Shown in pieces: positions 1 through 41,657 of a DNA stretch of 41,657 nt. The stretch is taken from contig NZ_JAAKZZ010000008.1 in NCBI RefSeq assembly GCF_011045075.1, forward strand, positions 1 to 41,657, in the 5' to 3' direction. This DNA comes from Streptomyces boncukensis. GTDB lineage: Bacteria; Actinomycetota; Actinomycetes; Streptomycetales; Streptomycetaceae. Made by a program: the position numbers and the translations under genes. The notes below the pieces were generated by a model that made no database searches, was not told where the DNA came from, and was given only the letters and a program-made list of their open reading frames with translations. Each line of letters opens with the position of its first letter. Positions within the stretch are counted from its first letter, which is position 1.

Positions 1-167
1 CCCGCACTCCCCGCGCCCCGCACGGGGCCCGGGGCTGGTCGGGGCTGCCCCTGCCGGTGCGTCGCGGGGCCGGCAGGCGCAGCCCCGACGCCGGGCACGC
101 GCGGCCCGCCGGACACGGCATAGGCTGGAGCACTGACCACGGCCGCCACCCCGAAGGAAAGACCCCC

Positions 168-950
168 GTGCGCATCGCCAGATTCTCCCTCGACGGCAAC
201 GTCGGCTTCGGCGTACTGGAAGACGTCGAAGGGGACGGCGACCCCGTCCTCGACATCATCAGGGGCCACCCCTTCGCCGAGTTCGAGCGCTCGGGCCAGA
301 AGCTGCCCCTGGGCGCGGTCCGCCTCCTCCCGCCCGTCCTCCCGAACAAGGTCGTCGCCATCGGCCGCAACTACGCCGAGCACGCCCGGGAGCTGGGCAA
401 CGAGGTCCCGGACGCTCCGGTGGCCTTCTTCAAGCCGTCCACCTCGGTGGTGGGCCCCGGCGACCCCATCGCGTACCCGTCCTTCTCCTCCGAGGTGCAC
501 TACGAGGCGGAGCTGGCCGTGGTCATCGGCCGGCTGTGCAAGGACGTGCCGCGCGAGCGCGTCAAGGACGTGATCCTCGGCTACACCTGCGCCAACGACG
601 TCACGGCCCGCGATATCCAGCGCACCGAGAACCAGTGGGCGCGCGCCAAGGGCTTCGACTCCGCCTGCCCGCTCGGCCCCTGGATCGAGACCGAGCTGGA
701 CCCCTCCGACCTGGCCCTGATGTGCACGGTCAACGGCGAGCAGCGGCAGCTGGGGCGCACGGCCGAGATGGTCCGCTCCATCGAGGACCTGGTGGTCCAC
801 ATCACCGAGGCCATGACCCTGCTCCCGCAGGACGTCATCCTCACCGGCACCCCCGCGGGCGTCGGCCCCCTGAACGTCGGCGACGAGGTCGCCGTCACCA
901 TCGAAGGCATCGGCACTCTCACCAACAAGGTGATCAAGCGTGACTACTGA
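168..950 (+). CDS. Fumarylacetoacetate hydrolase (FAH) family protein
   Basis: 260 residues from a GTG start at 168, chosen because GAAGGAAAG lies just upstream and FAH-like sequence begins right after it; a longer reading from 57 has no family similarity. FAH-family enzymes cleave or hydrate beta-diketo and 2-oxo acids with a divalent metal. Visible: an IGRNYAEHA block near residues 65-72, an FFKPSTS block near 88-93, the metal-ligand cluster H111-Y-E113-A-E115, D144 in the NDVTARD block, and a C-terminal [10 protein letters not shown] loop. The 3' end overlaps the gltX start by 11 bases, so the two are probably translationally linked. The true substrate (for example 2-hydroxyhepta-2,4-diene-1,7-dioate isomerase, acylpyruvase or oxaloacetate decarboxylase) cannot be read from sequence. 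Confidence 0.9.
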
Positions 951-2433
951 GTCCCCCCGTGGGGCGAGCCCCGTACGCGTGCGTTTCTGCCCCTCCCCGA
1001 CCGGCAACCCGCATGTGGGCCTGATCCGTACCGCCCTGTTCAACTGGGCGTACGCCCGGCACACCGGCGGCACCCTGGTCTTCCGCATCGAGGACACCGA
1101 CGCGGCCCGCGACTCCGAGGAGTCCTACGAGCAGCTGCTCGACTCGCTGCGCTGGCTCGGCCTGGACTGGGACGAGGGCCCCGGGGCAGGGGGCCCGCAC
1201 GCCCCGTACCGCCAGTCGCAGCGCATGGAGATCTACGCGGACATCGCGCACCGGCTCCTGGAGAGCGGCCACGCCTACCCCTGCTACTGCACGGCGCAGG
1301 AGCTGGAGGAGCGCCGCGAGCGGGCCCGCGAGGAGGGCCGCCCGTCCGGCTACGACGGCACCTGCCGCGACCTCACGCCCGAGCAGATCGCCGCGTACGA
1401 GGCGGAGGGGCGCAGCCATGTCGTCCGCTTCCGGATGCCGGACGAGCCGATCACGTTCACGGACATGGTGCGCGGCGAGGTGACCTTCCAGCCGGAGAAC
1501 GTCACCGACTACGGCATCCTGCGCGCCACCGGGGCCCCGCTCTACACGCTGGTCAACCCGGTCGACGACGCGCTGATGGAGATCACGCACGTGCTGCGCG
1601 GCGAGGACCTGCTCTCCTCCACCCCGCGCCAGATCGCGCTCTACCGGGCGCTGATCGAGCTGGGCGTGGCCAAGGAGGTCCCGGAGTTCGCCCACCTCCC
1701 GTACGTCATGGGGGAGGGCAACAAGAAGCTCTCCAAGCGCGACCCGCAGTCCTCGCTCAACCTCTACCGGGAGCGGGGCTTCCTGCCGGAGGGCCTGCTC
1801 AACTACCTCGCCCTGCTGGGCTGGTCGCTGGCCGAGGACCGGGACATCTTCTCCCTGGACGAGATGGTCGCCGCCTTCGACGTGCACGACGTCAACGCGA
1901 ACCCGGCGCGCTTCGACCTGAAGAAGTGCGAGGCGATCAACGCCACCCATCTGCGCGAGCTGCCGGCGAAGGACTTCACCGCGGCCTGCGCGCCCTGGCT
2001 GAGGGCTCCCTACGCCCCCTGGCCCGAGGAGAACTTCTCCCAGGCCGCCTTCGAGGAGCTGGCCCCCCTGGCCCAGACCCGCCTCACCGTCCTCTCGGAC
2101 ATCACGGCCAACGTCGACTTCCTCTTCCTGGACGAGCCGGTGGAGGACGAGAAGTCCTGGCAGAAGGCGATGAAGGAGGGCGCCGACGCGCTGCTGCGCA
2201 CGGCCCGCGCCCGGCTGGAGGCGGCGGACTGGACGTCGGCGGACGCGCTGAAGGAGGCGGTGCTGGCGGCGGGCGAGGAGCACGGCCTGAAGCTGGGCAA
2301 GGCCCAGGCCCCGGTCCGCGTCGCGGTCACCGGCCGTACGGTCGGGCTGCCGCTCTTCGAGTCCCTCCAGGTGCTGGGCAAGGAGCGCACCCTGGCCCGC
2401 GTGGACGCGGCGCTGGCGAAGCTGGTGGGCTAG
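940..2433 (+). CDS. gltX: Glutamyl-tRNA synthetase, probably non-discriminating
   Basis: 497-residue class I aminoacyl-tRNA synthetase that attaches Glu to tRNA in the cytosol. The HIGH-type motif appears as P24-H-V-G27 and the KMSKS loop as K263-L-S-K-R267. The N-terminal Rossmann catalytic domain carries the RIEDTDAAR block, and the C-terminal half is an alpha-helical anticodon-binding domain. Length is normal for the family. The GTG start at 940 lies inside the upstream FAH gene. Most actinobacteria lack GlnRS and use GluRS plus GatCAB to make Gln-tRNA, so the enzyme probably charges both tRNA-Glu and tRNA-Gln. Genes for both tRNAs follow immediately. Non-discrimination is inferred from lineage and was not tested here. 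Confidence 0.97.
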
Positions 2434-2454
2434 GCAGGCCCGGCGCCCGTACTG

Positions 2455-2483
2455 TCCGGCCGGGAGCACCGCTCCCGGCCGGA
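2455..2483 (+). terminator. Hairpin terminator after gltX
   Basis: A perfect 13-bp stem (TCCGGCCGGGAGC pairing with GCTCCCGGCCGGA) closes a 3-nt loop, 21 bases after the gltX stop. There is no long T run, which is usual for high-GC hairpin terminators. It separates gltX from the tRNA-Gln promoter. Confidence 0.75.
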
Positions 2484-2490
2484 ACTCGTT

Positions 2491-2519
2491 TTGGAGCACC
2501 GTCTCCGATCGGGTAATGT
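2491..2519 (+). promoter_or_regulatory. Predicted housekeeping promoter for tRNA-Gln
   Basis: A -35 box TTGGAG (2491-2496), a 17-bp spacer and a -10 box TAATGT (2514-2519) fit the sigma70/HrdB pattern. The tRNA-Gln gene starts 90 bases downstream, leaving room for a processed 5' leader. Confidence 0.55.
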
Positions 2520-2608
2520 TCTTCCTGTCGCCGCGAGGGGAAGGGCAGAAAACCCGGTCCGGAGCGGCGGTCACCTCAATCAAGGTCCCCCTGGGACTTG
2601 CATTTTGG

Positions 2609-2680
2609 TGGGCTATGGTGTAATTGGCAGCACGACTGATTCTGGTTCAGTTAGTCTAGGTTCGAGTCCTGGTAGCCCAG
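2609..2680 (+). tRNA. tRNA-Gln (anticodon CTG)
   Basis: 72-nt cloverleaf. Acceptor strands TGGGCTA (2609-2615) and TAGCCCA (2673-2679) pair fully. The anticodon stem is ACTGA/TCAGT with loop TTCTGGT, giving anticodon CTG at 2642-2644. The T loop contains GGTTCGAGTCC. The 3' CCA is not encoded. First of three tRNA genes directly downstream of gltX. Confidence 0.96.
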
Positions 2681-2706
2681 CACGATCCACGCTCTGTGAG
2701 ATCGAG

Positions 2707-2779
2707 GCCCCCGTTGTGTAGCGGCCTAGCACGCCGCCCTCTCAAGGCGGTAGCGCCGGTTCGAATCCGGTCGGGGGTA
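2707..2779 (+). tRNA. tRNA-Glu (anticodon CTC), copy 1
   Basis: 73-nt cloverleaf. Acceptor GCCCCCG (2707-2713) pairs with CGGGGGT (2772-2778), including one G-T pair. The anticodon stem is CCGCC/GGCGG with loop CTCTCAA and anticodon CTC at 2741-2743. The T arm carries GGTTCGAATCC. CCA is not encoded. Copy 2 is identical, 107 bases downstream. Confidence 0.96.
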
Positions 2780-2813
2780 CAGGTTCCGGTCCTTGCGGCC
2801 GGGGCCGGGCAGG

Positions 2814-2886
2814 GCCCCCGTTGTGTAGCGGCCTAGCACGCCGCCCTCTCAAGGCGGTAGCGCCGGTTCGAATCCGGTCGGGGGTA
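2814..2886 (+). tRNA. tRNA-Glu (anticodon CTC), copy 2
   Basis: All 73 bases match copy 1; the spacer sequences differ, so only the tRNA gene itself is conserved. Anticodon CTC is at 2848-2850. CCA is not encoded. The two copies and the tRNA-Gln are probably one transcript ending at the hairpin at 2894-2927. Confidence 0.96.
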
Positions 2887-2893
2887 CTCGGTC

Positions 2894-2927
2894 AGTGAGC
2901 CCCACACCACGCGGTGTGGGGCTCACT
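2894..2927 (+). terminator. Strong bidirectional terminator after the tRNA cluster
   Basis: A perfect 15-bp stem (AGTGAGCCCCACACC with its complement) around the 4-nt loop ACGC. It starts 8 bases after the second tRNA-Glu and lies 8 bases beyond the stop of the convergent MerR gene, so it can serve both transcripts. Confidence 0.85.
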
Positions 2928-2934
2928 CATGTGT

Positions 2935-3603
2935 TCAGCCGGGGCCCGCGCGCCGCTCCGGCGGCGCGGGGAAGCGGCGCGCCGACTCCTCGGCCTGCGC
3001 CAGCCGCCGCAGGCACAGCAGCACCGGCTCGTGGAGCACCGTGAGGGCCACGCTCGCCTCGACCTGCTCCGCGGTGCTCTCCAGCTCCTCCAGCAGGTCC
3101 AGATCCGTCCGGGCCAGCTCCTCGGCCACCCGCGCGAACCGGGTCAGCCGGGCCGCGTCGCACGGGTATCCCAGCCGGGCGAGCGCGGCGACGGCTCCCA
3201 CCAGCGTCTCGTACGCGGGGCTGCCGGGCCCGAACTCCTCCCAGCCCAGCTCCGCCATCAGGGTGCCGACGGCCCGCCGCGCGGTCCGGGCGGCCTCGTC
3301 GTCCTCCCCGGCCGCCAGGCCGGGGGCCGGGGAGGGCAGCGCCCAGGCGGCGACGCCCAGCCGGTTGTGCTGGTCCAGGGTCTCGTCGTCGACGGCCGCC
3401 AGCACCTCGCGGGCCGTCGCCACCGGCATCCGGCCCACCTGGATCAGTGCGCGCACCAGGCTCAGCCGGCGCAGATGCTCCTCGCCGTACGCGGCCTGGG
3501 TCGCGCTGAGCCGTTCGCCGGGCGGCAGCAGGCCCTCGCGCAGATAGAACTTGATCGTGGCCGTGGGCACGCCGCTGCGGGCGCTCAGCTCTGCCATCCG
3601 CAT
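2935..3603 (-). CDS. MerR-family transcriptional regulator
   Basis: 222 residues from an ATG at 3603, preceded by AAGGAG at a usual distance; a longer TTG reading to 3663 would run into the operator region. The N-terminal winged helix-turn-helix is typical of MerR: MRMAELSARSGVPTATIKFY followed by LREGLLPPG, then a YGEEHLRRL block. The rest is mostly helical with no metal-binding Cys cluster, so an organic ligand or an orphan role is more likely than metal sensing. It is divergent from the DUF4188 gene at 3698, and two near-palindromic sites lie between them. It probably controls both itself and that gene. The ligand is unknown. Confidence 0.88.
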   Translation of the reverse strand: MRMAELSARSGVPTATIKFYLREGLLPPGERLSATQAAYGEEHLRRLSLVRALIQVGRMPVATAREVLAAVDDETLDQHNRLGVAAWALPSPAPGLAAGEDDEAARTARRAVGTLMAELGWEEFGPGSPAYETLVGAVAALARLGYPCDAARLTRFARVAEELARTDLDLLEELESTAEQVEASVALTVLHEPVLLCLRRLAQAEESARRFPAPPERRAGPG

Positions 3604-3642
3604 GGCTCCGGGCTCCTTGGGGTATTCGGGTGGCGCAGTCGA

Positions 3643-3686
3643 TTGGAGAGTGGCACTATCCAATAATAGAGAGTGACACTATCCAA
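3643..3686. promoter_or_regulatory. Paired operators between the MerR gene and the DUF4188 gene
   Basis: Site 1 (3643-3663) is TTGGAGAGTG-G-CACTATCCAA, with arms matching at 9 of 10 positions. Site 2 (3666-3686) has the same right arm, CACTATCCAA, preceded by ATAGAGAGTG and one base (7 of 10). The sites are 23 bp apart, and the AT-rich CAATAATAG between them may form -10 elements. Autoregulation by the MerR protein is inferred. Confidence 0.6.
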
Positions 3687-3697
3687 GGAGGGTATCC

Positions 3698-4198
3698 ATG
3701 GGGGGCGGAAAGGTGATCGAGGGGCGGCGCACCGCGGACGCGGACGGAGCGGTCGTCGTCTTCCTGATCGGCATGCGGATCAACCGGCTGCGGTCGGTGC
3801 GCTCGTGGCTGCCGGTGTTCGTCGCGATGCCGCGGATGGTGCGCGAGCTGTACGCCGACCCGGAGTCCGGACTGCTCGCCGCCCGGCTCGTGATGAGCGG
3901 GCCCCGCGAGTTCGGCGTGGTGCAGTACTGGCGCTCCACCGAGCACCTCTTCGACTACGCGGTGGCGCCCGGCAGGCAACACCGCCCCGCCTGGGCGGCG
4001 TTCAACCGGCGGGTGCGGAAGAGCCGGGGGAGTGTGGGGATCTGGCACGAGACGTACCGGGTTCCGGCGGGCGGGTACGAGAGTATCTATGCCGACATGC
4101 CGGAGTACGGGCTCGCGGCGGCGCACGGGGCGGTCCCGGTCGCCGCCCGCGGAGAGGGGGCCCGCCAGCGGATGGCGGCGGCGGACTCCTCCGGCTGA
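3698..4198 (+). CDS. DUF4188-like protein, function unknown
   Basis: 166 residues from an ATG preceded by a strong AAGGAGGG five bases upstream. The sequence resembles the DUF4188 / dimeric alpha-beta-barrel monooxygenase-like group: a VVVFLIGMRINRLRSVRSWLP strand-loop near residues 19-39, an FGVVQYWRS strand, and a conserved IWHETYRVPAGGYESIYADM block near residues 113-132. No signal peptide or membrane segment is evident. It is divergently paired with a MerR regulator and shares its operator region, so it is probably induced by whatever that regulator senses. Some relatives are labelled as aldoxime dehydratase or monooxygenase, but nothing here supports a specific reaction. Confidence 0.75.
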   Translation: MGGGKVIEGRRTADADGAVVVFLIGMRINRLRSVRSWLPVFVAMPRMVRELYADPESGLLAARLVMSGPREFGVVQYWRSTEHLFDYAVAPGRQHRPAWAAFNRRVRKSRGSVGIWHETYRVPAGGYESIYADMPEYGLAAAHGAVPVAARGEGARQRMAAADSSG

Positions 4199-4270
4199 GC
4201 GGTTTCGAGGTGTGCGATCCGGGCTGCCCCGGCCGGTCGCCGTGCGCCCTCGGCTGCGCTGCGGCTGGGC

Positions 4271-4341
4271 GCGCAGTTCCCCGCGCCCCTGACGGGGCGC
4301 AGTGACGTGCGGCGCCCCGCCAGGGGCGCGGGGAACTGCGC
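4271..4341. repeat. Large inverted repeat built from two copies of a dispersed element
   Basis: Two 30-bp arms (4271-4300 and 4312-4341) are reverse complements with a single mismatch, around an 11-nt loop. Each arm contains the 20-mer AGGGGCGCGGGGAACTGCGC or its complement, which recurs at 26292 and 36558. The element lies between the convergent DUF4188 and ndgR genes, where its transcript would form a very stable hairpin, so it may act as a bidirectional terminator. Confidence 0.85.
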
Positions 4342-4421
4342 GCGCAACCACACTGGGCCCGCAGACTGCGACGCACCGCAAGGGGCACCCCCTCCCCAGG
4401 GGGCAAGGTCGGCCACACTCG

Positions 4422-5138
4422 CTAGCTGGGCCGCTTCAGCGCCTCGCTCAGGCGGGCGGCCGCGTCCACGATGGCCTGGGCGTGCATCCGCCCCGGATGC
4501 CGGGTGAGCCGCTCGATCGGGCCCGAGACCGACACCGCCGCCACCACCCGGTTCGAGGGGCCCCGCACCGGGGCCGAGACGGAGGCGACCCCCGGTTCGC
4601 GCTCGCCGACCGACTGGGCCCAGCCCCGCCGCCGTACGCCGGAGAGCGCGGTGGCGGTGAACCGCGCGCCCTGCAGGCCGCGGTGCAGCCGCTCCGGCTC
4701 CTCCCACGCCATCAGGATCTGCGCGGCCGAGCCCGCCTTCATCGGCAGCGTGGAGCCGACCGGCACCGTGTCCCGCAGTCCGGACAGCCGCTCGGCCGCC
4801 GCCACGCAGATCCGCATGTCGCCCTGGCGCCGGTAGAGCTGCGCGCTCTCGCCGGTCACGTCCCGCAGGTGGGTGAGCACCGGGCCCGCGGAGGCGAGCA
4901 GCCGGTCCTCGCCCGCAGCCGCGGCCAGCTCGCCCAGCCGCGGGCCGAGTATGAAGCGGCCCTGCATATCGCGGGCGACCATACGGTGGTGTTCGAGCGC
5001 CACCGCGAGCCGGTGCGCCGTGGGGCGGGCCAGGCCGGTGGAGGTGACCAGCCCGGCGAGGGTGGCCGGACCGGACTCCAGAGCGCTCAGTACCAGAGCC
5101 GCCTTGTCGAGAACGCCGACACCACTAGAGTTGTCCAT
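4422..5138 (-). CDS. ndgR: IclR-family regulator NdgR/AreB
   Basis: 238 residues from the ATG at 5138, the length of S. coelicolor NdgR as I recall it. An N-terminal winged HTH (residues about 8-60, including [18 protein letters not shown]) is followed by the IclR effector-binding domain. NdgR/AreB controls leucine and other amino-acid genes and affects antibiotic production; leuCD, its known target, is divergent here. There is no clear Shine-Dalgarno before the ATG, and a -10-like AAGTAT sits 6 bases upstream, so the mRNA may be leaderless. A longer reading upstream of 5138 crosses the leuC operator and is rejected. The gene ends next to the large inverted repeat at 4271-4341. Confidence 0.94.
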
Positions 5139-5146
5139 GCGTCGAT

Positions 5147-5175
5147 ACTTGCGTCTCAAAGTGTGAAACGCAAGT
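5147..5175. promoter_or_regulatory. Palindromic operator between ndgR and leuC
   Basis: Perfect 8-bp arms ACTTGCGT (5147-5154) and ACGCAAGT (5168-5175) flank 13 bases. The palindrome overlaps candidate divergent promoters: TTGCGT with 17-bp spacing to AAGTAT toward ndgR, and TTGCGT with 17-bp spacing to AAGTTC toward leuC. An NdgR site controlling both directions is the natural reading; binding itself is inferred. Confidence 0.65.
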
Positions 5176-5292
5176 TCAATTTCTCGCGGAACCCGCCAGG
5201 CTGTGGTGACGGCCGCCACCCCGCCCGGCGGGCGGGGTGGCGCGAAAGTTCTCGACATGTGGTCGGCGGCGCAGCCGGCCGGAGGGACAGCG

Positions 5293-6732
5293 ATGGGACG
5301 GACACTCGCGGAGAAAGTCTGGGACGACCATGTCGTCAGGCGCGCGGAAGGCGAGCCCGACCTTCTCTTCATCGATCTGCACCTGCTCCACGAGGTGACC
5401 AGCCCGCAGGCGTTCGACGGCCTGCGCAAGGCGGGCCGCGCGGTGCGGCGCACCGATCTGACCATCGCGACCGAGGACCACAACACCCCCACCCTCGACA
5501 TCGACAAGCCGATCGCCGACCCGGTCTCCCGCACCCAGCTGGAGACCCTGCGCAAGAACTGCGCGGACTTCGGGGTGCGGCTCCATCCGCTGGGCGACGT
5601 CGAGCAGGGCGTCGTCCACGTCGTCGGGCCGCAGCTCGGGCTGACCCAGCCCGGCATGACCGTGGTCTGCGGCGACAGCCACACCTCCACGCACGGCGCG
5701 TTCGGCGCGCTCGCCTTCGGCATCGGCACCTCGCAGGTCGAGCATGTGCTGGCGACCCAGACGCTGCCCATGGCGCCGTTCCGGACCATGGCGGTCACGG
5801 TCAACGGCGAGCTGCCTGCGGGCGTCACCGCGAAGGACCTGATCCTCGCCGTCATCGCCCGGATCGGCACCGGCGGCGGCCAGGGCTATGTCATCGAGTA
5901 CCGGGGCGAGGCCGTCGAGAAGCTCTCGATGGAGGCCCGGATGACCGTCTGCAACATGTCCATCGAGGCCGGGGCGCGCGCCGGGATGATCGCCCCGGAC
6001 CGGACCACCTTCGACTACGTCCGGGGGCGGGAGCACGCCCCCTCCGGCGCGGACTGGGACGCGGCCGTCGCGTACTGGAAGACGCTGCGCACGGACGACG
6101 ACGCCGTCTTCGACCACGAGGTGGTCATCGAAGCGGACGAGCTGGCCCCGTTCGTCACCTGGGGCACCAATCCGGGGCAGGGTGCCCCGCTGTCCGCCGC
6201 CGTGCCCGACCCGGGGTCGTTCGAGGACGTCAGCGCCCGGCAGGCGGCGGAGAAGGCGCTGGAGTACATGGGGCTGACCGCGGGTCAGCCGCTGCGCGAG
6301 GTGGCCGTGGACACCGTCTTCGTGGGCTCCTGCACCAACGGCCGGATCGAGGACCTCCGTTCGGCCGCCTCCGTGCTGCGCGGCCGCAGGGTGGCCGGGG
6401 ACGTGCGGATGCTCGTCGTACCCGGCTCCGTACGGGTGGCCCTGCAGGCCGTGGACGAGGGGCTGGACAAGGTGTTCACGGAGGCGGGCGCCGAGTGGCG
6501 GCACGCCGGCTGCTCGATGTGCCTGGGCATGAACCCGGACCAGCTGGCGCCCGGCGAGCGGGCGGCCTCCACCTCCAACCGGAACTTCGAGGGCCGGCAG
6601 GGCAAGGGCGGGCGCACCCATCTGGTCTCGCCGCAGGTCGCGGCGGCCACGGCGGTGCTGGGCCACCTCGCCTCGCCGGCCGACCTGTCCGGACCCACCG
6701 AAACCGACGTACGCACGCCCGCGCGCTTCTGA
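5293..6732 (+). CDS. leuC: 3-isopropylmalate dehydratase large subunit
   Basis: 479 residues from an ATG at 5293 preceded by GGAGGGAC; an earlier GTG at 5203 would add 30 low-similarity residues next to the operator. With LeuD it isomerises 2-isopropylmalate to 3-isopropylmalate in leucine synthesis. It belongs to the aconitase family, and the three [4Fe-4S] ligands are visible as C347 (GSCTNGR) and C407/C410 (GCSMCLG). Other landmarks are TEDHNTPT and [14 protein letters not shown]. It lies 14 bases upstream of leuD in one operon, divergent from ndgR, with the operator palindrome between them. Confidence 0.97.
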
Positions 6733-6746
6733 GGAGCCTGACCACG

Positions 6747-7340
6747 ATGGAAGCCTTCACCACCCACACCGGGCGCGCCGTCCCGCTGCGCCGCAGCAAC
6801 GTCGACACCGACCAGATCATCCCGGCGCACTGGCTCAAGAAGGTCACCCGCGACGGCTTCGAGGACGGCCTCTTCGAGGCGTGGCGCAAGGACCCGGACT
6901 TCGTGCTGAACCGGAGCGCGCACGCCGGGGCCACGGTGCTGGTCGCCGGTCCGGACTTCGGCACCGGGTCGTCTCGCGAGCACGCCGTCTGGGCGCTGCA
7001 GAACTACGGCTTCCGGGCCGTCGTCTCCTCCCGCTTCGCCGATATCTTCCGGGGCAACTCGCTCAAGAACGGCCTGCTCACCGTGGTGCTGCCGCAGGAG
7101 ACCGTGGAAGCCCTCTGGCGGCTGACGGAGGACGACCCGACCGCCGAGGTGACCGTCGACCTGGTGGCGCGCAAGGTCCTCGCGACGGGTGTCGAAGCCG
7201 ACTTCGCACTGGACGAGAACGCCCGCTGGCGGCTGCTGGAGGGCCTGGACGACATCAGCCTCACCCTGAAGAACGAAGCCGCCATCGCGGACTTCGAGGC
7301 GTCGCGGCCCGCCTTCAGGCCGCGTACGCTGACCGTCTGA
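6747..7340 (+). CDS. leuD: 3-isopropylmalate dehydratase small subunit
   Basis: 197 residues from an ATG preceded by GAGGAGCC. This is the swivel-domain partner of LeuC; the two form the isomerase of the leucine pathway. Visible landmarks are the N-terminal VDTDQIIPA strand, the substrate-binding [17 protein letters not shown] loop (about residues 70-86) and the [16 protein letters not shown] block. Length is standard. A strong hairpin at 7357-7390 ends the leuCD operon. Confidence 0.97.
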
Positions 7341-7356
7341 GCCCGGCTCAGACCTC

Positions 7357-7390
7357 CACCGCGCCCCCGCCGTCCGGCGGGGGCGCGGTG
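7357..7390 (+). terminator. Terminator of the leuCD operon
   Basis: Perfect 15-bp GC-rich stem (CACCGCGCCCCCGCC with its complement) around the loop GTCC, 16 bases after the leuD stop. Confidence 0.85.
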
Positions 7391-7625
7391 CTGTGTGCGG
7401 GGAGCCGGGCGGCGCGCGGGGCACAGGGGGCGCACATCAGGTTGACGTGAATTAGTCTTGAGCCCCAGTTTCTTTCGTACTAAGGAGCGACTCCGACCGT
7501 GGCCCCCGGAACCCCGGACCCGCGCGGCGTGTCAACTCGGGCACCGAACAGCCGGGTTGACGCACTCGGGCGCGTTGCTCCCCCCGCTGGAAGCGACAAC
7601 TCACCCCAGATGGCACAATCACCGC

Positions 7626-7880
7626 ATGGAACGCGACGGTCAGGAGGAGCTCTACGACCGACTCGCCGCCCGCTTGAAAGAGGCGCACGCCGTGGTGCGC
7701 TCACCGCAAGTCCCCGAGGGCGCACGGATGGCACTGAGCCGCAAGCTGCTCGTCATCTCGGCGGCCGCGAAGCACGATCTCGCCGGGGCGGAACGGCGTC
7801 TGGAGCGCCTCATGGCCGACATGGACGCGGGACGATTCCCCGCGCGACAGGGAGAAGTGCGCGCCGACGGAACTCGATGA
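7626..7880 (+). CDS. Small conserved hypothetical protein upstream of hupS
   Basis: 84 residues, mostly helical and charged (MERDGQEELYDRLAARLKEA at the start), with no signal peptide, membrane segment or Cys. I do not recognise a domain. The start at 7626 is chosen because a -10-like CACAAT (7614-7619) ends 6 bases upstream and there is no Shine-Dalgarno, the pattern of a leaderless message. A longer upstream reading has coding-unlike composition. As I recall, Streptomyces genomes keep a small gene of this kind at this place between leuD and hupS. The function is unknown. Confidence 0.7.
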   Translation: MERDGQEELYDRLAARLKEAHAVVRSPQVPEGARMALSRKLLVISAAAKHDLAGAERRLERLMADMDAGRFPARQGEVRADGTR

Positions 7881-7925
7881 CGGTCGAGTTCGTTGCGACA
7901 CAAGGGTGATTCGCCCGTTTCGTGT

Positions 7926-7954
7926 TTGATTTGCGGTATATATCTGCCTAACGT
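7926..7954 (+). promoter_or_regulatory. Predicted promoter of hupS
   Basis: -35 TTGATT (7926-7931), a 17-bp spacer and -10 TAACGT (7949-7954), inside an AT-rich stretch that also contains TATATAT (7937-7943). The hupS start lies about 50 bases downstream. Confidence 0.55.
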
Positions 7955-8005
7955 GCGAAAAGGCTTGAACAGATTCGTTCCGGCAATGTCTCCGAAGGGG
8001 AAGAC

Positions 8006-8665
8006 GTGAACAAGGCGCAGCTCGTCGAAGCAATCCAAGACCAGCTCGGCGGACGTCAGCAGGCCGCAGACGCGGTCGATGTCGTCCTGGACGCGATCGT
8101 CCGTGCGGTCGTCTCCGGTGACCGGGTCTCGGTCACCGGCTTCGGCTCGTTCGAGAAGGTCGAGCGTCCGGCCCGGTACGCCCGCAACCCGCAGACCGGG
8201 GAGCGGGTCCGGGTCAAGAAGACCTCCGTCCCGCGGTTCCGCGCGGGCCAGGGCTTCAAGGACCTGGTGAGCGGGACCAAGAAGCTCCCGAAGAACGACG
8301 TCGCGGTCAAGAAGGCCCCCAAGGGCAGCCTCTCCGGCGGCACCGCCACCAAGAAGGCCACGGCCAAGAAGGCGGCGGCGAAGAAGGCGACCGCCAAGAA
8401 GACCACGGCGAAGAAGGCCGCACCGGCGAAGAAGGCCACGACGGCCAAGAAGACCACGGCCAAGAAGAGCCCCGCGAAGAAGACCGCGACGGCGAAGAAG
8501 GCGACACCGGCGAAGAAGGCCACGCCGGCCAAGAAGACGGCGACCGCCAAGAAGGCCACGGCCAAGAAGGCGCCCGCCAAGAAGAGCACCGCGAAGAAGG
8601 CGCCCGCCAAGAAGACCGCGGCGCGCAAGACCACCGCCAAGAAGACCACCGCCCGCAAGCGCTGA
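8006..8665 (+). CDS. hupS: HU-family nucleoid protein with long Lys/Ala-rich tail (HupS type)
   Basis: 219 residues from a GTG preceded by GAAGGGG. Residues 1 to about 92 form a standard HU dimerisation and DNA-bending fold, starting MNKAQLVEAIQDQL and including SVTGFGSFEKVERPARYARN and the arm RNPQTGERV. Residues from about 108 to the end are a low-complexity tail of repeated (A/T)KKA-type units resembling eukaryotic histone H1 tails. S. coelicolor HupS, the sporulation-associated HU, has this architecture and nearly this length, and it compacts the nucleoid in spores. The tail is repetitive at DNA level (about 8338-8660), so its length is likely to vary between strains. The gene is monocistronic, with its own promoter and terminator. 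Confidence 0.95.
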   Translation: MNKAQLVEAIQDQLGGRQQAADAVDVVLDAIVRAVVSGDRVSVTGFGSFEKVERPARYARNPQTGERVRVKKTSVPRFRAGQGFKDLVSGTKKLPKNDVAVKKAPKGSLSGGTATKKATAKKAAAKKATAKKTTAKKAAPAKKATTAKKTTAKKSPAKKTATAKKATPAKKATPAKKTATAKKATAKKAPAKKSTAKKAPAKKTAARKTTAKKTTARKR

Positions 8666-8690
8666 GCGGGCGGACAGCACGAGAAACAAC

Positions 8691-8731
8691 GGCGCCGGGC
8701 CGGGCTCCCCTCGGGGAGCCCGGCCCGCGCC
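8691..8731 (+). terminator. Terminator after hupS
   Basis: A long GC stem of about 19 bp with a single bulged C folds 8691-8710 onto 8713-8731, followed by GTTTCC. It also lies 26 bases beyond the stop of the convergent gene at 8757. Confidence 0.8.
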
Positions 8732-8756
8732 GTTTCCGCCGGACGGGGTAGGGCCG

Positions 8757-8978
8757 CTACAGCGTCTGCAGTGTCACCAGGGTGATCCGGCGAGCCGCTT
8801 CCCCGCCCGTACCCTCGCTCTCCTCCGCCGTCTCGATCCGGACCCGCTGCCCCGGCCGGAGCAGCCGGAGTCCGCCCGCGTCGAAGGCGTCCCGGTCGAA
8901 CGGCAGGGGCGTGCCGTCGTCCAGCAGCACGCTGCCGGAGCGGGACTCGGGGTCGTAGGTGTACGCCGTGGCCTGCAT
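8757..8978 (-). CDS. Small conserved protein, possibly cold-shock/OB-fold-like
   Basis: 73 residues from an ATG at 8978. It begins MQATAYTYDPESRSGSVLL and continues with DDGTPLPFDRDAFDAGGLRL and LRPGQRVRIETAEE. The alternation of short strands with GSVLLDDG and LRPGQRVRI resembles a cold-shock-like OB barrel, but the RNP motifs are not clear, so this is only a structural guess. No signal peptide. It lies 10 bases downstream of the cofC stop on the same strand, so the two could be co-transcribed. Confidence 0.7.
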   Translation of the reverse strand: MQATAYTYDPESRSGSVLLDDGTPLPFDRDAFDAGGLRLLRPGQRVRIETAEESEGTGGEAARRITLVTLQTL

Positions 8979-8988
8979 GCGCCGCAGC

Positions 8989-9720
8989 CTACTCGCCCCC
9001 ACAACGCGTGTCCGGCCAGCCGTGAGCGCCCCGCAGGGGCGACCCCTCGCGCGGAGGCCGGCCGGGGACGGGGCCGGCGAGGAGGGTGGCCGTATGGCGG
9101 CCGAGCCCGAGATCCCGGGCAGTCCGCAGATCGGCGGCCGTATCGACGTCCCGCCGCACACTGTCCACTCCGGAAAGCGTGATCTCCACCGCGCCCGAGG
9201 CCCGGTGCCGGGCGCGGGAAGGGCCGCCGAACGCGGGGGAGAGCGGGCTCGGCGGCAGCGCCGTCAGGAGCGTGGTGCCGATATCGGCGGCGTCCGGCAG
9301 AAAGGCGCGGGGAAATCGCGCGGCCGCATGGAGAACCCGCGCCAATTCCGCCGGGCGCAGCGCGGGGAGATCCGCGTTCAGCGCGGCGACGGCGGTATCC
9401 GGATCGGCGGCGCGCACCCGCGCCGCGCCGTAGCGGAGCGCAGCGTTCAGCCCGGCGCCCGGCGCGTCGGGCACCGTACGGGCCCCCAGCGCCGCCAGCC
9501 GGGCGGCGGCCAGCGGATCGTCCGTGACAACCACCACACGGCGCACCGCGGGACACGCGATCACCGCACCGACCGTGTCCTGCGCGAACGCCAGCGCGAA
9601 GCCGGGCCGCGCCGCCCCCGGGACGGCCCCGGCCAACCTGCTCTTGGCCCGTATCAGGGGCTTCAGCGGCACGACGACGGTCCACGCCGCAGGGGTCACT
9701 TGTGACTGCATCGGCCCCAT
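8989..9720 (-). CDS. cofC: 2-phospho-L-lactate / phosphoenolpyruvate guanylyltransferase, F420 biosynthesis
   Basis: 243 residues from the ATG at 9720 (a second in-frame ATG is at 9711). CofC/FbiD family: the N-terminal nucleotide-binding strand and loop VVVPLKPLIRAKSRLA are clear, followed by VVVVTDDP and the metal/nucleotide-binding region NADLPALRP. In actinobacteria the enzyme joins GMP from GTP to phosphoenolpyruvate (2-phospholactate in methanogens) to feed coenzyme F420 assembly. The C-terminal tail from about residue 220 is rich in Gly, Pro and Arg, overlaps a GC hairpin (about 9031-9047), and looks unstructured. The gene is divergent from the acyltransferase at 9864; such a neighbouring pair is, as I recall, usual in Streptomyces. 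Confidence 0.88.
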   Translation of the reverse strand: MGPMQSQVTPAAWTVVVPLKPLIRAKSRLAGAVPGAARPGFALAFAQDTVGAVIACPAVRRVVVVTDDPLAAARLAALGARTVPDAPGAGLNAALRYGAARVRAADPDTAVAALNADLPALRPAELARVLHAAARFPRAFLPDAADIGTTLLTALPPSPLSPAFGGPSRARHRASGAVEITLSGVDSVRRDVDTAADLRTARDLGLGRHTATLLAGPVPGRPPREGSPLRGAHGWPDTRCGGE

Positions 9721-9759
9721 TCTCACTCGGGTGCCGGGCGCCCGGTCGGCGGCGGGGTT

Positions 9760-9801
9760 ACGGTGTGCACGACAGCGGACGCTGACGGTGTGCTCGACAG
9801 C
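9760..9801. promoter_or_regulatory. Direct repeat in the cofC / acyltransferase intergenic region
   Basis: The 17-mer ACGGTGTGCACGACAGC (9760-9776) recurs at 9785-9801 with one change (A to T). The 25-bp phase and the location between divergent genes suggest two binding sites on one DNA face; no regulator is identified. Confidence 0.4.
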
Positions 9802-9863
9802 AAGGCGGCCTGCGGCGACACTTGTGCGGTTGTCCACATGCGCCAAAAGGAGATGGTGTCCGA

Positions 9864-10664
9864 GTGTCCCGCCATAAAGTCGGCTTCTGGTACCGCCTTG
9901 CAGCGGTAGTGCTGAAACCGCCGCTCGTGGTGCTGTTCAAGCGGGACTGGAGAGGAATGGAGCACATTCCAGCGGAGAGCGGTTTCATCACCGTGGTCAA
10001 TCACAACTCGCATATCGATCCGCTCTCCTATGCACACTTCCAGTTCAACACGGGACGGGTGCCGCGCTTCCTGGCGAAGAACGGGCTGTTCAAGGGGGGC
10101 GTCGTGGGCGCCGTGATGCGCGGGACCGGCCAGATCCCGGTCTACCGGGAGTCCACCGACGCCGTCGGGGCCTTCCGCGCCGCCGTCGACGCCATCAACA
10201 GCGGCGAGTGCGTGGCCTTCTACCCCGAGGGCACCATCACCCGCGACCCGGAGATGTGGCCCATGGCGGGCGGCAAGTCGGGCGCGGCCCGCGTCGCGCT
10301 GCTGACCAGGGCCCCCGTCATCCCCGTCGCCCAGTGGGGCGCCAACCTCGCGGTGCCCCCGTACGCGAAGCTCAAGCAGCTGCGGCTGTTCCCCCGCAAG
10401 ACCCTCACCGTGCGGGCCGGGCCGCCGCTCGACCTGTCCGCGTACTACGACAAGGAGCCCACGGCCGAGGTGCTCCGCGAGGTGACGGACGTCATGATGG
10501 ACGCCGTCACCGAGCAGCTCGCCGGGATCCGCGGCGAGCCCGCGCCCGCCGAGCGCTACGACCACCGCAAGGCCGTCGCGCGCCGGCGCGCCGGGGCCCG
10601 CCGGGGGGACGGCGCGGTGGCGCGCGGTGCGGGACAGCACGACGAGGGAAAGAAGGACGCGTGA
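9864..10664 (+). CDS. 1-acyl-sn-glycerol-3-phosphate acyltransferase-like protein (PlsC/LPLAT family)
   Basis: 266 residues from a GTG at 9864, downstream of AAGGAG; a TTG at 9822 is less likely. The family transfers an acyl chain to lysophosphatidic acid at the inner membrane to make phosphatidic acid. The HX4D catalytic motif is visible in VNHNSHIDP, followed by FLAKNGLFKGG, the FYPEGTIT glycerol-phosphate motif, and VIPVAQWG. The N-terminal segment (YRLAAVVLKPPLVVLF) is hydrophobic and could anchor the protein. The C-terminal 40 residues are Arg/Gly-rich and probably disordered. It overlaps gpsA by 4 bases, which places phospholipid precursor synthesis and acylation in one operon. Confidence 0.9.
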   Translation: MSRHKVGFWYRLAAVVLKPPLVVLFKRDWRGMEHIPAESGFITVVNHNSHIDPLSYAHFQFNTGRVPRFLAKNGLFKGGVVGAVMRGTGQIPVYRESTDAVGAFRAAVDAINSGECVAFYPEGTITRDPEMWPMAGGKSGAARVALLTRAPVIPVAQWGANLAVPPYAKLKQLRLFPRKTLTVRAGPPLDLSAYYDKEPTAEVLREVTDVMMDAVTEQLAGIRGEPAPAERYDHRKAVARRRAGARRGDGAVARGAGQHDEGKKDA

Positions 10665-11662
10665 CGAAAGCCGCCGTATTCGGCACCGGCTCCTGGGGTA
10701 CGGCCTTCGCGATGGTGCTCGCCGACGCGGGCTGCGAGGTCACACTCTGGGGTCGCCGCGCCGAGGTCGTGGAGGCGGTCAACGCCGAGCGGCGCAACCC
10801 CGACTACCACCCCGACACCGAGCTCCCTCCGGCCGTACGCGCCACCACCGACCCCGCCGAGGCCGCCGCCTCGGCCGCGTTCACGGTGCTGTCCGTGCCG
10901 GCCCAGACGCTGCGCGGCAATCTGCGCGCCTGGGCCCCGCTGCTGGCCCCGGACACGGTGCTGGTCTCCCTGATGAAGGGCGTCGAACTCGGTACCGCCG
11001 AGCTGATGAGCGAGGTCATCGAGGAGGTCGCCGGCGTCCCCGCGGACCGGGTCGCGGTGCTGACCGGGCCCAATCTGGCCCGGGAGATCGCCCAGCGGCA
11101 GCCCGCTGCGGCCGTCGTCGCCTGTACGGACGAAGCGGCGGCGCGCCGCCTCCAGGGCGCCTGCCACACGCCGTACTTCCGCCCGTACACCAACACCGAC
11201 GTCGTGGGCTGCGAGCTGGGCGGCGCCGTCAAGAACGTGATCGCGCTCGCCGTCGGCATCGCGGAGGGGATGGGGCTCGGCGACAACGCCAAGGCGTCCC
11301 TGATCACCCGGGGCCTCGCGGAGACGACGCGGCTCGGCGTCACCATGGGCGCCGACGCGCACACGTTCGCCGGGCTCGCCGGGATGGGTGACCTCGTGGC
11401 GACCTGCTCCTCGCCGCTCTCCCGGAACCACACGTTCGGCACCAACCTCGGCCGGGGCATAAGCCTGGAAGAGACCATCGCGGTCACCCGGCAGACCGCC
11501 GAGGGCGTCAAGTCCTGCGAGTCGGTGCGGGACCTCGCGCGACGGCACGGGGTGGAGATGCCGCTCACCGAGACCGTCGTCAGCATCGTGCACGAGGGCA
11601 AGCCGCCGCACGTGGCGCTCAAGGAGCTGATGTCGCGCAGCGCGAAGCCGGAGCGGGTGTGA
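10661..11662 (+). CDS. gpsA: Glycerol-3-phosphate dehydrogenase [NAD(P)+]
   Basis: 333 residues from a GTG that overlaps the acyltransferase stop (GTGA). GpsA reduces dihydroxyacetone phosphate to sn-glycerol-3-phosphate for phospholipids. The Rossmann nucleotide-binding motif FGTGSWGTA lies at residues 7-15. The catalytic region is visible as LTGPNLAREIA and GCELGGAVKNVIALAVGIAEG, with the active-site Lys in AVKNV. The C-terminal helical domain has MGDLVATCSSPLSRN. Length is standard. Co-transcription with the acyltransferase makes biochemical sense because G3P is the acyl acceptor. Confidence 0.97.
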   Translation: MTKAAVFGTGSWGTAFAMVLADAGCEVTLWGRRAEVVEAVNAERRNPDYHPDTELPPAVRATTDPAEAAASAAFTVLSVPAQTLRGNLRAWAPLLAPDTVLVSLMKGVELGTAELMSEVIEEVAGVPADRVAVLTGPNLAREIAQRQPAAAVVACTDEAAARRLQGACHTPYFRPYTNTDVVGCELGGAVKNVIALAVGIAEGMGLGDNAKASLITRGLAETTRLGVTMGADAHTFAGLAGMGDLVATCSSPLSRNHTFGTNLGRGISLEETIAVTRQTAEGVKSCESVRDLARRHGVEMPLTETVVSIVHEGKPPHVALKELMSRSAKPERV

Positions 11663-11703
11663 CGCAGCGGGGCCGCAGTCGGGACTCCGTGCGCCCCACC
11701 CGG

Positions 11704-11709
11704 TAAAGT
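11704..11709 (+). promoter_or_regulatory. -10 element for ddl, probable leaderless transcript
   Basis: TAAAGT ends 7 bases before the ddl ATG and no Shine-Dalgarno is present, so transcription would begin at or next to the start codon. A -35 is weak (GGGACT at 11681-11686, 17-bp spacing). Confidence 0.45.
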
Positions 11710-11716
11710 CGCAGCG

Positions 11717-12853
11717 ATGAGCAGCCACAGCCACTCCCGCAAGCCCCGCGTCGCCGTCGTCTTCGGCGGGCGCAGCTCCGAGCACGCCATCTCCGTCGTT
11801 ACGGCGGGCGCCGTGCTCAGCGCCATCGACCGTGACACGTACGAGGTGCTGCCCATCGGCATCACCGCCGAGGGCCGCTGGGCGCTGGCGGCCGACGACC
11901 CGGACCGGATGGCCATCGAGGAGCGGAAGCTCCCCAGCGTGGAGGAGCTGGCCGAGTCCGACACCGGCGCCGTGGTCCTCCCGCTCGGCCCGGGGAGCCG
12001 CGAGGTCGTCTACGCCGAACCCGGCGCCGTCCCCAAGGCGCTGGGCGACGTCGACGTCGTCTTCCCCATGCTGCACGGCCCGTACGGCGAGGACGGCACC
12101 CTCCAGGGCATGCTGGACCTCGCGGGCGTGCCCTACGTCGGCTCCGGCGTGCTGGCCTCCGCCGCGGGCATGGACAAGGAGTACATGAAGCGGATCTTCA
12201 CCTCCTTCGGGCTGCCGATCGGGCCGTATGTCACCGTCCGGCCGCGCGAGTGGGAGGCCGATCCGGGGGCGGCCCGCAAGAAGATCGTGGACTTCGCGGC
12301 GGACCACGGCTGGCCGGTCTTCGTGAAGCCCGCCCGCGCGGGCTCGTCCATCGGCATCACCAAGGTCGACGGGCTGGGCGGGCTGGACGAGGCCGTCGAG
12401 GAGGCCCGGCGGCACGACCCGAAGGTCATCGTGGAGGCGCTGGTGCGCGGGCGCGAGATCGAGTGCGGCGTGCTGGAGTTCGAGGACGGGCCGCGTGCGA
12501 GCGTGCCCGCCGAGATCCCGCCGGTCAGCGCGCACGAGTTCTACGACTTCGAGGCGAAGTACATCGACTCCGCGTCCGGGATCGTGCCCGCGCCGCTCAC
12601 GGAGGAGGAGACGGCCCGGGTCCGCGAGCTGGCCGTACGCGCATTCGAGGCGCTGTCCTGCGAGGGGATCGCCCGCGCGGACTTCTTCCTCGCCGAGAAC
12701 GGCGAGTTCGTGCTGAACGAGGTGAACACGATGCCGGGGTTCACGCCGATCTCCATGTACCCCCGGATGTGGCAGGAGACGGGCGTCAGCTACCCCGAGC
12801 TGGTGGACCATCTGATCCAGGCCGCCCTCCGCCGCAGCACGGGGCTCCGCTAG
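11717..12853 (+). CDS. ddl: D-alanine--D-alanine ligase
   Basis: 378-residue ATP-grasp ligase that makes the D-Ala-D-Ala end of peptidoglycan precursors in the cytosol. The N-terminal VVFGGRSSEHAISVVTAG motif, LHGPYGEDG, the ATP-grasp KPARAGSSIGI loop and the Mg-binding LNEVNTMPGF motif are all visible. The omega-loop region reads EFYDFEAKY; a Tyr rather than Phe here fits a D-Ala-D-Ala rather than a D-Ala-D-Lac enzyme, and there is no vanHX context. The start is the ATG at 11717, probably leaderless. It follows gpsA by 54 bases with its own -10. Confidence 0.96.
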   Translation: MSSHSHSRKPRVAVVFGGRSSEHAISVVTAGAVLSAIDRDTYEVLPIGITAEGRWALAADDPDRMAIEERKLPSVEELAESDTGAVVLPLGPGSREVVYAEPGAVPKALGDVDVVFPMLHGPYGEDGTLQGMLDLAGVPYVGSGVLASAAGMDKEYMKRIFTSFGLPIGPYVTVRPREWEADPGAARKKIVDFAADHGWPVFVKPARAGSSIGITKVDGLGGLDEAVEEARRHDPKVIVEALVRGREIECGVLEFEDGPRASVPAEIPPVSAHEFYDFEAKYIDSASGIVPAPLTEEETARVRELAVRAFEALSCEGIARADFFLAENGEFVLNEVNTMPGFTPISMYPRMWQETGVSYPELVDHLIQAALRRSTGLR

Positions 12854-12883
12854 CGTCCGGGCCCCTGGCGGCGTACCGGAACC

Positions 12884-13390
12884 TCAGCGTGGCCCGGACC
12901 TGGGAACCGTCTTCCGTACCGGGCCGGCCAGGTCCGTCAGGGCTCCGGTCTCCGGCGCGTACGCCTCCGGCACCGTCAACTCCACGTACGCCGCGCGGTC
13001 CGTCGTCGTGAAGCGGTAGCCCCCTTTCCGCTTCTCGATGAGCCACGAGACCCCATTCACCTCGGCCGCGTCGGCCGTGGGGTTGTACTCTTCACTGCCG
13101 GGCGTGAGCTTCTCGGGCCGGGCGACCCCGCAGCGCAGCTCGACCGGGGGATCGCCCCACGCGGCCGTGTAGCGGGACTCGGGGTCCAGGGAGGCGCGCC
13201 GCTGCCCGGCCACCTGCTTCGGCAGGGCGCCGTGGAGCGCCCGGCACGCCTGCGCGGCCTTTCCCGAGGGATGGGGAACCGCCGGGCCCGCGCTGCCGTC
13301 GCTGGATGAGCAGGCCGCGGCGAGCGCGAGCAGCAGGGCGAGCGGCACGGTCGGCACGATGTGACGGGATGCGCGACGGGAAGTGCTCAC
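12884..13390 (-). CDS. DUF3515-family putative lipoprotein
   Basis: 168 residues from a GTG at 13390. An N-terminal Arg-containing segment is followed by a hydrophobic stretch (IVPTVPLALLLALAAA) and a lipobox-type Cys (LAAAC), then a Ser/Gly linker, so it is probably exported and lipid-anchored. The mature part contains DPESRYTAAWGDPPVELRCG and GVSWLIEKRKGGYRFTT, which match my memory of DUF3515, an actinobacterial family of unknown function. Two Cys in the mature domain could form a disulfide. It converges on ddl and lies directly downstream of the AsnC-type gene on the same strand, an arrangement I recall as conserved in Streptomyces. Confidence 0.8.
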   Translation of the reverse strand: MSTSRRASRHIVPTVPLALLLALAAACSSSDGSAGPAVPHPSGKAAQACRALHGALPKQVAGQRRASLDPESRYTAAWGDPPVELRCGVARPEKLTPGSEEYNPTADAAEVNGVSWLIEKRKGGYRFTTTDRAAYVELTVPEAYAPETGALTDLAGPVRKTVPRSGPR

Positions 13391-13410
13391 CGGGTGAGCA
13401 TACGGCGGGC

Positions 13411-13644
13411 CTAGAGGTGGACTATGGGGCAGGTCAGAGTGCGTGTGATGCCGTCCACTTGCTGGACCTTGGCGACCACCATGCGGCCCAGGTCGTCGAC
13501 CGTGTCGGCCTCGGCCCGCACGATCACGTCGTACGGCCCGGTCACATCCTCGGCCTGGATCACGCCGGGAATCTTGGAAACGATCTCGGCGACGGCGGAC
13601 GCCTTGCCGACCTCCGTCTGGATCAGAATGTACGCCTGTACCAC
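13411..13644 (-). CDS. Stand-alone Lrp/AsnC ligand-binding (RAM) domain protein
   Basis: 77 residues from a GTG at 13644 with GGAGG just upstream. It matches only the C-terminal RAM / AsnC effector domain: an AYILIQTEVGKASAVAEIV strand-helix, a GPYDVIVRAEADTVDDL turn and a final TRTLTCPIVHL strand. The N-terminal HTH of Lrp/AsnC regulators is absent, and the strong RBS shows it is not a truncated pseudogene. Such proteins form dimers or decamers that bind amino acids and may tune full-length Lrp proteins. It lies 20 bases upstream of the DUF3515 gene on the same strand and is divergent from thiL. Confidence 0.88.
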   Translation of the reverse strand: MVQAYILIQTEVGKASAVAEIVSKIPGVIQAEDVTGPYDVIVRAEADTVDDLGRMVVAKVQQVDGITRTLTCPIVHL

Positions 13645-13791
13645 GGAACCTCCAGAGGGGCCACGAGGATCGTGCGGGGCGGGAAGAGACGCCACCGTAC
13701 CGCGTCCCCACACCGGCCGGGAGCCCCGTACCAGCGGATCAGACGGTATACGAGCGAAGAAGCGAAGCTTCGGACACGAAGGGGCACAGGA

Positions 13792-14784
13792 ATGCGCGAT
13801 CTGACCGGCGGGCGCAGCCCGGGCACCGTGGGGGAGTTGGGGGAGTTCGGACTCATCCGGCAGCTGACCTCCCGGCTCACCTCCACCCCCGCCGTGCGGG
13901 TCGGCCCGGGGGATGACGCGGCCGTCGTCGCGGCTCCGGACCGCCGGGTCGTCGCCAGCACGGACATTCTCATCGAGGGACGCCATTTCCGCCGCGACTG
14001 GTCTACAGCGTACGACGTCGGACGCAAGGCCGCAGCGCAGAACCTGGCCGATATCGCCGCCATGGGCGCCGTGCCCACCGGACTGCTGCTCGGCCTCGTC
14101 GTCCCCGCCGAACTCCCCGTGAACTGGCCCACCGAACTGATGGACGGCATCCGCGACGAGGCCCAGGTCGCCGCGGCCGCCGTGGTGGGCGGCGACGTGG
14201 TACGCGGCGACACCATCACCGTCTCCATCACCGCGCTCGGCGACCTGCGCAACCGCGAGCCGGTCACCCGAGGCGGCGCCCGGCCCGGCGACGTGGTCGC
14301 CGTCACCGGCTGGCTGGGCTGGTCGGCCGCGGGACACGCGGTGCTCTCCCGCGGCTTCCGCTCGCCGCGCGCTTTCGTGGAGGCGCACCGCCGCCCCGAA
14401 CCCCCCTACCACGCGGGCCCCGCGGCCGCCGGGCTCGGCGCCACCGCGATGACCGACGTCAGCGATGGGCTCATCGCCGACCTCGGCCATATCGCGGAGG
14501 TCAGCAAGGTGCGGATCGATGTGCGCTCCGCCGGGCTCGACATCCCCGCGCAGATGGCCGACATCGGGCAGGCGGTCGGCGTGGATCCGCTGCACTGGGT
14601 GCTCACCGGCGGGGAGGACCACGCGATCGTGGCGACCTTCCCGCCCGACCAGAAGCTGCCCGCGCGCTGGCGCGTGATCGGCGAGGTGCTCGCGCCCTCC
14701 GCCCTGCCGCAGGTCACCGTGGACGGCGCGGCCTGGGACAAGGCGGGCGGCTGGGACCACTTCTCGGCGCCCTCGGAGCACTGA
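13792..14784 (+). CDS. thiL: Thiamine-monophosphate kinase
   Basis: 330 residues from an ATG at 13792; a GTG at 13828 is possible. ThiL phosphorylates thiamine monophosphate to the active cofactor thiamine diphosphate. It belongs to the PurM/AIR synthase superfamily: the N-terminal [12 protein letters not shown], the Mg/ATP-binding [10 protein letters not shown], the DILIEGRHF strand and the [13 protein letters not shown] loop are visible. A 10-bp palindrome CGAAGCTTCG lies at 13763-13772 in the 5' region. thiD follows after 26 bases, grouping two thiamine steps, although thiD also appears to have its own -10. Confidence 0.95.
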
Positions 14785-14797
14785 CCGGCCGGCTGGG

Positions 14798-14803
14798 TAC
14801 CGT
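14798..14803 (+). promoter_or_regulatory. -10 element for thiD, probable leaderless transcript
   Basis: TACCGT ends 7 bases before the thiD ATG, with no Shine-Dalgarno between. This fits a leaderless message arising just after the thiL stop. Confidence 0.4.
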
Positions 14804-14810
14804 CGTAGCC

Positions 14811-15617
14811 ATGCACACACAGCCGCCCCTCGTGCTCACCGTCGCCGGATCCGACTCGGGCGGAGGCGCGGGAATCCAGGCCGACCTCAAGACGATGCTC
14901 GCCCTCGGCACCCACGGCATGAGCGTCGTCGCCGCCGTCACCGCGCAGAACTCGCTGGGCGTGCAGGGCTACTGGGAGCTGCCCGCCGAGGCCGTACGCG
15001 CCCAGTACCGCAGCGTCGTCGACGACATCGGCGTACACGCCGTGAAGACCGGCATGCTGGCCTCGGCCGAGCTGGTGGAGACGGTCGCCGAGCTGCTCGC
15101 CGGCACGGAAGCGCCCGCTGTCGTCGACCCGGTCGGCGTCTCCAAGCACGGCGACTCCCTGCTCGCCGCCGAGGCCGTGGACTCGGTGCGCACCAGACTG
15201 CTGCCCGCCGCCACCGTCGTCACCCCCAACCTGGACGAGGTCGCCCAGCTCACCGGCGTCCAGGTGGCGGACGAGGCGGGGATGCCGGAGGCCGCGGCCG
15301 CCGTCCTCGCGTACGGCCCGCGCTGGGCGCTGATCAAGGGCGGCCATCTGCCCGGCTCCGCCGAGGCCGTCGACCTGCTGACGGACGGCACGGCGGAGCA
15401 CTGGCTGCGTGCCCCGCGGCACGGCAACCGGCACACCCACGGCACCGGCTGCACCCTCGCCAGCGCGCTGGCAGCGCAGCTCGCCAAGGGGCAGACCGTT
15501 CCGGAGGCCGCGGCGGCCGCCAAGGAGTTCACGGCGGGCGCCCTCGCCGCGGGCTTTCCGCTGGGCGCGGGCCTGGGCCCGGTCCACCACGGCTGGCGCT
15601 TCCAGCAGCGGGACTGA
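14811..15617 (+). CDS. thiD: Hydroxymethylpyrimidine / phosphomethylpyrimidine kinase
   Basis: 268-residue ribokinase-fold enzyme that phosphorylates HMP and HMP-phosphate to HMP-diphosphate, the pyrimidine half of thiamine. Landmarks: [17 protein letters not shown] near the N-terminus, [44 protein letters not shown], and the anion-hole/catalytic GTGCTLASA near residues 211-219. Length is normal. It follows thiL and is convergent with rpmB, with a shared hairpin between them. Confidence 0.96.
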
Positions 15618-15672
15618 CACGGCGCCGCGCCCCGGCCGGCAGCGGGGATGGCTGCGGACGCGGACACAAAGA

Positions 15673-15699
15673 AACCGGCCCGCTCGGGGCGGGCCGGTT
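15673..15699 (-). terminator. Terminator of rpmB, shared with thiD
   Basis: Perfect 11-bp stem AACCGGCCCGC/GCGGGCCGGTT with a 5-nt loop. Read on the minus strand it is followed by TTTCTTTGT, a T-rich tail, so it is oriented for rpmB. It may also stop thiD transcripts. Confidence 0.8.
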
Positions 15700-15715
15700 C
15701 CTGGGTCGTATCAGC

Positions 15716-15904
15716 TCAGTGCGCGGCGACCTTGCCGGCCTTGATGCACGAGGTGCACGCGTTCAGCCGCTTCGGCGTCCCGCCGACGACCGCACGCACG
15801 CGCTGGATGTTGGGGTTCCAGCGACGGCGGGTGCGGCGGTGCGAGTGGGAGATGTTGTTGCCGAAGGTCGGCCCCTTGCCGCAGACGTCGCAGTTGGCAG
15901 CCAC
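15716..15904 (-). CDS. rpmB: 50S ribosomal protein L28, zinc-ribbon (C+) form
   Basis: 62 residues from a GTG at 15904 with GGAG five bases upstream; a GTG at 15910 is too close to that RBS. L28 motifs are clear: [33 protein letters not shown] and [15 protein letters not shown]. Four Cys in two CxxC pairs (C5/C8 and C50/C53) form the zinc ribbon, so this is the C+ paralogue. In Streptomyces, C- paralogues lacking these Cys are made under Zur control in low zinc. Linkage to the DAK gene and recG is conserved in many Gram-positives. Confidence 0.97.
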
Positions 15905-16143
15905 GGTCACTCCAAAGACGGGTCATCCCCGCTGCACAGCGGGGTGAAAATAGCGAATACTGGACACTCCCAGCGGCTGAGACCAGCTGACCGCCGGTGG
16001 TGCCAGGGAGTGGCCTGGTCGGCGCCAGGCAACCCCAGCAGCATACAACGCCGCCTCTCGAACAGCGAAACCGGCTTCTCGCGGAGGGCGCAGCAGGCAC
16101 GGCGTAGCCTGCCTCGCAGCGCCACCCCGAGGAGGTCCTGCAC

Positions 16144-17922
16144 GTGCCGCACTCGCTCGATCCCCCAGCGGTACGGGAGTGGTGCGCCCTCGCCCGCCGG
16201 GCGCTCCGCCTGCGCAGCGCCCGGCTCGACGCGATCAACGTCTTCCCCGTCGCCGACGGCGACACCGGCACCAATCTGCGCCTCACCTTCGAGGCCGCCG
16301 CGCGGCCCGCGCGCACCCCCGACGCCGGATCGGACGCCGGATCGGATGCCGGATCCGGCGCCGGATCCGACACCGGCTCCGCCGCCGAGCTGCTCCGTGA
16401 GATGGCCCACGCGGCCCTGCTGGCGGCGCACGGCAACTCCGGCACCATCCTCGCGCAGTATCTGCGCGGCCTCGGCACCCCCGGCACGGACTCGCTGGCC
16501 CGTGCCCTGCGGCACGCGGCGGACAGCGCGTACGAGGCGGTGGCGCACCCGGTCGAGGGCACGATGCTGACGGTGGCGGCAGCGGCGGCCTCGGCCGCCG
16601 AGCGCGCGGCGGAGCGCGGCCAGGGGGACGGCGCGCAGGCCGCGGCGGCGGAGCGGGCCGCCCGGGAGGCGGTGAGCGCCACCCGGGACCAGCTCGCGGT
16701 CCTGCACGAGGCGGGGGTGGTGGACGCCGGGGCCGACGGCCTGGCGACCCTGCTGGCCGCCCTGTCCCAGGCGCTGGGAAACCCCCGGGAGGCCGTTGCG
16801 GACGCCGACCGGACCCACGGGGACGACCGGACGGACCGGCCGGTGCCGGACCGGGGTGAAGCCGCCCTTGGCGGCGCCGGCCTGGCGCGACAGCCACGGG
16901 ACCGGACGCCGGGCGGGCGTTCGCGGGACGTGGAGCCTGCGGGCGGTGGCCGGGCCGCGCAGCGCCAAGAGGTGATCTACCTGCTGGAGACGGCGGGCCC
17001 GCACGTGGTCGCCGAGCTCCGCCGCTCCCTCGACGCGCTCGGCGACTCCCTGGTCGTCGCGGGCGGCGAAACGCTGTGGAGCGTCCACATCCACACCCCC
17101 GACGCGGGCGCGGCCATCGAGGCGGGGATCGCCGCGGGACGCCCGTACCGCATCCGCGTCACGCACCTCGGCGCCGACCGCGAGCACGGCCCCCCGTGTG
17201 CCGACACCGGCACGGGCGCCGATACGGGTGCTGGCACGGACGTCGGTACGGGTGCCGGTACGGGCACGCGCCGCGCCGTCGTCGCCGTCGTCCCGGGCAG
17301 CGGCCTGGCCGGGCTCTGCGCGGAGGCGGGCGCCACCGTCGTCCCCGCGGCGGAGGCCGCCGACGGCACCGCGCTGCTCGCCGCCGTCCGGGCCTCCGGG
17401 GCCCCGGAGGCGGTCCTGCTGCCGAACGGCGCCGGATTCCACCCGGCGGCGGCCCGCGCCGCCGAGGAGGCGCGGGCGCTCGGCGTACGCGCCGCCGTCA
17501 TCCCCACCCGCGCCGCCGTCCAGGGACTCGCCGCGCTCGCCGTGCACGAGCCGGAGCGGCGGTTCGACGAGGACGTGGTCACCATGACGTCCGCCGCCGG
17601 GGCCACCCGCTACGGCGAGGTGACCCTGGCGCGGAGCCGGTCGTGGACGACCGCGGGCGTCTGCCAGGCGGGCGATGTGCTCGGGCTGGTCGAGGGCGAC
17701 GTCGCGGTGATCGGCTCCGACCTCGCGCACACCGCGCGCGCGGTGCTCGCGCGGATGCTCGCGGCGGGCGGCGAACTGGTCACGCTGGTGGTGGGCGAGC
17801 AGGCGCCGACGGGGCTCGCGGGGGCGCTGGAGGAGTACGTGCGCCGGGAGCACCTGGCCGTGGACACGGTGGTCTACGAGGGCCGCGAGCAGGAGTCGCC
17901 GCTCCTGGTGGGGGTCGAGTAG
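16144..17922 (+). CDS. DAK2 / FakA-like putative fatty-acid kinase subunit
   Basis: 592 residues from a GTG preceded by GAGGAGG. The N-terminal DhaL-type kinase domain is clear: AINVFPVADGDTGTNLR gives the Asp cluster for Mg-ATP, followed by HGNSGTILAQYLRG, HPVEGTMLTVAAAAA and VVDAGADGL. The C-terminal half (VLLPNGAGFHPAA, VIPTRAAVQGLAAL, GVCQAGDVLGLVEGDV) matches the C-terminal FakA/YloV domain. FakA phosphorylates fatty acids presented by FakB. Two low-complexity inserts, a repeated DAGSD block near residues 59-77 and a TGTGADTGAG block near residues 354-375, are tandem repeats at DNA level. The rpmB-DAK-recG order is widely conserved. Confidence 0.88.
   Translation: MPHSLDPPAVREWCALARRALRLRSARLDAINVFPVADGDTGTNLRLTFEAAARPARTPDAGSDAGSDAGSGAGSDTGSAAELLREMAHAALLAAHGNSGTILAQYLRGLGTPGTDSLARALRHAADSAYEAVAHPVEGTMLTVAAAAASAAERAAERGQGDGAQAAAAERAAREAVSATRDQLAVLHEAGVVDAGADGLATLLAALSQALGNPREAVADADRTHGDDRTDRPVPDRGEAALGGAGLARQPRDRTPGGRSRDVEPAGGGRAAQRQEVIYLLETAGPHVVAELRRSLDALGDSLVVAGGETLWSVHIHTPDAGAAIEAGIAAGRPYRIRVTHLGADREHGPPCADTGTGADTGAGTDVGTGAGTGTRRAVVAVVPGSGLAGLCAEAGATVVPAAEAADGTALLAAVRASGAPEAVLLPNGAGFHPAAARAAEEARALGVRAAVIPTRAAVQGLAALAVHEPERRFDEDVVTMTSAAGATRYGEVTLARSRSWTTAGVCQAGDVLGLVEGDVAVIGSDLAHTARAVLARMLAAGGELVTLVVGEQAPTGLAGALEEYVRREHLAVDTVVYEGREQESPLLVGVE
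16321..16375 (+). repeat. 12-bp tandem repeat inside the DAK gene
   Basis: About four and a half imperfect copies of a GACGCCGGATCG unit encode the repeated Asp-Ala-Gly-Ser tract. It lies in a surface-loop-like region of the DhaL domain, where changes in repeat number would stay in frame. Confidence 0.7.
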
Positions 17923-17958
17923 CCCGTCGCTGTCACCACCGTCCGGCAGGATGGTGCC

Positions 17959-20900
17959 GTGTCCGCACAAGCCGCATCACACTCCGAGCCCCTCCGGGAG
18001 CCGCTGAAGACCCTCCTCGGCGGCAGCACAGCGAAGGTCATGGCCGAGCAGCTCGACCTGCGCACGGTGGGCGACCTGCTGCACCACTACCCGCGCCGGT
18101 ACGCGGAGCGGGGCGAGCTGACCCGCCTGTCCGACCTCCCGCTGGACGAGCACGTCACCGTCGTCGCGCAGGTAGCCGACGCGCGGGTGCACACGTTCAA
18201 CCGGGGCAAGGGCCAGCGGCTGGAGGTCACGCTCACCGACGGCAGCGGCAGGCTGCAGCTCGTGTTCTTCGGCAAGGGCGTCTGGGGCGCCCAGCAGAAG
18301 CTGCTGCCGGGCCGGCGCGGCATGTTCGCGGGGAAGGTCGGCGTCTTCAACCGCAAGCTCCAGCTCGCCCACCCGGACTACATGCTGCTGGACGAGCAGA
18401 CCGACGGCGAGGACCTCGCCCGCTTCCAGCTCCTGCCGCTGTATCCGGCCTGCAAGCAGCTCCCCTCCTGGAAGATCGCGCAGGCGGTGCAGCTGGTGCT
18501 GCGCACCCTCCAGGCCACCGACTGGCGTGGCCTGGTCGACCCGCTGCCCGAGCCGCTCCGCACGGGCCGGGGCCTGGTCCCGCTCCCCGAAGCGCTGGTG
18601 AAGGTGCACGGGCCGCGCTCCAAGGCGGAGATCGCGGACGCGCAGCAGCGGCTCAAGTGGGACGAGGCGTTCGTCCTGCAGGTCGCGCTGGCCCGCCGGC
18701 GCGGCAAGGAGGCCGAGCTGCCCGCCGCCCCCCGCAAGCCGGTGGCCGGCGGGCTGCTGGACGCGTTCGACGCGCGGCTGCCGTTCACCCTCACCGAGGG
18801 GCAGCGGCAGGTCAGCCAGGAGATCTTCACCGACCTCGGCACCGAGCACCCCATGCACCGGCTCCTCCAGGGCGAGGTGGGCAGCGGGAAGGCCCAGCCC
18901 CTGGACTCGCTCGTCCTCACCCCGGACGGCTTTCGGAAGATGGGGGAGATCCGGGTCGGTGACCTGGTGGTGACGCCGTCGGGCGAGATCGCCCCGGTTG
19001 ACGGGGTCTTTCCCCAGGGGGAACGCGAGATCTGGCGTCTGGTGCTCTCGGACGGCAGCAGCGTCGAGAGCGATGACGAGCACCTGTGGATCGTCGGCAC
19101 GCGTTGCGGTCGGCACGGTGGAGACGCCCCGAAGGTCCTCTCCACCCGGGAGATCCGCGAGGACCTGACGACATCCGACGGGGAGCCGAAGTGGTATCTC
19201 CCGGCGGCCGTTCCCGTGGACCTCGGATGTGAGGGAAACCTGCCGCTGGACCCGTATCTCCTGGGCACGCTGCTCGGAGGCGGCACCTCTCGGCACCGGC
19301 CGCCGCACGACAGCTTCGTCCCTGACATGTACAAGAACGCTCCCGTCAAGGACCGGCTCGCTGTCCTTCAAGGGCTGATGGACGCGGGCGGAACGGTGGA
19401 CACGAGCGGATGCGGCCTGTCGTTCTGCTCCGTGTCCCGCGCGCTGGCCGAGGACGTGGCCTGGCTCGTCCGCTCGCTGGGCGGGTGCGCCCGGGTGCTG
19501 TCCGAAGGAGCGGCGTTCCCCGTGTCGGTGGACCTCCCCGCGCGGTTTCCGCCCTTCCGGCTGGAGCGCAAGGCCGGACGCCTGGCCGAGCGGGGTACGC
19601 ACGACAGGTTCCGCAGGGGCATCCGGCGGGTGGAGCGCGCGGGGCGCAAGCAGGCGCAGTGCATTCGCGTCCGCCATGAGGACAGGGCCTACGTCACCGA
19701 CAACTTCACGGTCACGCACAACACGATGGTCGCGCTGCGCGCGATGCTCACCACCGTGGACGCGAGCGGGCAGGCCGCGATGCTCGCGCCGACCGAGGTG
19801 CTGGCCCAGCAGCACCACCGCTCCATCACCGAGATGATGGGCGAGCTGGCCGAAGGGGGGATGCTGGGGGGCGCCGAGCAGGGCACCAAGGTGGTGCTGC
19901 TCACCGGCTCCATGGGCGCGGCGGCGCGCCGCCAGGCGCTGCTCGACCTGGCGACCGGGGAGGCCGGGATCGTGGTCGGCACGCACGCCCTGATCGAGGA
20001 CAAGGTGCAGTTCCACGACCTGGGCCTGGTCGTGGTGGACGAGCAGCACCGGTTCGGCGTCGAGCAGCGCGACGCGCTCCGCTCCAAGGGCAGGCAGCCC
20101 CCGCACCTGCTGGTGATGACGGCGACGCCCATCCCGCGCACCGTCGCCATGACGGTCTTCGGTGACCTGGAGACCTCCGTGCTGGACCAGCTGCCCGCCG
20201 GCCGCTCCCCGATCGCCACCCACGTGGTGCCCGCCAAGGACAAGCCGCACTTCCTCACCCGTACCTGGGAGCGGCTGCGGGAGGAGGCGGAAGGCGGCCA
20301 CCAGGCGTACGTCGTCTGCCCCCGCATCGGCGACGAGGACGAGCCCCCGGCGCGCAAGTCCGCGGGGTCCGCGGAGTCCGCGGAGTCCGTGGAGGACGAG
20401 GGGGAGAAGCGGCCCCCGCTGGCCGTCCTGGACATCGCGGAGCAGCTCTCCGGCGGCCCGCTGAGCGGCCTGCGCGTCGAGCCCCTGCACGGCCGGATGG
20501 CGCCCGAGGCGAAGGACGAGGTGATGCGCCGCTTCGCCGCGGGCGAGGTGGATGTGCTGGTGGCGACGACGGTCATCGAGGTCGGCGTCAACGTCCCGAA
20601 CGCCACCGGCATGGTCATCATGGACGCGGACCGCTTCGGCGTCTCGCAGCTGCACCAGCTGCGCGGCCGGGTGGGGCGGGGCTCGGCGCCCGGCCTGTGC
20701 CTGCTGGTCACGGACGCGCCCGAGGCCGCCCCGGCCCGCGCCCGGCTGGAGGCGGTGGCCGGGACGCTGGACGGCTTCGAGCTGTCCCGGATCGACCTGG
20801 AGCAGCGCCGCGAGGGCGATGTCCTGGGCCAGGCCCAGTCCGGGGTGCGCTCCTCGCTGCGGATGCTGACCGTGATCGAGGACGAGGACGTCATCGCCGC

Positions 20901-21024
20901 GGCCCGCGACGAGGCCACGGCGCTGGTCGCCGCCGACCCCGCGTTGGAGCGCCACCCCGAGCTGCGCACGGCCCTGGAAGCGCTGCTGGACGAGGAGCGG
21001 GAGGAGTTCCTGGACAAGGGCTGA
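17959..21024 (+). CDS. recG: ATP-dependent DNA helicase RecG, precursor with in-frame class 3 intein
   Basis: 1021-residue precursor from a GTG at 17959; removing the 277-residue insert leaves 744 residues, a normal RecG length. RecG remodels stalled forks and Holliday junctions. The N-terminal wedge/OB domain (LHHYPRRYAERGELTRL, LTDGSGRLQLVFFG) precedes a superfamily 2 helicase core. Motif I is LLQGEVGSGK (ending at residue 311) and resumes as TMVALRAM at 589; motif II DEQH is at 694-697; motif III TATPIPRT starts at 721; motif VI QLRGRVGRG is at 900-908. The C-terminal LSRIDLEQRREGDVLGQAQSG is typical of RecG. The insert splits Walker A between Lys and Thr, so ATPase activity should require splicing. 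A -10-like CAGGAT ends 6 bases before the start. Confidence 0.96.
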   Translation: MSAQAASHSEPLREPLKTLLGGSTAKVMAEQLDLRTVGDLLHHYPRRYAERGELTRLSDLPLDEHVTVVAQVADARVHTFNRGKGQRLEVTLTDGSGRLQLVFFGKGVWGAQQKLLPGRRGMFAGKVGVFNRKLQLAHPDYMLLDEQTDGEDLARFQLLPLYPACKQLPSWKIAQAVQLVLRTLQATDWRGLVDPLPEPLRTGRGLVPLPEALVKVHGPRSKAEIADAQQRLKWDEAFVLQVALARRRGKEAELPAAPRKPVAGGLLDAFDARLPFTLTEGQRQVSQEIFTDLGTEHPMHRLLQGEVGSGKAQPLDSLVLTPDGFRKMGEIRVGDLVVTPSGEIAPVDGVFPQGEREIWRLVLSDGSSVESDDEHLWIVGTRCGRHGGDAPKVLSTREIREDLTTSDGEPKWYLPAAVPVDLGCEGNLPLDPYLLGTLLGGGTSRHRPPHDSFVPDMYKNAPVKDRLAVLQGLMDAGGTVDTSGCGLSFCSVSRALAEDVAWLVRSLGGCARVLSEGAAFPVSVDLPARFPPFRLERKAGRLAERGTHDRFRRGIRRVERAGRKQAQCIRVRHEDRAYVTDNFTVTHNTMVALRAMLTTVDASGQAAMLAPTEVLAQQHHRSITEMMGELAEGGMLGGAEQGTKVVLLTGSMGAAARRQALLDLATGEAGIVVGTHALIEDKVQFHDLGLVVVDEQHRFGVEQRDALRSKGRQPPHLLVMTATPIPRTVAMTVFGDLETSVLDQLPAGRSPIATHVVPAKDKPHFLTRTWERLREEAEGGHQAYVVCPRIGDEDEPPARKSAGSAESAESVEDEGEKRPPLAVLDIAEQLSGGPLSGLRVEPLHGRMAPEAKDEVMRRFAAGEVDVLVATTVIEVGVNVPNATGMVIMDADRFGVSQLHQLRGRVGRGSAPGLCLLVTDAPEAAPARARLEAVAGTLDGFELSRIDLEQRREGDVLGQAQSGVRSSLRMLTVIEDEDVIAAARDEATALVAADPALERHPELRTALEALLDEEREEFLDKG
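18892..19722 (+). mobile_element. Class 3 (WCT) intein in the RecG P-loop, with dead endonuclease remnant
   Basis: 277 in-frame residues between GEVGSGK and TMVAL. Intein numbering: Ala1 (not Cys or Ser); block A-like LDSLVLTPDGFRKMGEIRVGD at 4-24; block B VESDDEHLW with His64 and Trp66 (B:10 and B:12); block F CIRVRHEDRAYVTDNF with Cys257 at F:4; block G VTHN ending His276-Asn277; +1 residue Thr. Trp, Cys and Thr form the class 3 triplet. The centre keeps LAGLIDADG traces, PYLLGTLLGGG (121-131) and LLQ-type GLMDAGG (161-167), but both catalytic Asp positions are Gly and only about 30 residues separate them. By hand count 34 of 277 codons end in A or T, against 9 of 311 in the upstream extein. 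Confidence 0.93.
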
Positions 21025-21033
21025 CGCGATGGA

Positions 21034-21058
21034 GCCCCGCCAGGGGCGCGGGGCTCTG
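21034..21058 (+). terminator. Hairpin after recG, related to the dispersed repeat
   Basis: 9-bp stem GAGCCCCGC/GCGGGGCTC with a 7-nt loop, 10 bases after the recG stop. The CCAGGGGCGCGGGG core resembles the repeat family at 4271, 26284 and 36540, although the conserved AACTGCGC part is absent. Confidence 0.65.
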
Positions 21059-21238
21059 CTCGGCACCGCAAGGGGCGCCCCGGTGCCGGGCGCCGCCCTC
21101 CACGTCCGCCGTCACCGGTACGTTCACGGCGGCCCGTCGGCACCCCTCCGGGCGCCCGGTCCTGGGCGCGGGGCCTATCGTGAGAGCGGGCGGCGGGGCG
21201 CCGCCCCTGAGCAGCACCGAAGGGCCAGGACACCCACC

Positions 21239-21832
21239 ATGACCCGCGTGATCGCCGGAGCGGCGGGCGGACGGCGGCTCGCCGTCCCGCCCGGCAACGG
21301 CACCCGCCCGACCTCCGACCGGGCCCGCGAGGGGCTCTTCTCCAGCTGGGAGTCCCAGCTCGGGGGGCCCGCCGGCTGGCGGGGGCTGCGGGTGCTCGAC
21401 CTGTACGCGGGGTCGGGCGCCGTCGGCCTGGAGGCGCTCTCGCGTGGGGCTGCCCACGTCCTGCTGGCCGACTCCGAGCCCCGCGCCGTGCGCACCCTCC
21501 AGGCGAACGCCCGTGCGCTCGGGCTGCCCGGCGCCGAGGTCCGCACCGGCCGCGCCGAGCAGGTGGTCGCGGGGGAGCAGCCTGCGGCTCCGTACGATCT
21601 GGTGTTCCTCGATCCGCCGTACGCCGTCCCGGATGACGCACTCCGCGAGATCTTGCTCACACTCCGTGCGCGGGGCTGGCTCGCCGAGGAGGCGCTGGCC
21701 ACCGTGGAGCGCAGCACCAGGGGTGGTGAATTCCGCTGGCCGGAAGGGTTCGAGGGGCTCAGGGCCCGTCGTTACGGAGAGGGAACCCTTTGGTACGGTC
21801 GCGCCGTCGTTCGAGCCGGACAACACCAGTGA
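21239..21832 (+). CDS. rsmD: 16S rRNA (guanine(966)-N(2))-methyltransferase
   Basis: 197 residues from an ATG at 21239; readings from further upstream cross a repeat-like GC region. RsmD methylates G966 of 16S rRNA in the assembled small subunit. Visible: N-terminal [15 protein letters not shown] and [14 protein letters not shown], the SAM-binding motif [20 protein letters not shown] (residues about 52-71) and the N6/N2-methyltransferase catalytic motif VFLDPPY. The TGA stop shares one base with an ATG at 21832 lying in the coaD frame, and coaD proper starts 26 bases on, so rsmD and coaD form an operon as in many bacteria. Confidence 0.96.
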
Positions 21833-21858
21833 TGACTCTGGAGAGCGAGGAAACGCCA

Positions 21859-22338
21859 GTGCGCCGTGCAGTCTGTCCCGGATCCTTCGATCCGATCACG
21901 AACGGGCACCTCGACATCATCGCCCGCGCCTCCAAGCTGTACGACACCGTCTATGTGGCCGTGATGGTCAACACGTCGAAGAGCGGCCTCTTCAGTGTGG
22001 AGGAGCGCATCGACCTGATCCGCGAGGTCACCGAGAGCTTCGGCAACGTCCAGGTCGAGTCCTTCCACGGGCTGCTGGTCGACTTCTGCAAGGAGCGCGA
22101 GATCCCGGCCATCGTCAAGGGCCTGCGCGCCGTCAGCGACTTCGACTACGAGCTGCAGATGGCTCAGATGAACAACGGCCTCTCCGGCGTCGAGACGCTC
22201 TTCGTGCCGACCAACCCCGCCTACAGCTTCCTCTCCTCCAGCCTGGTCAAGGAGGTCGCCACCTGGGGCGGCGACGTCTCCCACCTGATTCCCGAGGCCG
22301 TCCACCGGGCGCTGACCGAGCGGCTGGCCGGGCGCTGA
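21859..22338 (+). CDS. coaD: Phosphopantetheine adenylyltransferase
   Basis: 159 residues from a GTG at 21859, giving the canonical N-terminus [20 protein letters not shown]; the in-frame ATG at 21832 would add nine residues before the first strand. CoaD transfers AMP from ATP to 4'-phosphopantetheine to make dephospho-CoA. It is a nucleotidyltransferase Rossmann fold: the TxGH-type motif appears as TNGH, and the phosphopantetheine-binding region as [20 protein letters not shown], with the C-terminal [13 protein letters not shown]. Length equals the streptomycete enzyme as I recall it. Downstream partner of rsmD. Confidence 0.97.
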
Positions 22339-22396
22339 CGCGCACCGGCGCGGGCCGGCTTGCGGGTTCCGGTCACAGCCCCGCCGCCGCGGGCCG

Positions 22397-22402
22397 TACA
22401 GT
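22397..22402 (+). promoter_or_regulatory. -10 element for the gene at 22410, probable leaderless transcript
   Basis: TACAGT ends 7 bases before the GTG start, and no Shine-Dalgarno is present. Confidence 0.4.
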
Positions 22403-22409
22403 CACCCCC

Positions 22410-23543
22410 GTGGACGTACAGCAGAGACTCGACGAGATCGTGGCGGCCGTCAGCGGCGCCCGGTCGATGCCCATGTCCGCCTCCTGCGTGGTGAACCGGG
22501 CCGAACTGCTCGCCATGCTCGACGAGGTGCGCGCCGCGCTGCCCGGCTCGCTCGCCCAGGCCCGCGAGGTCCTCGGCGACCGGGACCAGGTGGTCGCGCA
22601 GGCCCAGCAGGAGGCCCAGCGGATCATCGAGTCGGCCCAGGCCGAGCGCGGCTCCCTGGTCTCCGGTACCGAGGTCGCGCGCCGGGCGCAGGACGAGGCC
22701 GACCGCATCCTCGCCGAGGCGCGCCGCGAGGCGGAGGAGATCCGCGCCCAGGCCGACGACTACGTCGACGGCAAGCTCGCCAACTTCGAGGTGGTGCTGA
22801 GCAAGACCAAGGGCTCCGTCGACCGCGGCCGGGAGAAGCTGCTCGGCACCGGGCCCGGCGCCGAGTCCTGGCACGAGGGGTACGACGAGTACGGGATCAG
22901 CGAGCCGGAGCGCACCAGCGACCCGCACGAGCTGCGGCAGCGCGCGGACGCGTATGTCGACGCCCGGCTCGGCTCGGTCTCGGCGGTGCTGGCGAAGACC
23001 CTGGAGGGGGTCGGCAAGGGCCGCGAGAAGCTGCGGGGCCACGAGCCCTCGGACGAGCTGGCCGCGCATATGGCGGCCCAGGACGGGGCCGACGGCTACG
23101 CCCCGCCGCACACCAGCGACGCGGACTACCTCGCGGACCTGGCCGTACCCCAGCAGCAGGCGCCCCAGCAGGCCCCGCCGCAGCAGGCGCCACAGCAGCA
23201 GCCCCAGCACCACCAGCCCCAGCACCAGCAGCCTCACCAGTACGAGCCCCAGCACCAGCAGGCCGTCCCTCCGCCGTCGCCCCAGGCCCCGCCCACCGCC
23301 GACCCCTACTACGCGCAGCAGTCGCCGCCGGTCCCGACCCAGCAGCACGACCCGTACGGCTACTACTACGGCCAGCAGCAGGACCCGGCGTACTACCCGC
23401 AGCAGGAGCAGCAGGTCCCGCAGCAGGCGTACTACGGCCAGCAGCAGCCCGTCCAGCAGCCCGCGCAGCTGGACGAGACGAGCCTGTTCGACACGAGCAT
23501 GATCGACCTCGATCAGGTCAGGGCCTACGAGCAGGGCCGCTGA
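22410..23543 (+). CDS. DivIVA/ATP-synthase-b-like coiled-coil protein with Gln/Pro-rich tail
   Basis: 377 residues from a GTG at 22410. The start is set by a TACAGT -10 seven bases upstream and by sequence beginning VDVQQRLDEIVAAV; long upstream extensions overlap rsmD and coaD in another frame. Residues about 40-150 form a heptad-rich charged coiled coil (REVLGDRDQVVAQAQQEAQR, ADRILAEARREAEEIRAQAD) that databases tend to label DivIVA or ATP synthase b/b'. A second DAYVDARLGSVSAVLAKTLEG block near residues 180-200 echoes DDYVDGKLANFEVVLSKTKG near 113-132. Residues from about 248 to 350 are Gln, Pro and Tyr rich and disordered. The final DLDQVRAYEQGR is conserved-looking. A role in polar growth or cell structure is plausible but unproven. 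Confidence 0.8.
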   Translation: MDVQQRLDEIVAAVSGARSMPMSASCVVNRAELLAMLDEVRAALPGSLAQAREVLGDRDQVVAQAQQEAQRIIESAQAERGSLVSGTEVARRAQDEADRILAEARREAEEIRAQADDYVDGKLANFEVVLSKTKGSVDRGREKLLGTGPGAESWHEGYDEYGISEPERTSDPHELRQRADAYVDARLGSVSAVLAKTLEGVGKGREKLRGHEPSDELAAHMAAQDGADGYAPPHTSDADYLADLAVPQQQAPQQAPPQQAPQQQPQHHQPQHQQPHQYEPQHQQAVPPPSPQAPPTADPYYAQQSPPVPTQQHDPYGYYYGQQQDPAYYPQQEQQVPQQAYYGQQQPVQQPAQLDETSLFDTSMIDLDQVRAYEQGR

Positions 23544-23666
23544 ATTGGGTCATCGCGGGGGCGTCCAGTATTCTGTTTCTTCGGTCGCGCGAAAGTCCGT
23601 GGCCGGAGCCCCACCCGTAGAAAGCAGGAAGCCCTGAACGCCCCCCTCGACCACCGCGCCCCTCTC

Positions 23667-24263
23667 GTGTTCGACACACGCGAGCTGGGACGGCGTCCTG
23701 GTGCGATGAAGCGGCTCTCCCGCGAGGTGGAGTCTCCCGGCCGCCTCGCCGTCGAGTTCATCGGCGTGCCGGATGACGCGACGATCGAGCTGGACCTCCG
23801 CCTGGAGTCGGTCATGGAGGGGGTGCTCGTCACGGGCACCGCCCGTGCGCCGGTGACAGGGGAGTGCGTAAGGTGTCTGGAACCGCTGGGACACACCGTC
23901 GAGGCGGACTTCCAGGAGCTCTTCTCGTACCCCGACGCCGATGACCGGAACCGCCCCGCGGCGGAGCCCGGCGACGACGCCGAGGACGAGGACACGCTCT
24001 TCCTTGAGGGCGACCTGTTCGACCTCGAACCCGTGCTGCGGGACGCGGTGGTGCTCGCACTGCCGCTGCAGCCGGTGTGCCGTCAGGACTGTCCAGGGCT
24101 GTGCCCCGAGTGCGGGGCGAAGCTCGCGGACGATCCCGACCACACGCACGACGAGGCCGTCGACATCCGTTGGGCGGCACTGCAGGGACTCGCCGAGACC
24201 ATGAAGGACGGCGAGAAGGACAACGACCTCCGCGATGGCGGGGGAGACTCACAGGAGAAGTAG
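23667..24263 (+). CDS. DUF177 / YceD-family protein, probable 23S rRNA accumulation protein
   Basis: 198 residues from a GTG at 23667. YceD-family proteins, encoded next to rpmF in most bacteria, are needed for normal 23S rRNA levels. Landmarks: [12 protein letters not shown] at the start, [11 protein letters not shown] near residues 66-76, and a C-terminal Cys cluster [13 protein letters not shown] that may bind zinc. Eleven in-frame codons upstream of this GTG encode NAPLDHRAPL after a CTG at 23634, which matches the N-terminus I recall in relatives and has AGGAAG just upstream, so translation may really begin at that CTG. rpmF follows after 2 bases. Confidence 0.9.
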
Positions 24264-24265
24264 CC

Positions 24266-24439
24266 GTGGCTGTTCCGAAGCGGAAGATGTCGCGCAGCAA
24301 CACGCGCCACCGCCGGTCGCAGTGGAAGGCTGCGGTCCCCACCCTGGTGACGTGCGAGCGCTGCAGCGAGCCGAAGCAGCAGCACATCGCGTGCCCGAGC
24401 TGTGGCACCTATAACAAGCGCCAGGTCCTCGACGTCTGA
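24266..24439 (+). CDS. rpmF: 50S ribosomal protein L32
   Basis: 57 residues from a GTG at 24266, two bases after the DUF177 stop, with CAGGAGAAG as RBS. The N-terminal [20 protein letters not shown] is diagnostic of L32, and two CxxC pairs (CERC and CPSC) make a zinc ribbon. The YceD-rpmF pair is conserved across bacteria. rnc begins 19 bases downstream. Confidence 0.98.
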
Positions 24440-24458
24440 TCGGCTGGTGACAGGCTTC

Positions 24459-25229
24459 ATGTCAGACGCCAGCACTCCAGAGAATCCGCCCCCCGAGCCG
24501 GGGGGCGAGAATCCGGACCTGGTGGATGCGGCCTCGTCGCACGCACTCCTGGAAGGGCGGCTCGGGTATCAGCTTGAGGCCGCCCTTCTGGTGCGTGCGC
24601 TGACCCACCGCTCGTACGCGTACGAGAACGGCGGGCTGCCCACCAACGAGCGCCTGGAATTCCTCGGGGACTCCGTCCTCGGCCTGGTCGTCACGGACAC
24701 CCTCTACCGGGTGCACCCCGACCTCCCGGAGGGCCAGCTCGCCAAGCTGCGGGCCGCCGTGGTCAACTCGCGGGCCCTCGCCGACGTGGCCCGCGGCCTC
24801 GACCTGGGCGCCTTCATCCGGCTCGGCCGGGGCGAGGAGGGCACCGGCGGGCGCGACAAGGCGTCCATCCTGGCCGACACCCTGGAGGCCGTGATCGGCG
24901 CCGTCTATCTGGACCAGGGCCTGGACGCCGCCTCCGAGCTCGTCCACCGGCTCTTCGACCCGCTGATCGAGCACTCCTCCAACCTGGGCGCGGGGCTCGA
25001 CTGGAAGACCAGCCTCCAGGAGCTCACGGCCGCCGAGTCCCTGGGCGTGCCCGAGTACCTGGTGACCGAGACCGGCCCGGACCACGAGAAGACCTTCACG
25101 GCTGCTGCCCGCGTCGGTGGTGTCGCGTACGGCACCGGCACAGGACGCAGCAAGAAGGAGGCGGAGCAGCAGGCGGCGGAGGCGGCCTGGCGGGCGATCT
25201 CCGCCCGCGGCGAGTCCACCGGCTCCTGA
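24459..25229 (+). CDS. rnc: Ribonuclease III (AbsB homologue)
   Basis: 256 residues from an ATG at 24459; a GTG at 24447 is a possible alternative. RNase III cleaves double-stranded RNA in rRNA maturation and mRNA decay; in S. coelicolor it is AbsB, a global regulator of antibiotic genes. The signature [18 protein letters not shown] (catalytic Glu/Asp) lies near residues 64-81, followed by [19 protein letters not shown] with the second acidic group. The C-terminal dsRBD runs from [11 protein letters not shown] to [15 protein letters not shown]. The acidic C-terminal extension I recall in S. coelicolor AbsB is nearly absent here, the protein ending soon after the dsRBD. Confidence 0.96.
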
Positions 25230-25391
25230 GCGGCGCTCCCCGTCCGGGCGGGGCGCCCCTGGCCCGGCCCGCGGCCTGGCCGGCCGGTACCGCTGTGCCG
25301 CGCTCGCCGGTCCCGTCTGCTGAGCGGGACCGGCGGCCGCGGCCCCGACGCGCGGCAGGCGCGAGACGCCGGTCGCGCCGGAAGGACGGAC

Positions 25392-26285
25392 ATGCCCGAG
25401 CTCCCCGAGGTCGAGGTCGTACGCCGGGGGCTCGACCGCTGGGCCAGCGGACGGACCATCGCCGCGGCCGAGGTGCTGCACCCCCGTGCGGTCCGCCGCC
25501 ACCCGGCGGGCCCGCTGGACTTCGCGGCACGGCTGACGGGACGCCGGCTGGGCCCGGCCCGCCGCCGCGGCAAGTACCTGTGGCTGCCGGTCGGCGACGC
25601 GGCCGACACCGACACCGCCGACGACGGCTTCGCACTCCTCGCGCACCTGGGCATGAGCGGCCAGCTGCTCATCCAGCCGCCCGGCACCCCGGACGAGCGG
25701 CACCTGCGGATCCGGGTCGCCTTCGAGGACGCCGACGGCGGCGAGCTCCGCTTCGTCGACCAGCGCACCTTCGGCGGCCTCTCGCTGCACCCGGGCGACA
25801 CCGCCGCTGAGGGACTCCCGGACGTCATCGCACACATCGCCCGCGACCCGCTCGACCCCGCGTTCGACGAGGCCGTCTTCCACGCCGCCCTGCGCCGCCG
25901 CCGTACGACGGTCAAGCGGGCGCTGCTGGACCAGTCGCTGATCAGCGGGGTGGGCAACATCTACGCCGACGAGGCGCTGTGGCGCGCCCGGCTGCACTAC
26001 GAGCGCCCCACCGCCACCCTCACCCGCAAGCAGACCGCCGAGCTCGTCGGGCATGTGCGGGACGTGATGAACGCCGCTCTCGCCGAGGGCGGCACCAGCT
26101 TCGACAGCCTCTACGTCAACGTCAACGGCGAGTCCGGCTACTTCGCGCGGGCGCTGGACGCCTACGGGCGCGAGGACGAGCCCTGCCGCCGCTGCGGCGC
26201 GCCGATGCGCCGCAGCCCCTGGATGAACCGCTCCAGCTACTACTGCCCGCGCTGCCAGCGCCCCCCGAGACCGAGCGCCCGCTAG
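25392..26285 (+). CDS. mutM: Formamidopyrimidine-DNA glycosylase
   Basis: 297 residues from an ATG, starting [14 protein letters not shown]. MutM removes 8-oxoguanine and formamidopyrimidines and nicks the abasic site. The N-terminal Pro2 nucleophile and Glu3 are present, as are the beta-hairpin Lys (RRRGKYLWL), the [10 protein letters not shown] strand, the H2TH region ([20 protein letters not shown]) and the C-terminal zinc finger CRRCG...CPRCQ. Length is normal for the family. It follows rnc by 162 bases and is convergent with the CAP gene, with a dispersed repeat between them. Confidence 0.97.
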
Positions 26286-26383
26286 GGCCCCAGGGGCGCG
26301 GGGAACTGCGCGGCCGGTCCCAGGCCACCCGCGCCCGGCGACGAACAGTACGGGGCGGCCCGACCCAGCCAGTTCCGCCCGGC
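26284..26383. repeat. Dispersed intergenic repeat, copy 2
   Basis: Begins at the mutM stop (TAGGGCC). It contains the exact 20-mer AGGGGCGCGGGGAACTGCGC at 26292-26311 and later CACCCGCGCCC and GGCCCGACCCAGCC followed by GTTCCGCC, in the same order as the copy at 36540-36645. It lies between convergent genes. Confidence 0.8.
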
Positions 26384-26404
26384 TCCGGCTTCAGAAGCCG
26401 AACC

Positions 26405-27349
26405 TCAGAAGCCGAACTCCTGGGTCCACCAGGGCCCGCCCTCGGCGAAGCGGGCGCCCACCCCCATGGTGCGGTAGTCGCAGTTGAGAATGTTCGCGCG
26501 GTGCCCAGGACTCTTCATCCAGGAGTCCATGACCGACTGCGCGTTGGCCTGGCCGCGGGCTATGTTCTCGCCGCCCAGATCGCTGATGCCCGCTCGGTCG
26601 GCCCGGTCCCAGGGGCTCTGGCCGTCCGGCGAGGTGTGGCTGAAGAAGCCGCGCCGTGCCATGTCCGCGCTGAAGTCCCCGGCCAGCTCGGCCAGCTCGG
26701 CGTCCGGCTCGACGGGCCGGCAGCCCGCCTTGGCGCGCTCCTGGTTGACCAGGGCGAGTACCTCGCGCTCCGCGGCGGACTCCGTGTCCGGCGTGTCGGG
26801 GTCCGGGGGCGCCGCCGTGCTCCCGCCGTCCCCGACGCCCTGCCGGGCGTCCGGTCCGCGCGCGTCCGCCGCGTCCTTCCGGCCGCCGGGGCGCTTGGGG
26901 GACGCGCCGTCCCCGGTCCCGGCTTTCTCCCGGCTGCTTTGCTTCCGCGACGGTTCCGCGGAGGTGGGGGGCCGCTGCTTTCCCGACTGGTCCGCACCGT
27001 CCTTCTGCCCGTCGCGCGACGTCTTCCGCCCGGGTGCCTTCCCGCTGTCGGCGCGGTCGGCTGCGCCGTCCTCGGTGCCGCTCCCCGCGGGCGGCGCGGG
27101 GAGCGGCACCGCGGTGTCCAGATCGGCAGGGCCCTCGGCCTGCACCCGGTCGTCGCGCTGCGGGCCGCCGAGCCCGCCGGGGCCGGGGACCAGCCCGGAG
27201 GCGACCGCGACCGCGCCCATGGCCATCGCGGCCGAGGCGCCCAGCAGCCCGGTCCGCACCGGCGCGGTCTCGCGCCTGCGACGGCCTCCCCGGCGCCGTG
27301 GTCCGGCCTCGGGAGCGGGAGCCGAAGTCGCACGTCGGTGGCGGCCCAT
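26405..27349 (-). CDS. Exported CAP-domain (SCP/PR1) protein
   Basis: 314 residues from the ATG at 27349 (MGRHRRATS), preceded by GAGG; a GTG at 27379 is also open. A basic Arg-rich N-terminus precedes one hydrophobic segment (TGLLGASAAMAMGAVAVASG), a signal-anchor or signal peptide. Residues about 55-180 are a disordered linker rich in Pro, Ser, Lys and Asp. The C-terminal 125 residues are a CAP domain: EREVLALVNQERAKAGCRPV, GFFSHTSPDGQSPWDRADRAG, GGENIARGQANAQSVMDSWM and SPGHRANILNCDYRTMGVG, with the His and Glu of the CAP cavity. Bacterial CAP proteins are secreted and of unknown activity. A 14-bp tandem duplication covers the stop codon. Confidence 0.9.
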   Translation of the reverse strand: MGRHRRATSAPAPEAGPRRRGGRRRRETAPVRTGLLGASAAMAMGAVAVASGLVPGPGGLGGPQRDDRVQAEGPADLDTAVPLPAPPAGSGTEDGAADRADSGKAPGRKTSRDGQKDGADQSGKQRPPTSAEPSRKQSSREKAGTGDGASPKRPGGRKDAADARGPDARQGVGDGGSTAAPPDPDTPDTESAAEREVLALVNQERAKAGCRPVEPDAELAELAGDFSADMARRGFFSHTSPDGQSPWDRADRAGISDLGGENIARGQANAQSVMDSWMKSPGHRANILNCDYRTMGVGARFAEGGPWWTQEFGF

Positions 27350-27477
27350 CGCGGTGTCCTCACAATGCTCGGGGGTCACGGCGGCTCACCCGCTCCGCCC
27401 TCGCGGGCACCGCGGGCTGAGCCGCAATGTACGGCATCGCGGCCGGGGCCGACGTGCTGACCGGGGAATTGTCCGGA

Positions 27478-27483
27478 TAGCGT
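27478..27483 (+). promoter_or_regulatory. -10 element for acyP, probable leaderless transcript
   Basis: TAGCGT ends 6 bases before the acyP ATG, and no Shine-Dalgarno is present. Confidence 0.4.
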
Positions 27484-27489
27484 GCGCCC

Positions 27490-27837
27490 ATGACGGCGAG
27501 CACTGACGGTCACGGCGGCCCCGAGGGCCCCGAGGGCCCCGACGTCCCTGACGGCCCCGACGTCCCCGTGCGGCTGACGGCCTGGGTGCGTGGCCAGGTC
27601 CAGGGGGTCGGCTTCCGCTGGTTCACCCGCGCCAACGCGCTCCGCATCGGGGATCTCGCGGGCTTCGCGCTGAACCTCGGGGACGGCCGGGTGCAGGTGG
27701 TGGCCGAGGGGCCGCGGAGCAGCTGTGAGCAGTTGCTGACCTGGTTGCGCGAGGGGGATACGCCCGGCCGGGTGGACGGGGTGACGGAGATCTGGGACGC
27801 CCCGCGCGGCGGCTACGCGGGGTTTGCGGTCCGATGA
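27490..27837 (+). CDS. acyP: Acylphosphatase
   Basis: 115 residues from an ATG. Acylphosphatase hydrolyses the carboxyl-phosphate bond of acyl phosphates. The signature [15 protein letters not shown] (about residues 33-47) holds the phosphate-binding loop and catalytic Arg, and the catalytic Asn is in [16 protein letters not shown]. The C-terminus is GGYAGFAVR. The fold usually takes about 90 residues; here a 26-residue N-terminal extension of Gly-Pro-Glu/Asp repeats precedes it, probably disordered. Weak homology outside the fold makes the extension start uncertain, but the -10 placement supports this ATG. Confidence 0.93.
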
Positions 27838-28146
27838 TCCAAAGCGGTTGCCAATCGTCGCCCGCCGTGTAAGGCTGCGGCCACGAGACAGCCATAGTGG
27901 ATCTTCGTCACCCCTCTGCGGGCAGCGGGCTCCGGCGTCCGGCGCCGTCGAGTCGCGGCGGCCGGGGATGCGGGGTGTGATCGTGTTGACCGTCAAACTT
28001 TTTGGTGAGACGCTGGAAGCCCCGCGCACCTGAGCTGTTTGATTCAGATAATGTGAGCAAAAGTCCAGAGCAGACACTGCGGGTGCGATTCCCTCTCGAC
28101 CCACCACCGCTTCGGTCGGTCACTTCAGTGTGGAGGACCATCCATC
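27838..28146. other. 309-bp intergenic region before the small coiled-coil gene
   Basis: No gene seen. Less GC-rich than its surroundings in the second half. It contains TTGACC at 27986-27991 without a well-placed -10, and a -10-like TAATGT at 28049-28054 within GATTCAGATAATGTG. One or both may drive the 67-residue gene, leaving a leader of roughly 85 bases. I see no recognisable riboswitch. Confidence 0.5.
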
Positions 28147-28350
28147 ATGGCAAAGGCGCTTCTCGGTTACGTCGGCGGCTCCGACCCCCGAGTTCTCGCC
28201 GAGATGCGACGGCTTCAGCAGCGTGTCCAGGACCTGGAGTCCGAGCTTGTACGGATCCAGGCCGAGAACGACGCCCTGTCCGCCGCCGCACGGCACGATT
28301 CGGTGCTCGAAGGCATCGACGTACCCACAGCGGAGCCTGCGCTGACCTGA
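28147..28350 (+). CDS. Small coiled-coil protein upstream of smc
   Basis: 67 residues from an ATG, with GGAGG about 12 bases upstream. It begins MAKALLGYVGGSDPRVLAEM, followed by a clear heptad-rich helix (RRLQQRVQDLESELVRIQAE, residues about 21-40), then an acidic end. No membrane segment or Cys. I recall that Streptomyces genomes carry a short conserved protein of this kind immediately before smc, but I cannot assign a function. It is a separate transcription unit: a UUCG-capped terminator follows at 28425. Confidence 0.75.
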   Translation: MAKALLGYVGGSDPRVLAEMRRLQQRVQDLESELVRIQAENDALSAAARHDSVLEGIDVPTAEPALT

Positions 28351-28743
28351 ATCCGCGGGCCTGGTTCCCGCCACAGGATCCAAGCCACGGGCAGAACGCG
28401 TATCGCTGGCCGCAAGAAATCTGTAAGGGACGCTTCGGCGTCCCTTCGTCGTTCCCGGCCCGTCGTTCCCCGCCGCCCTCGGCCGTCCTTGCGGACCTTC
28501 TCCCGTTTCCGAGCCGCTTCCGCCCGCCCCGCCCTCGCTTACCGTGTGATGTGCCCCTCACTCCCGGCGGCGAAACCCCCGGCGGCGGCGAGCTGAACGC
28601 AAGACCCCGTCGCGCACGGCGCATTGGGTCCTCCCCGCACGCCCGGCGGACCCGCCGGGCCCTGCCCGGCCCGGCGGGAAAACCGGACAGTGCGGGACAG
28701 TCGGCGCGACATCGCCGGGACAACCTCAGTAGAGTCCGGACGC
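28351..28743. other. 393-bp intergenic region before smc
   Basis: Holds the terminator at 28425-28446, then GC-rich DNA of unclear coding potential, then two overlapping inverted repeats that cannot form together: 28641-28649 with 28652-28660, and 28651-28661 with 28668-28678. A -10-like TAGAGT at 28730-28735 lies 8 bases before the smc GTG, preceded by GCGACA at 28706-28711 (18-bp spacing). No gene seen. Confidence 0.5.
28425..28446 (+). terminator. UUCG-tetraloop terminator
   Basis: Perfect 9-bp stem AAGGGACGC/GCGTCCCTT capped by TTCG, followed by a short pyrimidine-rich tail. It ends the transcript of the small coiled-coil gene. Confidence 0.85.
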
Positions 28744-31700
28744 GTGCACCTCAAGAGCCTGACCCTGCGGGGATTCAAATCCTTCGCCTCCGCCACGACG
28801 CTGCGCTTCGAGCCCGGCATCACCTGCGTCGTCGGCCCCAACGGCTCGGGCAAGTCCAACGTCGTCGACGCGCTCTCCTGGGTCATGGGCGAACAGGGCG
28901 CCAAGTCGCTGCGCGGCGGCAAGATGGAGGACGTCATCTTCGCGGGCACCACCGGGCGCCCGCCGCTGGGCCGCGCCGAGGTCTCGCTCACCATCGACAA
29001 CGCCGACGGCGTGCTGCCCATCGAGTACGCGGAAGTCACCATCACGCGGATCATGTTCCGCAACGGCGGCAGCGAGTACCAGCTCAACGGCGACACCTGC
29101 CGCCTCCTCGACATCCAGGAGCTGCTCTCCGACTCCGGTATCGGCCGCGAGATGCACGTCATCGTCGGGCAGGGCCAGCTCGACGGTGTGCTGCACGCCG
29201 ACCCGACGGGCCGCCGCGCCTTCATCGAGGAGGCGGCCGGCGTGCTCAAGCACCGCAAGCGCAAGGAGAAGGCGCTGCGGAAGCTGGACGCGATGCAGGC
29301 CAACCTCTCCCGGGTGCAGGACCTCACGGACGAGCTGCGCCGCCAGCTCAAGCCGCTGGGGCGGCAGGCGGCCGTGGCCCGCCGGGCCCAGGTCATCCAG
29401 GCCGACCTGCGCGACGCGCGGCTCAGACTGCTCGCCGACGACCTGGTGACCCTGCGCGAGGCGCTGCGTGCGGAGGTCGCGGACGAGGCGGCGCTCAAGC
29501 AGCGCAAGGAGGCCGCCGAGGCGGAGCTGAAGGAGGCCCAGCGCCGCGAGGCCGATCTTGAGCAGCAGGTCAGAACGCTCGCGCCGCGGCTGGAGCGGGC
29601 CCAGCAGACCTGGTACGAGCTCTCCCGGCTGGCCGAGCGGGTACGCGGCACCGTCGGCCTCGCCGACCAGCGCGTCCAGCACGCCACCGCGCCCCCGGCG
29701 GAGGAGCGGCGCGGGCGCGACCCCGAGGAGCTGGAGCGCGAGGCGGCCCGGGTACGGGAGCAGGAGGCGGAGCTGGAGGCCGCGCTGGAGGCCGCCGGCA
29801 CCGCGCTGGACGAGACGGTCGCACACCGGGCCGAGCTGGAGCGGCGGCTGGCGGATGAGGAGCGCCGCCTGCGGGACGAGGCCCGCACCCGGGCCGACCG
29901 CCGCGAGGGCCTCGAACGCCTGCGCGGCAAGGCGGGCACGGCCCGCAGCCGGGTCGCCTCGGCGCAGGCCGAGATCGACCGGCTGACGGCCGCCCGCGAC
30001 GAGGCGCTGGAGCGCGCGGAGCGGGCGGACGCGGAGTACGGGGCCCTCCAGACGGAGGTCGACGGCGCCGGGGCCGGCGAGGAGGACCTGGCGCGGCAGC
30101 ACGAGGAGGCGAAGGCGGAGCTGGCGGAGGCGGAGTCCGCGCTGGGCGCGGCGCGGGAGGAGGTGGCGGCGGCCGAGCGGGAGCGCGCCGCCACCTCGGC
30201 CCGGCGGGACGCGCTGGCGCTCGGCCTGCGCCGGAAGGACGGTACGGGCGCGCTGCTGGCCGCGAAGGACCGGCTGACCGGCCTGCTGGGCCCGGCGGCC
30301 GAACTGCTGACGGTCGCCCCGGGGTTCGAGGTCCCGGTGGCGGCGGCGCTGGGAGCGGCGGCCGACGCGGTGGCCGTCACCACCCCCGGCACGGCGGCGG
30401 AGGCCCTCCGCCTGCTCCGCAAGGAGGACGCGGGACGGGCGGCCCTCCTGCTGGGCACGGCGGAGGAGCCGGACGCCGCCGAGACGCCCCCGCACCCCGC
30501 TGAGCGGGGCCCGGAGCTGCCGGGGGCGGAGACGCACTGGGCCGTGCATCTGGTGCGGGCCCCGGCCGGGCTCCGGCCCGCTCTCGCGGAGCTGCTGCAC
30601 CGCACGGTGGTCGTCGGCACCCTGGAGGACGCCGAACAACTGATCAAGGCGCGCCCGGAGCTGACCGCCGTCACCGCAGAGGGCGACACCCTGGGCGCGC
30701 GCTTCGCGCAGGGCGGCTCCGCGGGCGCCCCCAGCCTGCTGGAGGCCCAGGCGGCCGTCGACGAGGCGGCAGCCGAGCTGACCGAGCTGGAGGCCCGCTG
30801 CGAGGCGCTCGCGGCGGCCCGGACGCGGGCCGGGGAGCACCGGGACACCTGCGCCGCCGGCGTCGACGCGCTGGCGGCGCGCCGCAGCGCGGCGGAGCGC
30901 GAGCGCTCCGCGGTCGCCGGGCGCCTCGGGACGCTCGGCGGACAGGCCCGCGCGGCGCGCGGCGAGGCGGAGCGCTCGGCCGCGGCCGTGGCCAAGGCGG
31001 AGGAGGCGCTCGCAAGGGCGGAGGAGGAGGCGGGGGAGCTCGCCGAGCGGCTGGCCGTCGCCGAGGAGACCCAGCAGGACGAGGCCGAGCCGGACACCTC
31101 CGTGCGCGACCGCCTCTCCGCCGACGGCGCGAACGCGCGCCAGACGGAGATGGAGGCCCGCCTCCAGGTCCGTACGCACGAGGAGCGGGTCAAGTCCCTG
31201 GCCGGCCGGGCCGACTCACTCGACCGGGCGGCACACGCGGAGCGGGACGCGCGCCGGCGCGCTCAGGAGCGCCGCGCGCGGCTGCAGCACGAGGCCGAGG
31301 TCGCCGAGGCGGTCGGCTCCGGCGCGCGTCAGCTCCTCGCCCATATCGAGGCGTCCACCGAACGCGCGCGCGAGGAACGGGAGGCCGCCGAGCGGGCCAA
31401 GGCCGAGCGTGAGCAGGCGCTGATCGCCCAGCGGAACGGGGGCCGGGAGCTCAAGGAGGAGCTGGACAAGCTCACCGACTCGGTGCACAAGGGCGAGGTG
31501 CTCGGTGCCGAGAAACGGCTGCGCATCGAGCAGTTGGAGACCAGGGCCCTGGAGGAGCTGGGGGTCGAGCCGGAAGCGCTGGTGCGCGAGTACGGCCCGG
31601 ACCAGCCCGTACCGCCGTCCCCGCCTGCGGAGGGCGAGGAGCTGCCCGCCGCTGAGCCCGACGACGGCTCCGCCGCTGAGTCCGGTGGCGGCTCCGCCGC

Positions 31701-32406
31701 TGGCTCCGACGGCGGCTCCGCCGCGGGCGGCCGGCCGCGCGGCGGGCCCGTCCCGTTCGACCGTGCCGAGCAGGAGAAGCGGCTCCGGGCCGCGGAGCGC
31801 GCGTATCAGAAGCTGGGCAAGGTCAATCCCCTCGCGCTGGAGGAGTTCGCGGCGCTGGAGGAGCGGCACCAGTTCCTCAGCGAGCAGCTGGAGGATCTGA
31901 AGAAGACCCGCGCCGACCTCCTTCAGGTCGTGAAGGAGGTCGACGAGCGCGTCGAGCAGGTGTTCACCGAGGCGTACCACGACACCGCGCGCGAGTTCGA
32001 GGGCGTCTTCGCGCGGCTCTTCCCCGGCGGCGAGGGGCGGCTGGTGCTCACCGACCCGGACGACATGCTGGCCACGGGCGTCGACGTCGAGGCCCGGCCG
32101 CCCGGCAAGAAGGTCAAGCGGCTCTCCCTGCTCTCCGGCGGCGAGCGGTCGCTGACGGCCGTGGCGCTGCTGGTGTCGATCTTCAAGGCCCGTCCGAGCC
32201 CGTTCTACGTCATGGACGAGGTCGAGGCCGCGCTGGACGACACCAACCTCCAGCGGCTGATCCGGATCATGGAGGAGCTCAAGGACAGCTCCCAGCTGAT
32301 CGTCATCACCCACCAGAAGCGGACCATGGAGGTCGCCGACGCGCTCTACGGCGTCTCCATGCAGGGCGACGGCGTCTCCAAGGTGATCAGCCAGCGGCTG
32401 AGCTGA
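28744..32406 (+). CDS. smc: Chromosome segregation protein SMC
   Basis: 1220 residues from a GTG at 28744; MHLKSLTLRGFKSFASATTL is the canonical SMC N-terminus, so longer readings are rejected. SMC with ScpAB loads at parS and organises the chromosome. Walker A GPNGSGKSN starts at residue 32, the ABC signature LLSGGERSL at 1129, and Walker B FYVMDEVEAALDD at 1154. Two long coiled coils flank the hinge (GLLGPAAELLTVAPGFEVPV and after, about residues 515-655). A 45-50-residue Glu/Ser/Gly/Pro insert near 955-1003 interrupts the coil before the C-terminal head. There is no Shine-Dalgarno; the transcript may be leaderless. Confidence 0.97.
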   Translation: MHLKSLTLRGFKSFASATTLRFEPGITCVVGPNGSGKSNVVDALSWVMGEQGAKSLRGGKMEDVIFAGTTGRPPLGRAEVSLTIDNADGVLPIEYAEVTITRIMFRNGGSEYQLNGDTCRLLDIQELLSDSGIGREMHVIVGQGQLDGVLHADPTGRRAFIEEAAGVLKHRKRKEKALRKLDAMQANLSRVQDLTDELRRQLKPLGRQAAVARRAQVIQADLRDARLRLLADDLVTLREALRAEVADEAALKQRKEAAEAELKEAQRREADLEQQVRTLAPRLERAQQTWYELSRLAERVRGTVGLADQRVQHATAPPAEERRGRDPEELEREAARVREQEAELEAALEAAGTALDETVAHRAELERRLADEERRLRDEARTRADRREGLERLRGKAGTARSRVASAQAEIDRLTAARDEALERAERADAEYGALQTEVDGAGAGEEDLARQHEEAKAELAEAESALGAAREEVAAAERERAATSARRDALALGLRRKDGTGALLAAKDRLTGLLGPAAELLTVAPGFEVPVAAALGAAADAVAVTTPGTAAEALRLLRKEDAGRAALLLGTAEEPDAAETPPHPAERGPELPGAETHWAVHLVRAPAGLRPALAELLHRTVVVGTLEDAEQLIKARPELTAVTAEGDTLGARFAQGGSAGAPSLLEAQAAVDEAAAELTELEARCEALAAARTRAGEHRDTCAAGVDALAARRSAAERERSAVAGRLGTLGGQARAARGEAERSAAAVAKAEEALARAEEEAGELAERLAVAEETQQDEAEPDTSVRDRLSADGANARQTEMEARLQVRTHEERVKSLAGRADSLDRAAHAERDARRRAQERRARLQHEAEVAEAVGSGARQLLAHIEASTERAREEREAAERAKAEREQALIAQRNGGRELKEELDKLTDSVHKGEVLGAEKRLRIEQLETRALEELGVEPEALVREYGPDQPVPPSPPAEGEELPAAEPDDGSAAESGGGSAAGSDGGSAAGGRPRGGPVPFDRAEQEKRLRAAERAYQKLGKVNPLALEEFAALEERHQFLSEQLEDLKKTRADLLQVVKEVDERVEQVFTEAYHDTAREFEGVFARLFPGGEGRLVLTDPDDMLATGVDVEARPPGKKVKRLSLLSGGERSLTAVALLVSIFKARPSPFYVMDEVEAALDDTNLQRLIRIMEELKDSSQLIVITHQKRTMEVADALYGVSMQGDGVSKVISQRLS

Positions 32407-32496
32407 GGCCCCGTTCCACGCTCCGATCGCCCTCTTTCTTCACTCAGTGAACTCACCGTGCGGTCTCGTGTGCTCAGAGTGGTGCCATCTGCCCTA

Positions 32497-32524
32497 TTGA
32501 CTTCGTTAATTGAAGGCATACTCT
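32497..32524 (+). promoter_or_regulatory. Predicted promoter of glcP
   Basis: -35 TTGACT (32497-32502), a 16-bp spacer and -10 TACTCT (32519-32524), in an unusually AT-rich island for this genome. The glcP start is about 80 bases downstream. Confidence 0.6.
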
Positions 32525-32538
32525 CTGAGTGGTTGCCT

Positions 32539-32552
32539 TAACTTTCAAGTTA
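32539..32552. promoter_or_regulatory. Palindrome in the glcP leader
   Basis: TAACTT-TC-AAGTTA, perfect 6-bp arms, about 15 bases past the -10 element. The position suits a repressor site in the early transcribed region; the regulator is unknown. Confidence 0.45.
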
Positions 32553-32604
32553 TGGCGGCTCCAGTCATCACCCGGCAGGGTCGCCGGTACCTCAGGAGCG
32601 AGAG

Positions 32605-34029
32605 TTGACCAGCACATCGCAGGCCGCCCCGATAGCCGCGGGGGCGGACGCCCCGCCGCTCGGGCGCATCGTCTTCATCACCGCAGCCGCCGCGATGGGC
32701 GGCTTCCTCTTCGGCTACGACAGCTCTGTGATCAATGGCGCGGTGGAGGCGATCCGCGGCAGGTTCGACATCGGCTCGGCCCTGCTCGCGCAGGTCATCG
32801 CCGCCGCGCTGATCGGCAGCGCGATCGGCGCGACCATCGCGGGACGCGTCGCCGACCGGATCGGGCGGATCGCGGTCATGCGGATCGCTGCCGTGCTCTT
32901 CACGGTGAGCGCGGTCGGCTCGGCCCTGCCGTTCGAGCTGTGGGACCTCGCGCTGTGGCGGGTGCTGGGCGGCGTCGCCATCGGCATGGCCTCCGTGATC
33001 GGCCCGGCCTATATCGCCGAGGTCTCCCCGCCCGCGTACCGGGGCCGGCTGGCCTCCTTCCAGCAGGGCGCGATCGTCCTCGGTATCGCCGTCTCCCAGC
33101 TGGTCAACTGGGGCATCCTGAACCTCGCCGACGGCGAGCAGCGCGGTCATATCGCCGGGCTGGAAGCCTGGCAGTGGATGCTGGGCATCATGGTGATCCC
33201 GGCGGTCGGCTACTTCCTGCTGTCCTTCACCATCCCCGAGTCCCCGCGCTTCCTGATCTCCGCGGGCCGCCCGGCCGAGGCCCGCGCGGTGCTCGCCCAG
33301 GTCGAGGGCGCGGGCACCGACCTGGATGCGCGGGTCGGCCAGATCGAGCACGCGATGCGCAGCGAGCACCAGTCCACCTTCCGGGATCTGCTCGGCGGCC
33401 GGGCCGGCCTGCTGCCCATCGTCTGGATCGGCATCGGACTCTCGGTCTTCCAGCAGCTCGTCGGCATCAACGTGGTGTTCTACTACTCCGCCACGCTGTG
33501 GCAGTCCGTCGGCATCGACCCCGAGGGCTCGTTCTTCTACTCCTTCACGACCTCGATCGTGAACATCATCGGCACCGTCATCGCGATGATCTTCGTCGAC
33601 CGGATCGGCCGCAAGCCGCTCGCGCTGATCGGCTCCGTCGGTATGGCGATCTCGCTGGCCCTGGTGGCCTGGGCGTTCTCCGCCAAGACCGGCTCCGGCG
33701 ACGATGTCTCGCTGCCGAACCTGCAGGGCGCCTTCGCCCTGGTCGGCGCCCACACCTTCACCCTGTTCTTCGCGCTCTCCTGGGGCGTCGTCGTCTGGGT
33801 GCTGCTCGGCGAGATCTTCCCGAACAAGATCCGCGCCGCCGCGCTGGGCATCGCCGCCTCCGCGCAGTGGGTCGCCAACTGGGCCATCACCGCCAGCTTC
33901 CCGAGCCTGTCGGACTGGAACCTGTCGACCACCTATGTGTTCTACACATTCTTCGCCGTGCTCTCGATCCCGTTCATCCTCAAGTGGGTGCCCGAGACCA
34001 AGGGCAAGGCGTTGGAGGAGATGGGCTGA
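32605..34029 (+). CDS. glcP: Glucose permease, major facilitator superfamily
   Basis: 474 residues from a TTG at 32605 with AGGAGCGAGAG directly upstream. Sugar porter family with 12 predicted membrane helices. Landmarks: AMGGFLFGYDSSVINGAVEA (helix 1), GRVADRIGR after helix 2, PAYIAEVSPPAYRGRLASFQQ, PESPRFLI after helix 6, GIGLSVFQQLVGINVVFYYS (helix 7, sugar-binding Gln residues), DRIGRKPL, and the closing VPETKGKALEE. It is very close to S. coelicolor GlcP as I recall it, the proton-coupled main glucose importer. The AT-rich promoter and palindrome suggest regulated expression. Confidence 0.94.
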   Translation: MTSTSQAAPIAAGADAPPLGRIVFITAAAAMGGFLFGYDSSVINGAVEAIRGRFDIGSALLAQVIAAALIGSAIGATIAGRVADRIGRIAVMRIAAVLFTVSAVGSALPFELWDLALWRVLGGVAIGMASVIGPAYIAEVSPPAYRGRLASFQQGAIVLGIAVSQLVNWGILNLADGEQRGHIAGLEAWQWMLGIMVIPAVGYFLLSFTIPESPRFLISAGRPAEARAVLAQVEGAGTDLDARVGQIEHAMRSEHQSTFRDLLGGRAGLLPIVWIGIGLSVFQQLVGINVVFYYSATLWQSVGIDPEGSFFYSFTTSIVNIIGTVIAMIFVDRIGRKPLALIGSVGMAISLALVAWAFSAKTGSGDDVSLPNLQGAFALVGAHTFTLFFALSWGVVVWVLLGEIFPNKIRAAALGIAASAQWVANWAITASFPSLSDWNLSTTYVFYTFFAVLSIPFILKWVPETKGKALEEMG

Positions 34030-34128
34030 CCCCCCCGCCGCCCGTCCCCTCGGTACGGACGCTGCCCCGGCCCGCACCCGCGCGCCGGGGCAGCGCCGTC
34101 CCGTCCGGTGCGGCGCCGTCCCGGCGGC

Positions 34129-35109
34129 TCACGCCAGCCGCGGCAGCACCCGCTCGGCGAACAGCCGCAGCGAGCTCCAGCCCTCCTCGACGGGCATGCC
34201 GCCGCACAGCGGGTGGAGCAGCAGCTGCTCCGCGTTCCGCGCCAGCTCCAGACACGTATCCGGCGTGACGAACCGGTAGACGCCCTCCTGGCGCAGCTCC
34301 TCGACGGACTGCGCGCCCGAGGTCATCAGCGAACGGGTCTCCGGGCTCTGCCAGGACGCGTACCGCTGCGCCTCGTACAGGAAGTGCGCCCCCAGCCGCG
34401 CCCACGCGCGGTCCGGATCCTCGGTGAGGTGCAGCGTGGGCAGCTCGGCGGGCGGCATCAGACACACCGGCTCGGTGCCGAGCCGTACGCAGCGCTGCTC
34501 GTAGTACCGCCGCAGCTGCGGCAGATGGGCCGGCAGGAAGAGCGGCAGCCCCAGCCTGGCCGCGCGCCGCGCCGCCGGACGGGAGCCGCCCCCGACGAAC
34601 AGCGGCGGATGCGGACGGGTGTACGGCCGGGGCCGCACCCGCACCGTCCGGCCGCGGTGGACGAACGGCTCGCCCGTCCACGCGGCCAGCAGGGTCTCCA
34701 GCGCCTCGTCCTGGAGCGCGCCCCGGGCGGCGAAGTCCAGGCCGAGCGCGGCGTACTCCTCGGGGCGGTAGCCGATCCCGGCGACCGCCATCAGCCGCCC
34801 GCCGCCTGTGAGATCGAGCACGGCCAGGTCCTCGGCGAGCCGCAGCGGATCGTAGAGCGGCGCGAGGACCGCGCAGGCGGACACCGCGATCCGCCGGGTA
34901 CGGCCGAGCAGCGCCCCGGCGAGGGGGAGCGGCGAGGGCAGCCAGCCGTCCGGGGAGCCGTGGTGCTCCTCGACGACCAGCGAGGTGAGGCCCTGTTCGT
35001 CGGCGTAGGCGGCCATGTCGAGCGCCGCCCGGTAGCGCTCGACGGGGGGCTCGGGAGGGGCCGCGGGCGGCCCGTCGGGGTGGACGAGATTGAAGCGCAC
35101 GCTTGTCAT
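34129..35109 (-). CDS. LLM-class (luciferase-like) flavin-dependent oxidoreductase
   Basis: 326 residues from an ATG at 35109 (an upstream in-frame GTG at 35118 is possible). A TIM-barrel flavin enzyme of the bacterial luciferase family: TSLVVEEHHGSPDGWLPSPL near residues 42-61, SACAVLAPLYDPLRLAEDLAVLD, GGRLMAVAGIGYRPEEYAALG, and RPYTRPHPPLFVGG. It probably uses FMNH2 or F420; the substrate is unknown. F420 use is possible because cofC is encoded in the same window. It is convergent with glcP and divergent from ftsY, apparently a single-gene unit. Confidence 0.88.
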   Translation of the reverse strand: MTSVRFNLVHPDGPPAAPPEPPVERYRAALDMAAYADEQGLTSLVVEEHHGSPDGWLPSPLPLAGALLGRTRRIAVSACAVLAPLYDPLRLAEDLAVLDLTGGGRLMAVAGIGYRPEEYAALGLDFAARGALQDEALETLLAAWTGEPFVHRGRTVRVRPRPYTRPHPPLFVGGGSRPAARRAARLGLPLFLPAHLPQLRRYYEQRCVRLGTEPVCLMPPAELPTLHLTEDPDRAWARLGAHFLYEAQRYASWQSPETRSLMTSGAQSVEELRQEGVYRFVTPDTCLELARNAEQLLLHPLCGGMPVEEGWSSLRLFAERVLPRLA

Positions 35110-35292
35110 CACGGTCACGGGGAGCGGACCGTAGCGGAGCGCGTGCGAAGCAGGAAGACATCTGCCCCGGCTCCCGCTGTGAACCGGGACACTCGGTGGC
35201 ACCACCCGGGCCGTCCGCTCCTTCGGATACCGGTGGGCGCTGCCCCCGCCCTTCCGGGCTTCCCGCCGGGGACACCATAGGATGGGAGCCCC

Positions 35293-36537
35293 ATGGAAAT
35301 CGTCATCCTTGTAGTAGTCATCGCCGTGGTCGCGCTGGGCGCGATCGGCGGCCTCGTGGTCAGCGGCCGGAAGAAGAAGGCGGTGCCGCCCGCCGGGCAG
35401 GCCCAGGCGCCCGCCGCCACCCGGGCCGCGCCCCCCGTCGAGCCGCAGGTCGGCGAGGACGCGGACGGCGCGCCCGAGGCACCCGGCAGAACCGTGACGG
35501 AGGTCGGTCTCCCCGAGGCCCCGGAGGTCCGGGAAGCGCCGACGGCCCCGGAGGCGGAGGCCGAGGCGGCGGCAGCGCCGGCCGAACCGGAGATCGAGAC
35601 CCCCGAACCCGCTGCGGGACGTCTCGTACGGCTCCGCGCCCGGCTCTCCCGCTCGCAGAACTCGCTCGGCAAGGGGCTGCTCACGCTCCTGTCCAGAGAA
35701 CACCTGGACGAGGAGACCTGGGAGGAGGTCGAGGACACCCTGCTGACCGCCGACGTCGGCGTCGGCCCCACCCAGGAGCTGGTGGAGCGGCTGCGCGAGC
35801 GGGTCCGGGTGCTCGGCACCCGCACCCCCGACGAGCTGCGCGGGCTGCTGCGCGACGAGCTGCTCACGCTCGTCGGCCCCGACCTGGACCGCACGGTGCA
35901 CACCGAGACCCGGGGCCCGGTCGACCGGCCCGGCGTGGCGCTGGTCGTCGGCGTCAACGGCACCGGCAAGACCACCACGACCGGCAAGCTGGCCCGCGTC
36001 CTGGTCGCGGACGGCAAGTCGGTGGTGCTGGGCGCCGCGGACACCTTCCGGGCCGCCGCCGTCGACCAGCTGGAGACCTGGGGCAAGCGCGTCGGCGCCC
36101 GCACGGTGCGCGGACCGGAGGGCGGCGACCCGGCCTCGGTCGCGTTCGACGCCGTCAAGGAGGGCACCGAGGAGAGCGCGGACGTCGTCCTCATCGACAC
36201 CGCGGGCCGTCTGCACACCAAGACCGGGCTCATGGACGAGCTGGGCAAGGTCAAGCGGGTCGTCGAGAAGCAGGGCCCGGTGGACGAGGTGCTGCTGGTG
36301 CTGGACGCCACCACCGGCCAGAACGGCCTCGTCCAGGCCCGCGTCTTCGCCGAGGTCGTGGACATCACCGGCATCGTGCTGACCAAGCTGGACGGCACCG
36401 CCAAGGGCGGCATCGTCGTCGCCGTGCAGCGCGAGCTGGGCGTGCCGGTGAAGCTCGTCGGGCTGGGCGAGGGCCCCGACGACCTCGCGCCGTTCGAGCC
36501 CGCCGCCTTCGTCGACGCACTGGTCGACGGCGACTAG
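35293..36537 (+). CDS. ftsY: Signal recognition particle receptor FtsY
   Basis: 414 residues from an ATG. FtsY is the SRP receptor GTPase that docks ribosome-nascent-chain-SRP complexes at the membrane. An N-terminal membrane helix (EIVILVVVIAVVALGAIGGL, residues 2-21) is followed by RKKK, an acidic Ala/Glu/Pro-rich A domain (about 35-115), and the NG domain. G1 is GVNGTGKTTTTGKLA starting at residue 220; DTFRAAAVDQLETW, DTAGRLHTKTGLMDEL (G3) and TKLDGTAKGGI (G4) follow. The smc-ftsY linkage is conserved in actinobacteria. A dispersed repeat begins at the stop codon. Confidence 0.97.
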   Translation: MEIVILVVVIAVVALGAIGGLVVSGRKKKAVPPAGQAQAPAATRAAPPVEPQVGEDADGAPEAPGRTVTEVGLPEAPEVREAPTAPEAEAEAAAAPAEPEIETPEPAAGRLVRLRARLSRSQNSLGKGLLTLLSREHLDEETWEEVEDTLLTADVGVGPTQELVERLRERVRVLGTRTPDELRGLLRDELLTLVGPDLDRTVHTETRGPVDRPGVALVVGVNGTGKTTTTGKLARVLVADGKSVVLGAADTFRAAAVDQLETWGKRVGARTVRGPEGGDPASVAFDAVKEGTEESADVVLIDTAGRLHTKTGLMDELGKVKRVVEKQGPVDEVLLVLDATTGQNGLVQARVFAEVVDITGIVLTKLDGTAKGGIVVAVQRELGVPVKLVGLGEGPDDLAPFEPAAFVDALVDGD

Positions 36538-36539
36538 GG

Positions 36540-36645
36540 CCGGTCCGGAGGCCCCGCAGGGGCGCGGGGAACTGCGCTCAGCTACCGAGCACCCGCGCCC
36601 TGCGGCGAAACAGCAACGGGCAGCCCCGACCCAGCCCGTTCCGCC
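36540..36645. repeat. Dispersed intergenic repeat, copy 3
   Basis: Starts at the ftsY stop. It has the exact 20-mer AGGGGCGCGGGGAACTGCGC at 36558-36577, then CACCCGCGCCC and CCCCGACCCAGCCC followed by GTTCCGCC, the same order as copy 2 at 26284. It lies between the convergent ftsY and prim-pol-like genes. Confidence 0.8.
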
Positions 36646-36654
36646 GGAGAGAAC

Positions 36655-37371
36655 TCACGGCTCCAGCACGGCCGCGCGGTGGCACACATAGGCCAGCGTG
36701 CCGAGCAGGAGCCGCGCCTGCGGCGGCCGCCCCGCCGCATCCAGCGTCGGCGGCCGCAGCCAGCGCACCGGGCCCAGACCGGCCAGGTCGGACGGCGGCG
36801 CCGTGATGTGGCCGCCCCTGCCGATGCCGCACAGGTCGAGCTCCGCGTCGTCCCACCCCATGCGGTACAGCAGTTCGGGGAGCTCGGCCGCGGCGCCGGG
36901 CGCCACGAAGAACCAGGCGCGGCCCGTCGGCGCCAGCGCGACGGGCCCCAGCGGCAGCCCCATCCGCTCCAGCCGCACCAGCGCGCACTGGCCCGCCGCC
37001 TCGGAGACCTCGATCACGTCGAACGAGCGGCCGGTCGGCAGCAGCAGGGCGGCTCCGGGCACATCCACCCACGCGGCGGTGGCCTCGTCGAGCGTGGCGC
37101 CCGCGGGGACCTCCAGCGTGGCGTCCAGCGGGTGGGCACCGGGCGCCGGGCAGGCACCGGCGCCGCACGAGCACTCCACACGGGCGCCGCCGGAGCCGCC
37201 TGCGGGCCGCGCGGCGCGCGCCCCGGGGACCACGTCCCACCCCCACAGGCCCGTGTACTCCGCCACGGCCGTGCACGCCGGGGCACGGGAGCGCCGGCGC
37301 GAACCGGGGCGCAGCTCCCGAATCTCCCGGAAGCCGGACAGACCGCTGATGGCGCCGATCGTGAAGCCCAT
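36655..37371 (-). CDS. Short prim-pol-like protein with degenerate active site
   Basis: 238 residues from an ATG at 37371 preceded by GGAGGGAGC. The layout follows the N-terminal domain of bifunctional primase/polymerases: an ALA-YA-type strand (CTAVAEYTGLWGWDVVPG), a CSCG...C...GAHP segment near residues 68-80, a TLDEATAAW helix, and a strand FDVIEVSEAAG where active enzymes have a DVLDVD-like acidic motif. Here the motif reads DVIEVS, so at least one catalytic Asp is lost. There is no helicase domain. It is probably a non-catalytic relative. I recall similar short proteins beside nsdA in other Streptomyces. The function is unknown. Confidence 0.75.
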   Translation of the reverse strand: MGFTIGAISGLSGFREIRELRPGSRRRSRAPACTAVAEYTGLWGWDVVPGARAARPAGGSGGARVECSCGAGACPAPGAHPLDATLEVPAGATLDEATAAWVDVPGAALLLPTGRSFDVIEVSEAAGQCALVRLERMGLPLGPVALAPTGRAWFFVAPGAAAELPELLYRMGWDDAELDLCGIGRGGHITAPPSDLAGLGPVRWLRPPTLDAAGRPPQARLLLGTLAYVCHRAAVLEP

Positions 37372-37776
37372 GCTCCCTCCAACGGGTCCCGTCTCGTGAT
37401 GGTTACGAACGGCGCTGCGCGCTGTGACAGGCGGGCTACGCTGGGGTCCTGACTGGAGTGCCGGCGGTCGCGCCGCGCTGTTGTTCCACGGGGTCAAGTC
37501 AATCGCGGACAGGCGCCGAAAGGTTCATTCGAAGGGGTGGCGAATGGTGGCGTTTCGGGGATCACCCTCGCGTGACCGGTGATCGTAGGATTACTTTCGG
37601 TACACACAACGGAGAGAGGCTCAGCGGTGTGGGTATGCCGGAGGCATCCTGTCGCGAGGCGTCGTCGGACGTCGCGAGGCGCCCGCGGAGACGTGGCCGC
37701 CACGGCGGCCGGAGCGACAGCACAGTGACAGCGGGATCGGCAGATGTCGCGGAGGGGCGGATGGGGGCGTTAGCCA
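37372..37776. other. 405-bp divergent intergenic region before nsdA
   Basis: No gene supported. It contains two inverted repeats: CATTCG (37526-37531) with CGAATG (37541-37546), and GATCACC (37560-37566) with GGTGATC (37578-37584). A -10-like TAGGAT follows at 37586-37591, directly after the second repeat. This is likely the nsdA promoter region, with a leader of about 180 bases. Confidence 0.5.
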
Positions 37777-39333
37777 GTGGCTGAGGGAGGACAGGCCGAC
37801 AAGTGCCCGAACGAGCGGCTGAGGTCGTGGTTCGTGCGCAGTGGCTGGTCGAAGGGCGAGCTGGCCCGTCAGGTGAACCGCCGTGCCCGGCAGCTGGGCG
37901 CGCATCACATCAGCACCGACACCTCGCGGGTGCGCCGCTGGCTCGACGGCGAGCAGCCGCGCGAGCCGATCCCGCGCATCCTGTCCGAGCTGTTCTCCGA
38001 GCGCTTCGGCTGCGTCGTCGCGGTCGAGGACCTCGGTCTGCGCCCCGCCCGGAAGTCGCCCGCGGCCTCCGGGATCGACCTTCCCTGGGCGGGGCCGCAG
38101 ACCGTGGTGCTGATCAGCGACTTCACGCGCAGCGATCTGATGCTGGGGCGGCGCGGCTTCCTGGGCACCTCGCTGGCCATGTCGGCGGGCCCCGCGCTGA
38201 TCGAGCCCATGCAGCGCTGGCTGGTGTCCAGCTCCGGCGGCGGGCCCGGCGGCGAGGGGCTGCAGGCGCCGTCCCGGGCCGGCCGGCCCGGCGGCGGGCC
38301 GCGGGCCCCGATGGGCCTCGCGGCCCAGGGCGCGGCCGGCGGCCCGCGGCGCGGGCCCCGGCTCTCCGAGCCCGAGCTGGAGCTGCTGGAGCAGACGGCC
38401 ATGATGTTCCGCCAGTGGGACGCCCAGTGCGGCGGCGGGCTGCGCCGCAAGGCCGTCGTCGGCCAGCTGCACGAGGTCACCGACCTGCTGCAGGAGCAGC
38501 ACCCGGAGCCGGTCGCCCGCCGGCTCTTCCGGGTGACGGCGGAGCTGGCCGAGCTGGCCGGCTGGATGAGCTACGACATCGGGCTCCAGCCCACCGCGCA
38601 GAAGTACTTCGTGCTGGCGCTGCACGCCGCGAAGGAAGCGGGGGACCGCCCGCTCGGCTCGTTCGTGCTGAGCAAGATGAGCCGCCAGATGATCCACCTC
38701 GGCCGCTCCGAGGACGCGCTGGAGCTCATCCACCTCGCGCAGTACGGCAGCAGGGGCGGCTCCACCCCCCGCACCCAGGCCATGCTGTACGCGATGGAGG
38801 CCCGCGCGTACGCCAACATGGGCCAGCCCGGCAAGTGCAAGCGCGCGGTGCGGATGGCCGAGGAGACGTTCAGCGAGATCGCCCCCGGCGACGGCGACCC
38901 GGACTGGATCCGCTTCTTCTCCGAGGCCGAGCTCTGCGCCGAGAACGCCCACTCCTACCGCGACCTGGCCTACTCCGCCGGCCGCAGCCCCAGCTACGCC
39001 TCGCTGGCCCGCCCCGTGATGGAGCGCGCCGTCGAGCTGTTCGGCAGGGAGGCGGCCGAGGCGGAGGGCGGCGGCCACCAGCGGTCGTACGCGCTGAACC
39101 TCATCGGCATGGCCAGCGTGCACCTGCTCCAGCGCGAGCCGGAGGGCTGCGCGGACCGGGCGGGCGAGGCCGTCGACGTCGCCAAGCGGCTCCGCTCCGA
39201 GCGGGTCAACAACCGGCTGCGGCGCACCGCCGCCACCGCCGTGCAGGACTTCGGCGAGGTCGGCGACGTCGTGCAGCTCAGCGAGCGGCTGCGTACGGAG
39301 CTGCCGGGAGGCGAGGTGGCCGCGGCGGGCTGA
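37777..39333 (+). CDS. nsdA: NsdA, negative regulator of differentiation and antibiotic production
   Basis: 518 residues from a GTG at 37777; no close Shine-Dalgarno, the nearest GGAGG being about 20 bases upstream. The N-terminal part resembles an HTH region (RLRSWFVRSGWSKGELARQV, then DTSRVRRWLDGEQPREPIPR and ILSELFSERFGCVVAVEDLG). A Gly/Pro/Arg-rich linker at about residues 150-195 is followed by helical repeats of TPR type from about 200 to the end (VARRLFRVTAELAELAGWMS, AQKYFVLALHAAKEAGDRPL). S. coelicolor NsdA, with this architecture and this position next to amtB, represses sporulation and antibiotic synthesis. How it works is not known from sequence. Confidence 0.92.
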   Translation: MAEGGQADKCPNERLRSWFVRSGWSKGELARQVNRRARQLGAHHISTDTSRVRRWLDGEQPREPIPRILSELFSERFGCVVAVEDLGLRPARKSPAASGIDLPWAGPQTVVLISDFTRSDLMLGRRGFLGTSLAMSAGPALIEPMQRWLVSSSGGGPGGEGLQAPSRAGRPGGGPRAPMGLAAQGAAGGPRRGPRLSEPELELLEQTAMMFRQWDAQCGGGLRRKAVVGQLHEVTDLLQEQHPEPVARRLFRVTAELAELAGWMSYDIGLQPTAQKYFVLALHAAKEAGDRPLGSFVLSKMSRQMIHLGRSEDALELIHLAQYGSRGGSTPRTQAMLYAMEARAYANMGQPGKCKRAVRMAEETFSEIAPGDGDPDWIRFFSEAELCAENAHSYRDLAYSAGRSPSYASLARPVMERAVELFGREAAEAEGGGHQRSYALNLIGMASVHLLQREPEGCADRAGEAVDVAKRLRSERVNNRLRRTAATAVQDFGEVGDVVQLSERLRTELPGGEVAAAG

Positions 39334-39774
39334 AGCGCGGCCCGCCGGAGCCGGCGGTGCCCGCCCCTTCCGCCGGCGGCACCGCACCCCGGCCCACCGG
39401 ACAACCGGCCGCGGCACCGTCCCCTTGGATCCCGACTCGGCCCCCCACGCCAGGTCAACCGGGACGAGGCCGCGGCCGGTCTCTGCGCACCGCCCTCCTG
39501 TGCCTTCCCGCGGCGGCCCGGCTCCGGGTCCGGCTCCGGGCCCGGAGCCGGGGAGCGCACTGGCGGGACGAGGGGGTGCGCAGCGTACTCCTCACCACCC
39601 CGCTCCGGACCGCCGTTCATTCCGGCGTAACACGTCGACTCCCATCGTCACGCACGCGAAACACCACGCGGCATCGACGGAAACGGGGCTTCGGGAGCCT
39701 GTCGCGCATACCGCCCGCAGGACCCGGGGCCCGGCACTGTCCGCACGGGTCGTGACTTCGAGGAGACGTCCACA
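39334..39774. other. 441-bp intergenic region upstream of amtB
   Basis: No gene supported; the first 250 bases are GC-rich with no convincing start or RBS. The last 170 bases hold the GlnR-type site (39647-39684) and the amtB promoter and leader. Confidence 0.6.
39647..39684 (+). promoter_or_regulatory. GlnR-type binding site for the amtB-glnK-glnD operon
   Basis: GTCAC (39647-39651), 6 bases, GAAAC (39658-39662), then a second GAAAC at 39680-39684 exactly 22 bp on. The streptomycete GlnR consensus is gTnAC-n6-GaAAC repeated with this 22-bp phase. A further GTAAC is at 39627-39631. GlnR is the known activator of this operon in S. coelicolor. Confidence 0.75.
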
Positions 39775-41381
<1,607 letters not shown>

Positions 41382-41470
41382 CCGGCGAGGCCGGGCCGCC
41401 CCTGCTCGCCCCCTGCGGGTGGGGGCCGCCCCGCACCCCCGACAGGACGCGACACGGAGAGCAGTCGACC

Positions 41471-41657
41471 ATGACGACTGAGAACACCGAAGCGGCACGG
41501 CGGCAGCCGCCCGCCCCGGACGTCCCGGACGCCCTGGACACCCCGGATGCTCCCGGCGACGGCTACGCTGCGGCCCGCCTGCGCCTCCTGCAGGACACGG
41601 CGCGCTCCGGCCCCTCCCGCCGCGCCGCCCTCTGCGCGCTCACGGACGAGTGGCTCG
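41471..41657 (+). CDS. glnD: PII-modifying nucleotidyltransferase GlnD, N-terminal fragment
   Basis: Open from an ATG at 41471 to the window edge (62 codons); GGAGAG lies about 11 bases upstream. The visible part is a Pro/Asp-rich N-terminus, then a helix AAARLRLLQDTARSGPSRRA followed by ALCALTDEWL, which fits the region just before the nucleotidyltransferase domain. The catalytic GGxGR motif lies outside the window. The identity rests mainly on the amtB-glnK-glnD order, which is standard in Streptomyces. Confidence 0.75.
   Translation, partial: MTTENTEAARRQPPAPDVPDALDTPDAPGDGYAAARLRLLQDTARSGPSRRAALCALTDEWL

Follow-up and report, generated by a model that had tools for sequence, protein, structure and literature searches.

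The chromosomal recG gene of Streptomyces boncukensis is interrupted, between the Lys and Thr of its Walker A motif, by an in-frame insert that is almost certainly a class 3 intein. Class 3 is a known but uncommon intein class. Within the genus this one intein is found in all stages, namely intact, mutated, shortened, absent, and with its target codon changed, and the series sits in a housekeeping repair gene of bacteria known mostly from soil. The copy described here lies in the window, by which we mean the whole stretch of 41,657 nucleotides that was analysed, and all of its features are on the forward strand.

Anatomy and class of the insert

The recG open reading frame (17959-21024) starts with GTG and encodes a precursor of 1021 residues. 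Subtraction of the 277 residues of the insert leaves 744, which is also the number of positions in NF008167, the NCBIfam RecG model; the product matches this model in two stretches with 1079.6 bits, against a cut-off of 995. The N-extein (17959-18891, 311 residues) ends in GEVGSGK, residues 305-311 of the precursor, which is the Walker A motif as far as its Lys. The insert (18892-19722, Ala1 to Asn277) follows as 277 codons without a stop, and the C-extein (19723-21021, 433 residues) resumes with TMVAL. The earlier note had proposed this placement, and the boundaries, the open frame and the length of the restored RecG all hold.

When the exteins are joined they align without a gap, through the junction, with three intein-free recGs. 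The same insert is present at the same K/T site in 150 RecG loci (70 from the genus draw and 80 from a scan of named genomes, merged into 124 distinct rows), and with the gapless junction this excludes a chance origin. Only the open frame speaks for the insert being a RecG domain or some other kind of indel, which can hardly be the case; intein-free RecGs cross the junction without the insert, and its predicted fold is that of an intein. A domain or artefact was rejected on these grounds, and the alignment that the earlier note had set as a possible refutation revealed no structured RecG domain here in intein-free lineages. The neighbouring genes are housekeeping ones (YloV-like, RsmD, CoaD, ThiD and ThiL, the first at 368.8 bits being below its cut-off of 396.1) and thus give no pointer to a prophage. 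A single recG was found in the genome assembly; the other helicase match there is presumably Mfd.

Class 3 inteins are defined, in three papers, by the lack of a nucleophile at residue 1 and by a Trp at B:12, a Cys at F:4 and a Thr at G:5 (PMC5050341, PMC5222942, PMC3196547). The first residue of the insert is Ala, and not Cys, Ser or Thr, as it is in all 124 distinct homologs. In block B (His64-Leu65-Trp66, 19081-19089) Trp66 lies two residues past His64 and occupies B:12. Cys257 (19660-19662) is at F:4 and is the expected initiating nucleophile, a role given to this Cys in class 3 inteins by PMC5222942 and PMC3196547. The insert ends in the sequence THN (19714-19722), with Thr275 at G:5, His276 penultimate and Asn277 terminal, and is followed by the +1 Thr (19723-19725), which is the Walker A Thr of RecG and the putative C-extein nucleophile. 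Ala1, Asp61, His64, Trp66, Cys257, Thr275, His276, Asn277 and the +1 Thr are kept in 124 of 124 distinct RecG inteins, and from these residues we infer class 3 chemistry.

The earlier note had already listed Ala1, His64, Trp66, Cys257, the His-Asn end and the +1 Thr, and all are present. Its class call stands, although it took the T of the Trp-Cys-Thr triplet to be the +1 Thr rather than Thr275, since both are there. Sequence features, the predicted fold and the 124 homologs together support its main claim, that the Walker A motif of RecG holds a class 3 intein. The Pfam models LAGLIDADG_3 and Hint_2 match the intein weakly, below their cut-offs, and a tree of class-3-like inteins comprises 87 rows with no class 1 outgroup.

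The structure of the intein with ten extein residues on each side, modelled from a 75-row alignment (pLDDT 90.1, pTM 0.89), has a predicted Hint fold. It superimposes on the class 3 DnaB intein of Mycobacterium smegmatis (6bs8) with a Z score of 18.7 and a deviation of 1.6 Å over 123 residues with 28% identity; the class 3 inteins 6riy and 6rix match its Hint part with Z scores of 18.7 and 18.4, and PI-SceI structures match the model with Z scores of up to 22.2. Class 1 inteins reach 15-18, so near to the class 3 scores that the fold cannot tell the class.

Distribution, decay and movement

The intein query matches 121 of 392 Streptomyces genomes at E ≤ 1e-6. All 70 genomes with a listed match of E ~1e-39 or better have a RecG intein at the same site. 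Matches were listed down to E ~1e-24 and weaker RecG inteins could be missed; the count of strains proposed in the earlier note thus gives at least 70 carriers among the 392. A strict empty site with Met at position +2 is found in 204 genomes. Of the remaining 118, a RecG match is present in 114 and absent from 4, and no insert is seen at the site in the 110 of these 114 RecGs that were read, the other 4 being outside the read set. Five weaker-matching loci were read, and have PhoH (three) or DnaB (two) as hosts. In the named-genome scan there were 173 relatives, and the best 80 of these are all RecG inteins at this site (71 from Streptomyces, four from Lentzea, two from Saccharothrix and three from Actinomadura). 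A class-wide draw gave matches at E ≤ 1e-20 in 34 of 394 genomes; PhoH was checked as the host at 15 loci from outside the genus and fits at 14 of them, L324 being the exception; L315 does not fit DnaB and L308, L314 and L322 lay outside the parsed set.

The RecG intein is therefore not rare, and is widespread among related bacteria. The earlier note suggested RecG as a host possibly missing from catalogues; as worded this does not survive, given how common the intein is in the genus and that RecG appears in Table 1 (bacterial intein hosts) of PMC5874633, where the entry has no organism, site or class. The literature searched likewise gave no organism, site or class for a RecG intein, and no Streptomyces RecG intein; the surveys 10.1093/molbev/msv271 and PMC3133030 were outside its scope. 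The RecG intein is a well-populated addition to a known class.

Other class 3 inteins were seen in passing. Those in PhoH-family ATPases of many actinobacteria (L040, L043, L044, L328 and the 14 class-draw loci, which are among L304-L324) are at an MRGR/T site and are 331-360 residues long, and the three that were read have LLGDG and LLDSDG motifs. In L046 (same genome, contig C785:18000-22582) a DnaB has two class-1-like inteins, with Cys first and an HN/S end, one at the P-loop (PAMGK/S) and the other at RESG/S. Two other genomes of the genus (L041 and L042) have a class-3-like intein at this same DnaB P-loop site, which can thus be occupied by an intein of either class; the DnaB of L041 has a second intein at RESG. 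In another bacterial genome (L303, G658:C20) a helicase that we take, by resemblance, to be DarB/SNF2-like has a class 3 intein at GAGK/T that is 50-53% identical to that of the window.

The endonuclease part of the RecG intein varies greatly in its state of preservation, which was scored by alignment column and is approximate in strongly decayed copies. Full-length copies, of 336-342 residues, make up 73 of the 124; 58 of them have both catalytic Asp residues and 15 do not. The other 51 are shortened, to 239-327 residues, with both Asp residues in 6 and at least one lost in 45. The window copy is about 60 residues short and lacks the Asp in blocks C and E that characterises an active LAGLIDADG homing endonuclease. 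Gly130 replaces it in the block C remnant LLGTLLGGG (19258-19284) and Gly166 in the block E remnant LQGLMDAGG (19366-19392).

Substitution patterns follow this state. The pN/pS ratio of the endonuclease region is 0.28 in 24 randomly chosen intact copies, 0.65 in a clade of 24 dead copies and 0.64 in other short dead copies. The corresponding values are 0.18, 0.21 and 0.25 for the N-terminal part of the Hint domain (Hint-N), and 0.15, 0.43 and 0.28 for its C-terminal part, where the 0.43 of the dead clade against 0.15 in intact copies suggests that splicing may be less constrained in that clade. RecG itself has values of 0.21 and 0.31 in the two dead sets, near those of Hint-N. The GC content at third codon positions is 0.81 for the intein against 0.95 for RecG in intact copies, 0.88 against 0.98 in the window, and nearly equal in the dead clade (0.945 against 0.933), a pattern to be expected if the intein came from elsewhere and has since been resident for a long time. 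As judged from its sequence, the window copy looks like a late-stage resident, with its endonuclease dead and partly deleted and its splicing residues kept.

The trees of RecG and of the intein disagree. They include 57 of the 204 strict empties, and short flanks led to the removal of some rows, 2 of the 124 carriers among them. On the RecG tree of 179 rows (122 carriers and 57 empties), intein presence requires 31 changes, against a mean of 48 (range 41-56) in 200 shuffles; the short or full-length state requires 16, against 39 (31-45) when shuffled. Each alignment rejects the tree of the other, that of the intein by 2777 log units and that of RecG by 3348 (from 1000 replicates, a number flagged as low), and mutual rejection was again obtained with 10,000 replicates in five subsets of 24, the dead clade included. 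Recombination within recG or misaligned decayed parts could add to the conflict. Seven of the eight rows nearest to the window on the RecG tree are intein-free. The 24 dead copies group together as one clade on either tree, none of the empty recGs included there falls within it, and their mean pS is 0.19-0.37 for the intein parts against 0.27 for RecG. This one clade would fit vertical inheritance, but its internal topologies are rejected, as strict co-inheritance is by AU tests within it; the fraction of shared splits does not separate dead from intact sets.

We infer that the RecG intein family has spread by homing. It would have entered recG in this way, possibly carried by relatives on plasmids or in phages, and a homing cycle may run in the genus, in which many LAGLIDADG endonucleases are intact, many are decayed and most species are intein-free. 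At E ≤ 1e-3 the intein query has 530 matches among 50,697 phage records and 34 among 72,556 from plasmids, with the best place of each below 60% identity, and among viral contigs the best 80 of 91 relatives were kept, with 54% identity in the best segment. A recent phage or plasmid donor was considered and set aside, as these phage, plasmid and viral-contig collections contain no close one (best below 60%).

Codon +2 and its possible role in homing

The codon after the +1 Thr (19726-19728) is ATG, for Met, in the window, and is often a Leu codon in intein-free recGs. At this extein +2 position, ATG is present in 70 of 70 carriers from the genus draw, whereas Met is found in 205 of 314 empties; the 110 non-strict empties that were read have a Leu codon in 109 cases and Met in one. 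Leu is thus found in none of the 70 carriers and in 109 of the 314 empties (Fisher 6.5e-12). This association in Streptomyces carriers is new here.

The association is also seen when relatedness is taken into account. On a tree built without the site and 30 bases on each side, from 69 carriers (short-flank rows, 1 of 70 carriers, were dropped) together with 57 Met empties and 32 of the remaining 110, the +2 codon changes 24 times. In independent pairs from a proportional sample the intein side is the Met side by 8.3:0 of 23 (median p 0.008), and by 16.1:0 of 28 when all 236 rows, in which Leu empties are over-represented, are used. A plain scan of 763 variable sites places +4 second, and the stronger association of an upstream site, -468, indicates that phylogeny can create such signals.

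We favour, tentatively, the reading that Leu alleles at +2 resist homing; the endonuclease would probably require ATG at extein +2 for homing, and Leu-coding alleles would escape. Flanking sequence is copied during homing repair, however, and the Met of all 70 carriers could also have come from the donor flank, through conversion of Leu alleles to Met. This seems somewhat unlikely, as synonymous differentiation between carriers and empties does not clearly peak near the site, as it would in a co-conversion tract. Residues at +2 can influence splicing too, and the same division of carriers and empties would result if Met were needed there for splicing, not homing, and Leu alleles were unable to host the intein. 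We consider this unlikely. Leu is present at +2 in 10 of 76 related viral-contig inteins, which may or may not splice, Val or Ile in the RecG inteins of all three carriers from Actinomadura and of one of the two from Saccharothrix, and Lys in a RecG intein on a Rhodococcus plasmid. The viral Leu and the Val and Ile of other genera argue against Met being needed for splicing in general, and favour recognition of the DNA target, or co-conversion.

A serine codon beside the site is TCN in 68 of 70 carriers; raw counts give 112 of 115 for carriers and 39 of 57 for Met empties. The TCN/AGY association was dropped, since independent pairs were not significant (median p 0.07 and 0.18).

The exclusion of +2 alleles and the endonuclease-decay series are of specialist interest, and both the homing cycle and the resistance of Leu alleles are directly testable in this system.

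Splicing, possible regulation and known relatives

The window copy very probably splices, to judge from its residues. Cys257 would attack the Lys-Ala1 bond, after which the N-extein would move to the Walker A Thr at +1; cyclisation of Asn277, helped by His276, and an acyl shift would then leave GEVGSGKT intact. The ligated product would contain the peptide GEVGSGKTMVAL, and the precursor is expected to have no ATPase activity before splicing.

The window copy nevertheless departs from conserved residues more than most, and its splicing could be weak. It has some 8-9 departures at the 98-99 positions with a conservation of 93% or more among the other 123 rows, where the median is 1, and is the sixth most deviant of the 124; five of nine listed departures are in residues 250-263, around Cys257 and block F. 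With its dead endonuclease, it might be an intein in decay, with poor splicing or none, in which case the strain, with only one recG found, would have little active RecG. This is quite improbable, given that the reading frame and all of the catalytic residues tested are intact, that the product passes the cut-off of the RecG model, and that purifying selection on Hint-N in the dead sets is about as strong as on RecG (0.21 and 0.25 against 0.21 and 0.31).

Endonuclease-dead copies might persist because their splicing has become a conditional switch of RecG, for example through oxidation of Cys257. The class 3 intein in the P-loop of M. smegmatis DnaB is described as redox-controlled (PMC6195587), and peroxide inhibits N-cleavage by another class 3 intein (PMC7664689). 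A P-loop site that would block ATPase activity until splicing, the single dead clade with no empty recG inside, and the host-like codon usage and conserved Hint-N of that clade are all consistent with a switch. It is probably not the explanation, however, since the need for RecG alone accounts for the purifying selection and the tree contains just 57 of the 204 Met-type empty recGs. In addition, residue 60 (19069-19071), four before the block B His, is a second Cys in 117 of 124 copies and a possible redox partner of Cys257, whereas the window copy has Ser there. A wider picture, of an ongoing arms race between homing, immune Met-to-Leu alleles at +2 that RecG tolerates, dead endonucleases, and thiol-dependent splicing that gates the RecG ATPase, is doubtful as a whole; were it true, the thiol-dependent step could serve as a stress switch of the RecG ATPase. 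The compact class 3 inteins, of 239-277 residues and with varied loss of the endonuclease, also provide material for protein engineering.

Among relatives on mobile elements, the nearest one found is in a RecG-family protein encoded by a mobilizable plasmid of Rhodococcus rhodochrous (WP_217580321.1, annotated as a helicase-related protein), with 51% identity at the same site. Its site (GDVGSGK/T) is like that of the window, and its intein has the class 3 residues and groups with the RecG inteins (97*). It differs in that the host is a plasmid-borne RecG paralog and the endonuclease motifs (GDG/DTDG) are intact; the paralog (L325:3103-6780) lies upstream of two integrase genes. The class 3 inteins in P-loop proteins of phages and viral contigs (TerL, Snf2/DarB-like helicases and others) are mostly at a GK/T site, as in the window, and often share with its intein an AQPLD start and a CIxV...THN end, but have other ATPases as hosts and are less than 60% identical to it. 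Among the viral contigs (L180-L259), class 3-like inteins are found in a wide variety of P-loop ATPases, in most cases at the GK/T, and simple matching finds the Trp-Cys-Thr pattern in 74 of 76 parsed copies.

The class 3 inteins of actinobacterial PhoH proteins are ~41-48% identical to residues 1-132 of the window intein, also have a +1 Thr and, in the three read, have the same Trp-Cys-Thr residues; they differ in their host, their MRGR/T site and their separate group on the tree. The mycobacterial members are mentioned in the Fig. 6 legend of PMC6195587. Another close parallel is that paper's M. smegmatis DnaB-1 intein (DnaBi1; PDB 6bs8), which shares with the window intein the class 3 residues, a DxxH block B and a P-loop site at GK/(T/S). 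It has the Hint fold predicted for the window intein (Z 18.7) and, like it, no working endonuclease, whereas its host is DnaB, its identity to the window intein is 28% over 123 aligned residues, and it is the window intein that keeps a LAGLIDADG remnant. The Cys in the GRPCY stretch of DnaBi1, which would correspond to the redox Cys48 of PMC6195587, aligns with Ile47 of the window intein.
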